From: a virus
IMG/VR virus record: IMGVR_UViG_3300021963_000040
Span: 62,001-126,000 of that record
Length of the DNA: 64,000 bases
Strand: one strand, 5' to 3'
A program made the translations under genes and the position numbers. The notes under the pieces were generated by a model. The model saw nothing but the letters and a program-made list of their open reading frames with translations. It did no database searches and had not been told where the DNA came from. Positions 1 through 64,000 of the stretch are shown here, piece after piece (the first letter of the stretch is position 1; the number at the start of each line of letters is the position of its first letter).

Positions 1-34
1 TGACTTATCTTGGCTAATAGTATAAACTATATAC

Positions 35-1045
35 ATGAGCCTTGTCCAGTCGACACTACGTCAATTCTTGCCTACACAAAAGGTAAGTTCTAGCGGCTGG
101 TTAAGTTTCAATTGTCCAGTATGCACTCAAAATGGTCAAACTAGGCCAGACACTCGGAAACGTGGCGGGGTCCGTTTTCCGGATTCAGACAGTTTCCAAT
201 ATAATTGTTTCAATTGCCATTTTACTACAGGTTGGAGTCCTGGTCGAGGATTAAGCAGTAGAGCAAAGTTATTATTCAAATCATTAGGTATGCAAGAAGC
301 AGATGTACAGCGTTTGCAACTTGAATTAATGAGAGAACAAGAACAACAAAACCTACTTGCAGAATACAAACGTAAAGAAGAACGTGTTAAGTTTGTTCCA
401 AATTGGAATGCAGTAAATTTACCAGCCGGAGCAGAACCTCTATTAAAATCAACTAGTCCTTTTGCTGAAGAAGGTAGAAAATATTTGGAGTCTAGAAACA
501 TACTAGACTTGACCAATTGGTATTGGAGTGACTTAGAAGCATTTAACATGATGTGTCGAGTTATACTTCCATTAACATATAAAGGACAAGTAGTAGGATA
601 TCATGCACGTTGGATAGGAACCCCTCCTACAAAAGAGAATGCCAAGGTAATTAAAGAACAGCCCAGGGATTATGTATTTGGTTACGACTTACAAGAAGAA
701 ACTAGAGAATATGTAATTGTAGTAGAAGGTGAATATGATGCATTATCCATAGGTGGTATGGCTATTGGCAGTAACAGCATTTCAGAAAATCAAGCAGACG
801 TCATAAACAGTTTAGGTAAACAGGTTATTGCCGTTGCCGACCGAGACAAAGCAGGATTCAAATTTAGCGGAGATGCTATCAAACATAATTGGGCCATGAG
901 CTTTCCGGAGTGGGACAGTGACATTAAAGACGTTGCTGACGCATGCCAACGTTATGGTAGGTTATTTGTGTTGAGATCTATTCTTGACGCAGTAGAGACA
1001 AATCCAGTAAAATTACAAGTATTAGCGAGAACACATTGTGAGTGA
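35..1045 (+). CDS. DNA primase, T4 gp61-like
   Basis: It would make RNA primers for lagging-strand synthesis with the helicase encoded next. The 336-residue protein has an N-terminal zinc finger (C27, C30, C58, C61) and a C-terminal Toprim domain: VEGEYD at 230-235, ADRDKAG at 268-274 and an acidic DIKDV near 296. This matches the zinc-finger-plus-Toprim layout of phage primases. It overlaps the helicase start by 8 bases, so the two are probably translationally coupled. The ATG lies only a few bases after a TATAAA-like -10, so the message may be almost leaderless; any -35 would sit at the very window edge. Confidence 0.9.
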   Translation: MSLVQSTLRQFLPTQKVSSSGWLSFNCPVCTQNGQTRPDTRKRGGVRFPDSDSFQYNCFNCHFTTGWSPGRGLSSRAKLLFKSLGMQEADVQRLQLELMREQEQQNLLAEYKRKEERVKFVPNWNAVNLPAGAEPLLKSTSPFAEEGRKYLESRNILDLTNWYWSDLEAFNMMCRVILPLTYKGQVVGYHARWIGTPPTKENAKVIKEQPRDYVFGYDLQEETREYVIVVEGEYDALSIGGMAIGSNSISENQADVINSLGKQVIAVADRDKAGFKFSGDAIKHNWAMSFPEWDSDIKDVADACQRYGRLFVLRSILDAVETNPVKLQVLARTHCE

Positions 1046-2456
1046 TACAGTAGAATATTCAGAAGATATACAAAGGTTATTTTTAGAGTTCTTAGCCAGC
1101 GATAAAGAACTTGTTGCACGTTGCACAAGTATCTTAGATCCTGCTTTCTTTCATAGAACACTACAACCTACAGCAGAGTTTATTAAGAAGTTTGTAGACG
1201 AATACGGTGCAATCCCGTCAGTAGAACAAATACACGCAACCACAGGAGTTCAACTTAAAGGTGTAGGTGTAATTAGCGAAGAACACCAAAAATGGTTCTT
1301 AGATGAATTTGAGCAGTTTAGTAAGCACAAGGCTTTAGAAAAAGCTATTCTTAAGTCAGCAGACTTATTAGAAAAGAATGACTACGGTAAAGTAGAAAAG
1401 TTAATCAAAGAAGCAATAGAAGTAGGGCTTGCTAAGAGCTTTGGTACAGATTACTTTGCTGACCCAATGGGTCGTTTACAAAATTTAAAAAGTAAAAATG
1501 GTGCAACTAGTACAGGCTGGAAAAGCATGGATGAAAAGTTGTATGGCGGTTTTAACAGGGGCGAGCTTAATATTTTTGCTGGCGGATCTGGTGCAGGTAA
1601 ATCCCTGTTCTTACAAAACTTAGCACTAAACTGGGTGCGACAAGGATTAAACGTTGTTTATGTAAGTTTGGAACTTAGCGAAGGACTATGTAGTATGCGT
1701 ATGGACAGTATGCTTACTGGAACTAGTACCCGTGAAATTTACAAGCAATTAGAAGACGTTGATCTTAAAGTCCGAATGGCCGGTAAGAAAGCAGGTAAAC
1801 TACAAATTGTACAGCTACCCAACGGTATTACAGTTAACGACTTAAAAAGCTGGTTAAAAGAGTTTACTATTCAACAAGGTGCCAAAGTAGACTGCGTAGT
1901 TATTGACTATTTAGATTTAATGATGCCCGCAGGCCAAAAAATTAGTGTTGCTGACTTGTTTATTAAGGACAAGCTAGTATCCGAAGAATTACGTAATTTT
2001 GCTATCCAGGGTAACTATTTCCTAGCAACAGCCTCACAGCTAAACAGATCGGCTGTAGAATCAGTAGAGTTTGATCATAGCCATATTTCAGGCGGTTTAA
2101 GTAAGATTCAAACAGCGGATAACGTTATTGGCATCTTTAACAGTATTACTATGCGTGAGCGTGGTAGGGTACAAATTCAGTTCATGAAAACACGTAGTTC
2201 AAGTGGGGTAGGACAAAAGGTAGAATTACTGTTTGATGTAAACACACTATTCATTGGCGATTTAAGCGAAGAAGATCAACAAAGCGGGCCAACCCATGCA
2301 GACGTGCTATACAACGGGCTAAAACGTCAAAGTATGCAAGGACAAGGTGGGCCCTTACCCGGAGTAGCACTAAAACAAGCTGAAAAGGAGAATTCTAGTA
2401 TTAGTTCATCTGTAAGCAATTCAGAGGATTTACGCCGGAAATTGCTTAAAAGATAA
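1038..2456 (+). CDS. replicative DNA helicase, DnaB/gp41-like
   Basis: This is a hexameric RecA-fold helicase that would unwind the fork and pair with the upstream primase. An all-helical N-terminal half (1-155) is followed by the ATPase core, with Walker A GGSGAGKS at 182-189 and Walker B CVVIDYLDL at 286-294. The length (472 residues) is normal for gp41/DnaB proteins. The C-terminus after about residue 420 is polar, Ser/Gln-rich and probably disordered. It follows the primase with an 8-base overlap. Confidence 0.93.
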   Translation: MSDTVEYSEDIQRLFLEFLASDKELVARCTSILDPAFFHRTLQPTAEFIKKFVDEYGAIPSVEQIHATTGVQLKGVGVISEEHQKWFLDEFEQFSKHKALEKAILKSADLLEKNDYGKVEKLIKEAIEVGLAKSFGTDYFADPMGRLQNLKSKNGATSTGWKSMDEKLYGGFNRGELNIFAGGSGAGKSLFLQNLALNWVRQGLNVVYVSLELSEGLCSMRMDSMLTGTSTREIYKQLEDVDLKVRMAGKKAGKLQIVQLPNGITVNDLKSWLKEFTIQQGAKVDCVVIDYLDLMMPAGQKISVADLFIKDKLVSEELRNFAIQGNYFLATASQLNRSAVESVEFDHSHISGGLSKIQTADNVIGIFNSITMRERGRVQIQFMKTRSSSGVGQKVELLFDVNTLFIGDLSEEDQQSGPTHADVLYNGLKRQSMQGQGGPLPGVALKQAEKENSSISSSVSNSEDLRRKLLKR

Positions 2457-2478
2457 CTAAAGTTGACTACTGAAAAAC

Positions 2479-2503
2479 GATAAATAATCAATATTATTAT
2501 CGT
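2479..2503 (+). promoter_or_regulatory. TAAATA late-promoter-like motif within an inverted repeat
   Basis: GATAAATAA sits about 28 bases upstream of the next start. It forms the left arm of an imperfect inverted repeat with ATTATTATCG. T4-type phages use TATAAATA at -10 for gp55-dependent late transcription. The same core recurs upstream of many genes in this window, so a late promoter is a reasonable inference. Confidence 0.4.
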
Positions 2504-2514
2504 ATTGCGATCAA

Positions 2515-2775
2515 ATGAAACGACAAACAAGATCTATACTTGATGAAATTAGTAATATCATACCGAAAAATGATATTCATTCGGTGGTAGAAAGTAAAGC
2601 CACCCAAGTGATCGCCTCAGTAACCAACTTAATCAGCTTAATCGAATCTAGCTATCCTGAACCACAGCGTAGCGAACTACTAAAAAGATTGTTTAATAGC
2701 ATTAAGACCGGTGATGAGCGCAAGTTCCAACGCGGTATAAGAGCTATTAAGGAATCTAAAAATGAAAATAAATGA
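2515..2775 (+). CDS. hypothetical small protein
   Basis: An 86-residue, mostly helical, charged protein with no motif I recognise. It lies between the helicase and the first large virion-like gene and overlaps that gene by 14 bases, which supports it being a real member of the operon. A Lys-rich C-terminus (KESKNENK) and the small size would suit a DNA- or protein-binding accessory factor, but nothing in the sequence assigns a function. Confidence 0.7.
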   Translation: MKRQTRSILDEISNIIPKNDIHSVVESKATQVIASVTNLISLIESSYPEPQRSELLKRLFNSIKTGDERKFQRGIRAIKESKNENK

Positions 2776-4951
2776 TTTAGGGCAAGACCCCTTTACAACT
2801 GCATTATACGAAGCAGGCATAGCAGATTGGTTTAATGATGCTTCCGGTGATCGAGAATTCAAGGATTATAAAGAAGGTCTGAAAAAGGACTACTTGCGTT
2901 GGGCTAATTTAACACAAGGTGTTAAAGGTAAAGAAGCCGAAGAAAACGTACAGCTCATTAAACAGTGGTTATCTACTCAATATGGTTTAGGTGATGCTGA
3001 TCTCAAAGGCTTAGGCGGAGAAGAAGCACAAGATCAAGCACAAGATCAAGCACAAGATCAAGCACAAGATCAAACAACCCCAGCACCAGTTGATAATAAA
3101 ACAACCCCAGCGCCTACACCTGCTCCGACTCCTGCTCCGACTCCTGCTCCTAAAGATACTGCACAAGCAGACAAGATTAAAGCTAACGTAGCCGCTAATC
3201 AAGCCGCACGTCAAGGCGGCGGTAATAGTATGGACCTAAACAAATGGTACCAAGACTATCAAGCAGAACAAACCCCTGTTGGTAAGATGAATTTAGTTAA
3301 AGAACTAGTTAACCGTGTTGCTGATTATGGTCCCAAAGACGTTGATTCTATGAAAGCAATTCTAAAACGCATTCGTAGTGATCAAGCAATTGGTAAGCAA
3401 GGTGCTCAGTTCATTGATAGCGCATTAGCTAGAATGGGCCAAGGCAAAGATATGGCCGCTACTCCACAAGGTAACGCTAAACCTCAACAAGCTAAACCAG
3501 CACCACAACAACCAGCTGGTCCTACAGCTTCTGCACAATCAGACCAAGGCAAGCCTGGCTTCTTACAAAACAAAATCAAAGGTGGCGTACAACGTACTGG
3601 TGCACCTGGCTTTGCAAAACAAACAGTTAACAACAGCGTTATGTATCATGTAAACGCTATTGTAGAAGCACTAGGTTACACAATGGACCAGTTAGGTTAT
3701 ACAGTTCTTAAAGAATCTGCAACAACTTCTACAATCTATAACAGAGCAATGTTAACAGAATCTCAGTTATACCAATTGAATGAATTAGTTCCAACAAGCC
3801 CATTACCTCGTCAAGCAGGTACGCTAGGTAATATCGCAGGTGGTCTAGGAGCAATGGTAGGTAAAGCTAAAGGCGCTTGGCAAGGAGCTAAAGATGCATA
3901 CACAGGTCAAAAAACTCTAGGACAGAATCAAGGTCGTGCTCAACAAGCAGGCAGTGACTTAGGTGCTACTGGTGATCAAGCCGCACAAAATCCTGGTGCC
4001 AACACAGCACTAACTGGCGGGCCAGAAGCAGGCATGGGAGCCAAAGGTAAAGCAGGCGGCAATGCCGCAGGCGGCGCAGGTAATCTAGGTGGCGGTGATA
4101 TATGGGATAAAGTTACTCGTCTAATGTATAATACAGGTAGACTAGAAACTAACCCTAGAAATAACATGGGCAATAAGATGGGTAACTGGATGCTGAAAGG
4201 TACCGGCTACGAAATGGATAATACCAAAGGTATGGCTAGAGGTGGTTATAATAACGGTGGTGGAGCACAAGGCCTAGGCGGTGGTGGTAGTCAAGGCGGT
4301 GGACAACAAACCACAGCACAAAAAATGGCTAACATGGCCCAAGGTGGTGGACAAGCCGGCGGCAGAGAATTACCATTCCAACAAGGTGGTGGACAAGCAG
4401 GCGGTAATACTCCAGCGGAACAGCCAACACAAGGCGGTGGACAAGCAGGTGGTAATACCCCAGCAGAACAACCAACACAGGGTGGTGGACAAGCAGGTGG
4501 ACAAGCAGGCGGACAAGCAGGCGGACAAGCAGGCGGTAATACTCCAGCAGAACAACCTGGTACAGAAGAAGGCGGTAAAGTTGAAGGAACTCTTGACGCT
4601 AACCAATTAGCTAAACTATTACCTGGTATAGATTCTAATTCTATTGCTAAAGGTATTGCTGATGTTAAAGCAGGTAAACAACCTGGTGCAAAACAAAAGC
4701 AAGCATTTGGTGATGCTATGGTCGCCCTAATTAAAGCAGATCCTTCTACTACTGCCAAAGTAATGCAAAGTCTAACAAAACTATCATCACAAACCGGCGG
4801 TAATGCTCAGGCATATGATGTTAGCGGTAAATCAGGTCCTGATGCAGGTCAAGAAGAACATAACGCAAACTCTGCCGCAATAGATGCAAGACGCAAGGCA
4901 GGCTTAATGGCCAGTAGAATTTTTGGATCATATAAAAAGAATGCAGGTTAA
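2762..4951 (+). CDS. large low-complexity protein, probable virion component
   Basis: A 729-residue protein beginning MKINDL, a start shared with several neighbours. A helical N-terminus (1-80) is followed by AQDQ repeats (about 88-104) and a Pro/Ala TPAP tract (about 112-128). A central folded part spans about 150-350. A long Gly/Gln region (about 400-610) contains GGGQAGGNTPAEQP repeats, and a short helical C-terminal domain about 620-690 resembles the C-terminus of the next protein. No enzymatic motif is visible. The composition and the neighbouring MKIN proteins suggest a capsid-internal or tail-associated structural role; function unproven. Confidence 0.75.
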   Translation: MKINDLGQDPFTTALYEAGIADWFNDASGDREFKDYKEGLKKDYLRWANLTQGVKGKEAEENVQLIKQWLSTQYGLGDADLKGLGGEEAQDQAQDQAQDQAQDQTTPAPVDNKTTPAPTPAPTPAPTPAPKDTAQADKIKANVAANQAARQGGGNSMDLNKWYQDYQAEQTPVGKMNLVKELVNRVADYGPKDVDSMKAILKRIRSDQAIGKQGAQFIDSALARMGQGKDMAATPQGNAKPQQAKPAPQQPAGPTASAQSDQGKPGFLQNKIKGGVQRTGAPGFAKQTVNNSVMYHVNAIVEALGYTMDQLGYTVLKESATTSTIYNRAMLTESQLYQLNELVPTSPLPRQAGTLGNIAGGLGAMVGKAKGAWQGAKDAYTGQKTLGQNQGRAQQAGSDLGATGDQAAQNPGANTALTGGPEAGMGAKGKAGGNAAGGAGNLGGGDIWDKVTRLMYNTGRLETNPRNNMGNKMGNWMLKGTGYEMDNTKGMARGGYNNGGGAQGLGGGGSQGGGQQTTAQKMANMAQGGGQAGGRELPFQQGGGQAGGNTPAEQPTQGGGQAGGNTPAEQPTQGGGQAGGQAGGQAGGQAGGNTPAEQPGTEEGGKVEGTLDANQLAKLLPGIDSNSIAKGIADVKAGKQPGAKQKQAFGDAMVALIKADPSTTAKVMQSLTKLSSQTGGNAQAYDVSGKSGPDAGQEEHNANSAAIDARRKAGLMASRIFGSYKKNAG
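4380..4548 (+). repeat. in-gene tandem repeats encoding GGGQAGG units
   Basis: Tandem units encode GGGQAGGNTPAEQPTQ two to three times, then shorter QAGG units four times. They lie in the preceding 729-residue protein. Such repeats can expand or contract by slippage, so the length may vary between strains. Confidence 0.85.
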
Positions 4952-4953
4952 TA

Positions 4954-6567
4954 ATGAAAATAAATCAACTAGTACCGTCATCATCTAAACCATTGTTTGA
5001 ATCATATGGATTAACTGATCCCTATTTTGAGTCATGGCAAAAAGACATCCATCCTATGCTGTGCGAAGTAGCAATGGATCCTGCCCAAATTGAAAACTTA
5101 TTCAAATCTGTAGAAAAAGGTGCAGGCCGTACTGGATTAGGTAAAGGGATAGATGCAGTTAAAGGTGCCGCAAGTAAAATCAGTGATGCTTGGTTTAACA
5201 AATTAGGCGGCATGTTACAAAGCAGTGACATTGTACAAGGCTTTGATGCCAAGTGGGAACAAATTAAAACTAGTGTTGCCGCAGAACATCCTGACTTGGC
5301 TAAGTCTTTAGCCAAGTATAAACAGTTCGCAGATAACAATCCTAAAACACAAAAATTCTTATTAGCTATTGCGGCGTCAGTTGCGGCCGCGGCAGGTGTA
5401 GCACTTGCAGGCGGCATTGGTGCTAGTGCTTTAGCAATTGGTACAGGAACTGGTATTGCCGTTGGTATTATTAATATTGCTGACAGATTGCTCAAAGATG
5501 AAAAACTATCTACTGCTGTAGGCCGAGGTGCAACTGCTGGTATCACTGCTGGAGTTACAGCAATCATTGGTCAGCAAGCCGCAAAAATACTAGGCGGGCT
5601 GGTACAAGGTATTGTTAAAGCAGTAGCCGGCGATGGCCAAGTATTGAGATATCAATTTATTAATCAATTCGGGGAAAGTATTTCAGCAGTTGGTACTCCT
5701 GACGATATTAATATGTTTCAAAAATTAGTAAGAAAAATCGCAAATGCATCAAGTGATGGCGCGGCACAATCAGCCGCTGAAGCACTAGTAAGATTACAAC
5801 AAAAAATGACTTCTCCTGAATATCTAGAAATGTTAGGTAAGGTAAGAGAAGCCAAAGCACTATTAGGCACAGCTAAAGAAGTTACAAAAGTTGTCGGTTC
5901 TTTAGCAACAAGCATTGCAAGCGGCGCGGCAGGCACAGCGGCGGCCGATGCAGGCCAAAAGAAAGAATCAATTCAGCGTAAAGGAACAATGCTTTCTGAG
6001 GCGCAATTAAATGAACTATTTGGTATTACAGGTAACAAAGTTGATGCATCTGCACTAATGAAAGCCTGGAAAAAAGCAGGTAGCCCGACTGACAGTAATG
6101 CTGTGGCAAAAATATTAGCAGACGGTGGGGTTGACCAAACAGTTATCTCAAATAGTTTTAAAGAAATAGGTGTAGAAGCCCCAACAAATACGGCAGGTGA
6201 ACCTGAAAAAGTAGAACCTACTATGGACACTCCTACTTCAACTACTACAACACCAACAGATAAAGGAAAGAATATGGCAGAACCAACAACAGATACAACT
6301 TCCGGCGGCGGTGATGCTACCGGTGGCGCAGGCGGTGATCAACAAATGCAAGGCAATCTAGATATAACAAGTCTAGGTAAACTAGTACCAAGCATTGGTA
6401 AAAATCCAACTCCATTTAAAGCCGCCATGGCCGCAATTAAAGCAAATAAACCACTAACTCCTGTAATGAAGTCTGCTATGGGCAACGCATTCATGGACTT
6501 AGTATACATGGACGCATCTACTGTTAGTAAAGTAAGTGCAATGCTTAAAAAGGTTTCAACGCAATGA
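4954..6567 (+). CDS. virion-like protein with hydrophobic Ala/Gly segment
   Basis: A 537-residue protein starting MKINQL, two bases after the previous stop. Residues about 130-185 form a long Ala/Gly/Ile-rich stretch with membrane-like character (AAAGVALAGGIGASALAIG and following). A second Ala-rich stretch lies near 310-330. The C-terminal 80 residues resemble the C-terminus of the preceding protein (LGKLVPSIGKNP...MSAM...VSAMLKKVS against LAKLLPGIDSN...), so the two appear to share a terminal module. A membrane-active or ejected capsid-internal protein is possible, but this is only inference. Confidence 0.72.
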   Translation: MKINQLVPSSSKPLFESYGLTDPYFESWQKDIHPMLCEVAMDPAQIENLFKSVEKGAGRTGLGKGIDAVKGAASKISDAWFNKLGGMLQSSDIVQGFDAKWEQIKTSVAAEHPDLAKSLAKYKQFADNNPKTQKFLLAIAASVAAAAGVALAGGIGASALAIGTGTGIAVGIINIADRLLKDEKLSTAVGRGATAGITAGVTAIIGQQAAKILGGLVQGIVKAVAGDGQVLRYQFINQFGESISAVGTPDDINMFQKLVRKIANASSDGAAQSAAEALVRLQQKMTSPEYLEMLGKVREAKALLGTAKEVTKVVGSLATSIASGAAGTAAADAGQKKESIQRKGTMLSEAQLNELFGITGNKVDASALMKAWKKAGSPTDSNAVAKILADGGVDQTVISNSFKEIGVEAPTNTAGEPEKVEPTMDTPTSTTTTPTDKGKNMAEPTTDTTSGGGDATGGAGGDQQMQGNLDITSLGKLVPSIGKNPTPFKAAMAAIKANKPLTPVMKSAMGNAFMDLVYMDASTVSKVSAMLKKVSTQ

Positions 6568-7904
6568 AAATCAATGAACTTACTCTTGCCGGTAAACGCA
6601 AACGTCCAGCTAGAATGAGACCTAAAAGAATGATCCAAAAGGAGTTCTTTGATCAAATCAACGAGGCCAAAGAAGGTAAAAACGTTCACCTAGAACACTT
6701 AGAAGACGAAATCATTAACAAAGGTCATGCAGGCATCGATCAAGTTGTTGCTACCCTTAAAGGACTAAGCAACATGCTTGCAGGTCACGTTGATCAAAAG
6801 TATAAAATATCTACAAAGTGGGACGGTGCTCCTGCTATCATTTGTGGTACTGATCCTACTGATCGTAAATTTTTTGTTGGAACTAAATCAGTATTTGCTA
6901 AAGAGCCAAAGTTAGTTAAGTCTAAAGCTGACGTTAATTCTATGTATGGCGACAAGCCAGAATTGGCCGCTAAACTTTTAACATCATTAACTTACCTAAG
7001 TAAGATTGGCATTCAAGGTGTTTTACAAGGCGACTTACTATATGCTGGCAAAGAAGATCTTAAGACGGCAACAATCAACGGCGAAGAATACCTTACGTTT
7101 CGCCCTAACACAATTACATACGCGGTACCAGCTAACAGTAATCTAGCACAAAAGATTATGTCATCTAAAATGGGTATTGTATTCCATACTGAATACACTG
7201 GCGGTCCTACTCTAGCTGAAATGGAAGCACAATTTGGTTATGATGCCGAACCATTAACGCACAGTACAGAAGTATGGGTTAATGATGCATTAGTTAAAGA
7301 CTTATCTGGTAGTGCAACAATGACAGCCGAAGAAACAAATGCTATTAATACCGCAATTAAAAATGTGGAAGCAAGTGCCAGCACAATTAAGCTAGAAACA
7401 TTTGCATGGATTGATCATGACTTGGGCGGCGTCGAGTTTAAAACTGACTTGAAAGCGCACATTAATAGTATGATTAGGACTGCTGGTGCGTTTGAAAGTG
7501 ACCCTGCCAAGTTTGCAGAAGGTTATGTTAACCGTTATCGTACTAAAATGTTGCAGGCCATTGATATGCTTAAAACTGAAAAAGGTAAAGCAGGTAAGCA
7601 AGCAACAATGGAAGAAGACTTAGAATTCTTAAACAGCCATGTCAACGAGCTTAAAGCATTCTATAATTTGTACATGAGAGCAATAACAGCTAAACTATTT
7701 CTTGTTAAGAAGTTAGCAGAGATTAAGAGTCTCGACAGCTTCTTAGAAACAGGCCCTGGCGAATACAAAGTAACACCTGAAGAAGGTAAAGTTATTATTG
7801 ACCATATGGGTAATGCTGTTAAATTAGTTGACCGTTTAGAATTTAGCCGTGCTAACTTTACTATGCCTAAAAATTGGGGTGGCAATGGATCTGCAACTGC
7901 TTAA
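6564..7904 (+). CDS. ligase-like nucleotidyltransferase-fold protein (DUF6267-like)
   Basis: A 446-residue protein starting MKINEL, overlapping the previous stop by 4 bases (ATGA). It contains KWDGAPAI with Lys85, matching motif I (KxDG) of ATP-dependent RNA/DNA ligases, and a GVLQGDLLY segment near 150 that resembles a ligase motif III region. Related proteins occur in T4-like cyanophages as unknowns. The N-terminus (GKRKRPARMRPKR) is very basic. Covalent nucleotidyl transfer is plausible but unproven; a sealing or end-repair role packaged with the DNA is one possibility. Confidence 0.7.
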   Translation: MKINELTLAGKRKRPARMRPKRMIQKEFFDQINEAKEGKNVHLEHLEDEIINKGHAGIDQVVATLKGLSNMLAGHVDQKYKISTKWDGAPAIICGTDPTDRKFFVGTKSVFAKEPKLVKSKADVNSMYGDKPELAAKLLTSLTYLSKIGIQGVLQGDLLYAGKEDLKTATINGEEYLTFRPNTITYAVPANSNLAQKIMSSKMGIVFHTEYTGGPTLAEMEAQFGYDAEPLTHSTEVWVNDALVKDLSGSATMTAEETNAINTAIKNVEASASTIKLETFAWIDHDLGGVEFKTDLKAHINSMIRTAGAFESDPAKFAEGYVNRYRTKMLQAIDMLKTEKGKAGKQATMEEDLEFLNSHVNELKAFYNLYMRAITAKLFLVKKLAEIKSLDSFLETGPGEYKVTPEEGKVIIDHMGNAVKLVDRLEFSRANFTMPKNWGGNGSATA

Positions 7905-8541
7905 CGAACTGCACGAACGTAACATTCCTGGTACATATATGGAAAGCAAGTTCTTTCTAAATCCAGGTAATGCTCATGTTATTGATCAGCGTGATTTATC
8001 TCAAATCACGTTTGTTGCCTTAATGGCTCTTTTTGTTTTATATCAGGTTCCTCATACTAGAAACCTTGCGGCAGAATACGCTACTAATACTACTAGATGG
8101 GATATGAGCGGAACTTATGCTAGACATAGAATACAAGCCACAGATCTGTACATAAGTTTACAAGCATTACATGATTACGAGCATAGTCAAATAGCAGGAC
8201 AACTTAAAAAAGCCGACGACATAAACAGAGTACAAGTTAGCACTCAAAAAATTAGTAAAACTAAGCAACCCGTAAAGCGTTATTTGCTAGATATAGCATA
8301 TTATCAGCTAAACTTAGAACCAGTAAGATTTTTCTTTAATTTAGAAGCAAATTTATATATCGTCGATCCTACCCTTAAAAACTTACGTAGACAAGTTAAT
8401 AGCTGGCCTACGCTAAACAAAGGGGAAAAAATATATACTATCACACGTATTGCAACGTGGTTAAAGCGTCATGCACCCAAATATGACCTTAATTCACTAC
8501 TACAAAGAGCTATTTTAGCCCGCAATATTGATGTAAAATAA
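7885..8541 (+). CDS. hypothetical protein
   Basis: A 218-residue protein. I chose ATG 7885 (MDLQLLNELHERN) over the longer frame from 7849. A purine-rich GGGGTGG lies just upstream, and this start leaves a 20-base overlap with the previous gene. The product is mixed alpha/beta with a basic middle segment (KISKTKQPVKR) and no recognised motif. It belongs to the same run as the MKIN proteins and may be virion-related. Confidence 0.68.
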   Translation: MDLQLLNELHERNIPGTYMESKFFLNPGNAHVIDQRDLSQITFVALMALFVLYQVPHTRNLAAEYATNTTRWDMSGTYARHRIQATDLYISLQALHDYEHSQIAGQLKKADDINRVQVSTQKISKTKQPVKRYLLDIAYYQLNLEPVRFFFNLEANLYIVDPTLKNLRRQVNSWPTLNKGEKIYTITRIATWLKRHAPKYDLNSLLQRAILARNIDVK

Positions 8542-8563
8542 GCATCAAAATTACCTTCAGTGA

Positions 8564-8569
8564 TAAATA
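8564..8569 (+). promoter_or_regulatory. TAAATA late-promoter-like motif
   Basis: GATAAATAATA lies 46 bases before the small abundant-looking protein at 8616. That gene has a strong SD (TTAGGAGT) and its own terminator, so it looks like an independent, highly expressed late transcript. Confidence 0.45.
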
Positions 8570-8615
8570 ATATTAACAACCTTATAAGGTTTACAATTTT
8601 TAGGAGTCATATATT

Positions 8616-8909
8616 ATGGCAACAGTAACTCGTGTAAATGGTTCAGCTGGTTCTATCGAAGCAGTGGGCCGCGACCTACAATTCTTCACAATCGGTCAAT
8701 CCGATATTACAGCCGCTGAATTAGAAGCAATTCTAAACGCTATCACAATGCTAGGTTTCAGCGTTGAAGTAGTTGGTGCAGTAACATTCGGTACTAGCGA
8801 TACAGTAAACGTTATCCTAAGCGGTAACAGCAAGCTAGCCGCTAGCGATCTACAAACAGCCGCCGCGGCCGCAGTAGCTGGTACAACTGTAGTTGACCTA
8901 GCATTCTAA
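8616..8909 (+). CDS. small Ala-rich protein, probable abundant structural protein
   Basis: A 97-residue, Ala/Val/Thr-rich acidic protein with no Cys. A near-consensus SD (TAGGAGT) precedes it, a TAAATA motif lies upstream and an intrinsic terminator follows directly. It is therefore a monocistronic, probably highly transcribed unit. Small beta/alpha proteins of this kind are often tail-tube, decoration or other structural subunits, but I do not recognise the family. Confidence 0.72.
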   Translation: MATVTRVNGSAGSIEAVGRDLQFFTIGQSDITAAELEAILNAITMLGFSVEVVGAVTFGTSDTVNVILSGNSKLAASDLQTAAAAAVAGTTVVDLAF

Positions 8910-8932
8910 TTTAACCCATTAGAATACAAAAC

Positions 8933-8960
8933 ATACCCTGCTCTGGCAGGGTATTTTTTT
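8933..8960 (+). terminator. intrinsic terminator
   Basis: ATACCCTG pairs perfectly with CAGGGTAT across a six-base loop and is followed by a T-run. It closes the 8616-8909 transcript. Confidence 0.9.
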
Positions 8961-8963
8961 GAC

Positions 8964-8969
8964 TAAATA
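8964..8969 (+). promoter_or_regulatory. TAAATA late-promoter-like motif
   Basis: ACTAAATACA directly follows the terminator T-run and lies 24 bases before the 8994 start, so a new late transcript could begin here. Confidence 0.45.
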
Positions 8970-8993
8970 CACGTATATAATTATGAGGTACAT

Positions 8994-9446
8994 ATGATTA
9001 CACCAAAAGGAACTGCTCGTGGCGCTGAGAATCTCGGCGGAGACATGGACTTCTTTACTGCATATACTTTAGTAGATATTACAGATACAGGAGTCAGTGA
9101 TCCTGCACCGTCCAAAGGTTACAACCAAGCACAGAATTTAAACGCAATGATACAGATGATAGGATTAAGAACTCAGCCTGTAATGATTAGTGTTGACCGT
9201 ATAGAAAATGATAGTTTAGCAGACTATGATTTTGGTAGTAATTTTTCAGGAACTGCTGATATCTGGATGTTAAAATTTGCAACAGAAAGAAGCGGATATA
9301 CTACTGAAAGCACATTAATATCAGATTCAAATGGACTGCCTGTAGCTACAGGATTAGATGAAACAGTAACTATATCTCCGGCAGTATTAAACAGCACTAG
9401 TGCTACTGCTAAGAACATTTATTTTGTACAACATACTACATTATAA
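8994..9446 (+). CDS. hypothetical structural-like protein
   Basis: A 150-residue protein with a GAENLGGDMDFFTAYT start and a beta-rich remainder ending VYFVQH-like strands. The phrase GRDLQFFTIG in the 97-residue neighbour and GGDMDFFTAY here are weakly alike, which hints at a shared fold. A small virion protein is the best guess. The start has the SD TGAGGT seven bases upstream. Confidence 0.62.
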   Translation: MITPKGTARGAENLGGDMDFFTAYTLVDITDTGVSDPAPSKGYNQAQNLNAMIQMIGLRTQPVMISVDRIENDSLADYDFGSNFSGTADIWMLKFATERSGYTTESTLISDSNGLPVATGLDETVTISPAVLNSTSATAKNIYFVQHTTL

Positions 9447-9548
9447 AATAAATAAAGCATACACAGACTATTTGGCAAACTATCCACATTAAACTCTGGC
9501 TCAAAAAAGACACCCGTCGAAATCGAATAACGATAAGGACCATATCAC

Positions 9549-9833
9549 ATGAGTGAACTAGAAAAACAAAATCTTGAAGCGCACGTTGATTTATGCGCCG
9601 AGAGATATAAACGATTAGAAGAAAAATTTATCAATTTAGATCTACGTTTGGACAGTCTTAAAAGCGATGTTGCTGTATTAGAAACCTCCATGGATTCTAA
9701 GCACAAAGAGCTGGTACAGATTATCCAAGAAGCACAATCTGGTAAATTTAAAGTTTTAGTTGCAACTTCAGGCACAGTTATTGCGGCTATCCTTTCAGTA
9801 TTAGGATACCTTATAGCAAATATCAAGCATTAA
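9549..9833 (+). CDS. coiled-coil protein with C-terminal membrane segment, XhlA-like layout
   Basis: A 94-residue protein. Residues 1-70 form a heptad-like coiled coil rich in Glu, Leu and Lys, and 71-91 form one membrane segment (VLVATSGTVIAAILSVLGYLIA). This layout resembles XhlA-type holin accessory proteins and other phage tail-anchored proteins. An SD (ATAAGGAC) precedes the start. The function is inferred from layout only. Confidence 0.65.
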   Translation: MSELEKQNLEAHVDLCAERYKRLEEKFINLDLRLDSLKSDVAVLETSMDSKHKELVQIIQEAQSGKFKVLVATSGTVIAAILSVLGYLIANIKH

Positions 9834-9834
9834 T

Positions 9835-10206
9835 ATGAGATTATCTGACCTATTAGAAACCAAAGAAAAGTTTTCTATAGATAAGAAAAAAGAATTCCTC
9901 GCCGATGACGAACCATTAGAAATCGAAGTCGACGAGGATCATCTTGACGAACAAACTCGTATAGCTTGGGCACGTAAAGGTCGTAAGTTAGTAAGAAAAA
10001 TTCGTTGTGGATCGGGTAGACGCAAGGGTAGAATAGTAAGTAAAGCAAGCCAATGCGGCAAGGCAATTAATTTAAAGCGTCGATTTATGATGCGTAGATT
10101 GTTAAGACGCAAAGGCGCCGCAATGCGTAGGAAAGCTCTACGCACAAAAAGATTTAACTCAGTAAGTAGACGTTTAAGAGTATTAAACAAAAGAAAGAAA
10201 CACTAA
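9835..10206 (+). CDS. highly basic protein, possible DNA-binding virion protein
   Basis: A 123-residue protein with an acidic N-terminal 45 residues (MRLSDL start, then DDEPLEIEVDEDHLDE). The C-terminal 75 residues are extremely basic (RKIRCGSGRRKGR, RRFMMRRLLRRK, RRLRVLNKRKK) with two Cys. A cleavable acidic leader on a basic core would fit a prohead-packaged internal protein that binds DNA, but this is inferred from composition. It starts one base after the upstream stop. Confidence 0.65.
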   Translation: MRLSDLLETKEKFSIDKKKEFLADDEPLEIEVDEDHLDEQTRIAWARKGRKLVRKIRCGSGRRKGRIVSKASQCGKAINLKRRFMMRRLLRRKGAAMRRKALRTKRFNSVSRRLRVLNKRKKH

Positions 10207-10430
10207 TGCGTATTATTGATTTAGGCTCAGTATCTGTAATTGTTAGTAACGAAGAATTTAAATTGTACGAATACATTAAGAAAAAACAACCATGGCCAAA
10301 AAAAGCAGATGTTAGTATGAGAGAAAGAACACAAATGTTAGTTAAGCAATTAGTGGCTAAAGGCTTAATTAAAAGATATAGAGAAGACGGATTCACATTT
10401 TATAAAGCTGTGGAGAATAAAAGTGATTGA
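10206..10430 (+). CDS. small hypothetical protein, HTH-like composition
   Basis: A 74-residue protein starting MRIIDL and sharing one base with the preceding stop (TAATG). The segment WPKKADVSMRERTQMLVKQLVAKGLIKRYREDGFTFYK reads like a small winged-helix unit (helix, helix, then a beta hairpin), so a DNA-binding role is possible. No family is recognised. Confidence 0.58.
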   Translation: MRIIDLGSVSVIVSNEEFKLYEYIKKKQPWPKKADVSMRERTQMLVKQLVAKGLIKRYREDGFTFYKAVENKSD

Positions 10431-11067
10431 CCAAAATGAAATCAACGCCATGAAAAAAGTCATGGCTGGTTTAGGTAAAGTAGAAGCTCAAAGTTTAGGA
10501 ACCTATGTTAAACAAGAACTAGGTCAAGTTGACGGCCAGCCAGTTACAGAAGGCCGTAAATTTACAGATCCTAATGTAGGAGCAATGCACGATATTTTAT
10601 CTAAGCTAAACAATGTAGCAACATCAACAAAAAGAACAATCACAGAGCAATCTAAATCTAATACTAGACTTCGTCAATTTACAGAAATGGAACAAGAGGG
10701 TACTAGTGTTAAGATTAACAAATATGAGATAACCATTAGAGAAGAACAATTTGGTGCTACAACTAAAAACGTATACGATCTTAAAAATACAGTAACAGGG
10801 CAAACACTTTACGAAGGACTTGCCCTGTTTGAATCTGTAATGACCATAACAAAACATTTATTAAAAAACGAAACTACTAGTTTCTTAGCCTGCGATCGTA
10901 TAGCGGGGTTGGACGGCGATTATGCAAGATACTTAAATGAAGCTAGCATATACAAATCTAAAATAAAAAAGGGCGGTTCAGCAGAGTTGCTCGACATATA
11001 CGAGAGTAAGTATTCACGTGCTATAGCAGAAGCTAAGAGCACTAAAACTCATATATTAAAAGGCTAA
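10423..11067 (+). CDS. hypothetical protein
   Basis: A 214-residue protein with a GTG start overlapping the upstream gene by 8 bases; a purine-rich GGAG-AATAA lies in front. A helical N-terminus (about 1-60) is followed by a beta-rich middle (VKINKYEITIREEQFGATTKNVYDL) and a helical end with a KSKIKKGG turn. It belongs to the virion-like cluster. No enzymatic residues are evident. Confidence 0.62.
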   Translation: MIDQNEINAMKKVMAGLGKVEAQSLGTYVKQELGQVDGQPVTEGRKFTDPNVGAMHDILSKLNNVATSTKRTITEQSKSNTRLRQFTEMEQEGTSVKINKYEITIREEQFGATTKNVYDLKNTVTGQTLYEGLALFESVMTITKHLLKNETTSFLACDRIAGLDGDYARYLNEASIYKSKIKKGGSAELLDIYESKYSRAIAEAKSTKTHILKG

Positions 11068-11073
11068 CTTAGC

Positions 11074-11079
11074 TAAATA
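11074..11079 (+). promoter_or_regulatory. TAAATA late-promoter-like motif
   Basis: GCTAAATAATACT lies 22 bases before the 11102 start. Confidence 0.42.
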
Positions 11080-11101
11080 ATACTATAATTGGAAGATTAC
11101 T

Positions 11102-11830
11102 ATGAAAATTACAGATTTTTCCGTAAGACCGCAACAAAAACTAAGCGAGATTAACGGCTATCTCAAAGAAAACTTTGGCTATACGCTAAAGAGCGATAAC
11201 GTTAATGCACAGAAGTTGCATTCTATCTTAGAACAGATCAAGAAGAAACAATGGAACCTTAGCTGTGAAGTTAAGAACTATCAAAATGATCCTCGCTATG
11301 TAAAGAGTGTACTAATTGCAGAAAGCATTAAGATTATGCTAGCTGAAATTGGTCCTGTTCGTAGCAACCCTAAGGCTAGAGTTAACAAAGCTTCAGTTAA
11401 TGAAAGCGTTCAACAACTACGTGTTCTATTAGAACAAGACTTAGATCAAGCAGAAACACAACTTGCGGCCAAGAGCATGGTCAGCGATCTTCAAGATATG
11501 ACCGAAGATATTGCTAAGATGCAAGTTGAAACTTTAATGAGCTTAGTTGAGCGCATGAAGGAAGTTTTTGGACTTGAGCAGGCAACACAATTCAATACTA
11601 CAGTTGAAGGTGTACTACAGGGCGTATTAGACAACCTTAAAGATGCACATACTCAAGTATCAAATGCTATTCTAACACTAACAGGCGAAGCACCTGCAGA
11701 AGCACCAATGGGTGGCGAAGCACCTGCAGAAGCACCAATGGGTGGCGAAGTTCCTCCTGAAGAAGGTATGGGCGGAGCAGAAGCCGCAAGCGGTCCTGCT
11801 GGCGAGCCAGTTGGCCGAGAGATCAAATGA
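11102..11830 (+). CDS. helical protein with acidic Gly/Pro/Glu tail
   Basis: A 242-residue protein starting MKITDF. Residues 1-195 are strongly helical and contain the heptad-like LEQDLDQAETQLAAKSMVSDLQ region. The C-terminal 45 residues repeat GEAPAEAPMG and end in an acidic disordered tail. It overlaps the next gene by four bases (ATGA). It could be a scaffold or internal capsid protein; this rests only on composition and context. Confidence 0.63.
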   Translation: MKITDFSVRPQQKLSEINGYLKENFGYTLKSDNVNAQKLHSILEQIKKKQWNLSCEVKNYQNDPRYVKSVLIAESIKIMLAEIGPVRSNPKARVNKASVNESVQQLRVLLEQDLDQAETQLAAKSMVSDLQDMTEDIAKMQVETLMSLVERMKEVFGLEQATQFNTTVEGVLQGVLDNLKDAHTQVSNAILTLTGEAPAEAPMGGEAPAEAPMGGEVPPEEGMGGAEAASGPAGEPVGREIK

Positions 11831-12174
11831 AGTTATTTGAGCTAAAAAGTAACTACGTTGACGAACTTAAATCCACAGCACTAAACATAGTATATACTGC
11901 TAGTGCTAGTGGTGCTACTAAAATGTCAATGCACGATATGATAGCCGACCTGAGTAAGGAAGGCTATTATGTCACTGCTAAAGATTTAATTGATGTTTTA
12001 GGCGGCACACCTAGTATCAAAAATATTAGCGCAAAAGAATTAGAATTAGATACTGGCATTAATCCTAATGCAGAAGAAGAATTAGGAATGCCAAATACTG
12101 ACAAAGCAGAAGCAGATGCACAAAAAGTATCTAATATGGCTTCTGATCAAGCACTAAAAAATATCACCAAATAA
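11827..12174 (+). CDS. small hypothetical protein
   Basis: A 115-residue protein starting MKLFEL and coupled to the preceding gene by an ATGA overlap. An ordered N-terminal half (LSKEGYYVTAKDLIDVLGG) precedes an acidic helical tail. The N-terminal hexamer matches the M-[KR]-[IL]-x-x-[LF] pattern seen through this cluster. Confidence 0.6.
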   Translation: MKLFELKSNYVDELKSTALNIVYTASASGATKMSMHDMIADLSKEGYYVTAKDLIDVLGGTPSIKNISAKELELDTGINPNAEEELGMPNTDKAEADAQKVSNMASDQALKNITK

Positions 12175-12175
12175 C

Positions 12176-12205
12176 TTGACAGCCTATATAACATTCTGTT
12201 ACTAT
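12176..12205 (+). promoter_or_regulatory. sigma70-type promoter, near-leaderless
   Basis: TTGACA, an 18-base spacer and TACTAT. The -10 ends five bases before the ATG at 12211, so transcription would begin at or next to the start codon. Confidence 0.7.
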
Positions 12206-12210
12206 AGTGT

Positions 12211-12888
12211 ATGTCTATTCTTATTACCAATCCATTTAACTATCAACCTTTAAACCGTGTATCTGAAAATGGTACGCGGTTTTATGTTGATCCAAATAAT
12301 AAAAAGCTACCTAGTGTAACTACCATTCTAGATAAAACCAAGGATAAAACGTTCCTTAACGAATGGAAAAAACGTGTAGGAGAATCCGAAGCAAAACGTA
12401 TTAGTACGGAAGCCGCAGGACTTGGTACTCTAGTACACACACATTTAGAAAAATATGTACTTGGAGAATCTCGTCCTAGCGGAAATAACGTAGTTCATCA
12501 AATGGCTAAGTCAATGAGTGATGTGGTAATTAATCAAGGACTTAGTAAAGTATCAGAAGTATGGGGCTCTGAAGTGGCATTATACTATCCTGACCTTTAT
12601 GCTGGCACTAGTGACTTGGTAGGCATTTACCAAGGAGAACCGGCAATTATTGACTTCAAAAACACCTCAAAACCTAAGAAAGAGGAGTGGATCGAAGACT
12701 ATTTCCTCCAGTGTTGTGCGTATGCACTCGCACACAATACAGTTTATAATACAGACATTAAAAGAGCCGTTATTTTTATGGTGGCTCGAGATAACACTTA
12801 TCAGGAGTTTGATCTACAGGGTGCTAAGTTTGATATGATGTGTGAAAAATGGGGTGATCGAGTAGCACAGTACTACAAACTAAACTAA
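12211..12888 (+). CDS. PD-(D/E)XK exonuclease, Cas4/RecB-like
   Basis: A 225-residue nuclease-fold protein. Visible core residues are H76 (LVHTHLEKY), E121, D135 (TSDLVG), D148-x-K150 (IIDFKNT) and Q167 (FLQCCAYA), the RecB/Cas4 pattern. Cas4-like exonucleases are common in T4-like cyanophages and process DNA ends in recombination. A promoter abuts its ATG, so the message is probably leaderless. I see no four-Cys iron-sulfur cluster set, unlike classical Cas4. Confidence 0.85.
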   Translation: MSILITNPFNYQPLNRVSENGTRFYVDPNNKKLPSVTTILDKTKDKTFLNEWKKRVGESEAKRISTEAAGLGTLVHTHLEKYVLGESRPSGNNVVHQMAKSMSDVVINQGLSKVSEVWGSEVALYYPDLYAGTSDLVGIYQGEPAIIDFKNTSKPKKEEWIEDYFLQCCAYALAHNTVYNTDIKRAVIFMVARDNTYQEFDLQGAKFDMMCEKWGDRVAQYYKLN

Positions 12889-12891
12889 ATA
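12886..12891 (+). promoter_or_regulatory. TAAATA late-promoter-like motif
   Basis: The element overlaps the upstream stop codon. The string TAAATATAGCATTAGGA here recurs exactly at 42107, in both cases about 21-25 bases before a structural gene, which suggests a conserved promoter-plus-SD unit. Confidence 0.5.
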
Positions 12892-12912
12892 TAGCATTAG
12901 GAGTTAGATTAC

Positions 12913-13587
12913 ATGACAACAGAATCGTTTATTTCGCGAATTCAGGTACGTCGTGGTTTGCTAGAGGATTTACCTTTATTAGAACCCGGCGAACTTGCAT
13001 ACGCAGTTGACCAAAGACGCTTGTTTATTGGTAACCCACAGCAGACATTTACAGGTAACGGTGAAACAGCAAACTTCACTATCAATCAGAGTCTAGTACG
13101 TACAAGTACAGTCTTTTTCTCGTTAATAGATGGTGTATTGCAAATTCCGCAATACTCATATCTACCTGACAGAACTGTTATTAGTTTTACTAACCCACCA
13201 CCAGATGGTTCTGTTGTAACTATTGGATACAATAGTGAAATTCGTTTGTACGACGGATTCCAAGGCACAGACCTCATTTACTTAGAAGCTAACAAAACTA
13301 ATTGGACCTCTACTGTAGTTGCATTAGAAGTAGACTATGCAAACACAGGGGTATTTGAATATAGTATTAAATCTAGCCAAGGCATGGTTGTTGGTGATTT
13401 GAAATTTATCACTGACGGTGTTATACTAGACTATAATGACACGACACAAAACACTAGTTCTATAGAACCTGTTAAGTTAAGATTACAATTAATTAACAAC
13501 GGTCAGTTTGTAGAATTGCAATACATCAATGCCAGTGCAGAAAACGCAAGACTATATTATAGTACAAGAGTGTGGAAAACAGTATAA
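12913..13587 (+). CDS. tail-fibre-like protein with MTD-type N-terminal motif
   Basis: A 224-residue protein. The opening (IQVRRGLLEDLPLLEPGELAYAVDQRRLFIGN) matches the short RRG...LxxGELA.A..D..RLFIG motif found at the N-terminus of many phage fibre and tropism proteins. The rest is beta-rich with aromatic and Asn-rich strands. It probably forms part of a tail fibre or baseplate appendage. It overlaps the next gene by 16 bases. Confidence 0.7.
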   Translation: MTTESFISRIQVRRGLLEDLPLLEPGELAYAVDQRRLFIGNPQQTFTGNGETANFTINQSLVRTSTVFFSLIDGVLQIPQYSYLPDRTVISFTNPPPDGSVVTIGYNSEIRLYDGFQGTDLIYLEANKTNWTSTVVALEVDYANTGVFEYSIKSSQGMVVGDLKFITDGVILDYNDTTQNTSSIEPVKLRLQLINNGQFVELQYINASAENARLYYSTRVWKTV

Positions 13588-14021
13588 CCAACGTATGGGC
13601 GTCCGGCCCAATTACCAGATTTCGAGTTTGGAAAAATTTAAGGTCTGGTTTAGAGAACTCGTCTTTCGATAAGGCATTTAATGATGCCTACAAATGGTGG
13701 ACTTCTGCTCCGACTATTAGACGTACATTTGATCCTTGGAAACCAGATCAATGGCCAAACCCCTGGGAACTATTATATAAGGACGACTTTTGTCCTAATT
13801 CAGTATCTTTGGGCATTTGGTATGTACTCAAATTAACCAACCAAGATCTATCTAGACTTAAACTATGCGTAGTAAGCGATAGAGAACAAAAACATAATTG
13901 TTTGGGTTTGGTACTAGACAACAAGGAAGTTTACCTGTATAATAAAAAACTGAGTATTAAATCTCCTATGGTGGAGATATTAAATACGTTCTCTATAGAA
14001 GAAATAGAAGCTAACATATAA
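13572..14021 (+). CDS. hypothetical Trp-rich protein
   Basis: A 149-residue protein from a GTG start inside the end of the preceding gene. It is unusually rich in Trp and Pro in the first 80 residues (KWWTSAP, DPWKPDQWPNPW), followed by an ordered beta/alpha segment. I do not recognise it. It may be an accessory of the upstream fibre protein. Confidence 0.58.
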   Translation: MENSITNVWASGPITRFRVWKNLRSGLENSSFDKAFNDAYKWWTSAPTIRRTFDPWKPDQWPNPWELLYKDDFCPNSVSLGIWYVLKLTNQDLSRLKLCVVSDREQKHNCLGLVLDNKEVYLYNKKLSIKSPMVEILNTFSIEEIEANI

Positions 14022-14096
14022 AATAGTTTTTATTCAGATAGAGAGCGAGAGTAAATAGAACACTTAAGAGAGTTGTGGTTCGAGAAAGATAATAAA

Positions 14097-16388
14097 ATGA
14101 GCAGAAATATCCAAGTACAAAAACGAGACGGGCGCAAAGAAGAATTAAACATTAATAAAATTCATAAAATGGTAGAAGAAGCTTGCCTAGGACTAGCAGG
14201 CGTTAACGTAAGTCAAATTGAAATGAATGCAGACTTACAATTCATAGATGGCATTTCAACATCAGACATCCAAGAAATCTTAATTCGTTCAGCTAATGAT
14301 CTAATTAGCTTAGAACACCCAAACTATCAATACGTTGCGGCACGTCTATTGTTATTTGGATTACGTAAAGAAGTATTTGGACAATTCCAACCACTACACA
14401 TCTTAGACTTAGTAAAGCGTAACATTGATAAAGGTATCTATGATCCCGAGCTAGTTACTTACTATTCTGATGACGAGTGGAATCAGATTAACGATATTGT
14501 CAATCACGATCGTGACTTTAACTTTACCTATGCTGGCATTCGCCAAGTTGTAGACAAGTACCTGGTGCAAGATCGTTCAACCGGTAAGGTATTCGAAACA
14601 CCACAATACATGTACATGCTAATTTCCGCAGTACTATTTTCTCGTTATCCTAAGGAGACGAGAATGTCTTATGTTAAGAGGTACTATGATGCAGTCAGCC
14701 AATATAAGATTAATATTCCTACTCCTGTCATGGCTGGTGTACGTACTCCTATGCGGCAGTTTGCTAGTTGTGTTTTGGTTGATGTGGATGATACCCTTGA
14801 TAGTATTTTCACTAGCGATATGGCCATTGGTAAGTATGTGGCCCAACGAGCAGGCATCGGCATTAATGCAGGGCGCATCAGAGGAATCAATTCAAAGATC
14901 AGAGGAGGCGAAGTAGCACACACTGGTGTAGTACCATTCCTTAAGAAGTTTGAATCCACTGTTCGTTGCTGTACACAAAATGGAGTCCGCGGCGGCTCGG
15001 CAACAGTTCACTTCCCAGTGTGGCACAAAGAGATCGAAGACATCCTAGTTCTTAAAAATAACAAAGGCACAGAAGACAACCGTGTACGCAAATTAGATTA
15101 CAGCATCCAACTAAGCAAATTATTTTATGAACGTGCGTTAAGTGGTGGCAATATTACATTATTCAGTCCACACGATGTTCCTGGATTATATGAAGCATTT
15201 GGCGATAACGAATCATTTGACGCATTATATGTCAAATATGAAAATGATAATAAGATTCCTAAGAAGTCTATTTCAGCAATGGGGTTGATTCAAGACTTAC
15301 TAAAGGAACGTGCAGAAACAGGTCGTGTTTACATCATGAACATTGATCATGCCAACAGTCATAGTAGTTTCTTAGATGCAGTTAAAATGAGTAACCTCTG
15401 CCAAGAGATTACACTACCAACAGATCCTTTACAACACATCGACGGCAAAGGCGAAATTGCACTATGTATTCTAAGTGCTATCAACGTAGGTACACTACGT
15501 AACCTAGATGAACTAACAAACTTATGTGATCTAGCTGTACGTGGTCTAGAAGAAATCATTGACTATCAGCGTTACCCAGTTATAGCCGCTGAGATTAGTA
15601 CTAAAGCTCGTCGTAGCTTAGGTATTGGCTACATTGGCCTAGCACACTATCTAGCACGTAACAAAGTATTCTATGATGATGTAGAAGCCGCACGTTTAGT
15701 AAACCGTCTAACAGAAGCTTTCCAATATAACTTATTAAAAGCAAGTAACCAGTTAGCCAAGGAAAGAGGCGCATGTGAGTATTTCGATCGTACCAAATAT
15801 TCACAAGGAATTCTGCCCATTGACACTTACAAGCGTGATATCGATGAATTCTTAGGTACAGAGTTGCAGTATGACTGGGAAAGTCTACGTGCTGAAATTA
15901 AAGAGCACGGCCTACGTCATAGCACACTATCTGCACAGATGCCTAGCGAATCTAGCTCTGTTGCCAGCAACGAAACTAATGGTATCGAACCTCCACGTGA
16001 CTTGTTATCAGTTAAGAAGTCAAAGAAAGGTACATTAAAACAAATCGTCCCGTCATATCAAAGTCTAAAAAACTACTATACTTTACTTTGGGATATGAAG
16101 GGCAACGAAGGATATGTTCGTATTGTAGCGGCCATGCAAAAATACTTTGATCAAGCCATTAGCGGAAATTGGAGTTATAATCCCTTACAGTTTGCCAATA
16201 ACGAAGTACCTCTAAGCGTAATGTTAAAAGATCTACTGACTACATACAAGTACGGATGGAAGACCAGTTATTATCAAAATACCTACGACATGAAGAGTGA
16301 CGACGAAAGTCCACTACCCATATTAACAGAACAACCAGTAAAACAAGAAGAACAAGGCGAAGAAGTTTGCGACGCTTGCACCATTTAA
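14097..16388 (+). CDS. nrdA: ribonucleoside-diphosphate reductase alpha subunit, class Ia
   Basis: It reduces ribonucleoside diphosphates to deoxy forms with NrdB, supplying dNTPs for phage replication. An ATP-cone-like N-terminus (QVQKRDGRKEELNINKIHK) is followed by the catalytic barrel with the redox Cys in FASCVLVDVDD and the radical-site Cys in NLCQEI. The C-terminal shuttle pair is CDAC, three residues before the end. The full length is 763 residues. I chose ATG 14097 (MSRNIQ) rather than the in-frame ATG at 14073, because homologues start near the QKRDG motif. It is followed by nrdB and a glutaredoxin in one operon. Confidence 0.96.
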   Translation: MSRNIQVQKRDGRKEELNINKIHKMVEEACLGLAGVNVSQIEMNADLQFIDGISTSDIQEILIRSANDLISLEHPNYQYVAARLLLFGLRKEVFGQFQPLHILDLVKRNIDKGIYDPELVTYYSDDEWNQINDIVNHDRDFNFTYAGIRQVVDKYLVQDRSTGKVFETPQYMYMLISAVLFSRYPKETRMSYVKRYYDAVSQYKINIPTPVMAGVRTPMRQFASCVLVDVDDTLDSIFTSDMAIGKYVAQRAGIGINAGRIRGINSKIRGGEVAHTGVVPFLKKFESTVRCCTQNGVRGGSATVHFPVWHKEIEDILVLKNNKGTEDNRVRKLDYSIQLSKLFYERALSGGNITLFSPHDVPGLYEAFGDNESFDALYVKYENDNKIPKKSISAMGLIQDLLKERAETGRVYIMNIDHANSHSSFLDAVKMSNLCQEITLPTDPLQHIDGKGEIALCILSAINVGTLRNLDELTNLCDLAVRGLEEIIDYQRYPVIAAEISTKARRSLGIGYIGLAHYLARNKVFYDDVEAARLVNRLTEAFQYNLLKASNQLAKERGACEYFDRTKYSQGILPIDTYKRDIDEFLGTELQYDWESLRAEIKEHGLRHSTLSAQMPSESSSVASNETNGIEPPRDLLSVKKSKKGTLKQIVPSYQSLKNYYTLLWDMKGNEGYVRIVAAMQKYFDQAISGNWSYNPLQFANNEVPLSVMLKDLLTTYKYGWKTSYYQNTYDMKSDDESPLPILTEQPVKQEEQGEEVCDACTI

Positions 16389-16397
16389 GGAACATAT

Positions 16398-17489
16398 ATG
16401 ACCGTTTTTAATAGAGACAAAGTTGACTTTACAAAAGAGCCTATGTTCTTTGGTGCTCAACAAAATACACAACGTTTTGATGTGTTTAAGTATCCTGTGT
16501 TTGATAAACTTACACAAGCACAATTAGGTTACTTTTGGCGACCAGAAGAAGTTAGCCTTCAAAAGGATCGCGCAGACTATCAACAATTCCGCCCAGAGCA
16601 AAAATTCATCTTTACTAGTAACCTAAAGTATCAAACTCTATTAGACTCGGTACAAGGCCGCGGAGTACTTGCGGCCTTTGGCCCTTATTGTAGTTTACCT
16701 GAATTAGAAAGTTGCATGAACGCATGGCAGTTCTTTGAAAATATTCATAGTCGTTCATATACACACATCATTAAGAATGTTTATAGTAATCCGACAGAAG
16801 TATTTGATACTATTCTTGATGATGAACAAATTATTGCTCGTGCAAAGAGCGTAACAGTAGCATACGATGATTTTATTGATTATGCTAATCGTTATACAGT
16901 CACCGGCGAAGGAGACACGCGAACTCTAAAAAAGAAGTTATACATGGCCATGATTAGCGTGAACGCCCTTGAAGGGATTCGTTTCTTCGTTAGTTTCGCC
17001 TGTTCCTTCGCATTCGGTGAACTAAAGCTAATGGAAGGTTCTGCAAAGATCATTAGTTTAATTGCACGTGACGAAAGTCAACACCTTGCTATCAGTCAGC
17101 ATATTATCAAGAACTGGCAGAAAGGTGACGATCCTGAAATGAGTAGTATCATTGAGGAATGCAAGGATGATGTTATCGAAGTTTACAAAAAAGTAGTCCA
17201 GGAAGAAAAAGAATGGGCCAACTATTTGTTTAAGGATGGTAGTATCATAGGTTTAAATGAACGTCTACTACATGAGTACGTAGAATACATTGCTAACAAA
17301 AGAGTACGAGCCATTGGCTTAGATAACTTGTTTACACGCCATGCAGAAAATCCACTGCCATGGACACAGCATTGGTTATCAAGCAAAGGCCTACAAGTAG
17401 CACCACAAGAGACAGAAGTAGAGAGTTACGTAGTGGGTGGTATTAAACAAGACGTTAACTTAAATGACTTCTCAGGATTTAAACTATAA
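16398..17489 (+). CDS. nrdB: ribonucleoside-diphosphate reductase beta subunit, class Ia
   Basis: This is the radical-generating partner of NrdA. The 363-residue ferritin-like protein shows di-iron ligand segments in SCMNAWQFFENIHSRSYTHI and ARDESQHLAIS. It lies nine bases after nrdA behind a clear SD (TAAGGAAC). The C-terminal tail (NDFSGFKL) resembles the short peptide that docks NrdB onto NrdA. Confidence 0.95.
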   Translation: MTVFNRDKVDFTKEPMFFGAQQNTQRFDVFKYPVFDKLTQAQLGYFWRPEEVSLQKDRADYQQFRPEQKFIFTSNLKYQTLLDSVQGRGVLAAFGPYCSLPELESCMNAWQFFENIHSRSYTHIIKNVYSNPTEVFDTILDDEQIIARAKSVTVAYDDFIDYANRYTVTGEGDTRTLKKKLYMAMISVNALEGIRFFVSFACSFAFGELKLMEGSAKIISLIARDESQHLAISQHIIKNWQKGDDPEMSSIIEECKDDVIEVYKKVVQEEKEWANYLFKDGSIIGLNERLLHEYVEYIANKRVRAIGLDNLFTRHAENPLPWTQHWLSSKGLQVAPQETEVESYVVGGIKQDVNLNDFSGFKL

Positions 17490-17498
17490 GAGGGTATC

Positions 17499-17747
17499 AT
17501 GGTTATAGTTGACAAAGTAGAAATTTATACAAAGGCCGGTTGCCAATATTGCGAGACAGCTAAGAAAGTTGTTAATCGAAGAGAATGGCCTTTAGAAGTT
17601 AAATCGATTGACGAAGAAACTTATATGACAGAAATTACAGATCGTTTAGGCCATACACCTCGTTCTGTACCACAGATCTTTATTAACGGCGAACACATTG
17701 GCGGTTACCAAAAGATGGTAGAGTGGATTGGCAAGAACATAGACTAA
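17499..17747 (+). CDS. glutaredoxin
   Basis: An 82-residue thioredoxin-fold protein with a CQYC active site (C15, C18), a cis-Pro segment SVPQIF and a GGY glutathione-binding turn. It is placed directly after nrdB, so it is the likely electron donor that re-reduces NrdA, like NrdC or NrdH. It has an SD (AGAGGGTATC) and a nine-base gap from nrdB. Confidence 0.93.
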   Translation: MVIVDKVEIYTKAGCQYCETAKKVVNRREWPLEVKSIDEETYMTEITDRLGHTPRSVPQIFINGEHIGGYQKMVEWIGKNID

Positions 17748-17768
17748 ACAACAAAACGGAGACACACA

Positions 17769-18083
17769 ATGTTATTAAAAGTACCTTACCGACCAGGTGA
17801 TGTAGTTACTATTAAGTTATCTACAGGCGAAGAAGTTATCGGTAAATACGATGCAGATGAAAATGATGGTATTAGTATTTCTAAGCCGTTAGTACTAACA
17901 GCAGGCCCGCAAGGCGGCATAGCACTAACTCCTTATATGTTTACTGCTGACAGTTCTGCGGTTATCTTTAAAAACCATCATGTAATTTGTGTAGCGGCTT
18001 CATTAAAGCAAGCAAGCGATCAATACTTCCAGGCAACAACAGGAATCCAAACTGTTGCGGCAGGAGCGATTCAAGGGGTATAA
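17769..18083 (+). CDS. small beta-barrel protein, Sm-like in appearance
   Basis: A 104-residue protein. The first 50 residues (PGDVVTIKLSTGEEVIGKY...ISISKPLVL) read as a strongly bent five-strand barrel similar to Sm/Lsm proteins, which bind RNA. No clear Sm2 motif is visible, so RNA binding is only a possibility. It is preceded by a good SD (ACGGAGAC) and followed immediately by the spike/hydrolase gene. Confidence 0.6.
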   Translation: MLLKVPYRPGDVVTIKLSTGEEVIGKYDADENDGISISKPLVLTAGPQGGIALTPYMFTADSSAVIFKNHHVICVAASLKQASDQYFQATTGIQTVAAGAIQGV

Positions 18084-18905
18084 ATGCCATACGTAACAGG
18101 CACAGGTGGAATTGACGATGTTTACCATAGTGGTAATGTTTACGTTAACAACGTATTAGTTGCTACATGGCAACCACCTGGCCAAAGTGCTAGCTTCGCA
18201 GGATCAACACCTGATGGTCCGGTTACTATTGATGCCGCCACAGCTTCTGCTAATCAAGCAAAGTACGATTCTTATGCACAGAATCCTAACGCATCAAAAA
18301 ACCCTGCCGCGGCCTCCAACGGTGTAAAAGAAAACTATCCCGGTACTCCTGAATCAGAGGAGACTGGCGGTAGTATTCCTCCTAACACTAACGCTAGCGC
18401 CAGCGATGTTAAGTCTTTCTTAGACAAGATATATGAAGAAGCTAAACGAGGCATGTGGCGAGAGTCTGGACAGAATGGCAAACCAAGTAATCCTAATATT
18501 GTAGGTATTTGGCGAGACCTGGGATATCCTACCACTGCATACTGGTCAACAGACCAAACACCTTGGTGTATGGGATTTGTTAACTTTGCACTAAAGCGTA
18601 GCGGATATCGTTATGTACAAGAAGCAAGCTCATGGGCTATTAGAAATAAACCATCTAGATGGAATGCAACACCTGTAGCAGTTAACCAAGCACAACCAGG
18701 TGATATTGTTCTTTGGGATTTTGGACACGTAAACTTTGTTTATCAAGCTAACAATGGCAAGTTAAGTTTTATAGGCGGCAACCAAACGCCTACAGCAGGC
18801 AAAAACAATAATCCAAACGACGGTGATGTTTCGATCAGTTGGCCAAGTGGTTGGACTTCCAATCGTGGCGGCGTTTCTGGCATCTGGCGGCCGTCCAAAA
18901 CTTAA
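18084..18905 (+). CDS. PAAR-like tip fused to CHAP-type peptidoglycan hydrolase
   Basis: A 273-residue protein that may pierce the outer membrane and cut the cell wall during entry or lysis. Residues 5-30 (TGTGGIDDVYHSGNVYVNNV) resemble a PAAR spike-tip repeat. A Pro/Ala/Ser linker covers about 35-105. The C-terminal domain resembles the TIGR02594-type CHAP fold, with candidate catalytic C162 (TPWCMGF) and H215 (FGHVNF). The domain reading rests on motifs only. It starts directly after the upstream TAA. Confidence 0.72.
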   Translation: MPYVTGTGGIDDVYHSGNVYVNNVLVATWQPPGQSASFAGSTPDGPVTIDAATASANQAKYDSYAQNPNASKNPAAASNGVKENYPGTPESEETGGSIPPNTNASASDVKSFLDKIYEEAKRGMWRESGQNGKPSNPNIVGIWRDLGYPTTAYWSTDQTPWCMGFVNFALKRSGYRYVQEASSWAIRNKPSRWNATPVAVNQAQPGDIVLWDFGHVNFVYQANNGKLSFIGGNQTPTAGKNNNPNDGDVSISWPSGWTSNRGGVSGIWRPSKT

Positions 18906-18913
18906 AATAACTA

Positions 18914-18942
18914 TTGACAAATTTGATCTCCTATGCTAAAAT
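18914..18942 (+). promoter_or_regulatory. sigma70-type promoter
   Basis: TTGACA, a 17-base spacer and TAAAAT upstream of the 18965 gene; the SD TAGGAGA follows. Confidence 0.8.
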
Positions 18943-18957
18943 ACTAGTATAGGAGAT
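18926..18957. promoter_or_regulatory. perfect 9-bp inverted repeat over the -10, operator candidate
   Basis: ATCTCCTAT and ATAGGAGAT flank the -10 with 14 bases between. The left arm lies upstream of the predicted transcription start, so it is better explained as a DNA operator than as an RNA hairpin. The right arm also carries the SD. Confidence 0.5.
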
Positions 18958-18964
18958 TTTCTTT

Positions 18965-19429
18965 ATGTTCCTCAAATTTCTAGATAAGGTAGGTCGCAAA
19001 CGTGTTATCCTTGATAGAGAATCAAATGAACCATATCTTGAACGATACTATTTGTTCCTTAAAGACAGAAAGCTATTTCCCTTTAATATCTTTTTACACA
19101 AGTTTCTTAAGTCAGATCCCGATGACGTGCATGATCATCCATGGCCTTATGCTACTTTGATTCTCAAAGGTGGCTACTATGAATGGGTTCCAGAATTTAA
19201 CAGCCTCGGTGAAAAGATTGGCGAGATCCGTTATTGGCGTAGACCCGGTCACTTTCGTACTTGTAGTGCTAACAGCTATCATCGTATTGAGCTTGACCCT
19301 AATATAACAGCATGGACATTGTTTATGCCCGGGCCACAAAAACGAGAATGGGGATTTTTAGTTAATAATAAATGGATTCATAACGACAAATATATAGAAA
19401 TGCGTAAACAACATAAAGGAGCAACTTGA
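18965..19429 (+). CDS. cupin-like protein
   Basis: A 154-residue protein. VHDHPWPYATLILKGGYYEW and the later SYHRIEL segment fit the two His-containing metal-binding motifs of a small cupin barrel. Such stand-alone cupins are common in large phages; the substrate is unknown. It is driven by its own promoter with a palindromic operator candidate, and its stop overlaps the next start (TGATG). Confidence 0.7.
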   Translation: MFLKFLDKVGRKRVILDRESNEPYLERYYLFLKDRKLFPFNIFLHKFLKSDPDDVHDHPWPYATLILKGGYYEWVPEFNSLGEKIGEIRYWRRPGHFRTCSANSYHRIELDPNITAWTLFMPGPQKREWGFLVNNKWIHNDKYIEMRKQHKGAT

Positions 19430-20262
19430 TGCGTAATCACTACTGGACTTGTTCTAAATTTGCAGACTGGCTTCGTGGTACTGCAAAATTACAAGCAGGT
19501 ACATCCGAAGAATGGGATGAATGGACTAATACTGCAAAAATGAAACACAACTTCCGCTATTGGTTAGCAGAAGACGGCCTAGACTACCTTCAACGAATAG
19601 TCTATTACATCCCTGACAAACTAAATGATATCCGTTATTATATTAACAATCGCTGGGTTAGTCGCTCTCATAGTCTTACCGCTCATCCCCGGGATATTAA
19701 GCCTGGCCAGTGGCAAGACGTGGGGAACCGCTTTCTGCCTTGCTTATTCAATGAGCTGGTTGATTTTGTTGAAATAGAACAAGCCTGGCATCACTGTCTA
19801 TGGAGTGATGAAATGAAAACCAAATACAATGTACCTTGGTACCGTAGTGGTTGGCTACGCTGGCGTACTTGGCGTTGTCCAGAAGCTGGACTTGAATATC
19901 TGCGTTGGGCAATGACTTTGACTAACGAAGAATTTCTTGACGAAGATAAGAAGCATCTAGCCGAACCAACTTATCAAGCTAAAGCCGCTAAAGAAATTGT
20001 TGAGCTTTACACTTGGTGGACCGAGACATATCGTAATCGTCCAGACCCATACGAAGCCAGCGGTTGGTCAGCCTACTGCGAAGCTAGCCGTATTGCCAAT
20101 GGCGGCCGCCTAGGCTGGAGTAGTAGTAAAGATACTCCCGAACTTAAAAAGATGTGCAATACTGCACATAAGCTTCTACAAAAGATTGAAAAAGAGTATG
20201 CTAAAGAAGATGAAGCCATGATGATTCGTCTTATTAAAATTCGTGAAAGTCTTTGGACATGA
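19429..20262 (+). CDS. hypothetical Trp-rich protein
   Basis: A 277-residue protein starting at ATG 19429 (MRNHYWTCSKFADWLRG), which overlaps the preceding TGA; a TTG just before it is a less likely start. It is very rich in Trp, Tyr and Arg, largely helical, and ends in a KIEKEYAKEDEAM helix. I do not recognise the family. Confidence 0.68.
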   Translation: MRNHYWTCSKFADWLRGTAKLQAGTSEEWDEWTNTAKMKHNFRYWLAEDGLDYLQRIVYYIPDKLNDIRYYINNRWVSRSHSLTAHPRDIKPGQWQDVGNRFLPCLFNELVDFVEIEQAWHHCLWSDEMKTKYNVPWYRSGWLRWRTWRCPEAGLEYLRWAMTLTNEEFLDEDKKHLAEPTYQAKAAKEIVELYTWWTETYRNRPDPYEASGWSAYCEASRIANGGRLGWSSSKDTPELKKMCNTAHKLLQKIEKEYAKEDEAMMIRLIKIRESLWT

Positions 20263-20603
20263 CCACCAGTAGATATCATACCAATGATCGTCGTGAGGAA
20301 TATTGCTTAAGAGTATTACAACAATTTTTAGAAAGATGCCGCGGACATATTACTGATATTTCTAAAAAAGAAATGTACAAGTCTAACCCTTACCAACTTC
20401 ATCCTCTAAACGATACATACTCTGCTTATATAGAATCTCAACGCATACCGTGGGTAAAAATGGAATGCGATTTTATAGAAATAGGAAGAGAACTAGCTCA
20501 TTACTATGAATTTCTTGATATAATGCGTGATCATGAAACACGTCATTTAATTGACCAAGCTAGATTTATTAATAGACTTAAAGGAAAAACAAATGAATTC
20601 TAA
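20259..20603 (+). CDS. hypothetical helical protein
   Basis: A 114-residue protein from ATG 20259 in an ATGA overlap with the preceding gene; the longer frame from TTG 20253 is less likely. It is mostly helical and charged, with several His and Arg. No motif was recognised. Confidence 0.6.
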   Translation: MTTSRYHTNDRREEYCLRVLQQFLERCRGHITDISKKEMYKSNPYQLHPLNDTYSAYIESQRIPWVKMECDFIEIGRELAHYYEFLDIMRDHETRHLIDQARFINRLKGKTNEF

Positions 20604-20745
20604 ATGCTCTACATGTAATAGCAATATTATCGTAACATGTGACTGGAACCAAGGACGATGCCCACATCGTCCTGCAATGTTAACAGATTATCACTTTAGA
20701 TTTTATAATTTAGCCAAATGGATTAAAGGTCTGTTCGCTAAGTAA
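20593..20745 (+). CDS. small Cys-rich putative zinc-ribbon protein
   Basis: A 50-residue protein from ATG 20593 behind an AAAGGAAA SD, overlapping the previous stop by 11 bases. CSTC (near 5-8), a later Cys in VTCDW and CPH give a possible Zn-binding set, followed by a short amphipathic helix (YNLAKWIKGLFAK). The longer frame beginning upstream in the previous gene is unlikely. Confidence 0.55.
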   Translation: MNSKCSTCNSNIIVTCDWNQGRCPHRPAMLTDYHFRFYNLAKWIKGLFAK

Positions 20746-20749
20746 TAGC

Positions 20750-21520
20750 ATGTGGGAAAAGACAGTAGACTCAGACATAGCCAACTTTCATATGAACGGT
20801 TTTCGTCGCCGTTTCAATGCCAACGCATATTATAGTCCTAGTGTAGATCGTTTTTTTGCTGTAGATACTTTTGATCCGTATACGGCTTTAGAAGTAGCGC
20901 AGATTCTTAGCAGTAAAATGCCCGGAATAAGTGTTTGTATCCTACAAGCAACAGATGCAACAATGGATAATACTAATTGTATAAACTACACTATAGAAGA
21001 AAAAAATCTAACAGTAGGGCCTGCAAATATATTATATGGTAGACAAACTCCTACATTAGCTAAAATACCAAAAGGTATGAACATAGTTAAACCTGTTAGT
21101 ACGCAACATGTAGACTTTAATAATAACGAACGTTATCAACAATTTTTAAAGTTTCATGAATATGCTAAGTTTACAATACAATGCTGGCATGCAATTAAAT
21201 TAACCGATGCGTTACAAAACATTTTGCCAACCGAAACTTACGCAGATGATTTATTAGATGTTCCTGAAGGCATGAGTGTACCTCCTGACAGTACTAACGG
21301 ATACCTAACTATCAGCGTTAAAAAATATGCTAAACGCATATTGTATACTAGCAATAGTCCAGAAGAAGCACTAGACAGAATAAAACAGATATGGATAGAA
21401 AACGACACTGGCGCTATTATTCCTTATCGTAAAACTTTTTATGCTTTACTAGAGCTTCCAGAACCTCCAGAATTTACAGATAAGATTCGCATAGATAGAC
21501 TAACAATAGGATCATTATGA
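20750..21520 (+). CDS. hypothetical protein next to PP-loop enzyme
   Basis: A 256-residue protein with no clear motif. It overlaps the PP-loop ATPase by four bases (ATGA), so the two are probably translated together. A role as partner or substrate-recognition protein is possible. The sequence is mixed alpha/beta and rich in Thr, Asn and Tyr. Confidence 0.6.
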   Translation: MWEKTVDSDIANFHMNGFRRRFNANAYYSPSVDRFFAVDTFDPYTALEVAQILSSKMPGISVCILQATDATMDNTNCINYTIEEKNLTVGPANILYGRQTPTLAKIPKGMNIVKPVSTQHVDFNNNERYQQFLKFHEYAKFTIQCWHAIKLTDALQNILPTETYADDLLDVPEGMSVPPDSTNGYLTISVKKYAKRILYTSNSPEEALDRIKQIWIENDTGAIIPYRKTFYALLELPEPPEFTDKIRIDRLTIGSL

Positions 21521-22824
21521 TTTATAATGTCAATAGACCTAAGTTAGAGTTATCTGACAAACTTTATTTTAGTAATATTGCCTTTAACATTTATCAAAAT
21601 GACTATTGGCAAGATGTATATAGTAAAACAAGCCCAGGCGGCAAATTTGCTATTAACATAGCTCGCAGGCTAAATCCTAATAGATATGTAACAAGAGATT
21701 CTAGTATATGGACTAATCCGTGGCCGCAACCTATCATACCTAAATATAAAATGATAGCCTATGATTCTAACTTTAGATTAGATTTTGCAGAGGTCAGTAA
21801 TTTAGTTGCTTTAAAGTATAAAGGTAGAATTAACCAAGGCGAACGTTTTGCTGTAATGTACAGTGGCGGTTTAGATAGCACTACTATTATGACTGCTTTA
21901 ATTAAAAATCTTACTCAAGAAGAATTAAAAAATGTAGCGGTATGTACTAGTATTACAGGCATAATGGAGAATCCTGTCTTTTACGATAAGTTCATTAAGA
22001 ATAAGTTTAAGATTATAGATTCGATGACCTACAAATACGATACCGTTATGGCCATGGGATATAATCCAATTACTGCCGACGATGGCGATTGTATTTTTGG
22101 TACTGTATTTGGTATAGGACTTTATTATAACTGGGAAAAGTTTGCTAAGAATTTAAGTTCAGATAGTAGAATACACATTAGTAACTTAATAAGCAAACAC
22201 AACGATCCTGATGTCCACTATACAGAATTCAAAGATTTATTGATAGCTTATTTGGCATTGCCAGCTAAACAAGTCTGGCCACAAGCACCTATACCAGTAG
22301 AGCCAGACTTTGGAAAAGTGTTATTTGAAAAATTTCATCTTAATGCTCAAACAGCGTCGGTACCTGTTAACAGTCTACATGATTTCTTTTGGTGGTTGAT
22401 TTTTAATGTAAAGATGTTAAACTGTGGAGTAAGAGGAGCATTGTATTTTAACGATAGTGTAAATCCTGAAACTGCTATCCATAAGATAGAGAACTGGTAC
22501 TTAGACCCTCTATACCAGAAATGGTCAATGGCGAATAACAATAATGGTCAAAAGATACTGGGTGGTGCGGCAACATATAAACTAGCCGCAAGAGAATACA
22601 TATATAGCTTAGATAATAATGATTGGTATAAGACATTTAAATTAAAGCTCGAAAGTATGGCTCTAGCAGTAGTAAGGCAAGATTTATCAGGACTTGATCC
22701 TAATCATATACCTAATGCACGATTTGGCATTACAGAGAACTATGATTTGTTAAGCATCAACGATAGTGATGTAAAAGACTATATACAATATCATTTAGAC
22801 AATTTTAAGATAGACTGGATTTAA
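21517..22824 (+). CDS. PP-loop ATPase, asparagine-synthase-like
   Basis: A 435-residue protein with the ATP-pyrophosphatase loop SGGLDST at 116-122 and a downstream ADDGDCIFG segment like the acidic loop of asparagine-synthetase-type enzymes. It would adenylate a carboxyl or carbonyl substrate. It lacks the N-terminal Cys-2 glutaminase domain of AsnB, so it must use ammonia, another donor or another nucleophile. It is coupled to the preceding unknown gene and followed by a GNAT-like protein, which suggests a small modification pathway of unknown product. Confidence 0.75.
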   Translation: MIYNVNRPKLELSDKLYFSNIAFNIYQNDYWQDVYSKTSPGGKFAINIARRLNPNRYVTRDSSIWTNPWPQPIIPKYKMIAYDSNFRLDFAEVSNLVALKYKGRINQGERFAVMYSGGLDSTTIMTALIKNLTQEELKNVAVCTSITGIMENPVFYDKFIKNKFKIIDSMTYKYDTVMAMGYNPITADDGDCIFGTVFGIGLYYNWEKFAKNLSSDSRIHISNLISKHNDPDVHYTEFKDLLIAYLALPAKQVWPQAPIPVEPDFGKVLFEKFHLNAQTASVPVNSLHDFFWWLIFNVKMLNCGVRGALYFNDSVNPETAIHKIENWYLDPLYQKWSMANNNNGQKILGGAATYKLAAREYIYSLDNNDWYKTFKLKLESMALAVVRQDLSGLDPNHIPNARFGITENYDLLSINDSDVKDYIQYHLDNFKIDWI

Positions 22825-22825
22825 C

Positions 22826-23335
22826 ATGCCATTACCAAATGTAAAACAGTTACCAAACGGTAAAGATGTAAACGGCAAAGAATACAAAGTATTCAGTAGC
22901 GACCATGCCGCGGCGCACGACAGCCTTATGAGTTCGTATTTTAAAGCATTTGCATATCTTTTAGACAGGGGATGGGCCATCAGTACAGTATATGCAGTTA
23001 AGAATGAATATCGAGGTATCTGGGTAGAAGATGACAACGGCAAATGTATAGCAGGTGTAGTGTGGGAATGGTTGTCATCTATTAAACAAGGATTCATCAT
23101 CTTAATCTTTACAGATGAGGAATATAGAGGAAAGCATTTATATTCTATTGTACAAGAAGCATTTGAAAATGAAACTATCCGTCTAGGCGGCACTAGTATA
23201 GCAAGTACAGCTCACGTGGATAATGCTCCTCGATTAAAAGCAGGAGTTAGAGACGGCATGTTACCACAGTTCCATAGACTTTACAAAGACCTTACTCCTA
23301 AAATACAAGCTCAAACAAAAAACCAAACCAAATAA
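22826..23335 (+). CDS. GNAT-like acetyltransferase
   Basis: A 169-residue protein. The segment WLSSIKQGFIILIFTDEEYRGKHLYSIVQEAF fits the beta4 / acetyl-CoA loop / alpha3 region of GNAT enzymes (RGKHLY in place of the usual R/Q-G-x-G/A), followed by a strand and helix with ASTAHVDN. The substrate is unknown. It begins one base after the PP-loop gene, so it probably acts in the same pathway. Confidence 0.6.
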   Translation: MPLPNVKQLPNGKDVNGKEYKVFSSDHAAAHDSLMSSYFKAFAYLLDRGWAISTVYAVKNEYRGIWVEDDNGKCIAGVVWEWLSSIKQGFIILIFTDEEYRGKHLYSIVQEAFENETIRLGGTSIASTAHVDNAPRLKAGVRDGMLPQFHRLYKDLTPKIQAQTKNQTK

Positions 23336-23353
23336 TTTGGTAAATATTAGTCT

Positions 23354-23515
23354 ATGTATGAATACATAAAAATAATGTATTCTGACTGGATTTCATCGCA
23401 TCAGAATAATTTGCCTTCATCCCTTGATGAGTTTTGCAAGGCTGTTTCTGTTTTGCTTGCTAGGACAGAAGATGAAATACGGGAACATTGCATAAAACAA
23501 GGATGGTTCAAATGA
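23354..23515 (+). CDS. small hypothetical protein
   Basis: A 53-residue ORF (starts MYEYIKIMYSDW, ends KQGWFK). It overlaps the next small ORF by four bases (ATGA). It is acidic and helical, with a TAAATA motif just upstream. The tiling with its neighbours supports it as a real gene. Confidence 0.5.
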   Translation: MYEYIKIMYSDWISSHQNNLPSSLDEFCKAVSVLLARTEDEIREHCIKQGWFK

Positions 23516-23589
23516 CAGCAGTATTAGTTATTGGAGTCTTAGTATTTGGTATTGTATGGTACATAGACTATAAAAATATAATGAAATAA
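23512..23589 (+). CDS. 25-residue single-pass membrane peptide
   Basis: A very small ORF (MTAVLVIGVLVFGIVWYIDY...) that is almost entirely one membrane helix. Its start overlaps the upstream TGA and its stop overlaps the downstream ATG (TAATG), so it is embedded in a tight operon. Such phage micro-peptides can be lysis or membrane-remodelling factors; this is inference. Confidence 0.45.
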   Translation: MTAVLVIGVLVFGIVWYIDYKNIMK

Positions 23590-24173
23590 TGATAGTATAC
23601 ATTCACGGTGCAAATGCAACGGCTGGTAGTTTCACACACATAAGACAATACGTAAGAGATTATTTCGACGAGCCAGACGTAATGTTAGAATACAAAAGTG
23701 AAGATGGCTTTGATAACAATTTAAAAGAAATGAAGGGCCGGCTAGATGATGCTGACCGTTTATTTTTTATCAGTCATAGCCTGGGCGGGATCTACGCTCT
23801 ACATCTAGCCAATTATTATAACGAAACTACTGTTGGCGGTGTAAGTCTAAGCACACCATACGGAGGTAGCGCAGAAGCAGATTTCGCTCGTTACTTTTTA
23901 CCGTTCAACAGGTTAATGAAAGATGTTGGCACAATGAGTCAACCAATGGTTACCGCTAAAAAATTACCCGCACCACCAAATTGGACACAAGTGGTTACTA
24001 CAGTTGGCCAAAGTCCCTGGATAGTAGAAAAAAATGACGGGGTAGTAACATTAGAAAGTATGCGTTATAGAAAAGACTTTGAATTGGTAGAAATGCCGCT
24101 TAACCATTATGAAGTTGTTATAAGCGATCAAATAGTTGAATTAATATTGGATCGGATTAAACGTGCATTCTAA
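23589..24173 (+). CDS. alpha/beta hydrolase, lipase-like
   Basis: A 194-residue minimal alpha/beta hydrolase. An HG oxyanion segment (YIHGANAT) is followed by nucleophile S64 in SHSLGG, D150 in EKNDGVV and H173 in LNHYEV, a complete Ser-Asp-His triad. It has no signal peptide, so it probably acts in the cytoplasm on an ester or lipid. A second, unrelated-looking hydrolase lies at 58.3 kb. Confidence 0.82.
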   Translation: MIVYIHGANATAGSFTHIRQYVRDYFDEPDVMLEYKSEDGFDNNLKEMKGRLDDADRLFFISHSLGGIYALHLANYYNETTVGGVSLSTPYGGSAEADFARYFLPFNRLMKDVGTMSQPMVTAKKLPAPPNWTQVVTTVGQSPWIVEKNDGVVTLESMRYRKDFELVEMPLNHYEVVISDQIVELILDRIKRAF

Positions 24174-24177
24174 TAGG

Positions 24178-24206
24178 TTGACAACACCTGTAAATAAATA
24201 TATAAT
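24178..24206 (+). promoter_or_regulatory. sigma70-type promoter of the tmRNA unit
   Basis: TTGACA, a 17-base spacer and TATAAT. It drives the two small basic peptides and, by position, both tmRNA pieces down to the terminator at 24857. Confidence 0.85.
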
Positions 24207-24227
24207 ACGAACACAAAGGAGACAGTC

Positions 24228-24335
24228 ATGCCTAGTCCACGTAGAGTAAGTCAAATCCTAAAAGGTAAAAAACCACCTAAGCCAAAAACTGTAAAGCAAA
24301 TGGCCAAACGAGTTGTCCGTAGAAAGAGTAAATAA
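24228..24335 (+). CDS. 35-residue basic peptide
   Basis: MPSPRRVSQILKGKK... ends RRKSK. It has an SD (AAAGGAGAC) and lies directly downstream of a consensus promoter. It is Lys/Arg-rich, so it may bind RNA or ribosomes. The strong SD and tight packing support it being translated. Confidence 0.5.
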   Translation: MPSPRRVSQILKGKKPPKPKTVKQMAKRVVRRKSK

Positions 24336-24337
24336 TC

Positions 24338-24403
24338 ATGGCATACAGAGCAAAAACTAAAACTCAAGCCGCAGTTCGTAGACAACTACGTAAGCGTAAA
24401 TAA
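24338..24403 (+). CDS. 21-residue basic peptide
   Basis: MAYRAKTKTQAAVRRQLRKRK. It starts two bases after the preceding stop and ends exactly where the tmRNA acceptor piece begins. It could also be non-coding leader, but the composition resembles its neighbour. No SD is evident, so coupling is assumed. Confidence 0.38.
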   Translation: MAYRAKTKTQAAVRRQLRKRK

Positions 24404-24472
24404 TAAGAACAGCGTAAACTGTTATTAAGAAAAGTGTTCTGGACGCCGGTTCGACTCCGGCCAGGTCCACCA
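24404..24472 (+). ncRNA. ssrA: tmRNA acceptor piece (permuted, two-piece ssrA)
   Basis: This is the 3' half of a circularly permuted tmRNA. It ends with a five-pair T-arm (GCCGG, TTCGACT loop, CCGGC), then CAGGTCC, discriminator A and CCA. CAGGTCC pairs with GGGCCTG at the start of the coding piece (24676), with one G-U. Upstream, AGCGT, GTTATT and TGTTCTG pair with GCGCT, AATAAT and CAGGGCA of the coding piece, forming helix 2. The exact 5' end is set by processing and cannot be read here. Confidence 0.9.
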
Positions 24473-24483
24473 TAAGGGGAACT

Positions 24484-24663
24484 ATGAATACTGCTCTAGT
24501 TTGGGTTTTGTCGATTACTGTTTTAGGACCTGTTCCTGAACATAAAATATACGCCAAATATAAAACCAAACAAGAGTGTGAGCAAGCGTTAGAGCAATCT
24601 AAAGCAGAGTACAAGTTGCAGAAAAAGAATGTGTCTGCAACTTGTACTGTAACAATGAAATAG
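24484..24663 (+). CDS. small ORF inside the tmRNA intervening segment
   Basis: A 59-residue ORF lying wholly between the CCA of the acceptor piece and the 5' G of the coding piece. An AAGGGGA SD precedes the ATG. Residues 1-18 are hydrophobic (MNTALVWVLSITVLGPVP), resembling a signal or membrane segment; the rest is Lys/Glu-rich with two Cys (TKQECEQ, SATCTV), as in a small exported disulfide protein. It ends in TAG, one of only five visible TAG stops. Translation is likely but unproven. Confidence 0.55.
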   Translation: MNTALVWVLSITVLGPVPEHKIYAKYKTKQECEQALEQSKAEYKLQKKNVSATCTVTMK

Positions 24664-24675
24664 TATCCTTATGAT

Positions 24676-24856
24676 GGGCCTGCACTTGGTTTCGACAGGG
24701 CAAAGAGTAAGAATAATGGCGCTCGGGAATGTGAAACCCGTAGGATTGGGGTAACCCGGTCGAAGAAGCAAAAACGTAACTGCAAACGACGAACAGTTCG
24801 CATTAGCGGCCTAAACTCCGCTTAGGGTAGGAAATACCTCGTAACAGAAACAACCA
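24676..24856 (+). ncRNA. ssrA: tmRNA coding piece with ANDEQFALAA tag
   Basis: The 5' part of the tmRNA begins GGGCCTG and includes a D-loop-like GGTTTCGACAGG. It carries the tag frame at 24782-24811: resume codon GCA, then AAC GAC GAA CAG TTC GCA TTA GCG GCC, TAA. The encoded tag ANDEQFALAA (after the Ala charged on tmRNA) ends in the LAA signal recognised by ClpXP. A GGGTA/TACCT hairpin follows the tag. Ribosome rescue is the established role; the two-piece architecture is inferred from matching acceptor and helix-2 strands 200 bases upstream. Confidence 0.95.
24782..24814 (+). other. ssrA: ssrA proteolysis-tag reading frame
   Basis: Ten codons from the resume GCA to GCC, plus a TAA stop, encode ANDEQFALAA. 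The C-terminal LAA is the ClpX-binding degron, and the inner residues ANDEQ resemble the SspB/ClpA-contacting part of bacterial tags. Confidence 0.95.
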
Positions 24857-24881
24857 ATGCCCGCTTCGGCGGGCATTTTTT
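24857..24881 (+). terminator. intrinsic terminator of tmRNA
   Basis: ATGCCCGC, a TTCG tetraloop and GCGGGCAT are followed by a T-run. Confidence 0.95.
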
Positions 24882-25006
24882 TGGTTAATTTGTTCAAAAA
24901 ACTGTTATTTTTCAATGGTTACTATTGTATAAATGTGGTTACGTACTATATACTATGTATTCGGTGTAACAGCCGGTATACAAATCTTAATATTAAGGAA
25001 AAATAA

Positions 25007-25543
25007 ATGAAGAAACTTTTAGCAATTTTAGCTATGGCATTCGCCTCTTCTGCTTTTGCAGTTAACTACGTATCTGTTGATGTTGACAGCGTTAAGGGCC
25101 TAAATGGCGCTTCTGACAGCACCGCACAATACGTTCGTGCAGGAACAGAAATTGGTGGTATTCAATGGGGCTTACAAAGCCGTACTGCTCGCGTTGAAGG
25201 CGGCGGCCTATTGAACAGCCTAGAGGTAACTGGCGGTAAGGCAATTGGTGCGATCACTCCATTCGTTGGCGTTGGTCATGACAATGGCTTCAACGGTTCT
25301 ACTCCATATAACTATGGTTTAGTTGGCGCAACTGCTGGTGCGAAAATGGGTCCTGGTTTTGCATTGGCTGGTGTTAAAGCTCGAGTTGGTTCTACAGAAA
25401 CCAACATGACACATCAGACTGTTGTTTTTGGTACTTATTCTTTACCGATGACAAAAACAGTTAGTTTGAACTTTAACGCAAGCAAGTCCTACCGAGACAT
25501 TAAAGAAAATGCTTTTGGTCTAGGTCTAGGTTTTAGCTTCTAA
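25007..25543 (+). CDS. secreted outer-membrane beta-barrel-like protein
   Basis: A 178-residue protein with a clear signal peptide (MKKLLAILAMAFASSAFA, cleavage near 18). The rest is Gly-rich with alternating strands and a C-terminal LGLGLGFSF that ends in Phe, the usual signature for BAM-inserted outer-membrane proteins. It has its own SD (TAAGGAAA) and terminator. Phage-encoded outer-membrane proteins can block receptors against competing phages (superinfection exclusion); that role is inferred. Confidence 0.75.
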   Translation: MKKLLAILAMAFASSAFAVNYVSVDVDSVKGLNGASDSTAQYVRAGTEIGGIQWGLQSRTARVEGGGLLNSLEVTGGKAIGAITPFVGVGHDNGFNGSTPYNYGLVGATAGAKMGPGFALAGVKARVGSTETNMTHQTVVFGTYSLPMTKTVSLNFNASKSYRDIKENAFGLGLGFSF

Positions 25544-25563
25544 TTTAGACGTTAAACTTAATA

Positions 25564-25588
25564 AAAGGGCCTTAGGGCCCTTTTTATT
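25564..25588 (+). terminator. intrinsic terminator
   Basis: AAAGGGCC and GGCCCTTT form a short-loop stem followed by T-rich DNA, closing the outer-membrane-protein transcript. Confidence 0.9.
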
Positions 25589-25654
25589 TGTGATCTAGAT
25601 ATTAAATATTTTTGCTCGTGTTATATACACACATTCACACACAAGGAGAAAAAT

Positions 25655-25882
25655 ATGAGCAAAACACCTTACGAGATTCGTCTCGAACTTTTGAAAATGG
25701 CTAACGAAATCCTCGCAACGCCAATCTTCCAATCTCGCGATGCGAAGTTACAAGAATATCATTCTAAGTTAACAGATACTAATCGTGATTCTTTGGCATT
25801 TCCAACTTTACCAGATTTTCCGTCTAGCACAGATATTGTTGCTAAAGCCGAAGAACTGAAAAAGTTTGTCGATATGGCATAA
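25655..25882 (+). CDS. small protein, YEIRLELLKMA family
   Basis: A 75-residue protein with YEIRLELLKMANEIL at the N-terminus and KAEELKKFVD at the end. A paralogue at 45043 has YEIRLELLKMAKDFL and KATELNKFVN. The two probably form short helical proteins of one family, known only as unknowns in T4-like phages. The SD is AAGGAGAA. Confidence 0.7.
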   Translation: MSKTPYEIRLELLKMANEILATPIFQSRDAKLQEYHSKLTDTNRDSLAFPTLPDFPSSTDIVAKAEELKKFVDMA

Positions 25883-25890
25883 TGAACATA

Positions 25891-25917
25891 TAGAGACTTG
25901 ACAGTCTCTATATTTTT
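25891..25917 (+). terminator. intrinsic terminator whose loop holds a -35 box
   Basis: TAGAGACT, TGAC loop and AGTCTCTA form a perfect 8-bp stem followed by TATTTTT. The -35 TTGACA of the tRNA promoter spans the loop and adjoining stem bases. Confidence 0.8.
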
Positions 25918-25926
25918 ACATACAAT
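25898..25926 (+). promoter_or_regulatory. sigma70-type promoter of the tRNA transcript
   Basis: TTGACA, a 17-base spacer and TACAAT. The -35 is embedded in the terminator hairpin of the preceding gene. Confidence 0.82.
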
Positions 25927-25979
25927 ATAGACATGGTTTGGTAGTTTCCCATCATGGACCCCTCCAAAAAACTACCAAT

Positions 25980-26055
25980 GCGTCTGTAGCTAAGTGGAAC
26001 AGCAGAAGCCTCTAAAACTTCAGAAGCGTGGGTTCGATTCCCACCAGACGCACCA
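25980..26055 (+). tRNA. tRNA with CUA anticodon, amber suppressor-like
   Basis: A 76-base cloverleaf with acceptor GCGTCTG/CAGACGC, D-arm GCT/AGC, T-arm GTGGG/CCCAC, discriminator A and an encoded CCA. The anticodon arm is GAAGC, loop CTCTAAA, ACTTC; loop positions 34-36 are CTA, which reads UAG. The loop is the same as that of the E. coli supF suppressor. The short variable loop excludes Leu, Ser and Tyr types; amino-acid identity is not clear. Pair 31-39 is a C-A mismatch. Its relevance is strengthened by the gene at 29437 with an in-frame UAG. Confidence 0.88.
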
Positions 26056-26072
26056 ATTTAAAGGTAGTGCAT

Positions 26073-26303
26073 ATGGATATGGACAATGCGGCAGTATTTT
26101 TAGGTGGTACAATCTTGTATGCACTAGCATGTATTATAATTTTAATAGCGATAGTTATAGCAAATAATATTATACACAAGTACTGGAAATCATTTGGATG
26201 GAAGTTAACCCCTGCTTATTGGGACCATCCTACCCCTCAATTTATGACCAAAGAGGAAGCAGAAAAAATTGCTCCTCACTTAGAAGCAGAAAGTAAAAAA
26301 TGA
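26073..26303 (+). CDS. small membrane protein
   Basis: A 76-residue protein from ATG 26073; the longer frame from 26028 runs back into the tRNA and is rejected. One hydrophobic helix lies at about 7-33 (VFLGGTILYALACIIILIAIVIANNII). A cytoplasmic tail with WKLTPAYWDHPTPQF and an acidic end follows. The SD is TAAAGGTAG. Function unknown. Confidence 0.6.
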   Translation: MDMDNAAVFLGGTILYALACIIILIAIVIANNIIHKYWKSFGWKLTPAYWDHPTPQFMTKEEAEKIAPHLEAESKK

Positions 26304-26461
26304 CTATACGAGAACTAATGGTTGAATACATTCTGTTTGCATTTACAGAGGAAGAACTGTTAACAAAGTTTCATGTGTCCGAGGAAGAACTTCCTGGCCT
26401 TGCAGATGTTGATCTATTAGAAATTTATGATCAAACATTATTGACCCCAATAGAACAATAG
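26300..26461 (+). CDS. small acidic protein
   Basis: A 53-residue ORF in ATGA overlap with the membrane protein. It is acidic and helical (FTEEELLTKFHVSEEELPGL reads like a short HTH-like or coiled unit). It ends in TAG, and read-through would run into the Pho box, so TAG is a true stop here. Confidence 0.5.
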   Translation: MTIRELMVEYILFAFTEEELLTKFHVSEEELPGLADVDLLEIYDQTLLTPIEQ

Positions 26462-26498
26462 TACAGAATGCGGTACTGCATTAGAAATATTCGCATAA

Positions 26499-26527
26499 CT
26501 GTAATCGAATTGTAATCTTCTTTTAAT
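26499..26527 (+). promoter_or_regulatory. Pho box upstream of pstS
   Basis: CTGTAAT, TTGTAAT and TTTTAAT recur at exact 11-base intervals (26499, 26510, 26521), the spacing of PhoB-binding 7-mers. This implies induction by the host PhoR/PhoB system under phosphate starvation. PhoB control of phage pstS is established for marine cyanophages. Confidence 0.85.
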
Positions 26528-26577
26528 TAAATAGATTGTGCAATCGCACAATCACTTAACCCTTAAGGAGATTACAA

Positions 26578-27561
26578 GTGAAAAAATTATTCGTGACACT
26601 ACTGGCGGCTTTGGCCGTTTCAGCACAAGCACAGCAAATAGCCGGTGCAGGAGCAACATTTCCTGCTCCGGTTTATTCTAAGTGGGCTTCAGAATACCAC
26701 AAAGAAACTAAAGTACAAATCAACTACGGCCCATTAGGTTCTGCAGGCGGTATCAAACAATTAGAAGCTAATACAGTTAGCTTTGGCGCCACTGACGATC
26801 CTATGAGCGTAGAAGATCTTAACAAGAGAGGGTGGCATCAGTTTCCTGCAGTCATAGGCGGGGTGGTACTGGTTGTTAACCTTAAAGGATTCCAACCCGG
26901 AGAAATCGTTCTTGACGGACAGACAGTAGCAGACATCTATGAAGGCAAAATTCTAAATTGGAACGATCCTAAGATTGCAAAACTTAATCCTAAATTAAAA
27001 TTACCAGACCAACCTATCACTGCGGTAATTAGAGCAGACGGATCTGGAACTACTGCGGTGTTTACAGACTACTTGTCACAGGTCAGCAAGAGTTTTAAAG
27101 AAAGCACTGGTGTAGGTAAGATGGTTAGTTGGAAACTAAAGCAAGTCAGTGCAGGTAAAGGTAACGCAGGTGTTGCCGCAATGGTACAGAACATGAACGG
27201 TGCCATTGGTTATGTTGAATATGCCTTTGCCAAACAAGGTAAGATGACACACGTAGCAATGTTAAACAAAGGCAAAGTCATACAGCCCGACGACTTAACA
27301 TTCAAACAAGCCACAAGTTCTGCTAATTGGAACACTCCAGGAATGGCTGTAAACTTAACCAACAAGGATGGTTGGCCAATCACAGCCGCTACCTTTGTGT
27401 TAGTATACAAAGAAGGCAATGCCAAGACACAGGATGTATTAAAATTCTTTGACTGGGCATTTACCAAAGGCGACAAGATGGCAGAAGACCTAGACTATGT
27501 ACCTTTACCTGACAAAGTAAAAGCACAGATCCGAGCAGACTGGGCAAAGAACATCAAATAG
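26578..27561 (+). CDS. pstS: periplasmic phosphate-binding protein PstS
   Basis: A 327-residue phosphate-binding lipid-free periplasmic protein. A signal peptide (MKKLFVTLLAALAVSAQA) precedes the diagnostic GAGATFPAPVYSKW. The phosphate-contact segments LGSAGG, RADGSGT and GKGNAGVA are all present. It would load phosphate onto the host PstCAB transporter during infection. The start is GTG with an AAGGAGAT SD. A Pho box lies upstream. The stop is TAG and overlaps a convergent small gene. Confidence 0.97.
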   Translation: MKKLFVTLLAALAVSAQAQQIAGAGATFPAPVYSKWASEYHKETKVQINYGPLGSAGGIKQLEANTVSFGATDDPMSVEDLNKRGWHQFPAVIGGVVLVVNLKGFQPGEIVLDGQTVADIYEGKILNWNDPKIAKLNPKLKLPDQPITAVIRADGSGTTAVFTDYLSQVSKSFKESTGVGKMVSWKLKQVSAGKGNAGVAAMVQNMNGAIGYVEYAFAKQGKMTHVAMLNKGKVIQPDDLTFKQATSSANWNTPGMAVNLTNKDGWPITAATFVLVYKEGNAKTQDVLKFFDWAFTKGDKMAEDLDYVPLPDKVKAQIRADWAKNIK

Positions 27562-27730
27562 TCCTACCCCACTCTACTTTCATCCATAGTCTTTCGTGAA
27601 AATAATAGGCAACCAATAATATAAGTTGGATGCCTATTGCTATTTTTAAACCTACTATAGGTATTGTTATTGCTAATGCTATTAATCTGAATGTGATTGC
27701 TCTTATAATTGTACGTGTTTTTGTTTCCAT
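27554..27730 (-). CDS. DUF2061-like small membrane protein
   Basis: A 58-residue minus-strand ORF, starting METKTRTIIRAITFRLIALAI and containing YYFHERLWMKVEWG. The KaitfR...YYfHERlW.ki.WG pattern is the signature of DUF2061 membrane proteins, which have two short helices. It lies downstream of terC on the same strand beyond a terminator and overlaps the end of pstS by 8 bases, convergently. Function unknown. Confidence 0.75.
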   Translation of the reverse strand: METKTRTIIRAITFRLIALAITIPIVGLKIAIGIQLILLVAYYFHERLWMKVEWGRTI

Positions 27731-27744
27731 CTATACTCCAAAAT

Positions 27745-27768
27745 AAAAGCCCCTTGCGGGGCTTTTTT
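27745..27768. terminator. bidirectional intrinsic terminator
   Basis: AAAAGCCCC, a four-base loop and GGGGCTTTT, with T-runs on both strands. It ends terC on the minus strand and stops plus-strand read-through from pstS. Confidence 0.9.
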
Positions 27769-28441
27769 AATTTTTCTTTCTTATTTCTGTTCGGTAATAC
27801 TGTTTAGCAGTAAGAATGACAGCGCCTATAAACGGCAATATCTTTTCAACAAAATCGTGTAACGGATCGTTCCACTTGTCAATGAATGGTTCGTGTACTA
27901 TCATATTTCCTGCAATGTAATATAAAACAAATGCGCCTACATAAATCGCGCTGGGATATTTATCAAGTATACTTGAAACTAGCGTACTTCCGAACAAGAT
28001 GATAGGAACGCTAATCAACAAACCGGCAATGATTAAAATCCAGTTACCGCTGGCCGCACCTGCGATAGCTAGAGCATTATCTAGGCCCATAACAGCATCT
28101 GCCATAACGATTGTACCCATTGCTCCCCAGAATGTTGTAGCGGCTTTGACATTGCTGTGATCGTTGTTGTTTGAAGTTAACTTCCATGCAATATAGACTA
28201 GCATAAGTCCGCCTACTAAACGTAGTCCAGGAATCATTAACAGATAGGTTAATGCGGCAACACAGGCAAAGCGTACACCTACAGCACCAAATGTTCCCCA
28301 TAACATGGCTCGCTTGCGTAAATGTTCTGGTAGTTGTTTAGACGCCATTGCTATAACTAGTGCGTTTTCACCGCCTAATACAACGTCTATTAAGATAATG
28401 GCCAACAAGGCCCACAAGAATTGAATCGAGAGTAGTTCCAT
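27767..28441 (-). CDS. TerC/Alx-family membrane protein
   Basis: A 224-residue integral membrane protein with about seven hydrophobic helices. The two acidic repeats typical of the family are DVVLGGENALVIAMA (about 20-34) and DAVMGLDNALAIAGA (about 115-129). TerC/Alx proteins are linked to manganese export and tellurite resistance. An AAGGAAA SD precedes the ATG, and a yybP-ykoY-type riboswitch forms the leader. This combination is normal in bacteria and unusual in a phage. Confidence 0.92.
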   Translation of the reverse strand: MELLSIQFLWALLAIILIDVVLGGENALVIAMASKQLPEHLRKRAMLWGTFGAVGVRFACVAALTYLLMIPGLRLVGGLMLVYIAWKLTSNNNDHSNVKAATTFWGAMGTIVMADAVMGLDNALAIAGAASGNWILIIAGLLISVPIILFGSTLVSSILDKYPSAIYVGAFVLYYIAGNMIVHEPFIDKWNDPLHDFVEKILPFIGAVILTAKQYYRTEIRKKN

Positions 28442-28459
28442 TTTAGTTTCCTTTAAAAT

Positions 28460-28537
28460 GGTCTCGTCTCTTTGTCCATATACCGGGCTAGGCCGTATTG
28501 ACGATATATGGAGCCTTTGCAGGCTAACTACTCCCCG
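28460..28537 (-). promoter_or_regulatory. yybP-ykoY-type manganese riboswitch candidate
   Basis: Read on the minus strand, the terC leader begins GGGGAGTAG, contains two hairpin-forming segments, and ends GAGACGAGACC just before the SD. These are the two conserved strands of the yybP-ykoY metal-binding site, whose known ligand is Mn2+. Position directly upstream of a TerC/Alx gene matches known examples. A covariance-model match (RF00080) would confirm it. Confidence 0.8.
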
Positions 28538-28540
28538 AGA

Positions 28541-28557
28541 GTATTTATACTAAATAC
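28541..28557. promoter_or_regulatory. palindromic TAAATA element between divergent units
   Basis: GTATTTA, TAC and TAAATAC form a perfect 7-bp inverted repeat between riboswitch-terC (minus) and the 28561 gene (plus). Each strand carries a TAAATA late-promoter core, so it could fire both ways. Confidence 0.42.
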
Positions 28558-28560
28558 CAG

Positions 28561-29205
28561 ATGAGGGGCCGAATTGCATTATTTTTACATCAACCATATT
28601 GCTCCGTGCAAAGCGGAAATGGTATTATGCAAGCGTTAGGCGACCATTACAATTTTAAAATTTTTACCCGCCATGATCTAGAGCGGGATTTTTTTGACAA
28701 TGTAGATATGATTTGCTTTCCGGGCGGCCTTGGAGATGCTAGTAATTTTAATTATCTCACAAAAGAACATAAAACTAGGATAAAAAACTTTGTTCGTAAT
28801 GGCGGGGCATATTTAGGAATATGTATGGGTGCATATTGGGCAGGCTCGGAATATTTTAATCTATTACACAATGTCAACGCAGTTCAATATCTTACACGCC
28901 CAGGAACCGATACTCGTCGCCCTCATGCTAAAAATTTAGAAGTTACTTGGAACGGGAAACAAGAAAAAATGTTTTGGTATGACGGATGCGCCTTAGTAGG
29001 AGATGAGTCAAAATTTAAAACTGTTGCCCGTTATGCTAACGGTGATCCAATGGCAATAATACAAGGTCGAGTAGGTCTAATAGGATGCCATCCCGAAAGC
29101 GAGCAACATTGGTATGATATGTACAGCTGGATGAAAGGTAAATTTCATCAAGGGCGTCATTACCCGTTGCTTTTAGATTTTGTAGACAGTATACTTAAGG
29201 TATGA
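28561..29205 (+). CDS. class I glutamine amidotransferase-like protein (BPL_N type)
   Basis: A 214-residue GATase-fold protein. Nucleophile C88 lies in GGAYLGICMGAYWAG, with H177 and E179 in GCHPESEQHW, completing a Cys-His-Glu triad. FPGGLGDAS precedes it. The closest family I recognise is the N-terminal domain found with biotin-protein ligases. The ATG lies four bases after a TAAATA motif, so the message may be leaderless; an AUU at 28573 behind GAGGGG is a weaker alternative start. Confidence 0.75.
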   Translation: MRGRIALFLHQPYCSVQSGNGIMQALGDHYNFKIFTRHDLERDFFDNVDMICFPGGLGDASNFNYLTKEHKTRIKNFVRNGGAYLGICMGAYWAGSEYFNLLHNVNAVQYLTRPGTDTRRPHAKNLEVTWNGKQEKMFWYDGCALVGDESKFKTVARYANGDPMAIIQGRVGLIGCHPESEQHWYDMYSWMKGKFHQGRHYPLLLDFVDSILKV

Positions 29206-29435
29206 GCAATCTTAAAGACTACTTTGACAAGCAAGAAAGATATCAGCCTAAGTGGGAATATGGTACTCGCGTGTTTGGGCACTGGAACAAGATTCCTTTT
29301 ATCGGAATGGTTATTGCTGACAGAGAAAAAGATTATATCTTAGTACAAACAGACTTGCCTATAAAACTGAAAGACAATATACATAATATTGTGATCGTTA
29401 AACACAAAGACATTAAACCACTAAAGGAGTATTGA
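29202..29435 (+). CDS. small beta-rich hypothetical protein
   Basis: A 77-residue protein in ATGA overlap with the GATase gene. KWEYGTRVFGHWNKIPFIGMVIAD reads like a small SH3-like barrel. It is followed by the amber-containing gene, whose SD lies inside the end of this gene. Confidence 0.65.
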   Translation: MSNLKDYFDKQERYQPKWEYGTRVFGHWNKIPFIGMVIADREKDYILVQTDLPIKLKDNIHNIVIVKHKDIKPLKEY

Positions 29436-29436
29436 T

Positions 29437-30015
29437 ATGTCATAGATTGAAATTGCATGTGAAGACCTAGTTTTTCACTTTAACAAAAAGCACTTGGAAG
29501 ATCCTACAATTCCAATGTGGGTGCTTAAAACACATGGTGAATCCTACTACGTACATCACGTAGATAGCACATTACCGTGGACCACAAAAGAAACTCCCGA
29601 CAACCCTCATACTAAAGGTAGCTTAAAGTTTAAGCGATGTTTGCTCACAATTGATGCGGACAATACAGCTAAAATCGAAAAGCTAACCATCTACGATAAA
29701 ATCCGCTTACGTAACCAAAAGCTAGGCATTACTCGTATCATGTGGACTAGCCATCAGTTCGAGTTAGCTCTTAAGGAAGAAGGTATCAAACATAGTCCGT
29801 TCAAACGCATTCACGGTGCCTGTAGTACAGCTTATACAGTATGTGATTTACACGACAAACATGATGCAATGATGTTGGGGCTAAAATATCCTGGTAAGTT
29901 TAGAGTTCTTATGCCAAACGAGCCACAGTACCGTGCTTATGACGATAAAAAGTTATGGGAAAAGTTACAGACTGAGTATAACGAGTGGCCTGAGGACGAA
30001 GATGATGACGAGTAA
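29437..30015 (+). CDS. hypothetical protein with in-frame UAG as third codon
   Basis: Reading from ATG 29437 gives Met-Ser-UAG-Ile-Glu-Ile-Ala-Cys-Glu-Asp-Leu, then an open frame to TAA at 30015 (192 codons before the stop). An AAGGAG SD lies at ideal spacing before this ATG. The 16 codons after the UAG look coding and continue into a well-formed protein (HFNKKHLEDPTIPMWVLK). The next in-frame ATG lies about 75 bases further on and has no SD. Synthesis would need UAG read-through, which the tRNA(CUA) at 25980 could supply; a CAG-to-TAG mutation or an assembly error is the alternative. The protein itself is of unknown function with an acidic C-terminus. Confidence 0.72.
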
Positions 30016-30029
30016 TGTTACCAAATAGG

Positions 30030-30057
30030 TTGCAAAATTATTAAAACGTCTTATAAT
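30030..30057 (+). promoter_or_regulatory. candidate sigma70-type promoter
   Basis: TTGCAA, a 16-base spacer and TATAAT, 60 bases before the 30118 gene. Confidence 0.5.
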
Positions 30058-30117
30058 AGAATGTGATAGACCACTAAATAAAGCATACGATTGCTCTAAG
30101 TTAATACTCTAAACTAT

Positions 30118-30474
30118 ATGACTGATATTTTTGACTGCCTAAACTGTGGAAGGGAGAATCCTGTAAAAGGTGCAAACTACACAAACAAGTATTGCAACAA
30201 CCATTGCCAACAGCAACACAGGAAAAAACTTCTAACGGAAAAACGCATCCAAGAATGGAAGTCGAGTTGTGGATTGTATGTATGGAAAGAAGTTCCTGAT
30301 TACATCCAAGACTATTTAATTAAAGAACGTGGACACAAGTGCGAAGTATGCGGCATCACTGAATGGCAAGGTCACCCTGCGCCATTGACGGTAACGCAAA
30401 AGGATCGCGACACGTACAATAATGTTGAGAGTAACTTAGAAGTCATTTGCTATAACTGCTTATCGCAAAAATAA
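30118..30474 (+). CDS. HNH-like zinc-finger protein lacking the catalytic His
   Basis: A 118-residue protein with two Cys pairs near the N-terminus (CLNC, later CNNHC) and a C-terminal HNH-like unit CEVCG ... NLEVICYNCLSQK. In active HNH enzymes the segment before the second Cys pair carries a D-H-(I/L)-D/N-G motif. Here it reads VTQKDRDTYNN with no His, so nuclease activity is doubtful and a DNA-binding role is more likely. Confidence 0.72.
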   Translation: MTDIFDCLNCGRENPVKGANYTNKYCNNHCQQQHRKKLLTEKRIQEWKSSCGLYVWKEVPDYIQDYLIKERGHKCEVCGITEWQGHPAPLTVTQKDRDTYNNVESNLEVICYNCLSQK

Positions 30475-30501
30475 TTTCATTTTAACACAAGGAGAACTTA
30501 A

Positions 30502-31041
30502 ATGAAAACCGTAGGTAATAAATTGGATTCGTTCGTCATCACTGGCGTTAAGCCAGGACAACCAGAAGATGCGTTCTTCGACATCACCGAGGAATCATTC
30601 CCTGGCAAGTGGAAAGTAATTGTTTACTATCCAAAGGACTTTACATTTGTATGTCCTACAGAAATCGTAGCATACGACAAGTTAGCACAAGACTTTGCTG
30701 ACCGTGACGCAGTATTGCTAACTGGTTCAACAGACAACGAGTTCTGTAAAGTGGCTTGGCAAAAGGCTCACCCGGATCTACAAAAGATCACTCACACACA
30801 ATTTGCTGACACACAGCGTGGTGAGAAAAGCCTAATTGAGCAACTAGGGGTATTCTATGCTCCAGCAGGCGCGGCTCTTCGTGCAACTTTCATTGTTGAT
30901 CCTAACAACGAAATCCAGCACGTTACAGTCAACAACTTGAACGTTGGTCGTAGCCCAGAAGAAACACTTCGTGTTCTTGATGCGCTACAAACTGGCGAAC
31001 TATGTGCTTGTAACCGTACAGTAGGCGGCGAGACACTATAA
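30502..31041 (+). CDS. ahpC: typical 2-Cys peroxiredoxin, AhpC-like
   Basis: A 179-residue peroxiredoxin that reduces hydrogen peroxide and organic peroxides. The peroxidatic site is FTFVCPTE with C51, and the resolving Cys is in GELCACNR (C168, with an extra C170). The length matches AhpC. Its stop overlaps the ATG of the next gene (TAATG), and an AhpD homologue follows, forming a complete peroxide-defence cassette. The SD is AAGGAGAA. Confidence 0.95.
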   Translation: MKTVGNKLDSFVITGVKPGQPEDAFFDITEESFPGKWKVIVYYPKDFTFVCPTEIVAYDKLAQDFADRDAVLLTGSTDNEFCKVAWQKAHPDLQKITHTQFADTQRGEKSLIEQLGVFYAPAGAALRATFIVDPNNEIQHVTVNNLNVGRSPEETLRVLDALQTGELCACNRTVGGETL

Positions 31042-31664
31042 TGTTAGAAACCATCTGCGAAACAATGGTAGATGCATATCGTCGTAACTGGATTACTAGT
31101 CGCGACGGTAACGTTAGCATACGCCACCACGATCGTGATCATTTTTATATCACACCTAGTGGTGTGCGTAAGCAGACACTTCAGCCAGATCAATTTAAAA
31201 AGATTGGTATTTCTAATGATGGGTCTTACTGGACGGATTTGAAGTATACAGACATCAGTAGCAACTTGAACCCCAGCGGAGAGATTCCCTTACACTTTGG
31301 TCTACAACGAGCAATGGGTCAACATAGCAATGATGTACGTGTAGTCATGCACTTTCATCCAACGTATTGTGTTGCGGCCATGCACGCCGGGATAGATCTA
31401 AGCACTATTGTTAATGACTTTCCTGAGCTAAGTCGTTACACTAAAGTGGCACCAAATGTACCCGACGTTCCACCTATCAGTCAAGAGCTTGCAGATTGTT
31501 GTCATGAGAATCTACAGTTAGACGACTTGGGCAATATTGCTTATGATATAGTAGGAATTAAAGGGCACGGTGTTGTTGCCATTGATACTAGTCCATGGCG
31601 AGCGTTTGAACATATCGAACGTCTAGAACATATTTGTAAAATTGTATTAGCATCAAGGAGATAA
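31041..31664 (+). CDS. class II aldolase/adducin-domain protein
   Basis: A 207-residue metal-dependent aldolase-fold protein. Zn ligands H104 and H106 lie in MHFHPTY, with H176 in KGHGVVA, and a conserved Glu81 in PSGEIPLH. This is the layout of fuculose-phosphate aldolase and methylthioribulose-phosphate dehydratase relatives; the substrate cannot be told. It is translationally coupled to ahpC and three bases before ahpD, so a role linked to carbonyl or sugar-phosphate damage is possible. Confidence 0.88.
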   Translation: MLETICETMVDAYRRNWITSRDGNVSIRHHDRDHFYITPSGVRKQTLQPDQFKKIGISNDGSYWTDLKYTDISSNLNPSGEIPLHFGLQRAMGQHSNDVRVVMHFHPTYCVAAMHAGIDLSTIVNDFPELSRYTKVAPNVPDVPPISQELADCCHENLQLDDLGNIAYDIVGIKGHGVVAIDTSPWRAFEHIERLEHICKIVLASRR

Positions 31665-31666
31665 GA

Positions 31667-32173
31667 ATGAGTTTTATTGAAACAGTAAAAGGGGCATTGC
31701 CCGACTATGCAAAAGATACAAGATTAAATCTTGATGCTGTTCTTTTGCGTAGTACATTAGATGCTGATGTAGCTATTGGTTGTGCTGTAGCCGCACTAGC
31801 CGCAACAGGCAATGGCAAAGTATTAAGTATCTTGTTAGCAGATGCTCCTGTACATGCAGAGTCAGCAATGACAGCCGCAAGTATCATGGCACAAAACAAC
31901 GTTTGGTATCCATATGTTGAGATGGCAGATGATGAACAGCTAAAAGGATTGCCAGCACAGCTACGCATGAACGCTATCGCGAGTCACGGCGGAACTACCA
32001 AGGCAAACTTTGAAGCATTTAGTCTTGCCGCAAGTATTGTAGGCAAATGTCATTTCTGCGTTAAGGCACACTATGACACACTCAAGAAGGAAGGCTACAC
32101 CGTAGAACAACTTCGAGACATTGGTCGTATTGCCGCAGTAATGAATAGTGTTGCTAAAGTATTAAACAGTTAA
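31667..32173 (+). CDS. ahpD: AhpD-like alkylhydroperoxidase
   Basis: A 168-residue helical protein with the CxxC-xxx-H active site (C128, C131, H135 in KCHFCVKAH). AhpD reduces peroxides and can recycle AhpC through its CxxC. It has an SD (AAGGAGAT) overlapping the aldolase end and is the last gene of a three-gene operon, closed by the terminator at 32203. Confidence 0.92.
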   Translation: MSFIETVKGALPDYAKDTRLNLDAVLLRSTLDADVAIGCAVAALAATGNGKVLSILLADAPVHAESAMTAASIMAQNNVWYPYVEMADDEQLKGLPAQLRMNAIASHGGTTKANFEAFSLAASIVGKCHFCVKAHYDTLKKEGYTVEQLRDIGRIAAVMNSVAKVLNS

Positions 32174-32202
32174 TATTTGAGTTAATTGTCCAAAATATAT
32201 CT

Positions 32203-32232
32203 AAAAAGGGGTATTGACGTACCCCTTTTTTT
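32203..32232 (+). terminator. intrinsic terminator with -35 hexamer as its loop
   Basis: AAAAAGGGGTA and TACCCCTTTTT form a perfect 11-bp stem. The six-base loop is TTGACG, the -35 of the next promoter. Confidence 0.92.
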
Positions 32233-32242
32233 ATTGTATAAT
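32214..32242 (+). promoter_or_regulatory. sigma70-type promoter nested in a terminator
   Basis: TTGACG, a 17-base spacer and TATAAT; it drives the AAA+ gene at 32277. Confidence 0.88.
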
Positions 32243-32276
32243 AAGGCTACATAAACAAACCGTAATTGGATTTTTA

Positions 32277-33356
32277 ATGACTTACTTCCTAAAACAAGGT
32301 AACACCTACAAAGTGGCCAAAAAAGAAGCTCTTGACCTTAAAGAGAAACTTCCGGCTGGTAACTATGTTGTGAAGAAAAATGATATGACAGGTGAGCTGT
32401 ACCTTGAAGCTATTGACAAGTTTGAATTCAAAGGTAAAGTATACGGCGACACCATGAAACGTGCCGAACGTATTCTTCATTCTTTTAATGATCGTCCTGC
32501 ATCTACCGGTGTAATGCTTACTGGTGAAAAGGGTTCTGGTAAGACCTTACTTGCTAAGATGCTATCAATTGAAGGATACAAGAAAAAAATTCCTACTATT
32601 GTAATCAATGCCCCATGGTGCGGTGATCAATTTAACGCATTCATTCAAAGCATTGAACAATCTGTAATCATTGTTTTTGACGAATTTGAAAAGGTTTACG
32701 ACGAAGCAGATCAAGAGTCTATGCTTACACTACTTGATGGTGTTTACCCAAGCAAAAAGTTGTTTGTACTTACTTGCAACGATAAGTGGCGTGTCAACCA
32801 ACACATGCGTAACCGCCCTGGCCGTATTTTCTACAGCCTAGAGTACAAAGGTCTAGATGCAGACTTCATTCGTGAATACTGCAACGATAATCTTGTTAAT
32901 AAAGAACACATCGAAAAGATTGTTGGCATTGCAGGTACGTTCGATCAGTTTAACTTTGACATGCTCAAAGCACTAGTCGAGGAAATGAACCGTTTCAACG
33001 AAACTCCTCAAGAAGCTATGGAGATGCTAAACGCAAAACCAGAGTATGGCGATGAGTCTAACTACAAGATTAAACTTGTAATGAACGGCGAAGAAGTTTC
33101 TGAAACTAACTTCGAAGAAAAAGAATGGTGTGGCAATCCATTACGTAAGCGTGTCCATGTCAACTACAAAGTTACTGATGTTGACGAGGAAACTGGTGAC
33201 GAAGATTGGAGTTGGGAAAGCATTATCTTTGATCCTTCTCAGCTTAAGAAGATTGACGACAGTGGTACTAAGTTTGTTTTTGTTAACAAAGATGGAGCTC
33301 AACTGGTTCTATCTAAAGTTAAACAACAAAATTACAAATACTGGGATGCCTTTTAA
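32277..33356 (+). CDS. AAA+ ATPase
   Basis: A 359-residue protein from ATG 32277 (MTYFLKQGN); an upstream in-frame extension runs through the terminator and is rejected. Walker A GEKGSGKT is at 83-90 and Walker B IIVFDE at 131-136, with a sensor-like VLTCND and RNRPGR arginine cluster. The C-terminal third is acidic and beta-rich. It resembles phage single-AAA+ proteins of unknown role, for example in DNA metabolism or protein remodelling. Its stop overlaps the minus-strand gene stop. Confidence 0.85.
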   Translation: MTYFLKQGNTYKVAKKEALDLKEKLPAGNYVVKKNDMTGELYLEAIDKFEFKGKVYGDTMKRAERILHSFNDRPASTGVMLTGEKGSGKTLLAKMLSIEGYKKKIPTIVINAPWCGDQFNAFIQSIEQSVIIVFDEFEKVYDEADQESMLTLLDGVYPSKKLFVLTCNDKWRVNQHMRNRPGRIFYSLEYKGLDADFIREYCNDNLVNKEHIEKIVGIAGTFDQFNFDMLKALVEEMNRFNETPQEAMEMLNAKPEYGDESNYKIKLVMNGEEVSETNFEEKEWCGNPLRKRVHVNYKVTDVDEETGDEDWSWESIIFDPSQLKKIDDSGTKFVFVNKDGAQLVLSKVKQQNYKYWDAF

Positions 33357-34294
33357 GCATCAACTTTAATCTTATTAGGTAACTTAACAGTTACTTTGAA
33401 ACTGGTACTATCAAAAATTACTCGAGCATCAATCTTGTAGTTAGTTTGATTGATAGTACCAGTTTCTACAAGTACATGTTTTTCTAGCAAATTTGTAATA
33501 TCTACAAATTTTTTCTTGCTTTCTACTACAGTAAAGTTACTGATATCAACATGAGGAGCAACAGTCTTGATTAGACGAAGTGTACTGGCGTTGACAGTGA
33601 TCTTAGGCTTATTATTGTGAATAGATTGTAGTTCTTTTAAGTTTCCTGCGGTAACTTGTACATCTTGCGATAGTTTACCTAAGTTATAGTATGTTCTCTT
33701 CCAACGTTCTGCCTTACTGAATTTGACAGCTACCTGAATTCGGCGCACTTTCTTTCTGCGCTTACCGTTGACAATTTCGTATTCTTTAGCAAATGGTAAT
33801 ACAAACGGAGCACCCCATGGTCCGTAGTAAATTCCACTGCCTCCAACATTGTCTTCTTTGACATAACTGTTTCCTCGGACAACAACCGTTTGGGTCTGTG
33901 CGGTAGTAATACTGCCAAATGTAGAATTTTCTCTTGTTGTTGCTTCTGCGGCAGTAATCTGAACCTGTGCAGTTGTAATAGCGCATTCTGCATAACCTGT
34001 GCTAAGACGTGAGCTTTGTACCTGTGAGGTATGTATTGCGCCGTCAACAATAAGACTTGCGTCAATAATTACGTTTTGGAATACTTGATATGTTCTGAGA
34101 TCTGCTACAGCCTGAATGTAACCACTTACGTCAGTTAATTGAAACTGTGCTGTGGCCGCTGTAGCAGGGTTCTCTAAGAGAGCTTGCAGTAGGGCACTAC
34201 CGCCGAGCTGGGAGGTTCTTATAATGTATGAGCTTAGGCGTTCGCTTGAATCTGCTACCGGCCCTTGCCCAAGTGGTCCGAAGCCTAAAGACAT
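33353..34294 (-). CDS. structural protein, NVGG-YYGP family (copy B)
   Basis: A 313-residue protein, the last gene of the minus-strand structural block. Its middle has NVGGSGIYYGPWGAP, which recurs as NVGGTGKYYGPHG in the plus-strand protein at 43249. An N-terminal repetitive Ser/Thr/Gln region is followed by a basic central patch (GKRRKKVRR) and a beta-rich C-terminus. A fibre-associated structural role is likely; function unknown. Confidence 0.68.
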   Translation of the reverse strand: MSLGFGPLGQGPVADSSERLSSYIIRTSQLGGSALLQALLENPATAATAQFQLTDVSGYIQAVADLRTYQVFQNVIIDASLIVDGAIHTSQVQSSRLSTGYAECAITTAQVQITAAEATTRENSTFGSITTAQTQTVVVRGNSYVKEDNVGGSGIYYGPWGAPFVLPFAKEYEIVNGKRRKKVRRIQVAVKFSKAERWKRTYYNLGKLSQDVQVTAGNLKELQSIHNNKPKITVNASTLRLIKTVAPHVDISNFTVVESKKKFVDITNLLEKHVLVETGTINQTNYKIDARVIFDSTSFKVTVKLPNKIKVDA

Positions 34295-34313
34295 TTAAGA
34301 ACCTTGCTCGATA

Positions 34314-34553
34314 TTACTCTTCTGCGGAAGCTTCATCTGCTGGGGAACCGTCGACTGGACGTAGCCAATCGTTTTCGTTACCCAAATCATGCTGTACAGC
34401 AAATATAGTTTTACCTTGGAAAGCAAAAACTTGGCCTACGCCGCCCGTCATTCGAGCACAACGATCGAGGGCTTCTGCCATTGACAGGCCAACTACTTCA
34501 TAAAAATGAGTATGATTTGGGAAAGCCGCATCTAGTTCGGAAAATAGTGACAT
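34314..34553 (-). CDS. small hypothetical protein
   Basis: A 79-residue acidic protein with an SD (TAGGAGAT) just upstream on the minus strand and a TAAATA motif 32 bases before its start. It ends in an Ala/Glu tail. It lies between the large fibre gene and copy B and may be a chaperone or small structural part. Confidence 0.6.
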   Translation of the reverse strand: MSLFSELDAAFPNHTHFYEVVGLSMAEALDRCARMTGGVGQVFAFQGKTIFAVQHDLGNENDWLRPVDGSPADEASAEE

Positions 34554-34591
34554 TTATGTATCTCCTAAAAAGAAATGTATAGTATATTTAG

Positions 34592-37570
34592 TTAACTCCA
34601 GAACTGTATTGGATCAAAAGACTTAACTGCAGGATCAAATATACCACTGCTTCCTAGTTTAAAGTTGCCTGTTTTAAGTTTTTCTGCTTGACTTAGTTCG
34701 GGGGACTTGGCTACAAATACTGTTGGTATTTTTAGTCTCTCTATACTAAACTTATCAAGCAAGAAGTACTCCTGTGCTAAGCCTTGAACATTTAAGAAAG
34801 GATTGAGTTTGGCTACAGTAGGGGTTTCGGATGATATAGCAGTTAAAAGAGCTTTGTTTGTTGTACGTAAACCTGGTGCTAAATTAAAATAGAATAGATT
34901 TCCTCTTACTCCAGTTTCCCCTCCAACAGGATAGAAATCAATTTGACTAAAGTAGTTATCGATATTAGTTACTATTTTGTCTTTATTGATGATTTCTACA
35001 GGTTTAATAGTACCTAATATAAGTTTAGGAGTGTCTAATTTAGGAGAAGAATCTCCTTTAACTTGTTCGAAAGGTTTATTTAATAATTGTACGTTAAGTG
35101 TAGATCCACTGTCTGTTACAGGATAAAGACTTCTATACCTAATGCCCGGACTTATATTAAAGTAGAATAAGTTTTCTCTGGCGTTCGCTGGAGATATATT
35201 TAGTGAAACATTACTTTGTTGATATAATTCCTCTATTGCTGTTGGGAGGTAACGTCTAGTGTCGCTAGGTCTTACAATCACCGCCGCATTTAGTTTGTTT
35301 ACAGATAGTCTAGTAATTTCTGCAGACTTTATCTGTGTTAATTGTTTACTCAAATTACCTTGTTGATTACCAAAATCAAACATCTGTAGATATTGTGGTC
35401 CTAACTTTACCGGCTCAATGAAATTAATATCAAAAAATGACTTCTTAGAAGGAATATCTTTAATGACGGCCATAGACGATACTTTACCATTAGGTAATAG
35501 TAATGTATCGTTGGTTGCTATTCTTAGAGGAGTGGTTGATTTTATTTTTAATACAGAAGGATCTAATGTAAAGATATAGTTATTAACCGGTATATTAACT
35601 TTGTTGATGGTAGCAAACAGTAAGTTTTCTAGTGTATTTGCTATCTTTGCGGTAGTAGATACACGACCAGACTCTAGTCTATCTCGTCCTGCTAATACTA
35701 TCTTCTCATTTGGTCTAGAGATTGTTGTTATGTTAAGAATTCCATCAACTTCACTAACAGGATTTAGTTGTTTTTGTAAAACTGATGCACGTTCATTAAA
35801 TTCAAATGCCTGTATACTATAATCTGACAGTTTATATTTTAACAACTGACTAATTTCATTTTTGTCGTCTATAGCAGTGAGTATAGCAGTAGAAACTAAT
35901 TTGCCGTTTTTGTATACAACTAATTCGTTTGATAGACCTTTGAGTACTGTACTAGACTGAAGTTTATCGGTACTAGGAACGGTAACGGTCACAAAAGGAA
36001 CTGCGATATCTAATCTACCAATTGAACGACGATTAGGTAATAACCTAAATAAGAACAGATTATCGTGCGGTGTATTAGAAGAAAAGATATTAACAGGAGC
36101 CTGATCAAATTGAGACAAGTAGTTAGTAACATTGTAAGTTTCAAACTTTGCAGTATAATCTTGTAATGCAAACATTCTCTTATTGATGTTTCCAGACCCT
36201 AAATTTGCAGTATAATCTTGTAATGCAAACATTCTCTTATTGATGTTTCCAGACCCTAAATCATAATAAGAAAAACCAATATTATTGGTAGAAAAAGTTT
36301 TTAGTTGTGAACTATTTTGAATCTTATCACTGATAGCAATCAAAGGAGAAGTAACCTTGATTACACTAGTCTTAAATGAACTGTTATCGCTCTTAAGTAT
36401 AGTAGTACTAGATACTTTTGCAATTTGTAATGATACTCTCCCGCCAATATCAACTGTAGTTTCAGTAGAATTACGAATAGCAGGACTAATGTTGAAGTAA
36501 TAAAGATTTTCTCTAGCATTAGTTGGAGCTACTATAGTAGATACAGTCGACTGGGCAACAAATGTAGTAAGGTTAAGAGCAGAATATCTATTCGGGCTAT
36601 CTTGATTTACTTTTTCAATTTGTTTGGTTAAGGTTTGAACAGTAATAGGCAACGCCCAACTAGCATCAACTGTAGTTTCAGTAGAATTACGAATAGCAGG
36701 ACTAATGTTGAAGTAATAAAGATTTTCTCTAGAACTTATTGGGCTAGTAGTTGTAGATACAGTGGACTGGGCAATAAAAGTTTCTAAGCTGTTAGTTGAT
36801 TGAAATATAAAACTTGCAGGACTAATTTGATTCTCACTACCGTTACGGATACCTGGCGCCAAGTTAAAGTAGAATAAGTTCTCTCTTGGATTAGTAGGAG
36901 CAGTTTTCGTTGATACTGTAGACTGTGCAATAAATGAATCAAGTGCAGTAATATTAGTGTATTCGTTTCTCTTGCCGATGTCAACAATATAATCATGCCC
37001 GTTACGGATACCTGGCGCCAAGTTAAAGTAGAATAAGTTCTCTCTTGGATTAGTAGGAGCAGTTTTCGTTGATACTGTAGATTGCGATACTAATGTGTCT
37101 ACTACATTAAGGGTATAGTTATAGAATACTGATGTTTTGAAAAAAGGAGTCTTAAAGGTATCAATCTTATTAACAGGTTGAGAGATAACTACACTAGTTA
37201 ACGGTCTTGGGATTTTAGATACCGTAGATAGAGGAGACGCATAGAAGAGTTGAGACCGATCAGAACTCCATCTGATCTTATTGACTAGATTTACACCTGT
37301 GGTCACCGGGTTGTTGCTTGTGCCTTTTATAGAAAACAGTTGTTTAACAGCAGTCGATACAGTAGTTGGAAACAGAAATACTTGGGTTTTATCCTTACCC
37401 CAGCTAATTTTGTTTACTACGCTTGTACTAGTTGAAATAGGGCGTGTTGATCTAACCCTAATACTAGACTGCAATTTTGAAATGCCAGATGGCAAGATAA
37501 AACTACTAAATGCTGTAGTTTGTTGTGTGCCCGACGTTGATCCTGGCGCTGGAAAGACAGTTTGCGGCAT
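34592..37570 (-). CDS. large repeat-rich tail-fibre-like protein
   Basis: A 992-residue protein made of imperfect repeats of a module containing (N/S)xRENLFYFN(L/I)(A/S)P(G/A)IRN, at least six copies, separated by Ser/Thr-rich spacers with TVSTxTxP. The composition (Ser, Thr, Asn, Val, few Cys) and repeats fit an elongated trimeric fibre or adhesin. Long near-identical DNA repeats inside it (see repeats) suggest recent expansion. It is part of a minus-strand structural operon. Confidence 0.75.
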   Translation of the reverse strand: MPQTVFPAPGSTSGTQQTTAFSSFILPSGISKLQSSIRVRSTRPISTSTSVVNKISWGKDKTQVFLFPTTVSTAVKQLFSIKGTSNNPVTTGVNLVNKIRWSSDRSQLFYASPLSTVSKIPRPLTSVVISQPVNKIDTFKTPFFKTSVFYNYTLNVVDTLVSQSTVSTKTAPTNPRENLFYFNLAPGIRNGHDYIVDIGKRNEYTNITALDSFIAQSTVSTKTAPTNPRENLFYFNLAPGIRNGSENQISPASFIFQSTNSLETFIAQSTVSTTTSPISSRENLYYFNISPAIRNSTETTVDASWALPITVQTLTKQIEKVNQDSPNRYSALNLTTFVAQSTVSTIVAPTNARENLYYFNISPAIRNSTETTVDIGGRVSLQIAKVSSTTILKSDNSSFKTSVIKVTSPLIAISDKIQNSSQLKTFSTNNIGFSYYDLGSGNINKRMFALQDYTANLGSGNINKRMFALQDYTAKFETYNVTNYLSQFDQAPVNIFSSNTPHDNLFLFRLLPNRRSIGRLDIAVPFVTVTVPSTDKLQSSTVLKGLSNELVVYKNGKLVSTAILTAIDDKNEISQLLKYKLSDYSIQAFEFNERASVLQKQLNPVSEVDGILNITTISRPNEKIVLAGRDRLESGRVSTTAKIANTLENLLFATINKVNIPVNNYIFTLDPSVLKIKSTTPLRIATNDTLLLPNGKVSSMAVIKDIPSKKSFFDINFIEPVKLGPQYLQMFDFGNQQGNLSKQLTQIKSAEITRLSVNKLNAAVIVRPSDTRRYLPTAIEELYQQSNVSLNISPANARENLFYFNISPGIRYRSLYPVTDSGSTLNVQLLNKPFEQVKGDSSPKLDTPKLILGTIKPVEIINKDKIVTNIDNYFSQIDFYPVGGETGVRGNLFYFNLAPGLRTTNKALLTAISSETPTVAKLNPFLNVQGLAQEYFLLDKFSIERLKIPTVFVAKSPELSQAEKLKTGNFKLGSSGIFDPAVKSFDPIQFWS
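36147..36260 (-). repeat. perfect 57-base tandem duplication
   Basis: Two adjacent 57-base copies (36147-36203 and 36204-36260) encode the same 19 residues (GSGNINKRMFALQDYTA core). They are apparently identical, so recently duplicated. Confidence 0.92.
36449..36731 (-). repeat. direct repeat pair inside the fibre gene
   Basis: About 67 near-identical bases at 36449-36515 and 36665-36731, offset by 216 bases (72 codons). Confidence 0.85.
36841..37081 (-). repeat. direct repeat pair inside the fibre gene
   Basis: About 80 near-identical bases at 36841-36921 and 37000-37080, offset by 159 bases (53 codons), encoding the RENLFYFNLAPGIRN module. Confidence 0.88.
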
Positions 37571-37585
37571 AATAATATTTACCTA

Positions 37586-37616
37586 AAAAAATAGCCGCAC
37601 ATGGCGGCTATTTTTG
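37586..37616 (-). terminator. intrinsic terminator
   Basis: ATAGCCGC and GCGGCTAT form a stem with a five-base loop. Long T-runs follow on the minus strand, between the two large fibre genes. Confidence 0.85.
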
Positions 37617-37631
37617 GTTAACATATTTCTA

Positions 37632-40514
37632 TTAAGCTGGAATAGCCCAACGGAAGTTGTTTGTAAAGGTTGCCTGGGCGTTAGCACCTGCTACACCCGG
37701 GTCTTCTAAACTTCTGTAACCTTGTGAAGTTGTTGTACCGCCTAGATAGAATCTATAGGTGTTAACTGGTGCTGGGCTACCAGTTGGAGGTGTAGAAATT
37801 ACCCAGTGATCGTTAGTGCTTGCACTACCACCAGTTGCGTAGAAATCGTCAGTGTCAACTGTAACAGAAACTGTATCCATTAATTGACCTAAACCACTTG
37901 GAATAACCTTTAGACCGTAGAAACGACCGCGGATATCAGGATCATATGTAGGACCTAGTACTACTACCGGACTGAACATGAAACGCTTACTGTTATATAT
38001 GTTAGTAAAAACAGGAACAATGTTACCCATGTGTGGCTGAATAATCAAGTCAGCGGCCGGTGTTGTTTGACCAGCGGCTGGAGTACCAACGGCGTTGTAT
38101 GCACCAGCGGCTCCCAATTCAAACACGTGGCCCCAGCGACCAGTAGTAATAGTACATGCAGAGTAAACGTGAGCGTTTAGACCTGTTAAGTCACCTGTGG
38201 AGTTACGTATACGTGGTACACTGAATAAGCCACCGTGAACAACACGAGCTTGTGCTATTGGTAGTGTAGGTATCTGACCTGAACCAACTGGGAAACGGTT
38301 ACCATGAATGTAAGAGTATGTTGGCCATGGACTTACACCAGGAGAACCAGTTACTGGAGCACCAGTGAAGTATGGAACACCTGTAACACCAGTTGTACCG
38401 GAACCGGTATCTTCTGGCTGAGCACGTTCAAACTCAACGCAACCTACCCATGGTTGTTGTAAGTTACTAAATGTCTTTCCTTGTACAATGAAGTAACGTG
38501 GCTTAGCAAATAGGTATAAGAAACCACCAGTGGTTAGTGTCATTGGTGTTAAGTCAGTTACACCGCTGATAGCACCAGTCACTGAAGTAGAAGCCAGGGT
38601 TTGTGAACCTGACACGTTGTATGTACCAGTACCACCAGTACCTGTACCGAGGGAAGTAACTGTACCAACTGAGTTAGAAATAACCATACCAACTGTAATA
38701 GTACCAGCCGGAACAGCAGTAGCAGTGAATACAGTAGTTGATTGTGTACCAACAGCTACAGTACCACCGGATTGGTCAGCTAAGTTAATACCAACACCAC
38801 CGGTTTGTCCAAAAGATGCAGTCCAACGTTCGTAAACTGGAGTTGCATAAGCACCAACGGCAGTTGTAACAACACCAGTGGACCATAATGGCCAAAAACG
38901 TAGACCCATGTACTTACGATCTAAGCTGGTGTTAGATAGTAATGTGCTAGCTTCTGCGCTCTTATTTGGTGAACTGTACACATATTCAATAAAGTCAGCG
39001 GCACCGTTTAGTGCAGTAGCAGAACCCGGAGTCCAAACCTGCGGAGGGTTAGTACCGGTAGAGTATAGGTTGTTCTTTGTTGGTGTAGCTAGTGTTAAAG
39101 TAGTACCGGAAACAGCGGCTAGGTATGAATAGTGAGGAACAGTTCTGTAATATACTACAGGACCAGTCACTGACATAGAAGCCGATACAGTCATCGATGT
39201 GTTAGAAGCAATAGCAGTAACAGTGAAATACTGACCTGCAATAGCAATTTCAGCGCCAACATGTAATTCAGTAGTAAACAATGTGTTAGTACCAGTTACA
39301 GTAGTTGAAGCCGCTACGGTGTTGATTGTACCGGTTAGTTGAACAGCAGGTCCACCTGCACCAGAAATTTTAACGAAGTTGGACTGTACAAAGTTAGTAC
39401 CGGATGCAACGCTGATTACAGTAGTACCTGCAGGGTATGCAGTAGCGGATGCTGGTAGAGTTGTTGCAATACCAAACTTACCACCGGCTGTGTTTGAACC
39501 GTTACCTTCACGTGTACCTTCTAGTACCCAACCGCGTAGTTTTTTCTTCTTATAAACAGTAGCACCGCTTAATGTAGCCGGTAAATGAATGTTAAGACGA
39601 ACTGACGTATCGCTAACGATCTGTGTAACGGTACATTCTGTACCGTTAACAATGATATCATCGCCTACACGTAGTTCTTGTGTAAAGATTGTACCAGTAC
39701 CAGTTAGATATGATTCTTCACGCATAAAGTACGCACCAGTTACAGCTTGTGTTAGCGCAGTACCTAGTGTTGCGGCAGTTGTTGCACCGCCGGCAAATGT
39801 GATTGTACGTAGTTCATCGCCGATCCAAATAGTATCACCAGATACTAAGTCAGAGGCAAAGTTAGTACCAGTACCAGTAACAGTAGTAGAGCCGGCAGTT
39901 ACAGCAATAGTACCACGTGGCATGACCTTGTAGTTTAAGTTGCTATCTGTGAAATCCATTGGAGCGTTAACTGTAATGGATGTATCACTAGCAATAGCTG
40001 TAATTGTACGTGAGCGTCCGTCAATCATAATTGTACGACCAACAATGCTGGGTGTACCAGTTGCGTTGTTTGTTGCTTCAGTTGTAAACAATGTACCTAC
40101 ACCAGTAATTGTTGAACTACCAGTTGTCACAGAAACTGTACCCGTTGTGCTGTTACGTATTGTAGCGGCTACTGTACCAGTAAGTGCGTAGTTAATTGCT
40201 TTTAATGCGCTGGCTACAGTAATAGCCGGGCTAAATGAGCTAGTAACAGTTAAAGATGTATCAGTTGCCGGATTAGAAGCTAGTGTTCTTGCTTGACCGG
40301 CAAGCATAACCACATCACCGGCACGTAGTTGTGTTGTAAAAATAGATCCAGTACCAGTTACAGTAGTACCGGATGCGATGGCAGTACCTTGGAACGTATC
40401 ATTACGTAACCAAGCGTCAACTGCCGCAAAAGTGGTATAAGTATCTGTACCAGAAGCAGGACCATATGAAATAGCGGCGCTATTTCTGCCCAGTTCGTTC
40501 GTCAATGTTGCCAT
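37632..40514 (-). CDS. very large beta-repeat tail-fibre-like protein
   Basis: A 960-residue protein. The first half contains at least six copies of a module with TVTGTGTxF...L..GD.I.I.G...TVT.I.SDTS.TV, typical of stacked beta domains in fibre and adhesin proteins. The C-terminal half is aromatic, Gly-rich and non-repetitive and may hold the receptor-binding part. It has an SD (AAGGAGAT) and a TAAATA motif 45 bases upstream on the minus strand. Confidence 0.78.
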   Translation of the reverse strand: MATLTNELGRNSAAISYGPASGTDTYTTFAAVDAWLRNDTFQGTAIASGTTVTGTGSIFTTQLRAGDVVMLAGQARTLASNPATDTSLTVTSSFSPAITVASALKAINYALTGTVAATIRNSTTGTVSVTTGSSTITGVGTLFTTEATNNATGTPSIVGRTIMIDGRSRTITAIASDTSITVNAPMDFTDSNLNYKVMPRGTIAVTAGSTTVTGTGTNFASDLVSGDTIWIGDELRTITFAGGATTAATLGTALTQAVTGAYFMREESYLTGTGTIFTQELRVGDDIIVNGTECTVTQIVSDTSVRLNIHLPATLSGATVYKKKKLRGWVLEGTREGNGSNTAGGKFGIATTLPASATAYPAGTTVISVASGTNFVQSNFVKISGAGGPAVQLTGTINTVAASTTVTGTNTLFTTELHVGAEIAIAGQYFTVTAIASNTSMTVSASMSVTGPVVYYRTVPHYSYLAAVSGTTLTLATPTKNNLYSTGTNPPQVWTPGSATALNGAADFIEYVYSSPNKSAEASTLLSNTSLDRKYMGLRFWPLWSTGVVTTAVGAYATPVYERWTASFGQTGGVGINLADQSGGTVAVGTQSTTVFTATAVPAGTITVGMVISNSVGTVTSLGTGTGGTGTYNVSGSQTLASTSVTGAISGVTDLTPMTLTTGGFLYLFAKPRYFIVQGKTFSNLQQPWVGCVEFERAQPEDTGSGTTGVTGVPYFTGAPVTGSPGVSPWPTYSYIHGNRFPVGSGQIPTLPIAQARVVHGGLFSVPRIRNSTGDLTGLNAHVYSACTITTGRWGHVFELGAAGAYNAVGTPAAGQTTPAADLIIQPHMGNIVPVFTNIYNSKRFMFSPVVVLGPTYDPDIRGRFYGLKVIPSGLGQLMDTVSVTVDTDDFYATGGSASTNDHWVISTPPTGSPAPVNTYRFYLGGTTTSQGYRSLEDPGVAGANAQATFTNNFRWAIPA

Positions 40515-40559
40515 AAAATCTCCTTAGTAATATTCAACAATTACCGTTTTTCAATACTG

Positions 40560-40565
40560 TATTTA
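40560..40565 (-). promoter_or_regulatory. TAAATA late-promoter-like motif
   Basis: AATAAATACAGT on the minus strand, 45 bases before the 40514 start. Confidence 0.42.
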
Positions 40566-40594
40566 TTCAAAAAGGCTATAACACCCGTATAACT

Positions 40595-41326
40595 TTATAG
40601 TAAAGTCATAGTAAAATTGAATCCTGTACCAGAAATTAGATCAACTCTAATATTGGAACTTGTAGTAATTGGTATGTTTAAATCTGTGTATGAAGCTGTG
40701 TAATTTCCAGGGGCTATAGAGTAAGTATCTGATAGTGCATCATCAATGTACAGCCCTACAGTCAGTGGAGTGTTTGCTACTAACGAAGAGTTTGACAGAT
40801 TTATTCTCTTGATAGTGGCGGGGTTTATAGGTCTAAAAATCGCTGTACCTCTTAGAGGTGCATTAGCAGTTCCTATAATGTTAAAGGTTTTGATAGGTAA
40901 TTTACCATCCGTAGCAGTATCAACGTAACCTTTGGTAACAAGATCTGTAGGCTGAATTGGCACTTTAACATTAACTGCGCTGAGATTTTTGAAGTCAATC
41001 TGATCCTGATCGTTGATAGAAACAACATTTTTAGCTAGCAAAGAGATGAATATTTCTTTTGGGCCAACTGGAAATGTTACAATTTGGTTGCTGTTGCTAG
41101 AACTCTGTATTACCGTTCTAGAAATAGTATTTTCTGATATTAAGGTTCCTAATCCTGCTTCCCATTGTCCTAATAAAGTATGAACAGCTACGTAGTGAAA
41201 AGTGTCACCGACGTCGCAAGTTTCTGAAAAAGTTTTGTAACCTATTATAGGATCCGTTAGAGTTATAGGGCTAAGTCCTACAATGTCGCAACTTTGCTTA
41301 ACACGATCATCAATAATATATGTCAT
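40595..41326 (-). CDS. structural-like protein
   Basis: A 243-residue, beta-rich protein in ATGA overlap with the upstream 86-residue gene. A segment QIDFKNLSAVNVKVPIQPTDLVTKGYVDT has the TxxVTKxYVD motif common in phage fibre proteins at the point of trimer assembly. The C-terminus is beta-rich. It is probably a fibre or adaptor protein. Confidence 0.7.
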   Translation of the reverse strand: MTYIIDDRVKQSCDIVGLSPITLTDPIIGYKTFSETCDVGDTFHYVAVHTLLGQWEAGLGTLISENTISRTVIQSSSNSNQIVTFPVGPKEIFISLLAKNVVSINDQDQIDFKNLSAVNVKVPIQPTDLVTKGYVDTATDGKLPIKTFNIIGTANAPLRGTAIFRPINPATIKRINLSNSSLVANTPLTVGLYIDDALSDTYSIAPGNYTASYTDLNIPITTSSNIRVDLISGTGFNFTMTLL

Positions 41327-41583
41327 TTAGCTGATTCTTGTAAAATTCTTGTCAGCTTAGAATGTAGTCCGCCTATTAGACTAAATTCTTCTACTTTAAA
41401 TGAACCGCGAGATGCACAAGTGTCTAAAAGAACTAACATGAGTTCTAAATCACGGGTCGTCAAACTGTCGTCATTTACAACAGATTCAGTCTTTGGTGCT
41501 TCGGGTGGAACATCTTCCCTGCCCGGAATACGTTTAGATTTTGGTTCTCCGATACTACCGGATTTTGGCGCGGTGTCTGACAT
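41323..41583 (-). CDS. small hypothetical protein
   Basis: An 86-residue protein: a disordered Pro/Gly/Ser-rich first half (GSIGEPKSKRIPGREDVPPEAPK), then a helical half. It couples to the following gene by ATGA and lies just after copy A in the minus-strand operon. Confidence 0.58.
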   Translation of the reverse strand: MSDTAPKSGSIGEPKSKRIPGREDVPPEAPKTESVVNDDSLTTRDLELMLVLLDTCASRGSFKVEEFSLIGGLHSKLTRILQESAK

Positions 41584-41587
41584 TTAA

Positions 41588-42007
41588 TTATGTTCCTGCA
41601 TAAAATTTGTTTAAAGTATGGATAAATGATGTTACATTAACAATTAATCCTTGGGTAATTGATACACTACCAATAACCAAGTTTGCATCGCTAGTACCCA
41701 CACTACCATCAATAACAGCAGTCTGACCGTTAGATGTAAAAGTTCTAAACCATGTAGCTGTACCATCCGCAACAGCTACAGCAGGGCTAATAGTGTTAGA
41801 AATCAAAACACCATTTGATACGGAAGCAAATGCAATGCTAGGAAATCTAAGTTCTGCTAGTACGACTTCACTGCCTGTTGGTGCAGTATCAGCGTTAGCT
41901 GGTTGTGTTCCAGAATAAATTTTAATATAGCCGTTGTTGAGCAATGTCGCTAAAGCCCCGGCTTCAGCTTCTACAGCAACGGTTGAGAGTTGGGTATTAA
42001 TAGCCAT
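41588..42007 (-). CDS. structural protein, KIYSGTQP family (copy A)
   Basis: A 139-residue beta-rich protein with IKIYSGTQPANAD and VADGTATWFRTF. The plus-strand protein at 42817 is a clear paralogue (MKIYSGTQPLDAS, TADGTAGWYRIY) of equal length. They probably build the same kind of particle part or are alternative versions of it. It is the first gene of the minus-strand block, with an AAGGACA SD. Confidence 0.7.
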   Translation of the reverse strand: MAINTQLSTVAVEAEAGALATLLNNGYIKIYSGTQPANADTAPTGSEVVLAELRFPSIAFASVSNGVLISNTISPAVAVADGTATWFRTFTSNGQTAVIDGSVGTSDANLVIGSVSITQGLIVNVTSFIHTLNKFYAGT

Positions 42008-42066
42008 GTTGTCCTTGTTTGCTTAGTAAAAAGCTGATAAATATGTAAAAACAGCTCACTAGTATC

Positions 42067-42082
42067 GATAAATATATTTATC
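42067..42082. promoter_or_regulatory. palindromic bidirectional TAAATA element
   Basis: GATAAATATATTTATC is a perfect 16-bp palindrome between divergent structural operons (42007 minus, 42138 plus). It puts TAAATA on both strands. Confidence 0.5.
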
Positions 42083-42106
42083 TTTGTTTCAGACGTGATT
42101 CTGCAA

Positions 42107-42112
42107 TAAATA
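42107..42112 (+). promoter_or_regulatory. TAAATA late-promoter-like motif
   Basis: Part of TAAATATAGCATTAGGA, repeated exactly at 12886. It lies 25 bases before the 42138 start. Confidence 0.5.
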
Positions 42113-42137
42113 TAGCATTAGGAATTCAGGAACCCAT

Positions 42138-42725
42138 ATGAGTGATCAACCAGTAATTAAACTTCACAACGCAAAAGAAACAGAATTCGAGTTTAACGTA
42201 GCAATCAACGGCCCTAGCGACGAATCTACACCAGTAGTACGTTTTGTGTTAGAAAACGTAAAAGGCTACAATGTTGCAGTTGATTGCAATAAAGTAGGCC
42301 CGGATAGCTGGGGAGTTAGAATCCCTGCACTACAGCACCTAAGCGAAAATCACAACTTTCACGTAGAAGTTATTGTAGACGGTTATTTTTTCATCCCATC
42401 ACAGGGTTTAGTAGAAGTAGTACAAGCACCGCAAGTAGCAATTAAAGAAGGCTTATCGCAAGACAAACCAAAAGTTACAGCCCAAATCAAACAAGTTACA
42501 GAATCAGAAATTCCTAAAAAACTTAAAGAATTTTATGACTTAACTGAATCAGATCAAAATATCTTACAAACAAAAACAAAGCAAGCAGGCTTATTGCTAC
42601 AAAAAGCAGGCAAGATTATGGAAGCAGGCTTTGAATCAAAACAACTAGATACTAGCTCGTTAAACAAGATGATTGTACTAGTAAAAGAAAGTTTAGACAG
42701 TATCAAGTCAAAATTATTTGAATAA
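42138..42725 (+). CDS. phage structural or assembly protein
   Basis: A 195-residue protein. Residues 1-110 are beta-rich (EFEFNVAINGPSDESTPVVRFVLEN, FHVEVIVDGYFFIPSQG) and 130-195 are helical. This layout resembles proteins found near head-assembly genes in T4-like phages, but I cannot name the family securely. It has a strong late-type upstream element and a terminator downstream. Confidence 0.65.
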   Translation: MSDQPVIKLHNAKETEFEFNVAINGPSDESTPVVRFVLENVKGYNVAVDCNKVGPDSWGVRIPALQHLSENHNFHVEVIVDGYFFIPSQGLVEVVQAPQVAIKEGLSQDKPKVTAQIKQVTESEIPKKLKEFYDLTESDQNILQTKTKQAGLLLQKAGKIMEAGFESKQLDTSSLNKMIVLVKESLDSIKSKLFE

Positions 42726-42734
42726 ACAGCAAAG

Positions 42735-42753
42735 CGCCGGACCTGTTCCGGCG
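42735..42753 (+). terminator. hairpin, probable terminator
   Basis: CGCCGGA, CCTGT loop and TCCGGCG form a perfect 7-bp GC stem. The T-run is weak (TTCTC), so termination may be partial. Confidence 0.6.
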
Positions 42754-42774
42754 TTCTCACCTTTGCAAAATCAA

Positions 42775-42780
42775 TAAATA
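42775..42780 (+). promoter_or_regulatory. TAAATA late-promoter-like motif
   Basis: CAATAAATACACT lies 36 bases before the 42817 start. Confidence 0.45.
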
Positions 42781-42816
42781 CACTTATTAAGCTATAAGCT
42801 ATTATAAAGGACAATT

Positions 42817-43236
42817 ATGACCACTAGAATAACCACAGCAGTTGCAGAAGCCCAAGCACAAGTAATTGCAAATTTGCTCACCGGCGCAAATATGAAAATA
42901 TACTCCGGCACACAACCGTTAGATGCCAGCAATCCACCTGGACAAAGCGATACGCTATTAGCAACATTAAGTTTTGGTAACCCTGCGGTAGCATCTGTAA
43001 CCGGCGGCATTATTACCGCCAATCCATTAACTGGCGGCGTTGCAACAGCAGACGGCACAGCAGGTTGGTACAGAATTTATGCATCTGATAATGTAACTCC
43101 TATTATGGATGGGGGTATTGGAATTTCTAATAACAACTTACAGTTATCTTCAACTACTATCACAACTGGTGTTACTATTGAAATTACCAGCTGGACACAC
43201 CAAGTAGTTAAGTCTCACTCCTTACAACAGGGTTAA
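42817..43236 (+). CDS. structural protein, KIYSGTQP family (copy A')
   Basis: A 139-residue paralogue of the minus-strand 41588 gene, with the same length and the shared KIYSGTQP and ADGTAxW(F/Y)R segments. SD AAGGACA matches that of its paralogue. It is followed 12 bases later by the AUU-start gene. Confidence 0.7.
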   Translation: MTTRITTAVAEAQAQVIANLLTGANMKIYSGTQPLDASNPPGQSDTLLATLSFGNPAVASVTGGIITANPLTGGVATADGTAGWYRIYASDNVTPIMDGGIGISNNNLQLSSTTITTGVTIEITSWTHQVVKSHSLQQG

Positions 43237-43248
43237 TAGGAGACTATC

Positions 43249-43986
43249 ATTCCTACAGGCTTCTTAAGTAGCGGTCAGCATAATATCACTGACATACATG
43301 GCATAGTTAAAGACTTTGCTGTATACCAATCTGATCAGGTACAAGATAGTGTTATCTTAGGTAATGTAGTTCCTGCAGGTTTGATTTCGGGTGTATTAAG
43401 TAGCGGTCAGCATAATATTACCGACATACACGGCTATGTAAAATTAGCAAGTGTAGTATGTCAGTCTGATCAAGTACAAGACAGTATAATTTACGGATCC
43501 GTAACACCTGTTGAACAGCCACCAGAACCAACTGTTAAGAGAAATGTAGGCGGCACGGGAAAATATTATGGCCCACATGGTATTGCAGTTACAGCAGATT
43601 TACTAAATGGTAACAGACCTGTTACAGAAGAAACCCAGTTTAACTTCTTTGATGAAACAGATAAGAGGCAGATAGAACGTTTCTTAGAAATTGAGTCTAC
43701 GCCTGTAGAAGAAGAGGTTGACACTTCTATGAGCTTTCTAAAAAGTTTACCTGCTCCTAAGGTAGACACTACTATGAGCTTTATCAAAAGTCTTAATCAA
43801 CCAAAAGCACTTATCGAAAAAGAAATTGATCCTGCAATGAAAGTTGAATTGGACATTCTAGAAGAAATGAAAAATGCTGTTTTGGACAACACGTTAACAG
43901 AAGTAATACAGCCAGTAGCAAAGCCGTTAACAGAAGCAGTACAGTCCGATAAGTTTTGGAAAATCATTTCAAAAACAAAGCATTGA
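43249..43986 (+). CDS. structural protein, NVGG-YYGP family (copy B'), AUU start
   Basis: A 245-residue protein. The frame is bounded upstream by TAA and TAG, and has no ATG, GTG or TTG until 43381. The SD AGGAG ends six bases before ATT 43249. From there residues PTGFLSSGQHNITDIHG open a unit that is repeated 45 residues later (ISGVLSSGQHNITDIHG), so the upstream part is coding. NVGGTGKYYGPHG matches the minus-strand copy B. Initiation at AUU is inferred; a sequencing error of ATG is the alternative. Confidence 0.72.
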   Translation: MPTGFLSSGQHNITDIHGIVKDFAVYQSDQVQDSVILGNVVPAGLISGVLSSGQHNITDIHGYVKLASVVCQSDQVQDSIIYGSVTPVEQPPEPTVKRNVGGTGKYYGPHGIAVTADLLNGNRPVTEETQFNFFDETDKRQIERFLEIESTPVEEEVDTSMSFLKSLPAPKVDTTMSFIKSLNQPKALIEKEIDPAMKVELDILEEMKNAVLDNTLTEVIQPVAKPLTEAVQSDKFWKIISKTKH

Positions 43987-44011
43987 CATAAAATCATAGT
44001 CCTTGTATAAT
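43983..44011 (+). promoter_or_regulatory. consensus sigma70 promoter, leaderless
   Basis: TTGACA, a 17-base spacer and TATAAT, a perfect consensus. The ATG at 44018 begins seven bases after the -10, at the expected transcription start, so the message should be leaderless. Confidence 0.9.
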
Positions 44012-44017
44012 AAGGGC

Positions 44018-44314
44018 ATGATCTACTTTAACATCAACATTCGCAATCCTCGGTGGTGGGATCGTTTTGAAAACATTAAATGTTGGACAGGCAAAACACC
44101 ATTCAAGAACAAATATTGGGAAGTGCAGGTCATTAAGAACGATAACCTGTTGCGGTTAGAGTTTGAAATCACTGCTCAACAAGATCATGCCGGAGCTAAC
44201 TTGGAGCTAGGACTGTTTGGCTACGAAATACATTTTACATTCTATGATAATCGTCATTGGAATCACGAAGAAGGGCGTTGGATGATTTATACTAATGATG
44301 GAGGGTCTCACTGA
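44018..44314 (+). CDS. hypothetical protein from a leaderless message
   Basis: A 98-residue, aromatic-rich, beta-rich protein (MIYFNINIRNPRWWDRF start). The longer frame from TTG 44003 lies in the promoter and is rejected. It has no SD and depends on the leaderless start. It is coupled to the next gene by overlap at its TGA/ATG. Confidence 0.68.
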   Translation: MIYFNINIRNPRWWDRFENIKCWTGKTPFKNKYWEVQVIKNDNLLRLEFEITAQQDHAGANLELGLFGYEIHFTFYDNRHWNHEEGRWMIYTNDGGSH

Positions 44315-44580
44315 TGCGATTTAATTGGAAATTTGGCCCGAGAGATCTAGACGACCTTAACGAGTCACAGTGGTATCCTGCTTATGCAGTATTACCTACT
44401 CGTGTTGAAAACAAAATCTTGTTTTTGGAATATTACTTTATGCGTTATGTTCCAGTACGTGACTATAATAGTTTCATCAGTAAGCATTCAGAAAACCAAT
44501 GGACATACAAGTGGGATCCTGAATATAGATTACCTGAAAACATGTCTGAGGAGGATTTAGCAAATGTCTGGCATAGTTGA
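44314..44580 (+). CDS. hypothetical protein
   Basis: An 88-residue aromatic protein (Trp/Tyr/Phe-rich) with a GAGGG SD inside the previous gene. Its last 17 bases overlap the SGNH hydrolase gene. No motif was recognised. Confidence 0.62.
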   Translation: MRFNWKFGPRDLDDLNESQWYPAYAVLPTRVENKILFLEYYFMRYVPVRDYNSFISKHSENQWTYKWDPEYRLPENMSEEDLANVWHS

Positions 44581-44986
44581 TTGTTTAATTTTAGGTGACA
44601 GTATTGCTGTCGGAGTCGCTCAACAACGACCCGAATGCGTAGCCTATGCTACTGGAGGTTTAAATACCTGGCAATGGAATAAAAAGTACGATAACAAAGA
44701 ATTAAATGCTAGGACTGTTATTATCAGTCTCGGTACTAATGATCACAGTGGTGTCAACACATATAAAGAGCTATCAGGTCTGAGAGCAGACATTCCTCAA
44801 CATTCTAAAGTGTTTTGGATTATGCCTCCTTGCAATGATAAATTTTGTAAACAATCAGTCAACGACGTTGTTGCTATTTTGGCAAAGAACTATGGAGACA
44901 TCGTGTTAACTACCAAACGTTTACAATCTGATGCTATTCATCCGTCGACAGCTGGTTACAAAGAATTAGCAAACAAAACAAAATAG
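44564..44986 (+). CDS. SGNH/GDSL-type hydrolase
   Basis: A 140-residue esterase-fold protein. GDSI with S13 (block I), GTND with N59 (block III) and DAIHPS with D123 and H126 (block V) give a full SGNH active site. It is small for the family, with no signal peptide. It may trim acyl groups from cell-envelope or surface glycans. It ends in TAG. Confidence 0.85.
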   Translation: MSGIVDCLILGDSIAVGVAQQRPECVAYATGGLNTWQWNKKYDNKELNARTVIISLGTNDHSGVNTYKELSGLRADIPQHSKVFWIMPPCNDKFCKQSVNDVVAILAKNYGDIVLTTKRLQSDAIHPSTAGYKELANKTK

Positions 44987-45042
44987 CATACTTTAAGTCC
45001 ATCCAAATTTTGCTAAATATTTTAACAAGATTGGAGCGGGTC

Positions 45043-45246
45043 GTGAGTAACGGATACGAAATTAGATTAGAACTATTAAAAATGGCAAAAGATTTCCTAG
45101 ATAGAGAATACAATGCCAAACTCGATGCGGCCAAACGCATCGCTGAATTAAACGGCACCGAAATCTCCCTGCCAAAAGAATATACAATCGACGATATCAG
45201 TGCCAAGGCAACCGAACTAAACAAGTTTGTCAACCAAAAGAACTAA
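45043..45246 (+). CDS. small protein, YEIRLELLKMA family
   Basis: A 67-residue protein from GTG 45043 with a TTGGAGC SD; the longer frame from 45010 is less likely. It is a paralogue of the 25655 gene (shared YEIRLELLKMA and C-terminal KATELNKFV). Function unknown. Confidence 0.7.
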   Translation: MSNGYEIRLELLKMAKDFLDREYNAKLDAAKRIAELNGTEISLPKEYTIDDISAKATELNKFVNQKN

Positions 45247-45262
45247 TTGGTTAAATTAGTTC

Positions 45263-45291
45263 TTGCATAATTCGTTTTAGTTTAATATACT
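45263..45291 (+). promoter_or_regulatory. sigma70-type promoter
   Basis: TTGCAT, a 17-base spacer and TATACT upstream of the HTH gene. Confidence 0.65.
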
Positions 45292-45301
45292 AGAGACTCA
45301 A

Positions 45302-45318
45302 GTTTGCAATATGCAAAC
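45302..45318. promoter_or_regulatory. GTTTGC palindrome, operator candidate
   Basis: GTTTGC, five bases and GCAAAC, just after the expected transcription start of the HTH gene. The same half-sites recur in inverted order at 45684. Confidence 0.5.
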
Positions 45319-45339
45319 AAGACTAATAGGAAAGCTAAA

Positions 45340-45606
45340 ATGGCAATCAATACTTCAACTAAAGCCGGTAAACTACTTACCGCACTTCAAAATGGCGAAG
45401 CTCTAACTGCTAGCCAGATTTCCAAGCGTTTTGGTATCAAGAACCCAACTGCTACTGTTAGCGATCTACGTCATTCAGGTTACGTAGTTTATGCTAATCA
45501 GCGTCGTGCAGGTAACGGTGTTCGTGTTACTGAATATCGTACTGGCAAAGCTAGCCGTCAAATCGTTGCGGCTGGTTACAAAGCAATGGCAATGGGCCTA
45601 GTTTAA
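45340..45606 (+). CDS. small helix-turn-helix regulator
   Basis: An 88-residue protein from ATG 45340 with an AGGAAAG SD. ALTASQISKRFGIKNPTATVSDLRHSGY is a clear HTH/winged-helix DNA-binding motif (turn at RFGI). Matching GTTTGC inverted repeats lie in its own leader and upstream of the next gene, so it may autoregulate and control its neighbour. Its own terminator follows. Confidence 0.8.
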   Translation: MAINTSTKAGKLLTALQNGEALTASQISKRFGIKNPTATVSDLRHSGYVVYANQRRAGNGVRVTEYRTGKASRQIVAAGYKAMAMGLV

Positions 45607-45630
45607 TACTAGTTTAATCCATTTCCATTT

Positions 45631-45659
45631 AAAAGGGCACCCTAGTGCCCTTTTATTTT
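45631..45659 (+). terminator. intrinsic terminator
   Basis: AAAAGGGCAC, CCTA loop and GTGCCCTTTT form a perfect 10-bp stem followed by ATTTTG. Confidence 0.92.
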
Positions 45660-45683
45660 GACTATTTGTTTAAATAGTGCTAT

Positions 45684-45700
45684 GCAAACAGACTGTTTGC
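45684..45700. promoter_or_regulatory. GCAAACA inverted repeat, operator candidate
   Basis: GCAAACA, GAC and TGTTTGC form a perfect 7-bp inverted repeat 19 bases before the 45719 start, built from the same GTTTGC half-site as 45302. Confidence 0.5.
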
Positions 45701-45718
45701 CTTAATTAAGGAACAGAC

Positions 45719-45976
45719 ATGAAACAACTTTTAGTAGCATTAATTGCGGCCTTGTTCGCATTAGGTGCCCAAGCAAAAGAAGAACCTAAGAAAGAAGAAA
45801 AGAAACCAGCAGTAGCCGAGAAAAAGGCTGAACCAGCTAAAAAGGCTGAACCAGCTAAAAAAGAAGAAGCTAAAGCTGGAGCCGAAGAAAAGAAGAACAT
45901 TGGCCCACGTAATCGCCAAACCAAAAAAGAGCAAGAAAAAGGTGACACTGGTCGTCTAGACGCTCAAAAGAAATAA
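45719..45976 (+). CDS. secreted Lys/Glu/Ala-rich repeat protein
   Basis: An 85-residue protein with a signal peptide (MKQLLVALIAALFALGAQA). A low-complexity charged region with EKKAEPAKKAEPAKKEE repeats follows. It has no fold or enzymatic motif that I recognise. Periplasmic location is inferred from the signal. It is a single-gene transcript with its own terminator. Confidence 0.7.
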   Translation: MKQLLVALIAALFALGAQAKEEPKKEEKKPAVAEKKAEPAKKAEPAKKEEAKAGAEEKKNIGPRNRQTKKEQEKGDTGRLDAQKK

Positions 45977-45990
45977 TCAATATTTCAACT

Positions 45991-46015
45991 AATAGGCCCA
46001 TACGGGCCTATTTTT
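45991..46015 (+). terminator. intrinsic terminator
   Basis: AATAGGCCC, ATAC loop and GGGCCTATT followed by T-rich DNA. The next -35 starts four bases further on. Confidence 0.9.
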
Positions 46016-46018
46016 GTC

Positions 46019-46047
46019 TTGACAGGGCCAATAAGTACTAGTATAAT
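46019..46047 (+). promoter_or_regulatory. consensus sigma70 promoter
   Basis: TTGACA, a 17-base spacer and TATAAT, perfect consensus, driving the ClpP operon. Confidence 0.92.
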
Positions 46048-46087
46048 ATACACTTTAGAAAGACACTTTAGAAAGAAAGGTTTATGA

Positions 46088-46669
46088 GTGAAAAAGGTAG
46101 AAGATAACATTACAGCACCGGACAGGATAGACCTAAGTCTATTAAACTCTCATACTCATATCCTGACAGGCGACATTGACGAAGAAAATATTAACTCAGC
46201 CATTAAATGGTTATTGTACGAAAATTTAGATCAAAACAAAAATAAAACATTAACATTGTACATTAACTCTACAGGCGGAGACTTATATCAGGCATTTGCT
46301 TTAATAGATATAATGAACAGCAGTCATTATCCTGTTAGAGTTATTGGAATTGGCGCTGTGATGTCGGCCGCCTTTCTTATTTTTGTATCTGGTGCTAAAG
46401 GATTGCGTTATGCGGCACCTACTACCAGTTTTATGTGTCATCAATTCAGTTCTAATACAGAAGCCAAGTATCACGACATTAAAGCAGAAATGAAAGAAAA
46501 CGAATCTTTAAATGCTAAAATGGTTACTATTCTAAAAGAAGCATCAGGCCTTGCAACAGCTAAAATTAAATCTAAACTATTACCAGCTAGCGATGTTTAC
46601 CTTTCTGCACAAGAGATGGTTGACTTAGGTCTAGCTGATCATATATTATATATTACACAAAAGGATTAA
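46088..46669 (+). CDS. clpP: ClpP-like serine protease
   Basis: A 193-residue protein of ClpP fold from GTG 46088, with SD GAAAGG; the ATG at 46084 is in another frame and closed. S93 lies in GIGAVMSAAF and H118 in FMCHQ, at the normal spacing, and INSTGG is the oxyanion/substrate strand. The usual third-triad Asp region (DVYLSAQEMVDLGLADHI) is shifted by an insertion, so I cannot confirm the Asp. Together with the ClpX at 50460 it could form a protease. Confidence 0.85.
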   Translation: MKKVEDNITAPDRIDLSLLNSHTHILTGDIDEENINSAIKWLLYENLDQNKNKTLTLYINSTGGDLYQAFALIDIMNSSHYPVRVIGIGAVMSAAFLIFVSGAKGLRYAAPTTSFMCHQFSSNTEAKYHDIKAEMKENESLNAKMVTILKEASGLATAKIKSKLLPASDVYLSAQEMVDLGLADHILYITQKD

Positions 46670-46670
46670 A

Positions 46671-47330
46671 ATGTTATTCGACAAATCAATTGAAAAGTGG
46701 GACACTATGTACCCGGCCGCGGCCTACTTGATAGAAAAGGATCAACCTTTTGTTGCACCTAAACATGCCAAGTATTGTTCAGCATACGGATATTGTTTTA
46801 GTGACACACAGGTTAAGATTGATAATAAATTACATAAATTAGAAGCAGGACAATATTTTGCTTTCTTTGCCAAAGACAGCATCAAAGTTAAAACTCAAGG
46901 TAGTGCATTTTTAGTAATTAGACTTGGTTACAAAGTAACAAATCAAATTGGCTGGATTGAAGAGCAAGGTCGGTTGACATACATTGACGGTTGTACAGAT
47001 AGTTTATTAGTATACCCGTCACGTCTAGGCGATAGTAGTCTTAACCTACTTTACTTTCCGCCTGGCATTGATCAAACGTTTCATATTCATCCAAGCATTC
47101 GTTTAGGATGTGTGGCACGTGGAAATGGTTTTAGCAACCACGGCGATGCAGATGTTGTAACAGAATCACCCTTAACAGAAGGAAATATTTTCTGTTTAGA
47201 AGAAAACGAACGCCATCGTTTCCGTACCAAAGGTGAAAGTATGACTGTTATTGCTTTTCATCCAGACGGTGATTGGGGTCCTACAGATCACAATCACACT
47301 ATGTTAAACCGCACATATATTAACAAATAA
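46671..47330 (+). CDS. cupin-like protein
   Basis: A 219-residue protein. HIHPSIRLGCVARGNG and ENERHRFRT... with AFHPDGDWGPTDHNH fit the two metal-binding motifs of a cupin barrel. A first half of similar length suggests a bicupin. It begins one base after clpP, so it is in the same operon. Substrate unknown. Confidence 0.68.
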   Translation: MLFDKSIEKWDTMYPAAAYLIEKDQPFVAPKHAKYCSAYGYCFSDTQVKIDNKLHKLEAGQYFAFFAKDSIKVKTQGSAFLVIRLGYKVTNQIGWIEEQGRLTYIDGCTDSLLVYPSRLGDSSLNLLYFPPGIDQTFHIHPSIRLGCVARGNGFSNHGDADVVTESPLTEGNIFCLEENERHRFRTKGESMTVIAFHPDGDWGPTDHNHTMLNRTYINK

Positions 47331-47396
47331 GTCGTTATAACTAACTATAATGACTTGTTTATGTAGTGTAGTTGGGTTCTTCATAAAGAAGATAGT

Positions 47397-47402
47397 TAAA
47401 TA
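47397..47402 (+). promoter_or_regulatory. TAAATA late-promoter-like motif
   Basis: GTTAAATATTATACC lies 33 bases before the SleB-like hydrolase, as expected for a lysis gene expressed late. Confidence 0.42.
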
Positions 47403-47435
47403 TTATACCCACAGTAATACCAACCAGGAGAAAAT

Positions 47436-48074
47436 ATGGTAAAAACAGAAAATATCCTCGGTCTGCCAATTGCAATAACATTAAGCCTTATGCTGATGTT
47501 GTCTGCTAGCTTTATTGGAACTCAAGGTTCTATGTTAGCAGGCTTTGATAGCTTTTTACAGAAAGCAGTAGTATCAATTATAACAAGTGATGCTACCGTT
47601 GCTGACCCTACAAAGCTAGATGCAATAGTTGATTTTAAGGGTGGACGTAAAGTCGACCAACGAGAATTGGCTTGTATGACCGATAACATTTACTATGAGG
47701 CCGCCACACAGAGTACGATGGGTAAGATTGCGGTAGGTCGAGTAGTGTTAAACAGGATTAAAGATCCTCGTTTTCCGAAGACTGTATGCGATGTAGTTTA
47801 TCAAGGTACAGACAGAAAAAGTGGTGTACGTTTAAATGCAACAATGGGCTGTCAGTTTAGCTGGACATGCGACAATTCATTGAAGGCAAAAGTATACCCT
47901 GTCCAATATGAGGAAAGCAAGAAAGTTGCATACCAATTATTAGCGTTTAACAGTTTTAGCGACACCTTAAAAGGAGCGTTGTATTATCATGCAGATTATA
48001 TTAATCCCTTTTGGTCCAATAAATTAAAACCAGTTGCTAAGATTGATAATCACATTTTTTATGTAGAACGTTAA
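47436..48074 (+). CDS. SleB/CwlJ-type cell-wall hydrolase with signal anchor
   Basis: A 212-residue protein. Residues 11-35 form a hydrophobic N-terminal segment (signal peptide or signal anchor). The Hydrolase_2 domain follows: ELACMTDNIYYEAATQS (catalytic Glu88), GRVVLNRIKDPRFP, CQFSWTCD. Such enzymes cleave glycan bonds of peptidoglycan. The export signal means it could act as endolysin without a classic holin. The SD is CAGGAGAA. Confidence 0.9.
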   Translation: MVKTENILGLPIAITLSLMLMLSASFIGTQGSMLAGFDSFLQKAVVSIITSDATVADPTKLDAIVDFKGGRKVDQRELACMTDNIYYEAATQSTMGKIAVGRVVLNRIKDPRFPKTVCDVVYQGTDRKSGVRLNATMGCQFSWTCDNSLKAKVYPVQYEESKKVAYQLLAFNSFSDTLKGALYYHADYINPFWSNKLKPVAKIDNHIFYVER

Positions 48075-48084
48075 TGGGACAAAC

Positions 48085-48426
48085 ATGTTTGAATATAGAG
48101 CACGAGTATTACAGGTAGTAGATTCTACCACATTAGATTTAGAAATTGACTTGGGTTTCAAGTGTTACACAAAACAAAGAGTTAAACTGTGGGGTATTAA
48201 GTCAACAGATGAAACCGGCTCTATAGGAGCAGACAGGCTTAGAGATTTGGTTATGGACAAAGATGTTGTAATCCAAACCAAATTTTCTAGGCGCATTAAA
48301 TTAGGGAGAGTGTTAGGTGTAATTTGGATATATGACAGTAAGTCAAAAACACTTAAAGGCAGTTGCATCAATGAACAATTGGTTAAAGAAAAACTAGCCA
48401 AAGAGTTTGAAAGTGTTGACCAGTAA
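48085..48426 (+). CDS. SNase-like fold protein, active site altered
   Basis: A 113-residue OB-fold protein like staphylococcal nuclease (VLQVVDSTTLDLEIDLGF...VKLWGIKSTDE...GRVLGVIW). The Arg and Asp of the usual R-L-x-G-I-D-x-P-E motif are Lys and Lys here, while the GR of the second catalytic region is kept. Nuclease activity is therefore doubtful; nucleic-acid binding is possible. Confidence 0.75.
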   Translation: MFEYRARVLQVVDSTTLDLEIDLGFKCYTKQRVKLWGIKSTDETGSIGADRLRDLVMDKDVVIQTKFSRRIKLGRVLGVIWIYDSKSKTLKGSCINEQLVKEKLAKEFESVDQ

Positions 48427-48444
48427 TGTCATATATGTTATACT
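48416..48444 (+). promoter_or_regulatory. sigma70-type promoter, short leader
   Basis: TTGACC, a 17-base spacer and TATACT. The ATG at 48458 lies about seven bases after the expected start, with no SD. Confidence 0.75.
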
Positions 48445-48457
48445 ATAAATATAATTT

Positions 48458-50041
48458 ATGATTCTAGCTTGGTTACTTTTATTAACAGGTTTAACAATCT
48501 CAGCGGTTGCAATTTACTATTCTGTAGTAGGTTTAACCGCTATTTTCTCTGCGGCAGTTATACCCATTATCATTATGGGTTCAGCCTTAGAAGTAGGTAA
48601 ACTAGTCTGCGCCAGCTGGCTTAAAGCCAATTGGGAACGTGCTCCTCGATTTATAAAGTGGTACATGATAACCGCAGTGATGGTGCTTATGCTGATCACC
48701 AGCATGGGTATCTTTGGTTTCTTATCAAAGGCACACAACGACCAAAACTTAGTCTCGGGTGATGTTCAAAGTAAGATAGCTATCTACGATGAAAAGATTA
48801 AAACAGCAAAGGAAAATATCGATGCGAACCGTAAGGCGCTTAAACAGATGGATGAAGCTGTGGACCAAGTCATGGGCCGAAGCACAGATGAAAAAGGTGC
48901 AGACAAAGCGGTTGCGATTCGAAGAGCGCAACAAAGAGAACGTGCTCGTCTCCAATCTGAGATCACCGCCGAACAGAAAATTATTAGCCAACTATCTGAG
49001 GAAAGGGCGCCTATTGCCGCTGAGGTACGTAAGGTTGAAGCAGAAGTTGGTCCCATAAAGTATATTGCCAAATTCATCTATGGTGATAAAGGCGCAGACG
49101 AGAACATGCTGGAAAAAGCAGTTACTTGGGTTATCATCTTAATTGTTATTGTGTTTGATCCTCTGGCTGTTATTATGTTGCTGGGCGCACAAATGACATT
49201 TGGTTGGATGCGCGAACAAAAAGAAGAACAACAAGATTTAGATTATGAAATGCAAGAGTTTGAGCGAGAGTTAGAACAAAAACGTAAAGTCGCACAAGCA
49301 CTAGATCGCCAAGAAGATATCCCGGGCGCAGATACGTTTGGTCCTGGTTTTATTGCACAAGAAGTTGCAGAAGTAGTACCAGAAGCTGTAGCAGTAGACG
49401 ACGAAATGCCTAGTTGCTATAAGTGCGGTACTACACTAGTTAATGCTCCGGGCATTGGACCATTTTGTCCTAACAAGAACTGTGACGTATTAGACAAGAC
49501 AGATCCAGATGCTGAGCCAATTACATTTACATATACGCCACCTGCAACATCTGCTTGGCCTTTCCCTGCGGCACAAGACCCTGCACCCATTGTTACAGAA
49601 GTAGTTGAAACAGGTAAGGTACTAGATGAAAAACCAAAAAAACAACGCAAGCCTCGCAAACAAAAAGTACAAGGCCCAATTGAAACTCAAACTGTACAAA
49701 CAACAGACTCTGCTGGAGATCTAACAATAGAGTCTACAACAAACACACAACAGGCACAGACTACAGACATTTTAACCAAAGTTAAACCTGCTAGAGATAT
49801 AGAAAAAGAACAACAGCAGGCCGCAGTTCTGGAAGCTATTATTGAATCTACCAGTCGTCAATCAGACGAACGACCAGGCGATTATGTAACACCCCCTGCC
49901 GACAATGTAGATACACCACGTACAGGAACACATGGCGCACCGTTGCCCGGTGATGAAATATATGCAAAACCTGATAGTGATGTTAAGTATCGTAACCGCC
50001 AGCGTACTGTTGGTGGCTGGTTTCCAGAAACTAAAAAATGA
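48458..50041 (+). CDS. membrane protein with coiled coil and zinc ribbon
   Basis: A 527-residue protein. Two membrane helices pairs lie at about 1-45 and 70-93 and again near 225-255. A long charged coiled coil spans about 100-205 between them. A possible zinc ribbon (CYKCGTTLVNAPGIGPFCPNKNC) is near 320-345, and the rest is Pro/Thr/Glu-rich and disordered. It heads an ATGA-coupled operon with clpX, infC and rpsU. I do not recognise the family; a membrane platform for the operon products is possible. Confidence 0.7.
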   Translation: MILAWLLLLTGLTISAVAIYYSVVGLTAIFSAAVIPIIIMGSALEVGKLVCASWLKANWERAPRFIKWYMITAVMVLMLITSMGIFGFLSKAHNDQNLVSGDVQSKIAIYDEKIKTAKENIDANRKALKQMDEAVDQVMGRSTDEKGADKAVAIRRAQQRERARLQSEITAEQKIISQLSEERAPIAAEVRKVEAEVGPIKYIAKFIYGDKGADENMLEKAVTWVIILIVIVFDPLAVIMLLGAQMTFGWMREQKEEQQDLDYEMQEFERELEQKRKVAQALDRQEDIPGADTFGPGFIAQEVAEVVPEAVAVDDEMPSCYKCGTTLVNAPGIGPFCPNKNCDVLDKTDPDAEPITFTYTPPATSAWPFPAAQDPAPIVTEVVETGKVLDEKPKKQRKPRKQKVQGPIETQTVQTTDSAGDLTIESTTNTQQAQTTDILTKVKPARDIEKEQQQAAVLEAIIESTSRQSDERPGDYVTPPADNVDTPRTGTHGAPLPGDEIYAKPDSDVKYRNRQRTVGGWFPETKK

Positions 50042-50463
50042 GTGACTCTTCATCTTACCTAATTACTCCGCCGAGTATATTTTTACCGCGCCGCGGATTA
50101 ACCTTTTCTTTGATTACTAGAAACTCTAAATGGGTTGAAAACTTTATGGAAATGGCTGAGGATAAATTTCCCGGTACAACTGTAACGTTCTTTTCTTCTC
50201 ACGAAGATGCCGATTTAGAAAAATACGTTTGGACATTCCAGCATGCCACAATAGCAGATTTTGTTATTGTAGACATGGATTCAGCATCAGATACTGATAT
50301 TAACATTGCTCTTATTGTTAGTAAAGGTAAACGTGTTTGGTGGGAATTTTCAGACGAAGATAGTTATGTAACCCTACAAACTATTCTTAATGTTTCAGGT
50401 GCAGGTCTAGTAGACAGCACAGAAGAATTTTTTGAAATGATCAGTGACTTAGACAACGTATGA
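50038..50463 (+). CDS. hypothetical protein, Rossmann-like
   Basis: A 141-residue protein between the membrane protein and clpX, coupled to both by ATGA overlaps. ATIADFVIVDMDSASDTDINIALIVSKGKRVWWEF resembles the D-x-V-I-V-D...GK-x-V pattern seen in nucleoside deoxyribosyltransferase- and TIR-like folds, but this is a weak match. Confidence 0.58.
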   Translation: MSDSSSYLITPPSIFLPRRGLTFSLITRNSKWVENFMEMAEDKFPGTTVTFFSSHEDADLEKYVWTFQHATIADFVIVDMDSASDTDINIALIVSKGKRVWWEFSDEDSYVTLQTILNVSGAGLVDSTEEFFEMISDLDNV

Positions 50464-51692
50464 GTAAAAAAGAAGATACTTTAAGCTGTAGCTTTTGCGC
50501 CAAAGACCGCGAACAAGTTAAAAAAATGGTTGCAGGCCAAGATGTTTATATTTGTGACGAATGTATCGAACTTTGTTATCAAATACTAAAAGATGACAAA
50601 CACGAAGAAGCCAAAGAACAAGGGCAAGTTAGCACCCCAAGGCAAATGAAAGAATTCTTAGATCAGTATGTTATTGGTCAAGAGTATTCTAAGTTTGTGC
50701 TGGCTGTGGCTGTTTATAATCACTATAAACGCATCAACAACATTAACTCAACTACGGAAATCGACAAGAGCAATGTCCTGTTAATTGGTCCTACTGGATC
50801 CGGTAAGACACACCTAGCACGTACTATTGCTCGTATGTTAAATGTTCCATTTGCTATTGCAGATGCCACAAGTCTAACAGAATCAGGATATGTAGGCGAT
50901 GATGTAGAGCACGTTATACATCGTTTGTTAACCGCGGCAGGTAACGACATAACCAAAGCAGAACAGGGTATTGTTTACATTGATGAAATTGATAAAAAGG
51001 GTAAAAAAGGAGAAAGCACTTCAATTACTCGTGACGTATCAGGCGAAGGTGTACAACAAGCTCTGCTCAAACTAATTGAAGGTACAGAATGCCGTGTACC
51101 AACAGGCGGTGGCCGCAGACATCCCGGTCAAGATGGCACTATTGTAAACACTAAAAATATTCTATTCATCTTAGGCGGAGCGTTTGTAGGCTTAGATGAT
51201 ATTATTAATCGTCGTATTAACAAAGACAGTACTACTATTGGATTCAATACACGACTAGATACCAAGAAAGAATCTAAACTGAATCAAGTTGAACCGGAAG
51301 ATATTGTTAAGTTTGGATTAATCCCAGAACTTGTGGGACGTATTCCGGTTGTTGCTACACTAACAGAACTAACAACAGACGAATTAGTTCGTACGTTAAG
51401 AGAACCAAAACACAGCATAGTAAGCCAGTTTGAAGAACTATTTAAATTAGATGGTGTAGATTTAGAAATTACCGACGACGCCGCACTAGCCATGGCCCAA
51501 GAGTGCATAGATAAAAAATTAGGGGCTCGAGGATTACGTGCTGTTATTGAAAGAACATTGCTTAAAACGCAATTTGAGTTACCAGAACTACGCGAACAAG
51601 GAGTTGTGCGTGTTACAGTAACTCCGGAAAGTGTTGCAGGTGCAACACCGATTTATCTTTACAAAGGAGAAGAGCAGTCTAACCATGTTTAA
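50460..51692 (+). CDS. clpX: ATP-dependent protease ATPase subunit ClpX
   Basis: A 410-residue unfoldase with all main features. A zinc-binding domain has C10, C13, C32 and C35. Walker A GPTGSGKT is at 110-117 and Walker B IVYIDE at 171-176. Pore loop GYVG is at 143-146 and arginine finger R294 in LVGRIP. RRH at 219-221 stands where E. coli ClpX has the RKH loop that reads ssrA tags. IGF at 260-262 is the ClpP-docking loop. It should therefore still dock ClpP and pull ssrA-tagged proteins. It overlaps infC by 8 bases. Confidence 0.97.
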
Positions 51693-52263
51693 ACCTAACT
51701 TTAAACAACGATCCAGAACCAACAGGCCAATGAGCCCCATGGATCAGTTAAAACAAAAATATCAAATCAACGAACAGATCACCAGTCATCAAGTTCGAGT
51801 GATTGATCAAGAAGGTAATCCATTGGGAATTATGAGTCGCAGTCAAGCACTTAATAATGCCCGAGACCAAGAAATGGATTTGGTTATGATTGTCCCTCAA
51901 GCACAACCACCGCTTTGCAAAATTATTGACTTTGGGAAATTTGCTTACAACGAGCAAAAGAAACTAAAAGAACAAGAACGTAAGCAAAGGGAAAGTCGTG
52001 TAGATGTAAAGGAAATGCAGTTCCGCCCTGCTATTGATGATCACGACTTTGAAGTCAAAGTTAAAAAAGTACGTGAGATTCTTGACGACGGAGATAAATG
52101 TCGTATAGTTATACGTTTCCGTGGCAGGGAAATGCAAGACACTGGTAAGGGCTTTGAAATTATTAAAAAGATTACCGAACTGGTTGAGGGCTCTCAAATT
52201 GAGGGTCGTGCAGAGCTCGCAGGCAATAGAGTATCAGCAATACTTATGAAAGGTAAAAAATGA
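51685..52263 (+). CDS. infC: translation initiation factor IF-3
   Basis: A full-length 192-residue IF3. The N-domain (YQINEQITSHQVRVIDQEGNPLGIMS...) and C-domain (KEMQFRPAIDDHDFEVKVKKVREIL...RFRGREM) are both intact. IF3 binds the 30S subunit, prevents 70S joining and rejects non-canonical starts and leaderless messages. I chose ATG 51685, which overlaps the clpX end; unlike most bacterial infC genes it does not use AUU. It couples to rpsU by ATGA. A phage-encoded IF3 could change host initiation. Confidence 0.95.
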   Translation: MFKPNFKQRSRTNRPMSPMDQLKQKYQINEQITSHQVRVIDQEGNPLGIMSRSQALNNARDQEMDLVMIVPQAQPPLCKIIDFGKFAYNEQKKLKEQERKQRESRVDVKEMQFRPAIDDHDFEVKVKKVREILDDGDKCRIVIRFRGREMQDTGKGFEIIKKITELVEGSQIEGRAELAGNRVSAILMKGKK

Positions 52264-52502
52264 AAGACCGTAACAAAGACAGAGCCTGTCGCGGTGTGCA
52301 TGTTGTAGTTTGGAACGACAACGTTGAAAAAGCACTAAGAACTTTTAAGAAGAAAGTTGCCGATTTAGGTACATTAAAAACTCTACGTGATAAAGAGTTT
52401 TACGAAAAGCCAACTACTGTTCGTAAACGCAAAGCCGGCGCGGCCAAATCACGTTGGAAAAAATATCTACGCAGTCAACAACTTCCGCCAAAACTTTATT
52501 AA
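52260..52502 (+). CDS. rpsU: ribosomal protein bS21
   Basis: An 80-residue basic protein with the S21 pattern (VHVVVWNDNVEKALRTFKKKVADLGTLKTLRDKEFYEKPTTVRKRK). bS21 sits near the anti-SD on the 30S subunit and helps mRNA selection. Phage-encoded S21 is known from several aquatic phages and can replace the host copy. It is coupled to infC by ATGA, making an initiation-factor/ribosomal-protein cassette. Confidence 0.93.
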   Translation: MKDRNKDRACRGVHVVVWNDNVEKALRTFKKKVADLGTLKTLRDKEFYEKPTTVRKRKAGAAKSRWKKYLRSQQLPPKLY

Positions 52503-52505
52503 CTA

Positions 52506-52534
52506 TTGACTTAATGATAGAATTCTGTTATAAA
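52506..52534 (+). promoter_or_regulatory. sigma70-type promoter
   Basis: TTGACT, a 17-base spacer and TATAAA upstream of the Hsp20 gene. Confidence 0.75.
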
Positions 52535-52591
52535 TATATTTGTAGGACGCCATAAGGGTTCTACTTAAACTCGCTTAATAAGGAGAAATTT

Positions 52592-53032
52592 ATGAACGCA
52601 TTAACTCGTTTTGATACAAACGCCCTAGCTCAATTGAACAGAGCACTTGTTGGGTTCGATCGTATGTTTGATAACTTTGAAGTACGACTCGGACAGCATA
52701 CCAACAACTATCCACCTCACAATGTTGTAAAAACAGGCGAAGATACTTACCGTATTGAAGTTGCTGTTGCAGGATTCACTATGGAAGAAATCGATGTAGA
52801 GGTAGACAACAATGAGCTGATCATCAAAGGGCAAATCAAACGTTCCGATGATGCCAGCTACGAATATCTACATCGTGGTCTAGCACGTCGTGACTTTGAG
52901 CGTAGATTTACTTTGGTAGACTACATTGAAGTTAATGGTGCTAGCATTAGCAATGGTATTCTAAACGTTGAACTCAAACGTGTAGTACCAGATGCAATGA
53001 AACCACGCAAGATTGCAATTTCTGCATCTTGA
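52592..53032 (+). CDS. small heat-shock protein Hsp20 (IbpA-like)
   Basis: A 146-residue alpha-crystallin-domain chaperone, domain about 37-135, with (YRIEVAVAGF, DVEVDNNELIIKGQ, ARRDFERRFTL). The expected C-terminal IxI-type patch may be the KIAIS end. Hsp20 is recurrent in T4-like cyanophages and probably protects proteins during assembly. It has a strong SD (AAGGAGAA), a promoter of its own, and ClpS follows. Confidence 0.92.
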   Translation: MNALTRFDTNALAQLNRALVGFDRMFDNFEVRLGQHTNNYPPHNVVKTGEDTYRIEVAVAGFTMEEIDVEVDNNELIIKGQIKRSDDASYEYLHRGLARRDFERRFTLVDYIEVNGASISNGILNVELKRVVPDAMKPRKIAISAS

Positions 53033-53038
53033 TAAACC

Positions 53039-53056
53039 AGGGGAGGAAACTCCCCT
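53039..53056 (+). other. GAAA-tetraloop hairpin between hsp20 and clpS
   Basis: AGGGGAG, GAAA and CTCCCCT form a perfect 7-bp hairpin with a GNRA-type tetraloop and no T-run. It is more likely an mRNA stability element than a terminator. Confidence 0.6.
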
Positions 53057-53072
53057 ACTATTAAATAATATT

Positions 53073-53375
53073 ATGGCCAAGACAGAAACCGCAATCAAAG
53101 AACGTTCAGTTACTAAAGTTAAAAAACCTAGTATGTTTAAGGTTATCTTTAATAACGATAACAAGACTCCCATGGACTTTGTTGTAGAAGTTCTAATGAT
53201 AATTTTCCGCCATGACCAAAAATCTGCAGAACATATTACACTAGAAATACACAATAAAGGCAAAGGCGTAGCAGGTGTTTATACTTACGAAATTGCCGAA
53301 CAGAAAACCGTTGAAACAACAGCCGCCGCACGTCAGAACGGGTTCCCACTAACAGTTAGTGTCGAACCAGAATAA
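53073..53375 (+). CDS. clpS: ClpS-like N-degron adaptor
   Basis: A 100-residue adaptor from ATG 53073. FNNDNKTPMDFVVEVL and LEIHNKGKGVAGVYTYEIAEQK match the ClpS core. The N-degron pocket residues map as D29, Asn30 (normally Asp), Met34 and His60, so the pocket is nearly intact. ClpS usually serves ClpA; only ClpX is seen in this window, so it may redirect host ClpAP or use the phage ClpX. The longer frame starting inside hsp20 is rejected. Confidence 0.92.
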   Translation: MAKTETAIKERSVTKVKKPSMFKVIFNNDNKTPMDFVVEVLMIIFRHDQKSAEHITLEIHNKGKGVAGVYTYEIAEQKTVETTAAARQNGFPLTVSVEPE

Positions 53376-53388
53376 CTCCCAATAAATT

Positions 53389-54513
53389 ATGCGTATCCTA
53401 GAAGATATCAAGTTAGATTTCCGCGACGTTTTAATCTTACCAAAACGTAGCACACTAGCAAGCCGCCGCGAAGTTGATCTTCACAGAAATTTTGTATTCC
53501 GAAACAGCGGAGAAGGCTATCAAGGTATACCAATCATGGCCGCCAATATGGATGGCGTAGGTACATTCGAAATGGCAGAAGCTCTTGCAGAACAAGGTAT
53601 GTTTACTTGTATACGCAAGCAATATACAGTTCAAGAATGGACTGATTGGTACAATTATATTAAAGAAAATAACGCCAACTACCGGGCTATAATTTCCGAC
53701 AATATTGCTATTAGTACAGGAACTAGTGAATCAGACTTTGAAAAATTAAAAGCAATTACAGATAGTATCCCTGGCATTCGATTTATCTGCATCGACATCG
53801 CCAATGGATATTCGGAACATTTTGGCGATTATGTAGCAAAAGTACGCAGTAAGTTCTTTAATAAAGTTATCATTGCCGGTAATGTAGTAACCGGAGATAT
53901 GACACAAGAACTAATTTTACGTGGTGCGGATATTGTTAAAGTGGGGATCGGGCCTGGCTCTGTTTGTACTACTCGTGTGCAAACTGGAGTAGGCTATCCA
54001 CAACTTAGTGCTATTATTGAATGCGCCGATGCCGCTCACGGGCTTAACGGACAAATCATTGCTGATGGCGGCTGTACTTGTCCCGGTGATGTTGCCAAGG
54101 CTTTTGGCGCCGGCGCAGACTTTGTAATGCTAGGCGGTATGCTAGCAGGACACGTTGAAGGTGGCGGCGAAATTATTCAAAAATTATACGAAACAAATGA
54201 ATTTGGACCAATGGATCAAGGTGACCATGCACCTTCAAAGAAAATTGAAGTTAAAAAGTTTGTGCAGTTTTATGGCATGAGTTCAGATACCGCTATGGGC
54301 AAGCACTCGGGCGGAGTAGCAGAATATCGTAGCAGTGAGGGTCGTACGGTCACAGTACCATATCGTGGTGCAGTAAAGTCTACTGTACTAGACTTTCTAG
54401 GCGGTCTGCGTAGTACCTGCACTTATGTAGGAGCCCCTACCCTAAAACAACTGCCAAAATGTACTACTTTTGTACGGGTAAATCGGCAGATCAATGACGT
54501 ATTTCTTGGTTGA
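53389..54513 (+). CDS. guaC: GMP reductase
   Basis: A 374-residue IMPDH/GMPR barrel enzyme. GPGSVCTTR with catalytic C193, and [27 protein letters not shown], define the family. The absence of a CBS domain separates it from IMP dehydrogenase. It converts GMP to IMP with NADPH, recycling purines for phage DNA synthesis. It follows clpS by 13 bases. Confidence 0.92.
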
Positions 54514-54538
54514 CAAATAATTCAATATTTGCTATAAT
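54510..54538 (+). promoter_or_regulatory. consensus sigma70 promoter
   Basis: TTGACA, a 17-base spacer and TATAAT. Spacer AATAATTCAATATTTGC is nearly identical to that of the promoter at 55542. Confidence 0.92.
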
Positions 54539-54562
54539 ACACAAATTAGTAAGGAGATCTTA

Positions 54563-54898
54563 ATGGAAGCAATCCGTGAAGTTACAGTTTGGAAAGGCAC
54601 AAAAACCCAACCAAATCATACGTACCTAATGGACGGTAGTCGTGCCGTTGCTTATGTTAAGTGGAATAAGGGCGAGCCATTTTATTTTAAAAATCCCTTG
54701 CCCTTGGACAAGCGAGGACGAAAGTTTGTCGCTGGCGACATCAAGTTGTTTAAAGCCCTAAAAGTAAAAACTAATACTATTCAAGTACAGGGTTCAAAAG
54801 GTAATACTTATACTGTAGACCCTGATGCTAAAACCTGTACTTGCCCTGGCTTTACTTACAGGGGAGCTTGTAAGCATATTTCAGAATTAGTTAAATAA
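54563..54898 (+). CDS. SWIM zinc-finger protein
   Basis: A 111-residue protein with a C-terminal SWIM finger: C92, C94, C103 and H105 in CTCPGFTYRGACKH. SWIM domains bind DNA or proteins. The N-terminal part is beta-rich and basic. It has an AAGGAGAT SD and a perfect promoter, as for an early phage gene. Confidence 0.88.
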   Translation: MEAIREVTVWKGTKTQPNHTYLMDGSRAVAYVKWNKGEPFYFKNPLPLDKRGRKFVAGDIKLFKALKVKTNTIQVQGSKGNTYTVDPDAKTCTCPGFTYRGACKHISELVK

Positions 54899-54903
54899 TA
54901 CTA

Positions 54904-55188
54904 ATGTATACGAAGTTAGATCTATTCAGAAAACCGGTCGTTTCGTTCGACCCGGAAAATAAAACCCATAGACGATACTGGGCTATGTTTTTAAAACAGC
55001 AAAGTTGGACAAACATTCCGGTTAGATTTGCAGTTACAGAAAATGTACACGATATAATAGTTATGGTTAATCGTATATTAGCAGAATATTATATAAGCAA
55101 AGAATTCAAAACAATCATGTTCCCCCAGGAACAGCCCGTGGCAAAAAAGCCACAAAAATCATCCAAAAAATCCCCCAAAAAATCCTGA
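54904..55188 (+). CDS. small basic hypothetical protein
   Basis: A 94-residue protein with an Arg/Trp-rich ordered part and a Lys/Ser/Pro tail (KKPQKSSKKSPKKS), likely to bind nucleic acid. It is in the SWIM transcript. Function unknown. Confidence 0.6.
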   Translation: MYTKLDLFRKPVVSFDPENKTHRRYWAMFLKQQSWTNIPVRFAVTENVHDIIVMVNRILAEYYISKEFKTIMFPQEQPVAKKPQKSSKKSPKKS

Positions 55189-55195
55189 AAAACAG

Positions 55196-55224
55196 TTGAC
55201 CAAAAAATCCAATTTTGCTATAAT
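55196..55224 (+). promoter_or_regulatory. sigma70-type promoter
   Basis: TTGACC, a 17-base spacer and TATAAT; its spacer is similar to the neighbouring early promoters. Confidence 0.88.
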
Positions 55225-55254
55225 ACTTGTATTGTAATTAAAAAGGAGTTGGCA

Positions 55255-55503
55255 ATGACTACTAACGCAGACCTTTTTGTTAATGCCCTCAAGGGCTGGC
55301 AATTCAATCGCGATCGTCACGGTAGCCTGTTTGATCGCGGTTCAGCCGACAGCTATTACGGCCGAGCCCCTGACCCCCATTATGGTGGTGTCGGCGGTGA
55401 TTCGGGCAATCGCGTCGAAGACCTTACTGCCGATGAAGTAGCAGAATACCAAGCGGGCTTTGACTATAACGAGCAATTTGGCAATAAAAAGAGCTGGGAT
55501 TAA
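55255..55503 (+). CDS. small acidic hypothetical protein
   Basis: An 82-residue protein from ATG 55255 (MTTNADLFVNALKGWQF), with an AAAGGAGT SD. It is rich in Gly, Asp and Tyr (GRAPDPHYGGVGGDSGN). Expression from a strong early promoter suggests a host-takeover protein; unproven. Confidence 0.58.
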   Translation: MTTNADLFVNALKGWQFNRDRHGSLFDRGSADSYYGRAPDPHYGGVGGDSGNRVEDLTADEVAEYQAGFDYNEQFGNKKSWD

Positions 55504-55513
55504 ACTAGTACTT

Positions 55514-55540
55514 TTGTTGTATTTTTGCAACAATATTTTG
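55514..55540 (+). terminator. probable intrinsic terminator
   Basis: TTGTTG, a loop and CAACAA are followed by TATTTTGG. Confidence 0.6.
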
Positions 55541-55541
55541 G

Positions 55542-55570
55542 TTGACAAATAATTCAATTTTTGCTATAAT
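55542..55570 (+). promoter_or_regulatory. consensus sigma70 promoter
   Basis: TTGACA, a 17-base spacer and TATAAT, a near copy of the 54510 promoter. Confidence 0.92.
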
Positions 55571-55601
55571 ATACACATAAGTTAGGAATTCAGGACAACA
55601 A

Positions 55602-55928
55602 ATGGCACGTATCCGCAAAGCACGTTCAGACCGCAATCATGCAATCTATGTGATCACTTGTGTGACCACTGGAGAGCAGTATATCGGCCTGACTGTGGTT
55701 TCCGGTGGTGTTAAGAAGGCTCTTAAAGTTCGTATCCAAAAGCACGTTCGCCGAGCTGTTACTGAAAACCGTGACTGGACTTTGTGCCGTGCTATTCGCG
55801 AACAAGGTGTTGAGAACTTTACATATGGTTTGATTGATGTTGTGCGTGGCAAACAAGCCGCACACGATCTAGAGCAAGCATTAGTAAAGGCACATCAACC
55901 GGTGCTGAATACTTTCTACATTCAATAA
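55602..55928 (+). CDS. GIY-YIG nuclease-like protein
   Basis: A 108-residue protein with AIYVITC (GIY position) and QYIG (YIG), R44 in KVRIQKH and E91 in HDLEQAL, matching the GIY-YIG catalytic layout. It is a stand-alone domain, like T4 Seg-type homing or DNA-processing nucleases. It follows a strong early promoter. Confidence 0.82.
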   Translation: MARIRKARSDRNHAIYVITCVTTGEQYIGLTVVSGGVKKALKVRIQKHVRRAVTENRDWTLCRAIREQGVENFTYGLIDVVRGKQAAHDLEQALVKAHQPVLNTFYIQ

Positions 55929-55946
55929 GGGCAGTTAAATATATGT

Positions 55947-56177
55947 ATGCGATACGACATTATGGTAGCAGTAAAAACATTCTGCTACACGGGTCTAGGT
56001 TTAATACTTCATTTAACTACCCCTTTAACTTTATTAGATTGGCCTTTTTGGGCAATTATTCTGCTGGCATCAATCATTGATGTCATGTCAGGATGGATCG
56101 AAATAGACAAAATCATCAACGCTCTCCCCGAGGAACTACATAATGTCGCAACCCACTCGAGTCAAAAAGACAGTTAA
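55947..56177 (+). CDS. small two-helix membrane protein
   Basis: A 76-residue protein with two hydrophobic segments (about 10-32 and 37-52) and a polar C-terminus. Its end overlaps the next gene. A holin or membrane-anchoring role is possible but not shown. Confidence 0.55.
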   Translation: MRYDIMVAVKTFCYTGLGLILHLTTPLTLLDWPFWAIILLASIIDVMSGWIEIDKIINALPEELHNVATHSSQKDS

Positions 56178-56838
56178 TCTAGATCTTGCATTTAGTTCTG
56201 CGGCCGCGGCACACCGTATCAACAACGGTCGTTATATTAACATGGACTCAAAGCGGTCCGAAGACAAAACCAATAAAGAAATTATGACATTGGTTCTCAA
56301 GGGTGAACTTGAGCTAACTGATGCTGACCGCGAGCAAGGCGAAAAAATTCGCGCACATTATAACGGCCTGTTGTTCAAAAAGCTCGTGGGCAAACTAAAC
56401 GGCTTTGAACAAACCATTGCAGAACTTCTAGACAAAGAAGACATTCCTGAATTCAAGCTAGGCGTTATTGCGGCACTTCCCAGCGGCTATGCCCGCGAAA
56501 CCAAAAAAGAATCTATTTACGATACTATTATTTCCTGCGCCGGTAATAGTCAGCATCTTACCCGTACACCCAAAGCACAAGAAATGGTAATTCGGGTCGT
56601 TGACTTTGTAGAATTGAAGTTGTATAATTGTTTTACAGTAACAGCAGTAACTGATCAAGGTAACTTGATTGGTTTTTATATGAAAACAAATCCCAAAATT
56701 TTGGGCACAGAATTTACTCGTATACGTGCTAGGGTAAAAGGGCATAGTCAATATAAAGGCAATGTACCTATCACGTATCTTAATTATGTTAAACCCTTGG
56801 ACATTGAAATAAAGGAAGACTTATGTACTGATCAATAA
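56143..56838 (+). CDS. hypothetical protein
   Basis: A 231-residue protein with a helical N-terminal half (KKESIYDTI and earlier) and a beta-rich C-terminal half from about 150. Its start overlaps the previous gene by 35 bases and has a GAGGAAC SD. I do not recognise it. Confidence 0.65.
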   Translation: MSQPTRVKKTVNLDLAFSSAAAAHRINNGRYINMDSKRSEDKTNKEIMTLVLKGELELTDADREQGEKIRAHYNGLLFKKLVGKLNGFEQTIAELLDKEDIPEFKLGVIAALPSGYARETKKESIYDTIISCAGNSQHLTRTPKAQEMVIRVVDFVELKLYNCFTVTAVTDQGNLIGFYMKTNPKILGTEFTRIRARVKGHSQYKGNVPITYLNYVKPLDIEIKEDLCTDQ

Positions 56839-56893
56839 AATAATTTATTTGATTTTTATTCTGAATTTATTTTAATTTTTTAAGGAGAACATA

Positions 56894-57088
56894 ATGTTCA
56901 TCATTTATCGTCAAACTAAACAACCTAAAGAAACCTTTACAGCCGAGGACGCTTATCGCGGTCCGGCTTGTGCATACGCCGGTGTAGAGCCCGGGCAGGT
57001 CTATGAAGACCGCAAAGAAGCGGAGGTCGACGCAAGTTGGCTATTCCGTTCTAGCTCTAGCACTTACAAAGTAGTCGAAGTGCAATGA
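56894..57088 (+). CDS. small acidic hypothetical protein
   Basis: A 64-residue acidic protein with an AAGGAGAA SD after an AT-rich 55-base gap. It is coupled to the next gene by ATGA. Function unknown. Confidence 0.58.
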   Translation: MFIIYRQTKQPKETFTAEDAYRGPACAYAGVEPGQVYEDRKEAEVDASWLFRSSSSTYKVVEVQ

Positions 57089-57486
57089 GTTACTTTTACG
57101 GCAAAGTCGGGCAAAGTCTGAGCCGTTGTGTCCGGGACATCCTTAAGGGTGAAGTAGACATTAACGATGTCCTGGTCATTATTACTCGCACCCGTATCCA
57201 GGATAAAGCACAGTTGCGCGAAGTGATGGACGAATATCGTTATCGCAGTTCAGAGCATAGCCTAGGCGAGTTTGAACTAGATGATATTATGGTCGTTACT
57301 GAAGCATTGTGGGATGCCGGTAAAGTACATCAACCTAGACTACAGGGAGCAGATCCTTGGGGTCCTGGTGCAGTACTCAGCGACGAAGTGTGGTTAGATG
57401 TAGTACCCACACCTAAATTTGCCAGTGCTACAGCACTAGAAGCTTACAAGCATTACGAAATGTTGCGTAAGCTAGCAGGCGATTAA
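57085..57486 (+). CDS. hypothetical protein
   Basis: A 133-residue, mixed-charge helical protein in ATGA overlap with the previous one. Five bases after its stop a tRNA begins, so both may be co-transcribed. No motif was recognised. Confidence 0.6.
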   Translation: MSYFYGKVGQSLSRCVRDILKGEVDINDVLVIITRTRIQDKAQLREVMDEYRYRSSEHSLGEFELDDIMVVTEALWDAGKVHQPRLQGADPWGPGAVLSDEVWLDVVPTPKFASATALEAYKHYEMLRKLAGD

Positions 57487-57491
57487 GATCA

Positions 57492-57568
57492 GGGCCTATA
57501 GCTCAGTTGGTTAGAGCAGGCGACTCATAATCGCTTGGTCACAGGTTCGAGTCCTGTTGGGCCCACCA
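57492..57568 (+). tRNA. tRNA-Ile2 (CAU anticodon, lysidine type)
   Basis: A complete 77-base cloverleaf with encoded CCA. The anticodon loop CTCATAA gives CAU. The anticodon stem and variable region (GGCGA...TCGCTTGGTC) match E. coli ileX (tRNA-Ile2), not elongator Met. After TilS modifies C34 to lysidine, it reads AUA, a codon expected to be frequent in this AT-rich genome. Confidence 0.88.
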
Positions 57569-57573
57569 TAATT

Positions 57574-58245
57574 ATGATTAAATATGAACCCGTTCCGTTA
57601 AGCGAACATGATAATTTACTAGGTGCAAATTTTGCTAATAATTTTGCACAAGAGATGAAGGCGTATTATGCGCCTTTTCTCGCCAAAGGACGTAAAATAC
57701 AGCTGGCCAAAGAAACTTGGGAATATGGAGTAGCGGACAGTATACCCGGAGCAGAATGGATAGGTAGCGGTAATAGCGTAGTAGATGTTCAAGCCCCATT
57801 ATGCGGTCTGGATGTTAAAGGCCTAAGTACCAGCAAGCTAGGAAAAGAAACTACCGAAGCCAGTTTTCTACAGAACTTACAAAAAGGTGCCGACGGATAT
57901 TCACAAGCATGGCACAATAAAGATTGGCTAACACTAAAGAATATTTTTGTTGATCCCTTAACAGCAAAAACAACTGGTATTAATAATTTACATTTACTGG
58001 TAATTGTTCGCACAAAGAATGATCAGGCGGTGCATTACGGTTTGCTTAAGGCCAGTCCGAGTGTGCTGACCGCCGAAGAATTTGTGGCAAAAATGTTTCA
58101 ACATGCAGGCCGTACAGTTAACGTGCCAATCATTGACACAGAATTTGGTAGGACTTATATCTGCATCAGCAAACGTCGATTAGAACTTAGAATCAACACC
58201 GAAGGCTTTGCGCCCTACTTAAAGTACAGTCATTCTAGTATCTGA
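57574..58245 (+). CDS. hypothetical protein, possible restriction-endonuclease fold
   Basis: A 223-residue protein from ATG 57574; the longer frame runs back into the tRNA. VVDVQAPLCGLDVKGLS near 68-84 could be the D...(D/E)xK motif of a PD-(D/E)XK nuclease; this is a weak inference. No other assignment is possible. Confidence 0.55.
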   Translation: MIKYEPVPLSEHDNLLGANFANNFAQEMKAYYAPFLAKGRKIQLAKETWEYGVADSIPGAEWIGSGNSVVDVQAPLCGLDVKGLSTSKLGKETTEASFLQNLQKGADGYSQAWHNKDWLTLKNIFVDPLTAKTTGINNLHLLVIVRTKNDQAVHYGLLKASPSVLTAEEFVAKMFQHAGRTVNVPIIDTEFGRTYICISKRRLELRINTEGFAPYLKYSHSSI

Positions 58246-58265
58246 CTCATTTGTTAAGTAATGCT

Positions 58266-58982
58266 ATGAATGGTTATATATTAATTCATGGCAAAAACTC
58301 CGGTCCCAGTAGACCTGACTGTGCAATGGGTGTGCTGGCTAGAAAATTACTTGATCATGGTCTAGTTGATTATCAAATTTACCCTTGGCAATGGAATAAT
58401 TTATATTCGAACACTTACGAAAGTTGTTTAGTGCAGATCAAATCCGCACGTGAACGACTTACAGCACAAGGTGCTACCCGTATACACCTAATAGGTCACA
58501 GTCTAGGCGGCAATGCAGTTATATATTATGCTAGTTTATATCAAGATTATTCTAGCTTTATTTTACTAGCACCTGCACACAATACTGAAATTCCTTTTAT
58601 TAATTGGTTGACCAATTGGAGTGTGGCACAATGTCATAGGGCTATTAGTGCAGGCCGCGGAGATGAACCTATGAGCCTTATTGATTTTAATGTAGATCGT
58701 GTTTATACCCAATGGGTTACTCCTAATAGATATCTTAATTTTTTTAGTCGAGAAGGTCCGGCTAATATGACACAAAATGCTGGCCGTATCCTAAACCGAC
58801 CACATGTCTATTGTATTGCACCAACAGAAGATACTACACAGACCAGCACTGAAGAATATCTATGGTCAAAACTTAAAGTAAGTGATCAAAGTGTTTTTGT
58901 TAGACCTAACGATACACACAACGGTGCGGCCCGTAACTATCATTTAGACATAGTTAACTGGGTAGATAATCTTCCCAAATAG
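58266..58982 (+). CDS. alpha/beta hydrolase
   Basis: A 238-residue protein with YILIHGKNSGP (oxyanion) and GHSLGG with nucleophile S79. Late segments PNDTHNGAARNYHLDI supply candidate acid and His. It lacks a signal peptide. It is distinct from the shorter hydrolase at 23589. It ends in TAG. Confidence 0.82.
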   Translation: MNGYILIHGKNSGPSRPDCAMGVLARKLLDHGLVDYQIYPWQWNNLYSNTYESCLVQIKSARERLTAQGATRIHLIGHSLGGNAVIYYASLYQDYSSFILLAPAHNTEIPFINWLTNWSVAQCHRAISAGRGDEPMSLIDFNVDRVYTQWVTPNRYLNFFSREGPANMTQNAGRILNRPHVYCIAPTEDTTQTSTEEYLWSKLKVSDQSVFVRPNDTHNGAARNYHLDIVNWVDNLPK

Positions 58983-59010
58983 TGTAGTTTAATCCAGAGC
59001 AAATTTGGCG

Positions 59011-59016
59011 TAAATA
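59011..59016 (+). promoter_or_regulatory. TAAATA late-promoter-like motif before csgF
   Basis: GCGTAAATATCTATA lies 40 bases before the csgF start, which suggests the curli cluster is transcribed late. Confidence 0.42.
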
Positions 59017-59056
59017 TCTATATGCCGTCGTGGTCTCTATGGCGGCGGGAGTAGAT

Positions 59057-59497
59057 ATGAAAAAGACGCTATTCATACTTGCCAGTACAATAACTTTAAC
59101 TGCACACACAGCGCCATTGGACTTTGGATTTAAAAATCCTAGTTTTAGCGGAGTAGGTTTTAGCAGTCATGTTCTCACGATTGAGAACCAAGAAGCTACT
59201 CGCAAGAAGGCTTTAGAAGATAAGATACAGTCTGCTATAGACAAGGCCAAGGCCGATGCAAAGAATACAAATTTGCAGAAATTCTTAAACAATTTAGAGT
59301 CAAGAATTTACGCACAAATATCACAGAATTTAGCTACTGCAATGTTTGCTTCTGGCGGAAGTAACAGCGGCAGTTTAAATTTTGAAGGTAACACAATATT
59401 TTGGACTAAAGATAGTTCTAATGTTTATCTAACTGTAACTGATACAGTAGGTAATCAAACACAAATTACTGTACCATTGGGTCAGTTCCAATTCTAA
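59057..59497 (+). CDS. csgF: curli assembly protein CsgF
   Basis: A 146-residue secreted protein from ATG 59057, with a GGGAG SD. A signal peptide of about 20 residues is followed by FGFKNPSFSGVGFSSHVL, which matches the CsgF N-terminus that inserts into the CsgG pore. Later FFDxx-free strands end in VYLTVTDTVGNQTQITVPLGQFQF, like the family end. CsgF holds curlin at the cell surface. csgG starts one base after its stop. Confidence 0.85.
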   Translation: MKKTLFILASTITLTAHTAPLDFGFKNPSFSGVGFSSHVLTIENQEATRKKALEDKIQSAIDKAKADAKNTNLQKFLNNLESRIYAQISQNLATAMFASGGSNSGSLNFEGNTIFWTKDSSNVYLTVTDTVGNQTQITVPLGQFQF

Positions 59498-59498
59498 T

Positions 59499-60446
59499 AT
59501 GAAAAAATTATTACTATTAGCGTTGGTAACAACTGTATTAAGCGGATGCGCTGTTTTACATAACGCAGGTTCTTTAGAAACAGATCCGACTGTAACAAGT
59601 CAACGTGAAGCAGTTAAAAAAGAATTTGACACTATTCCTGCACCTAAGGCCGGACGTCCTATATCAGTAGCTGTTTATAGTTTCCAGGACAAAACAGGTC
59701 AACGTAGACCTCAAGCAAATATTGCCAGTCTAAGTACAGCAGTAACACAGGGAGCAGAGTCATTTTTAATTCAGGCCCTACAAAATGTAGGTGGTGGTAA
59801 ATGGTTTGAAGTAGTTGAACGTGTTGGTGTTGATAACTTAACAAAAGAACGTTTAATTATTCGTCAAATGCGTGAAGCATACGAAGGCGCTAATGCCAAA
59901 CCATTGATGCCTTTGCAATTTGCGGGAATGATTATTGAAGGTGGTATAATTGGTTATGACCAAAGTACATCCAGCGGCGGTGCAGGCATGCGTGTATTTG
60001 GTTTAGGAAAACAAAGTCAATGGAGCCAAGATGTAGTTACCATTAGTCTTAGAGCAGTTAGCGTTAATACAGGTAAAGTACTGTTAACGGTTACAGTACA
60101 AAAAACTATATTAAGCACATCAGATGGTTTAACTTCAGTTAAATTCTTTGATATGGGAACTAAAGCATTTGAAGCAGAAGCAGGATTAACTATCAATGAG
60201 CCCGGTACTTATGCTGTTAAATCCGCAGTAGAGATGGCCGTTGTAGAATTAATTAAAGAAGGCCGAAAGAAGGATATTTGGGCCTTCAAAGAGGGGGAAG
60301 CAGATGACATGGTTCAAAAGAAGTCCGAGAGCAAAACCACTGGCGAAACAAAGCCATCACTTTCACAGTCCAATGAGTCAGCAGATACTGGCTCAAACAA
60401 CAGAAGAACAGAGAACAACAACAACCCACACCCAGAAAACAGATAA
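59499..60446 (+). CDS. csgG: curli secretion channel CsgG
   Basis: A 315-residue outer-membrane lipoprotein. A signal peptide ends in lipobox LSGC with C17. The conserved CsgG core follows (VAVYSFQDKTGQRRPQA, ALQNVGGGKWFEVVERVGVDNLTKER, ISLRAVSVNTGKVL, FFDMGTKAFEAEAGLTINEP). CsgG forms a nonameric pore exporting curlin. An extra disordered Glu/Ser/Asn tail (about 275-315) is unlike bacterial CsgG. It is the best-supported gene of the cluster. Confidence 0.95.
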   Translation: MKKLLLLALVTTVLSGCAVLHNAGSLETDPTVTSQREAVKKEFDTIPAPKAGRPISVAVYSFQDKTGQRRPQANIASLSTAVTQGAESFLIQALQNVGGGKWFEVVERVGVDNLTKERLIIRQMREAYEGANAKPLMPLQFAGMIIEGGIIGYDQSTSSGGAGMRVFGLGKQSQWSQDVVTISLRAVSVNTGKVLLTVTVQKTILSTSDGLTSVKFFDMGTKAFEAEAGLTINEPGTYAVKSAVEMAVVELIKEGRKKDIWAFKEGEADDMVQKKSESKTTGETKPSLSQSNESADTGSNNRRTENNNNPHPENR

Positions 60447-60536
60447 AAAGAAAAAGAAAGAATAACCTAAGTGCAGTACCGGCTTTGGTTGTTTAAAATA
60501 TATATGGAGCTCGTTCAATAAACGATGTAAAATGAA

Positions 60537-61343
60537 ATGAAGAAAACTAAAAGTCCAAGTAAAACAATACTAGCTGGTCTATTGTTTAGTTTAATTGGTA
60601 CAAGTGCGTTAGCTGTTGATAACAGTATTTTTATCGACCAAGCGGGAGATAACGCACAAATTACCGTACTACAAGACGGAGCGGGTAATAGAATTAAAGG
60701 TATATTACCAAGCGGTAATGTCGGCCAGCAAACTGATCCTGCAAAAATAACAGGGGACGGTATCCAATTGGCTATATCACAGGTTGGTGCAGGCAATATA
60801 CTATCTCTGGGTATTAATTCATCTACTGCGGCAGGTGGATCAGCTACGAATGTTACTTTAAACGCCACTGGCGATAACAATACAGCAAAAATTAATTTAA
60901 ACAATGCCGGCACCGCAGGAGCTAACCAAAGCACTACGTTAACATTAACACAAACTGGCGATGGTAATGATGCTGATATTAATATCCTAGGCACCAGCAA
61001 CTTGGTTAACGTAAGCCAAGCTGGAGGAAATGGTATTCTTGTAGCAACTATTAACGCAAATAACACTACTTCTACTGTTACACAAACAGGAACTGGTGGA
61101 GACAGTACAACACTTAATTTGTCAAGTTCTAAAGGTACAGTTGACATTACTACTGCCGGTGGTACAAACACCACAAGCGTAACACAAACTGGTACAGCCG
61201 GAACGCTTGGTCATTATACTAAGGTCGATATTTCTGGTGCTGGTAATAATACTACAATTCAGCAAGGTGGTAGTATTGATACTACAGTCAACTTAAAGAG
61301 TGTAGGATCCGGCAATACCTTTAACATTAACACACACAATTAA
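60537..61343 (+). CDS. curlin-like amyloid subunit (CsgA/B type)
   Basis: A 268-residue protein with a signal peptide (ending TSALA). It then has about ten short repeats of the (S/T)Q.G..N.(A/I)xIxx type, for example IDQAGDNAQITVLQDGAGN, LTQTGDGNDADINI, VTQTGTGGDSTTLNL, IQQGG. This is the Gln/Asn-rich beta-strand repeat pattern of curlins. It is longer than the bacterial CsgA. The 90-base gap from csgG shows no clear promoter. Confidence 0.88.
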   Translation: MKKTKSPSKTILAGLLFSLIGTSALAVDNSIFIDQAGDNAQITVLQDGAGNRIKGILPSGNVGQQTDPAKITGDGIQLAISQVGAGNILSLGINSSTAAGGSATNVTLNATGDNNTAKINLNNAGTAGANQSTTLTLTQTGDGNDADINILGTSNLVNVSQAGGNGILVATINANNTTSTVTQTGTGGDSTTLNLSSSKGTVDITTAGGTNTTSVTQTGTAGTLGHYTKVDISGAGNNTTIQQGGSIDTTVNLKSVGSGNTFNINTHN

Positions 61344-61344
61344 A

Positions 61345-62472
61345 ATGCGAGTTCTTACTTTGACATTGATTTGTATTGCCTTGAGTACCGGGGCAGGAGC
61401 AAGTCCTGTAGGCAAAGTAACTGAACAAACAAATGCTATTTCTAATATTATTAGAGAAAAACAAACGTTGTCTGCTCCTAAAGGAACAGGCGTTGAAATG
61501 AATGATGCTATCAAAACAGCACAGGGTAAAGTTGGTATTACATTTGAAGATGATACAAAAGTTCAGATCACTGAAAATAGCAAATTAATAATAGATGACT
61601 TTGTATATGACCCAAAAAGTAAAAGCGGGGGCAAGTTGGCCGTTAAAGTAGCATTAGGAACAGTACGTTATGCTTCAGGACAGATCGCTAAAACTAATCC
61701 GCAAAGTGTTGCTGTCAATACGCCTACTGCTACTATTGGGGTACGTGGGACTGATTTTACGGCTACTGTGGACGAAGTAGGGGCTAGCACAATTATTTTG
61801 TTACCTAGTTGTCCCGACAATTATAGAAACAAAATAGGATTTGATATTGCCAAAGATTGTAAAACAGGAACTATTGAAGTCAGCACTGACGTGGGTACTG
61901 TTATTTTAAATCAACCATTTCAGGCAACAAAGGTATCCAGCAGAAGTGCGCCTCCTCCTGCTCCAGTTTTATTAAAGTTAACCGAAGATGCAATTGGTAA
62001 CATTCTTATTTTAGCACCACCTAAAGAATTCAAGCAAGAACAGCATCAAACTAAAATAGATATGCGAGGAGCACTAGATGTAGACTTTCTTAAAGAAACA
62101 GGACTGGTAAACATATTAGATAAACAAAGCGCAGAAATATTTCAGGACAGCTTATCTCGTAACTTTTTAGACAATACATTTTTATTGAACATTTTAGATA
62201 TTGTCAACGCACAATTAGCGGCCCAGCTAGATTTACTCAATAGCACTAAGAGTGGACTATTACCAGACTATTTTGCATTAAGCGGTATTATTGCTACAGT
62301 TGACGAAGGCAGTTCAGTCACTCTCAGTAGAGACGATGGTAGCAACGTAATGAGCGTTACAGTTCCATATCATCAAAATAGTTTGATAATTATGAATCAA
62401 GCCAACATGGAATTTAAGAATAGAGTTAATACAGGGAATACTAGTACAACTATTAGTATAACACAAAAATGA
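61345..62472 (+). CDS. FecR-domain secreted protein
   Basis: A 375-residue protein with a signal peptide (ends GAGA). A FecR domain spans about 35-150: VGITFEDDTKVQITENSKLIIDDFVYDP, VALGTVRYASG and the signature TPTATIGVRGTDF. In bacteria FecR-domain proteins are periplasmic signalling or surface-matrix proteins. The C-terminal half is of unknown fold. It lies between two curlin genes and overlaps the second by ATGA. Confidence 0.82.
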   Translation: MRVLTLTLICIALSTGAGASPVGKVTEQTNAISNIIREKQTLSAPKGTGVEMNDAIKTAQGKVGITFEDDTKVQITENSKLIIDDFVYDPKSKSGGKLAVKVALGTVRYASGQIAKTNPQSVAVNTPTATIGVRGTDFTATVDEVGASTIILLPSCPDNYRNKIGFDIAKDCKTGTIEVSTDVGTVILNQPFQATKVSSRSAPPPAPVLLKLTEDAIGNILILAPPKEFKQEQHQTKIDMRGALDVDFLKETGLVNILDKQSAEIFQDSLSRNFLDNTFLLNILDIVNAQLAAQLDLLNSTKSGLLPDYFALSGIIATVDEGSSVTLSRDDGSNVMSVTVPYHQNSLIIMNQANMEFKNRVNTGNTSTTISITQK

Positions 62473-63062
62473 TGAGATTACCTGTTGTTATATTTTTATT
62501 ACTTTGTATGATAGTAAGTTGTACGGCAACTGTTTTTGCTGACAATACAATTATTGTTGATCAAATCGGTGACAACAATTCTTTTACTTTAGAACAAAAA
62601 GATGCTACTAACAATTATATTCGCATTAGAACAGGTACTATTAGCAATGTTGACTATACATTATTTTCAGTATTACAACAAGGTACAGGAAATAAAATTG
62701 CAGACTTTGAAATCAAAAGCGGTATAAACAATAATGTTACAACAATTCAAGATGGCACAGGTAATCATAAAGCCAGTATCATTGCATTTAACGGATCCGG
62801 TAATAACATATCTGTTAATCAGTCCGGCGCAGGCAATCATGAATTTAAAGTTGATAACTGGAATAATTCTGTTAACAACGGTAACACAATCACAGCTACA
62901 CAATCAGGAGGCGTTGGTGCCGACAAATGGTTTGCTGTAAACCTAAATGGTGCTACAGGTGCTAGCGTATCTGTAATACAAAACAATCCTACTACCCCAG
63001 ATCAAGCAAGTATGTTAATACAATGTAACCCTTGCGGATCATATAGTTATGTTAGAAATTAA
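62469..63062 (+). CDS. second curlin-like protein
   Basis: A 197-residue protein with a signal peptide (MMRLPVVIFLLLCMIVSCTATVFA; a Cys in it could act as a lipobox). Repeats DQIGDNNSFTLEQ, QQGTGNKIADFEI, QDGTGNHKASII, NQSGAGNHEFKV and TQSGGVGADKW follow. The more divergent first repeats may fit a CsgB-like nucleator. It is coupled to the FecR gene. Confidence 0.85.
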   Translation: MMRLPVVIFLLLCMIVSCTATVFADNTIIVDQIGDNNSFTLEQKDATNNYIRIRTGTISNVDYTLFSVLQQGTGNKIADFEIKSGINNNVTTIQDGTGNHKASIIAFNGSGNNISVNQSGAGNHEFKVDNWNNSVNNGNTITATQSGGVGADKWFAVNLNGATGASVSVIQNNPTTPDQASMLIQCNPCGSYSYVRN

Positions 63063-63106
63063 CAGTAACTATTAAACTCTGTGGTTAATTTGCGATGCAG
63101 TACACG

Positions 63107-63112
63107 TAAATA
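63107..63112 (+). promoter_or_regulatory. TAAATA late-promoter-like motif
   Basis: CGTAAATACTAGT lies 27 bases before the 63140 start. Confidence 0.42.
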
Positions 63113-63139
63113 CTAGTACAGTAGTTTTTGGAGGGGTCC

Positions 63140-64000
63140 ATGAATAAACTAATTAAGGCTCTAATAGCCTCTTTTGTCTTGTCTGCAGGTATTTCGCAGG
63201 CACAAACCTTAGACCTAAGTCTAAGTTCATCTGGTTGGGTATCAGGTGGTAACACCGGGCAAACACAAACCGGCAACTATATGGATACTGGTGTAGGTGT
63301 ACAATCTGCAACAGGAGCACAAACTATCGCATGTTGCGGTCCTAACACATGGGTAATTAGTCCATATACCGGCAGTACCATGCTAGGTATGCAACCAGGA
63401 AATACACAGAACTATTCTACAATGACATCTTCATTGGGTCTAAGTTCTGCTAGCGTATCAGCGTTAAACGCACAAGTTGCTTCCCAAGGTGGTAGCATTA
63501 CTAGCACGGCATGGATCAGTAAAGATTTTACATTCCAGGCCAATACACAATTTAAAATGGCATGGAACTATATCAGTACAGACTACGTTCCATTTAATGA
63601 TGGTAGCTTGACCAGTTTAGTTAACACTGGTTCTGCATCTACACTAGGTAAGATTAACGGCGTAACAGCTGAGTACTTACTGTTAGGCGCAACCAATCCA
63701 GGCACAGGTAACTACTCTACAGGTAGCTACGGTTCAACTGGCTGGCAATGGGTCAACTATGATATTACAACAGCGGGTACTTATAAATTAGGCTTTGCAA
63801 TTTTTAATCAAGGCGATACAGCACTAAGTCCTGTATTATTTGTTAACGATGGTTTAGGAACTACAACAAAGAACGGAACAGCATTTAACCCTGTTGCACC
63901 AAACGATCCTAATATGCCGACTACTAATCCAGATGGTACAGTAAGTGGAGGTGGTGGTTCAACACCTAGTGCTCCTACAGTAGTAAGCACGGCCAATGGT
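63140..64000 (+). CDS. large secreted protein, 3' end outside the window
   Basis: At least 287 residues, open to the last base. A signal peptide (MNKLIKALIASFVLSAGISQAQ) precedes a beta-rich domain with WNYISTDYVPFNDGSLTSL and WVNYDITTAGTYKLGFAIFNQGD, a pattern I associate with jelly-roll domains of surface and adhesin proteins. A Gly/Pro/Thr-rich linker starts near 260. SD GGAGGGG. It follows the curli genes and may be a further surface component. Confidence 0.75.
   Translation, partial: MNKLIKALIASFVLSAGISQAQTLDLSLSSSGWVSGGNTGQTQTGNYMDTGVGVQSATGAQTIACCGPNTWVISPYTGSTMLGMQPGNTQNYSTMTSSLGLSSASVSALNAQVASQGGSITSTAWISKDFTFQANTQFKMAWNYISTDYVPFNDGSLTSLVNTGSASTLGKINGVTAEYLLLGATNPGTGNYSTGSYGSTGWQWVNYDITTAGTYKLGFAIFNQGDTALSPVLFVNDGLGTTTKNGTAFNPVAPNDPNMPTTNPDGTVSGGGGSTPSAPTVVSTANG

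Follow-up and report, generated by a model that had tools for sequence, protein, structure and literature searches.

Permuted tmRNAs, in which the acceptor half lies ahead of the coding half, are found in Alpha- and Betaproteobacteria and in Cyanobacteria (Rfam family RF04321), and two-piece tmRNAs are already known in phages, the Methylophilales phage Melnitz (MZ577097) carrying one (PMC9004378). In the available text of a 2025 tmRNA census, one intervening sequence holds a tRNA gene and another a repetitive element, and no protein gene is described in any (PMC11915505). Here we analyse a 64,000-nucleotide stretch of viral DNA (the window, to which all positions refer) with a phage-borne locus that, like Melnitz, encodes a two-piece tmRNA and that has the half order, G3-U70 acceptor stem, helix 2 and tag frame of the bacterial family, as well as a pyrimidine-rich stretch leading into the coding half, a feature shared with the betaproteobacterial Thauera sequences of our sample. 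The bacterial permuted tmRNAs that we sampled have a short intervening segment (IVS) with no complete open reading frame (ORF) led by a Shine-Dalgarno (SD) sequence, whereas the IVS in the window is 203 nt long and contains a gene. Our main reading, to which we give a probability of roughly 85%, is that this is a phage two-piece tmRNA whose IVS doubles as a slot for a protein gene. It rests on how the locus is built, on the selection that acts on the nested gene, on the finding of such genes in many phages and in none of the sampled bacteria, and on the exchange of cargo among tmRNAs.

Anatomy of the two-piece tmRNA

The window belongs to a virus record of 134,798 bp that encodes a primase, a DnaB-like helicase, a ribonucleotide reductase and a tail fibre. 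The initial annotation had read positions 24404-24881 as a circularly permuted two-piece tmRNA, and sequence analysis supports this reading by covariance model, by ARAGORN, by identity elements and by covariation. The Rfam model RF04321 (tmRNA_permuted) matches 24411-24814 with 114.7 bits (gathering cut-off 47; E 1.2e-21) over model positions 1-213 of 213, and ARAGORN, which is independent of Rfam, calls a permuted tmRNA at 24380-24905 with the tag ANDEQFALAA. The strands proposed to pair across the two halves do so in the RF04321 structure line, and the acceptor stem GGGCCTG/CAGGTCC forms 7 bp with G3-U70 as its third pair, followed by A73 and CCA. G3-U70 and A73 are alanine identity elements. 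We collected tmRNA-like domains from phages and found G3-U70 in 113 of 123 distinct tmRNAs; acceptor-stem pairs 4 and 5 covary across the collection, and the T stem covaries as well, being GCCGG/CCGGC in the window and GGGGG/CCCCC in a second phage contig, L002.

The annotated ends of the pieces also hold, with CCA at 24472 as the end of the acceptor half and 24676 as the start of the coding half, which carries the tag. Two findings had been named that would speak against a two-piece gene, namely the lack of a covariance-model match and a second acceptor arm downstream of the coding piece; the match is present, and no second acceptor or T arm was found 3′ of the coding half. The 3′ end of the coding half has the conserved element ACCTCGTAACAGAA, and an intrinsic terminator follows at 24856-24877. 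This terminator and, on the 5′ side, a perfect match to the sigma70 promoter consensus are the predicted limits of the transcript, and the promoter lies, as annotated, upstream of small basic ORFs and the tmRNA. We rejected an assignment to the betaproteobacterial subtype, as the old beta_tmRNA model (RF01850) matched the coding half alone with 52.9 bits, below its cut-off of 84. Permuted tmRNAs with tags of 15-31 residues (e.g., ANADTFDFSAMSFTGNTVRGAANESRFALAA), as against 10, were called in several other viral stretches (L066, L124, L128 and others). Where the initial annotation was incomplete is in what it left unreported, a protein gene nested in the IVS and phage genes for ClpX and ClpP (Table 1).

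Table 1. Features of the tmRNA locus and the phage Clp genes, in window positions
Feature	Position	Strand	Basis
Sigma70-type promoter, TTGACA-17-TATAAT	24178..24206	+	12/12 consensus match only
Basic ORF of 35 aa on the same predicted transcript, upstream of the tmRNA	24228..24335	+	Weak HTH_3 match, E 0.0019, below cut-off
Basic ORF of 21 aa, adjoining the acceptor half on its 5′ side	24338..24403	+	No family match
Acceptor half: helix-2 strands, T arm, acceptor 3′ strand CAGGTCC, A73, CCA; 5′ end predicted	24404..24472	+	RF04321 and ARAGORN
IVS, 203 nt, excision expected	24473..24675	+	Both ends pair
SD AAGGGG, one nucleotide after CCA	24474..24479	+	Sequence; association of AGG with ORFs
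59-aa protein gene in the IVS, ATG...TAG	24484..24663	+	dN/dS, model pLDDT, fold match
Pyrimidine-rich leader TATCCTTATGAT before the coding half	24664..24675	+	Phage leader consensus; predicted pairing with the SD region, duplex -9.4 kcal/mol
Coding half: acceptor 5′ strand GGGCCTG, D-loop region GGTTTCGAC, helix 2, tag frame, 3′ conserved element	24676..24855	+	
Tag frame ANDEQFALAA and TAA: resume codon, stop, hydrophobic LAA-type end	24782..24814	+	Rfam/ARAGORN
Intrinsic terminator hairpin and T run	24856..24883	+	Sequence
Phage ClpP-family peptidase	46088..46669	+	PF00574, E 4e-34; Ser-His-Asp aligned with the triad of ClpP chains
Phage ClpX	50460..51692	+	NCBIfam equivalog; zinc finger, Walker A GPTGSGKT, pore loop GYVG, IGF ClpP-binding loop

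Other genes near the tmRNA were also observed. About 1.1 kb after it, at 25980-26055, lies a tRNA with a CTA anticodon (amber suppressor-like; "Pyl" according to ARAGORN), and a CTA tRNA also occurs in the viral stretch L172. We considered and rejected recoding of TAG, which ends 3 of the 64 genes of at least 110 aa; none of these runs far past the TAG, and there is no sign of recoding. An auxiliary gene for a PstS-like phosphate-transporter subunit is found at 26578-27561 (phrog_5385, 1.4e-59).

The nested gene and its recurrence

The IVS, a segment that known permuted tmRNAs lose during processing, is nearly filled by a 59-codon ORF. We found the same tmRNA with the same ORF on one other phage contig (L002/L079, IMGVR_UViG_3300023174_004538), where the protein is 83% identical and the flanks are unrelated. 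The two ORFs differ at 8, 4 and 17 sites in the three codon positions, mostly at the third, which corresponds to a dN/dS of 0.20 (Fisher p 7e-5), and by this comparison the 59-aa gene is under purifying selection. AlphaFold2, with two sequences only as input, gives a compact beta-beta-alpha-beta model with a pLDDT of 84.6. The best Foldseek matches to this model are small phage proteins of ~53-73 residues, mostly uncharacterised (probability 1.00, TM 0.80-0.85, with E at least 0.018 for so short a chain), and one match is to a DUF1482 protein (TM 0.60). Searches of Pfam with the protein gave no match and of the PDB with the model no convincing one, and INPHARED has no named phage close to the window's tmRNA or the 59-aa gene; the closest named two-piece tmRNAs came to light by way of other loci. 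Inside the gene, GGACCTG at 24527-24533 is a perfect complement of the acceptor 3′ strand CAGGTCC and could form an alternative acceptor pairing; such 7-nt acceptor decoys occur in 3 of 102 segments, two of them related, compared with 0.4 expected, which is too few to conclude from.

To sample phage segments with no selection for ORFs, we scanned metagenomic viral contigs for the tag ANDEQFALAA, and the resulting 119 stretches, confined to tmRNAs with this tag, gave 66 distinct IVS clusters with a median length of 87 nt. An SD-led ORF of at least 20 aa is present in 18 of these clusters (1.3 in shuffles), and in 14 it is complete, ending inside the IVS (shuffle mean 0.3, maximum 3). These phage counts are low because ARAGORN misses long segments. 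For bacteria, we used a Pseudomonadota sample of loci found in prokaryote genomes by the same covariance model and by pattern matches; none of its 64 IVS clusters (median 34.5 nt, maximum 90 by ARAGORN) contains a complete SD-led ORF. Another 12 bacterial loci escaped ARAGORN and were checked by covariance model only; they match the model for alphaproteobacterial tmRNA, and the two longest IVS among their inspected alignments have no SD at the start. A pattern of acceptor half, SD and ATG was found in 98 viral stretches versus 5 times in 84,980 bacterial and archaeal genomes, the two collections not being normalised for their number of permuted tmRNAs. Four of these five prokaryote matches are Thauera-like tmRNAs with an IVS of ~36 nt and the fifth is not called as a tmRNA, and none of the five has a complete nested gene.

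Pairs of homologous nested ORFs have dN/dS values mostly between 0.1 and 0.3. Where the frames reach into the coding half, some pairs fall outside this range, as would be expected from the additional constraint of RNA structure there. In many phages the nested stop is the UGA of a conserved UGAU and forms the last codon before the coding half. The nested frames of five stretches (L042, L062, L126, L146 and L204), all encoding peptides with a single membrane span, pass the IVS end and stop in the coding half, and they would therefore be complete only on the uncut precursor.

Cargo exchange, precursor folding and rival readings

The proteins encoded in the IVS differ widely among phages. A thioredoxin with the CGPC motif (Pfam, 4.1e-21) occupies the IVS of three stretches (L138, L162 and L181), flanked by halves that score 136 bits, and a DUF2061 membrane protein (3.7e-21) occupies that of L019 and L034; in MW202753, the record with the DUF2061 relative, we found no permuted tmRNA match. 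Other segments encode proteins of 104 aa (L172), 122 aa (L189) and 124 aa (L148/L199), or small peptides (e.g., MNDNL...VVVLVVFALVLL), including cysteine-rich and membrane peptides. In L172, the first 800 bases of the minus strand hold a permuted tmRNA around the 104-aa gene, which has no family match; its tag, read by eye, is ANDSVYALAA, and ARAGORN did not call it, probably on account of the long segment.

Two comparisons bear on the exchange of cargo. The phages L009, L019 and L081 are near-identical over kilobases, and between L009 and L019 the acceptor half is 100%, the coding half 98.4% and the upstream region 94% identical, whereas the alignment of their IVS bodies does not exceed chance and the encoded proteins are unrelated. 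The reverse is seen between L121 and L145, where the IVS body is 93% identical while the tmRNA halves are 77-81% identical and the flanks unrelated. From these patterns we conclude that cargo has been swapped between tmRNAs, and, as judged from such alignments, the phage IVS is an exchangeable cargo slot for protein genes. We think it reasonably likely that the IVS serves in general as a site where phages exchange small genes for host takeover, the halves acting as constant flanks for recombinational swaps of unrelated cassettes and tmRNA processing timing or restricting cargo expression.

In the predicted fold of the window precursor, the acceptor stem is closed and the IVS ends are paired, covering the SD and AUG. 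With transcription to 24663, the predicted pairing is 0.48 for the SD and 0.44 for the AUG, and from 24675 on it is 0.79 and 0.77; before the leader is made the values are lower, but not uniformly (SD 0.76 at 24600). The phage leader consensus has UGAU just before the coding half. The IVS ends pair better with each other than with swapped or shuffled partners in phages and also in bacteria without ORFs, so the AAG after CCA is partly structural, and the pairing probably predates the cargo. The extension to AGG follows the ORFs, being present in 11 of 13 clusters with an ORF versus 8 of 46 without (Fisher p 1.5e-5), and several of these 8 have ORFs that start with GTG or TTG or that enter the coding half.

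The phage ClpX scores 559.6 and 529.1 bits against the equivalogs NF003745 and TIGR00382 (cut-offs 359 and 370.75), and ClpX-like matches at E 1e-40 were found in 67 of 50,697 phage records. We examined 40 records, the window phage's and 39 others, many of them fragments and not all with a confirmed permuted call: 6 have ClpX, 18 have ClpP and none has SmpB, which the host presumably supplies. The region 46088-54513 contains genes for ClpP, ClpX, IF-3, ribosomal protein bS21, Hsp20 and an IMPDH-family protein, and clpX overlaps the IF-3 gene.

Could this simply be an ordinary phage two-piece tmRNA with an accidental, untranslated frame in its IVS? The tmRNA alone explains the RF04321 and ARAGORN calls, and the sampled bacterial spacers have no complete SD-led ORF, but such an accident is very hard to reconcile with the dN/dS of the 59-aa gene, with 14 complete ORFs where 0.3 are expected, with thioredoxin and DUF2061 domains at the corresponding place in other phages, with cassette exchange between tmRNAs and with a confidently predicted fold, and we regard it as highly improbable. 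It is also improbable that the AAGG after CCA is kept only to pair, as a processing helix, with the pyrimidine-rich stretch ahead of the coding half and has no role in ribosome binding. The preferential pairing of the IVS ends, in phages and in ORF-free bacteria, and the predicted pairing of the SD in the full precursor agree with a processing helix, whereas the association of AGG with ORFs, including the GTG/TTG-start and run-through ORFs just mentioned, and the selection on these ORFs argue for more than that.

Two further alternatives include the nested gene. In the available text of PMC11915505, the tag-less tmRNA of mycobacteriophage DS6A inhibits the host tmRNA in E. coli, and a phage tmRNA that was likewise a non-working decoy, tying up host SmpB or alanyl-tRNA synthetase with the nested gene as payload, would fit with the lack of SmpB in the records examined. 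We consider a decoy unlikely here, since the tag frame with its stop codon, the resume region, G3-U70 and helix 2 are all intact, the tag ends in LAA, and the phage has both ClpX and ClpP. An ArfA-like feedback circuit is a further candidate, in which the excised IVS would be an mRNA with its stop at or near the 3′ end, so that the tmRNA tags its own nested product and this product accumulates only when trans-translation is short. The stop that is the last codon before the coding half in many phages, within a UGAU consensus that abuts the RNase P site, would suit such a circuit, but in the window 12 nt separate the stop from the cut, and thioredoxin, DUF2061 and cysteine-rich and membrane peptides are too diverse a cargo for one regulator; we find this circuit doubtful as well.

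Proposed mechanism and comparison with known systems

With the IVS as a protein-gene slot, we infer translation of the nested gene, an order of processing and a pairing of the tmRNA with the phage ClpXP, as follows. One promoter would give one precursor with the two small basic peptides, the acceptor half, the 59-aa gene, the coding half and the terminator. Ribosomes most likely load on the SD after CCA and read the 59-aa gene while the precursor is nascent or still unprocessed. Once the coding half is made, the acceptor stem would close and the IVS ends would pair over the SD and AUG; RNase P would then cut at 24675/24676, trimming would expose the CCA at 24472, and the IVS would be lost. The two mature pieces, joined by the acceptor stem and helix 2, would receive alanine, work with host SmpB, free stalled ribosomes and append the ClpX-type degron ANDEQFALAA. 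Chains with this tag could be degraded by the phage ClpX and ClpP, and the phage ClpXP may act on the tag of its own tmRNA.

If this is so, a structural RNA gene cut in two is also, in many phages, the messenger for an exchangeable protein gene in its discarded piece, and the IVS is a defined place to look for small takeover proteins of phages, which an annotation that treats the whole tmRNA as a single block, such as that of Melnitz, can overlook. It also raises the testable question of how a single RNA can serve both RNase P processing and translation, and tmRNA together with phage ClpX and ClpP suggests that some phages have their own tag-and-degrade pathway, except for SmpB.

Several described systems resemble parts of this locus. 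The 142-nt IVS of Melnitz has an SD and an ATG open frame (MFKWLSKTRLVV...) running into the coding half; its record has a single tmRNA feature and no annotated nested CDS, and its tag differs from that of the window. The available text of the Melnitz paper describes a glutamine riboswitch in the ssrA 3′ domain and mentions no nested CDS (PMC9004378). As Melnitz is cultured and has a comparable IVS frame, the idea of nested genes is testable. The Sinorhizobium jumbo phage AP-J-162 resembles the window phage in having a tmRNA, a clpX adjoining IF-3 and Hsp20 in one phage (PMC11242549). According to the available text of PMC11915505, the permuted tmRNA of GCA-2688965 sp002688965 also has a gene nested in its intervening sequence, but this is an RNA gene (tRNA-Ala) in a single, nominally archaeal MAG, in contrast to protein genes in many phages. 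The same text describes tmRNAs with group I introns that carry genes for LAGLIDADG homing endonucleases. In these, as is expected in the window, a protein ORF lies in a part of the tmRNA gene that is removed; there, however, the part is a self-splicing intron in the T loop that carries a homing enzyme, while the phage slot involves no intron and holds cargo of unrelated families (PMC11915505). We found no report of protein genes nested in a tmRNA IVS in the open-access literature, and so, while the two-piece phage tmRNA is by itself known, the nested protein genes appear to be the novel part.

Follow-up and report, generated by a model that had tools for sequence, protein, structure and literature searches.

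Protein genes nested in the intervening segments of permuted phage tmRNA genes, and a possible competition between their translation and tmRNA maturation

In a permuted tmRNA gene the segment between the acceptor piece and the coding piece is regarded as waste. In the phage DNA studied here (the window, 64,000 nucleotides, positions 62001–126000 of the 134,798-base virus record IMGVR_UViG_3300021963_000040), this segment carries an open reading frame (ORF) of 59 codons led by a Shine-Dalgarno sequence (SD). The locus raises the questions of whether this ORF is a gene, whether similar ORFs occupy the tmRNA spacers of other phages, and how translation of such a gene would relate to maturation of the RNA around it. 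A permuted tmRNA was detected at 24411–24814 by Rfam family RF04321, with a score of 114.7 bits against a curated gathering score of 47, and the same permuted tmRNA, with the tag ANDEQFALAA, was found by ARAGORN. As in other members of this family, the acceptor piece (24411–24472, its 5' end approximate), containing the T-arm, the 3' strand of the acceptor stem and the CCA, lies 5' of the coding piece (24676–24814, first base to tag end), containing the tag frame and its stop (24782–24814). All seven base pairs of the acceptor stem are formed (GGGCCUG/CAGGUCC), which sets the CCA at 24470–24472 and the start of the coding piece at 24676, so that the spacer is 24473–24675, or 203 nt, exactly the segment that a preliminary description of this DNA had assigned to it. 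The other elements reported there are also present: the SD AAGGGGA at 24474–24480 and the ORF at 24484–24663 (ATG 24484, TAG 24661–24663), whose N terminus, MNTALVWVLSITVLGP, is indeed hydrophobic.

All of these features are on the plus strand. A sigma-70 promoter matching the consensus at 12 of 12 positions (TTGACA-17-TATAAT) is located 5' of the transcription unit at 24178–24206 (+), and an intrinsic terminator lies 3' of the tmRNA at about 24856–24885 (+); because a single perfect promoter and a single terminator flank the unit, the tmRNA and the ORF are probably carried on one transcript. Two tiny, strongly basic ORFs (MPSPRR... and MAYRAK...), predicted from the sequence, occupy 24228–24403 (+), in the interval between promoter and acceptor piece. 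No Rfam intron family matched the tmRNA locus, which thus has no recognizable group I intron, and a DNA search of isolate phages with the tmRNA returned no match.

Two other phages, L001 and L180, have the ORF at the same site, with amino acid identities of 83% and 58% to the window protein, in spacers that are also 203 nt long and show no indels with respect to the window. The dN/dS ratio is 0.20 for the window and L001 (Fisher p 7e-5) and 0.27 for the window and L180 (p 4e-4); in the former pair, 17 of the 29 changes in the ORF fall at third positions, and a single change in the spacer falls outside the ORF. The tmRNA surrounding the ORF is more diverged, with differences in the T-arm and the mRNA-like region, the T-arm being fully paired in the window and L001 alike. 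The preliminary description had proposed the dN/dS comparison and had held that spacers of the same length without an ORF, or frameshifting indels, would speak against a gene; in both relatives the spacer is of the same length and the ORF is intact. As the frame is conserved without indels in both phages with an excess of synonymous changes, the ORF is judged to be coding, and that it is a real gene nested in the tmRNA spacer is close to certain. A chance open frame might be suspected from its shortness, and dinucleotide shuffles of the window spacer do produce an ORF of at least 50 codons in 1.3% of cases (0.5% when an SD is also required), but this reading is refuted by the conserved frame and the low dN/dS ratios and is scarcely credible.

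A fourth relative, L419 (49% identity), stands free of any tmRNA; a tmRNA does occur at another position on that locus, and its 108-nt spacer contains no ORF. Searches of isolate phages with the protein gave no meaningful match, the one hit being at E 10. Read-through of the TAG of the ORF by the CUA-anticodon tRNA of this phage was considered: in the window no stop interrupts the frame for 53 codons beyond the TAG, but in the alignment it closes after 7–8 codons in L001 and L180, so the open stretch is judged to be chance.

In the AlphaFold2 single-sequence model (pLDDT 83) the protein folds into a compact domain of beta-beta-alpha-beta type. Its best viral structure matches are small uncharacterized phage proteins with TM-scores of about 0.8, all at E >0.01, and the weaker ones include a DUF1482 protein. 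The likeness to DUF1482 (PF07358) is one of fold, as the ORF scores 12.4 bits (E 0.15) against a Pfam cut-off of 25 bits, and nothing in Pfam or PHROGs reached threshold. The preliminary description had raised the possibility of an exported product, and a product that leaves the cytosol or sits in the membrane, with a role at the envelope, would fit the hydrophobic run at residues 4–14 and the 21–29-residue peptides, resembling single membrane spans, that are encoded by certain other nested ORFs. In the predicted fold, however, this run is modelled as a strand rather than a helix, and the basic n-region of a signal peptide is absent, there being no K or R in residues 1–19 and no basic residue ahead of the run. 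On the predicted fold, export appears unlikely, and action at the envelope is distinctly improbable.

Viral contigs were scanned for similar loci. A search for the tag pattern yielded at least 119 stretches, from which at least 76 distinct spacers besides those of the window and L001 were extracted by pairing-based rules, a T-loop pattern alone having missed about half of the loci. Among the matches listed, 12 of 76 distinct spacers were counted, under a strict rule, as spanned by an SD-led ORF. All 12 belong to the 15 spacers whose closing stem includes AAGG, and none to the 61 that lack it. The three listed AAGG spacers without a counted ORF are L036 and L085, in which an Oxidored-like frame enters from the acceptor piece, and L090, which has an ORF but CCU instead of CCA. 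Four coding-looking loci (L047, L071, L055 and L090) did not pass the strict rule for the SD or the CCA and were left out of the count, and two that passed the ORF filter (L006 and L017) look non-coding and were dropped. Two further scans used a pattern consisting of the spacer ends, CCACCATAAGG ... TTATGATGGG, and the length only. The first of these returned 61 stretches, with all 50 distinct listed spacers (window included) spanned by an ORF; 47 of these were absent from the first sample, and all 47 are coding (1.74 expected by shuffling), with the stop at TGAT in 46 (0.14 expected). The second returned 28 distinct spacers, nearly all of them spanned, two having a shorter ORF and one being cut by the contig end.

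Altogether, SD-led spanning ORFs are found in 84 of 151 distinct spacers among those listed, and they fall into 30 families without detectable similarity at a BLASTP threshold of 0.01, some of which could be merged by deeper methods. Since the ends-and-length scans select TAAGG stems, the proportion of 84 in 151 should not be read as a frequency, for which the value of about one in six from the first sample (12 of 76, among the matches listed) is to be used. The sample is dominated by metagenome contigs and related sequences were counted as separate spacers, so that p-values calculated per spacer overstate independence and the per-family test given below is the safer. Judged from these sequences, protein genes in phage tmRNA spacers are a recurrent arrangement that is found in many water-dwelling phages.

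The nested cargoes include DUF2061 in L063 (Pfam E 3.5e-20; dN/dS 0.10 against L116) and an Oxidored-like domain in the L036 spacer ORF (Pfam 2.9e-12); no endonuclease family was matched by the nested ORFs in Pfam. When the window family and the commonest cargo family were aligned by hhalign, the result (E 0.002, probability 13%) was only suggestive of homology. Homologues of two cargo families are also found free-standing, in phages whose tmRNA spacers are short or lack an ORF; those with a free-standing member of the commonest family have spacers of 18 and 50 nt, where readable. Some loci depart from this plan. In L036, L085 and L120 (115-nt spacers) the Oxidored-like frame opens in the acceptor piece, crosses the CCA and closes in the coding piece, and open frames in L038 and L042 also extend from the acceptor piece across the spacer; if these are real genes, cutting at the CCA would split the message. 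Five permuted phage tmRNAs (L121, L035, L118, L114 and L090) seem to lack an encoded CCA, having CCU or CCG instead, and in these the acceptor stem is extended without the ACCA/UGAU break.

The closing stem is formed between the beginning of the spacer and the bases just ahead of a terminal TGAT. In the window, UAAGGG (24473–24478, +), which overlaps the SD, pairs with UCCUUA (24666–24671, +), followed by the conserved TGAT (24672–24675, +) opposite ACCA; the stem in this family is a shorter one, with six pairs and then a mismatch. Over 41 distinct end sequences of ORF-containing spacers, 422 of 451 cells are paired, compared with 352 for shuffled partners and 218–276 for slid partners, the first five positions being dictated, for part of the sample, by the scan pattern itself, and two-sided changes at several positions show covariation. 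The same stem is seen in 55 end sequences of ORF-less phage spacers. A family search in one bacterial order provided seven good matches, with spacers of 24–42 nt that bear out the earlier statement that intervening segments are normally short; most are hairpins with the closing stem, and four end in TGAT or TGAC. (A tag scan of genome contigs for bacterial controls gave mostly one-piece tmRNAs and misfits.) As bacterial spacers already possess the stem and the TGAT with no ORF, both are older than the ORFs, which make use of them.

The nested genes fit closely into this scaffold. Of the 84 nested ORFs in the spacers listed, 83 have an SD core within the first 10 nt, the SD itself forming the 5' strand of the closing stem. 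Translation would end at the TGA of the terminal TGAT, 1 nt ahead of the coding piece, in 71 of the 84; the stop lies 12–13 nt from the spacer end in 10, the class to which the window belongs, and inside the tmRNA in three. Counted by family, this TGA is used by 24 of 30 among the same spacers (p 2e-7 against one third). In the commonest family all nested copies stop at TGA and have the C-termini MSL or VSL, letters that are dictated by the stem, whereas the free copies have mixed stops and other C-termini.

The SD thus lies in a conserved pairing, the feature expected of an SD-sequestering riboregulator. RNA folding in silico with limited flanks predicts that the SD core is unpaired with a probability (means of 61) of 0.02 for the precursor fragment and 0.08 for the spacer once released, as against 0.84 when the 3' strand is missing. 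For the window, the predicted precursor fold buries the first bases of the SD and leaves the last two open, and in the spacer after its release the SD is partly accessible over part of its length. For one family, the predicted unpaired probability is 0.00 in nested and 0.40 in free-standing copies, although the copies may descend from few events and the p-value overstates their independence. Closure of the stem is accordingly predicted to bury the SD, and the predicted pairing supports some coupling between translation and maturation.

The explanation that we consider best, and hold somewhat more probable than its negation, is that a real gene occupies the spacer, that one transcript is both tmRNA and message, and that closure of the stem ends translation, so that translation and maturation compete. 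On the simplest reading, a kinetic one, the SD would stay free on the nascent transcript until transcription reaches the 3' strand, about 190 nt further on, and ribosomes would load during this interval or, alternatively, after trimming of the 3' strand. A ribosome once loaded would delay closure of the stem, and once the stem had closed translation would end. The closed precursor would then undergo tRNA-type processing, for which RNase P and tRNase Z are expected (PMC3985003), into two tmRNA pieces, and the message would be discarded. Since closure would both stop translation and send the precursor to maturation, the two processes would compete for a single transcript, and output of the protein would be limited to a pulse that accompanies synthesis of the tmRNA. 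The earlier idea that maturation releases or destroys a message is plausible on this basis. As a wider proposal, which we advance tentatively and rate a little short of even, pre-tmRNAs of aquatic phages would be dual-output precursors that also serve as mRNAs. The stem guiding maturation would double as a switch for the translation of exchangeable cassettes that encode small proteins, each transcript being either translated or matured at any moment. Against coupling, where space is so tight an SD would naturally fall in the 5' strand of the stem, and its burial could be economy rather than control, and the spacer ORF of phage Melnitz, described below, has its SD outside the stem and runs into the tmRNA.

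In a reading without regulation, real small phage genes would simply have strayed into the spacer, in the same way as they come to lie between tRNA genes; processing alone would preserve the stem, and the overlap of SD and stop with it would reflect ordinary compact packing. The cargoes belong to 30 unrelated families, the same families also occur free-standing, one of them adjoining tRNAs, and bacterial spacers have the stem and TGAT with no ORF, indicating that stem and TGA predate the cargo. The position of the SD core in the first 10 nt of 83 of 84 nested ORFs and the far deeper burial of the nested SDs of one family than of its free copies weigh against it, although neither proves regulation. 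We think it a real, if lesser, possibility; it accounts for the sequence data almost as well as the kinetic reading given above, and a real nested gene is common ground to both. A feedback like that of ArfA, which is controlled by message cleavage and trans-translation (PMC3985003), was also considered. A message cut at the first base of the coding piece would end 1 nt past the UGA and would easily become non-stop, its product being tagged while tmRNA is plentiful and accumulating when rescue capacity is short. The stop lies 1 nt from this putative cut site in 71 of 84 cases, and the phage also encodes ClpX and ClpP homologues. However, the stop of the window ORF is 12 nt before the spacer end, the cleavage site is putative and the TGA predates the ORFs, and the cargoes are unrelated, which argues against a common rescue function; such feedback is unlikely. 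Finally, the tmRNA could be dead and its remains a mere leader of the small gene. SmpB was looked for in the virus record, which may be a fragment, and was not found, but the tag and its stop, the CCA and the 7-bp acceptor stem are all intact and the T-arm is fully paired despite differing between the window and L001, so that a dead tmRNA is very improbable indeed.

Genes for ClpP (46088–46669, Pfam E 5e-33) and ClpX (50460–51692, zinc finger and AAA domains) share the genome with the tmRNA; ClpX and ClpP form the protease for tmRNA-tagged proteins. A full-length IF-3 homologue with both domains (E 5e-30 and 9e-23) is encoded at 51679–52263 and is, to our knowledge, an unusual gene for a phage. 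The tRNA with a CUA anticodon, of the amber suppressor type, is located near the tmRNA at 25980–26055, and of the 56 long open frames of the window just 3 end in TAG. A free-standing DUF2061 gene lies at 27554–27730 on the minus strand, DUF2061 being the nested tmRNA cargo in L063 and L116. Curli-type genes are found at 59499–63062 (CsgG, E 4e-48; curlin repeats, E 2.5e-6), and such genes are also reported in phage Melnitz and SAR11 myophages (PMC9004378).

The window tmRNA shares with known permuted two-piece tmRNAs (RF04321; beta_tmRNA, RF01850) the order of acceptor piece, spacer and coding piece, the CCA, the acceptor stem and the tag ANDEQFALAA, and with bacterial homologues the closing stem and TGAT. 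It differs in that its spacer holds a conserved protein gene and is 203 nt long, as opposed to 24–42 nt in the sampled bacteria. The accessible part of a 2025 tmRNA database paper describes tmRNA genes interrupted by group I introns that contain homing-endonuclease ORFs, and a tRNA-Ala and a repeat element within intervening sequences, and mentions no protein gene in an intervening sequence (PMC11915505). The endonuclease ORFs likewise place a protein gene within a removed part of a tmRNA gene; the window, however, has no intron match, its spacer joins two mature ends, the pieces are not rejoined, and the product has no endonuclease match in Pfam. The tRNA-Ala is a gene cargo in the same type of spacer, but it is an RNA gene and a single case, and the same part of that paper mentions no link between cargo and closing stem. 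The cultured OM43 phage Melnitz (L305, MZ577097) has a two-piece, permuted tmRNA (PMC9004378). Its 142-nt spacer, after the CCA at about 1785, contains an SD-led ORF, MFKWLSKTRLVV..., which continues in frame into the coding piece; it differs from the window in that the SD is outside the stem, and the ORF is unannotated in MZ577097 and not mentioned in the accessible part of that paper. Searches for papers on tmRNA-spacer ORFs or permuted phage tmRNAs, in a literature coverage that excluded most subscription papers and all preprints, turned up no description of such ORFs, and on that coverage protein genes in phage tmRNA spacers are apparently undescribed.

These observations give a function to a segment that has been regarded as waste. 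Because they are located inside an RNA gene, dozens of small phage genes can escape annotation; the rule of an SD in the closing stem and a stop in the TGAT or just upstream makes nested genes easy to find and the proposed coupling easy to test, and Melnitz is a cultured phage with both a two-piece tmRNA and a spacer ORF. One transcript seems to be both rescue RNA and message, and the coupling proposed from the predicted folding would connect maturation of the ribosome-rescue RNA with the synthesis of a small protein, processes between which no link is known.

Follow-up and report, generated by a model that had tools for sequence, protein, structure and literature searches.

How can a gene be expressed if its third codon is a stop, and what might a phage gain from keeping it that way? 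The question is raised by a locus in a 134,798-base virus record (IMG/VR IMGVR_UViG_3300021963_000040), of which positions 62,001 to 126,000, a stretch of 64,000 nucleotides, were analysed here as the window. An initial annotation of this locus proposed that the gene is opened by a suppressor tRNA. Comparison of sequences supports that proposal: the TAG is conserved, a tRNA with the anticodon CUA is found alongside it, and in phage Atu_ph07 a TGA at the corresponding place is paired with the anticodon UCA. We consider it very likely that the early stop and its matching suppressor tRNA form a conserved gate on expression, and, as far as sequence can tell, the same arrangement is kept in many related and unrelated phages.

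Layout of the gene and its product

The layout first described for the gene was borne out, with ATG at 29437, TCA, TAG at 29443-29445, 189 further codons and TAA at 30013-30015. The features of the locus are:

24380..24905, + strand: permuted tmRNA (ARAGORN; Rfam tmRNA_permuted, 114.7 bits), a candidate link to the gate
25980..26055, + strand: suppressor tRNA with anticodon CUA at 26012-26014, G1-C72, A73 and an encoded CCA (ARAGORN; Rfam tRNA, 61 bits)
29423..29429, + strand: Shine-Dalgarno (SD) sequence AAAGGAG, spaced 7 nt from the ATG; an SD lies ahead of the ATG in 80/80 homologous loci
29437..29445, + strand: ATG TCA TAG, that is start, single sense codon and putative gating stop (codon 3); TAG kept in 80/80 loci
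29437..30015, + strand: entire putatively gated gene of the VFHFNKK family, with 189 codons after the TAG and a TAA stop (homologues, AF2 model)
29446..29682, + strand: N-terminal beta domain, residues 1-79, which of all parts of the family is found most widely (alignment and AF2 model)
29683..29982, + strand: C-terminal ferredoxin-like alpha/beta domain, residues 80-179 (AF2 model; weak ACT/RRM-type matches)

The CUA tRNA that had been noted 3.4 kb upstream of the gene was also called by ARAGORN. No tRNA was found in the rest of the 134,798-base record outside the window, and an Rfam scan of positions 23500-30300 for ribozymes and riboswitches beside the tRNA returned the permuted tmRNA and the tRNA, all other matches being below threshold. 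The genes surrounding the gated gene in the window (26578-32173) are of metabolic type: PstS-like, TerC, AhpC/TSA, class II aldolase and CMD.

Directly after the TAG the codons are ATT GAA, in the same frame as those before it, and the earliest in-frame ATG, GTG or TTG past the stop is TTG 29494, 16 codons downstream of the TAG. These 16 codons had been thought to look coding, and across loci their variation is indeed nearly confined to third positions: the commonest base has a frequency of 0.958, 0.958 and 0.674 at positions 1, 2 and 3, respectively (51 distinct segments). Variation at third positions and hardly any at first and second positions indicates that the segment is translated as protein.

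The window protein contains the core of a family that we define here and call VFHFNKK (IE..C..VVFHFNKK.LED...PMW...G..Y.V.H.....TKET..N..TKG); the 58 sequences in the family alignment are 53-72% identical to it. The N-terminal domain stands alone in RHph_I1_18 and in Paenibacillus prophages and is fused in Phosso and Atu_ph07. The AF2 model of the window protein has a mean pLDDT of 87.9 and a pTM of 0.68, and its C-terminal domain gives weak matches (Z up to 6.3, VIA-align) to ACT/RRM-type structures, which are common ferredoxin-like folds. The protein matched nothing in PHROGs, Pfam or NCBIfam, no relative was found by sequence among solved structures, and Foldseek gave no significant match in the PDB and one clear relative, from an uncultured phage, in BFVD. 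Pfam PTH2 (PF01981) gave no match in the gated gene of the window or anywhere else in the record; gated Pth2-like genes are found only in relatives.

Conservation of the early TAG

We scanned the whole 134.8-kb record for a mechanical pattern consisting of an SD, a start codon (ATG or GTG), at most 11 codons, a stop and an open frame of at least 70 codons. This search of other genes, which the initial annotation had suggested, covers early stops only and gave one TAG and three TAA cases that are not overlapped. The layout in a single genome is therefore not above chance and proves nothing.

Conservation among homologues, in contrast, puts the layout beyond chance. From 243 relatives in viral contigs 80 were kept, representing 57 distinct proteins, and all 80 loci have an in-frame TAG, never TAA or TGA, between the SD-ATG and the conserved N-terminus. 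The same 80 genes end in TAA (45) or TGA (35) and never in TAG. The early TAG is codon 3 in most homologues and codon 4, 5 or 10 in others. We looked for the outcome that had been named as fatal to the proposal, namely that every homologue starts downstream, and did not see it. For genes of this kind, with a conserved early in-frame stop after an SD-supported ATG (80/80 here) and a suppressor tRNA of matching anticodon in that genome (here the CUA tRNA at 25980-26055), we propose the name suppressor-gated genes.

A wider set, which excludes five duplicates (L131, L132, L135, L141, L144) and one fragment (L156), is TAG-gated at 136/160 loci, counting the window and close relatives. This figure comes from a script and two hand corrections, the removal of a false positive (L157) and the addition of a false negative (L100), which leave the script's total at 136. 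A generic scan of the window and the loci for early-stop genes that are not overlapped found 139 with TAG, 4 with TAA and none with TGA. Since 133 of the 139 belong to the family by which the loci were chosen, and the other six include a member of the same family that the pattern had missed (L076), little of this count is independent of the choice of loci.

In two loci an additional gene, which we take from its motif to be a GIY-YIG-type endonuclease, opens with ATG GCA TAG as the gated family does (L127 from 3119, L128 from 5327). One gene has an early TAA (ATG GAT TAA ATG) in L051 from 2263 and in L052 and L053 from 3998, and probably has an ordinary start at the next ATG.

The accompanying suppressor tRNA

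ARAGORN found a CUA tRNA at 117/164 loci, and a covariance model that we built from 38 CUA tRNAs recovered further copies that it had missed. Our own CUA tRNA scan gave 105/165 loci, on the + strand throughout, and none in reversed control sequence (2.27 Mb). A CUA tRNA accompanies the early TAG at 122/136 gated loci. Over 99 loci with an ARAGORN CUA tRNA the median distance is 393 nt, and in 93 of them the tRNA lies upstream. Nine of the 14 gated loci without a CUA tRNA include less than 0.9 kb of sequence ahead of the gene, and a 5'-cut tRNA is visible in L012. The exceptions are five loci (L017, L021, L100, L123 and L124, the last two resembling each other) in which no CUA tRNA was found despite 1.8 to 8 kb of upstream sequence.

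The pair G1-C72 and the base A73 are invariant in the 38 aligned CUA tRNAs (38/38), a combination that we presume from identity rules to be ill-suited to glutaminyl-tRNA synthetase. The idea that codon 3 stands for glutamine, through a change of CAG to TAG, did not hold: the homologues keep TAG, and G1-C72 and A73 argue against glutamine. Permuted tmRNAs are frequent near the gated genes of homologous loci, lying a few hundred bases away in several.

The proposed gate in an upstream Pth2-like gene

We inspected 22 loci whose homologue lacks the early TAG. In 16 of them an early TAG, at codons 3 to 8, is found instead in the Pth2-like gene upstream, and in two, both from Atu_ph07, that gene has an early TGA; the remaining four are Paenibacillus prophages with neither gate nor CUA tRNA. 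A CUA tRNA occurs in 14 of the 16 loci with a gated upstream Pth2-like gene, none being found in L154 and L155. Atu_ph07 carries a UCA tRNA, cognate to its TGA, and the available part of the report on this phage notes it as an opal suppressor (PMC6102473). The type of stop thus appears, from these sequences, to match the suppressor anticodon (TAG with CUA, TGA with UCA), the second pairing coming from one phage. Pfam PTH2 scores above its cut-off in L143, L145, L155, L164, XacN1, Phosso and Atu_ph07, whereas in L126, GAP32 and Arash it is below the cut-off or absent and the gene is called Pth2-like by motif and, for GAP32 and Arash, also by its match to XacN1.

Isolated and uncultured phages

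Thirteen isolated phages fit the proposed gate: Atu_ph07 (TGA/UCA) and twelve with an early TAG and a CUA tRNA (Phosso, RHph_I1_18, XacN1, RAS14, Arash, ME3, GAP32, Kaldavass, CBB, BF, XbC2 and pT24). The gated gene of RHph_I1_18 is absent from the non-overlapped output of the mechanical scan, so the scan overlooks some true cases. In XacN1, which has two CUA tRNAs, the sole early-TAG gene that is not overlapped is HD-Pth2 (Pfam PTH2); the XacN1 report, in the part available, locates no target for these two suppressor tRNAs (PMC5852040). Uncultured huge-phage records show an early TAG in the Pth2-like gene in 3/3 cases and a CUA tRNA within the stretch read in 2/3. In existing annotation the genes of GAP32, CBB, BF, XbC2, Kaldavass and Phosso are in pieces or have an internal start.

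In GAP32, CBB, BF, XbC2 and Kaldavass the gene after Pth2, which has no Pfam match and which we assume from its motif to be HD-like, contains a second in-frame TAG ('ELDTG*GD'; L290-L292, L295, L296); Arash and ME3 have valine at this place. The Arash tRNA (L288 3816-3890) is annotated as tRNA-Phe, its anticodon being CUA by ARAGORN.

Exceptions

A blind prediction made for DLP_5 from its orphan CUA tRNA failed, as no early-TAG gene of at least 70 codons that is not overlapped was found there. Just upstream of this tRNA (L371, about 1830-1860) lies SD-ATG AAG TAG followed by five sense codons and TAA, a short ORF that is perhaps a leader peptide. In phiM12, which has Pth2 genes and an ochre suppressor tRNA with anticodon UUA (L269, record 106714-106789), neither a Pth2 gene with an early stop nor another target of the tRNA was found. 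The Pth2 genes of Baka and Sandalphon have no internal stop in the matched frame, and in RaK2 a TAG lies upstream in the Pth2-like frame with no start seen ahead of it. In five mycobacteriophages (L347-L349, L368, L369) Pth2 is preceded by ATG- or GTG-TAG-GTG, and a CUA tRNA adjoins it in three of the five (ARAGORN). Since the GTG that follows the TAG is in a good position of its own, it may be an ordinary start, and no gate is needed.

Proposed mechanism and alternative explanations

In the gate that we propose, the ribosome would start at ATG 29437 and encounter UAG as the third codon. Where release factor 1 (RF1) wins, only a dipeptide would be made; if the CUA tRNA wins, an amino acid would be inserted and the remaining 189 codons translated. 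The gene would stay off as long as charged suppressor tRNA of the phage is missing, output would track the ratio of tRNA to RF1, and with the stop so early, termination would cost just one short peptide. From sequence we infer all of this, including charging of the tRNA, readthrough, silence without the tRNA, the function of the product and the purpose of the gate. The gated gene would be the leading one of a small module, coding for the VFHFNKK protein, a Pth2-like peptidyl-tRNA hydrolase or HD-Pth2. The probable role of this module is in tRNA care or ribosome rescue, with tRNA or stalled translation as its target, since each gated gene either is Pth2-like or comes from a family that in other phages neighbours Pth2-like genes, and tmRNAs lie near many of the loci. 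TAG also ends other genes of the window phage, for example the PstS-like gene (26578-27561), so the CUA tRNA should cause some unwanted readthrough. There is perhaps an even chance that the suppressor tRNA is kept mainly for the one early stop on a tRNA-care or rescue operon, which would explain many orphan suppressor tRNAs; on that same reading the operon would sense the balance between termination and suppression, and stop and anticodon could change in step (TAG/CUA to TGA/UCA).

An in-frame stop would ordinarily point to a sequencing error or a pseudogene, and the homologues have already refuted both: the TAG recurs at 136/160 loci, in many assemblies and in isolated phages, with the remaining frame conserved, which leaves next to no probability for such an artefact. 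Alternatively, ATG-X-TAG might be a tiny regulatory ORF, with the protein starting at the next codon or farther down and no readthrough. AUU is a rare start codon, as in infC, the codon after the TAG is ATT, ATC or ATA at 120/136 loci, and a Paenibacillus homologue has ATG at roughly the place of the TAG. However, the TAG is followed by ACT, AAA, GTA, GTC, GTT, AAC or TTT at 16/136 loci, and it lies at varying distances from the ATG, to which the SD keeps; restarting at AUU was rejected as the main reading on these grounds. Such a restart, which also leaves the exclusive use of TAG, the CUA tRNA and the pairing of TGA with a UCA tRNA unexplained, seems to us very improbable. General recoding (code 15), in which the phage would translate TAG in many genes, the gated one among them, we likewise regard as very improbable. 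CUA tRNAs are the usual companions of code 15 in jumbo phages according to the accessible part of one account (PMC13037316), and a second TAG occurs in the HD gene of GAP32, CBB, BF, XbC2 and Kaldavass and in the Pth2 gene of LR756501. Yet the scan of early stops found only one early-TAG gene that is not overlapped in the 134.8-kb record, and 5/86 mechanical ORFs, the PstS-like gene among them, end in TAG, so that neither many genes with an early in-frame TAG nor a lack of TAG terminators was found.

Two further possibilities concern what the gate is for, and we hold them about equally likely. The gate might increase the supply of rescue factors when RF1 or recycling runs short, as the prfB frameshift does for RF2 and nonstop arfA mRNA for ArfA. 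Pth2-like genes are common among those gated, and permuted tmRNAs are frequently close by; in the portions of the literature available, the premature stop of prfB is likewise matched to the factor that it encodes (PMC12421855), and Pth2 has been proposed to rescue jammed ribosomes in jumbo phages (PMC7824862). Against such sensing, the window phage has no Pth2 match, and the stop in Atu_ph07 is TGA, which is read by RF2, so that it is the tRNA, and no single release factor, that the gate tracks; we entertain the possibility tentatively. Equally tentative is the idea that the gate sets timing or dose, the product being harmful early in infection and delayed by the tRNA; the initial annotation had already suggested that the protein is made only once the tRNA has built up. 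Suppressor tRNAs have been proposed, in what is available of a study of gut phages, to turn on recoded lysis and structural genes (PMC10879173). Here, however, the tRNA often lies close to the gene and on its strand, so that one transcript may carry both.

Relation to known systems

Phage suppressor tRNAs, code-15 recoding, prfB and jumbo-phage Pth2 are all known. The proposed gate resembles code 15 (crAss-like, Lak and jumbo phages) in that a phage CUA tRNA would read UAG where the host uses UAG as a stop, but it differs in involving one start-proximal stop and one module, in that TAG still terminates other genes and in that TGA/UCA is possible. With prfB (RF2) it shares an early in-frame stop that gates a translation factor, the type of stop being set by its reader. 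As described in the available part of the source, prfB uses a programmed frameshift at an early TGA, never TAG, and no special tRNA (PMC12421855). The window gene, in contrast, has TAG and a dedicated tRNA, and its frame, like that of its homologues, is unshifted across the stop, with no +1 frameshift of the prfB type. Jumbo-phage Pth2, for which a role in rescue or tRNA care has been proposed, belongs to the same enzyme family as the gated relatives, and the accessible sections of that account make no mention of in-frame stops or suppressor tRNAs (PMC7824862). Orphan suppressor tRNAs of the same kind appear in the available parts of reports on XacN1 (PMC5852040), RsoM2USA (PMC8504454), Summit (PMC9022506) and Atu_ph07 (PMC6102473), and that on Summit likewise gives no target (PMC9022506). 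We propose targets for the tRNAs of XacN1 and Atu_ph07 and none for that of DLP_5, a relative of Summit. A literature search over mostly open-access papers found no text that ties an early stop in a Pth2 gene to a phage suppressor tRNA, and none that describes a start-proximal stop and its own suppressor tRNA as a gate on a single module.

Gene callers split or shorten gated genes. The proposed gate offers a concrete target for many phage suppressor tRNAs, and the match between stop and anticodon is testable in laboratory hosts. If the gate is real, a dedicated tRNA and a stop codon would form a switch for single genes, outside reassignment of the genetic code.
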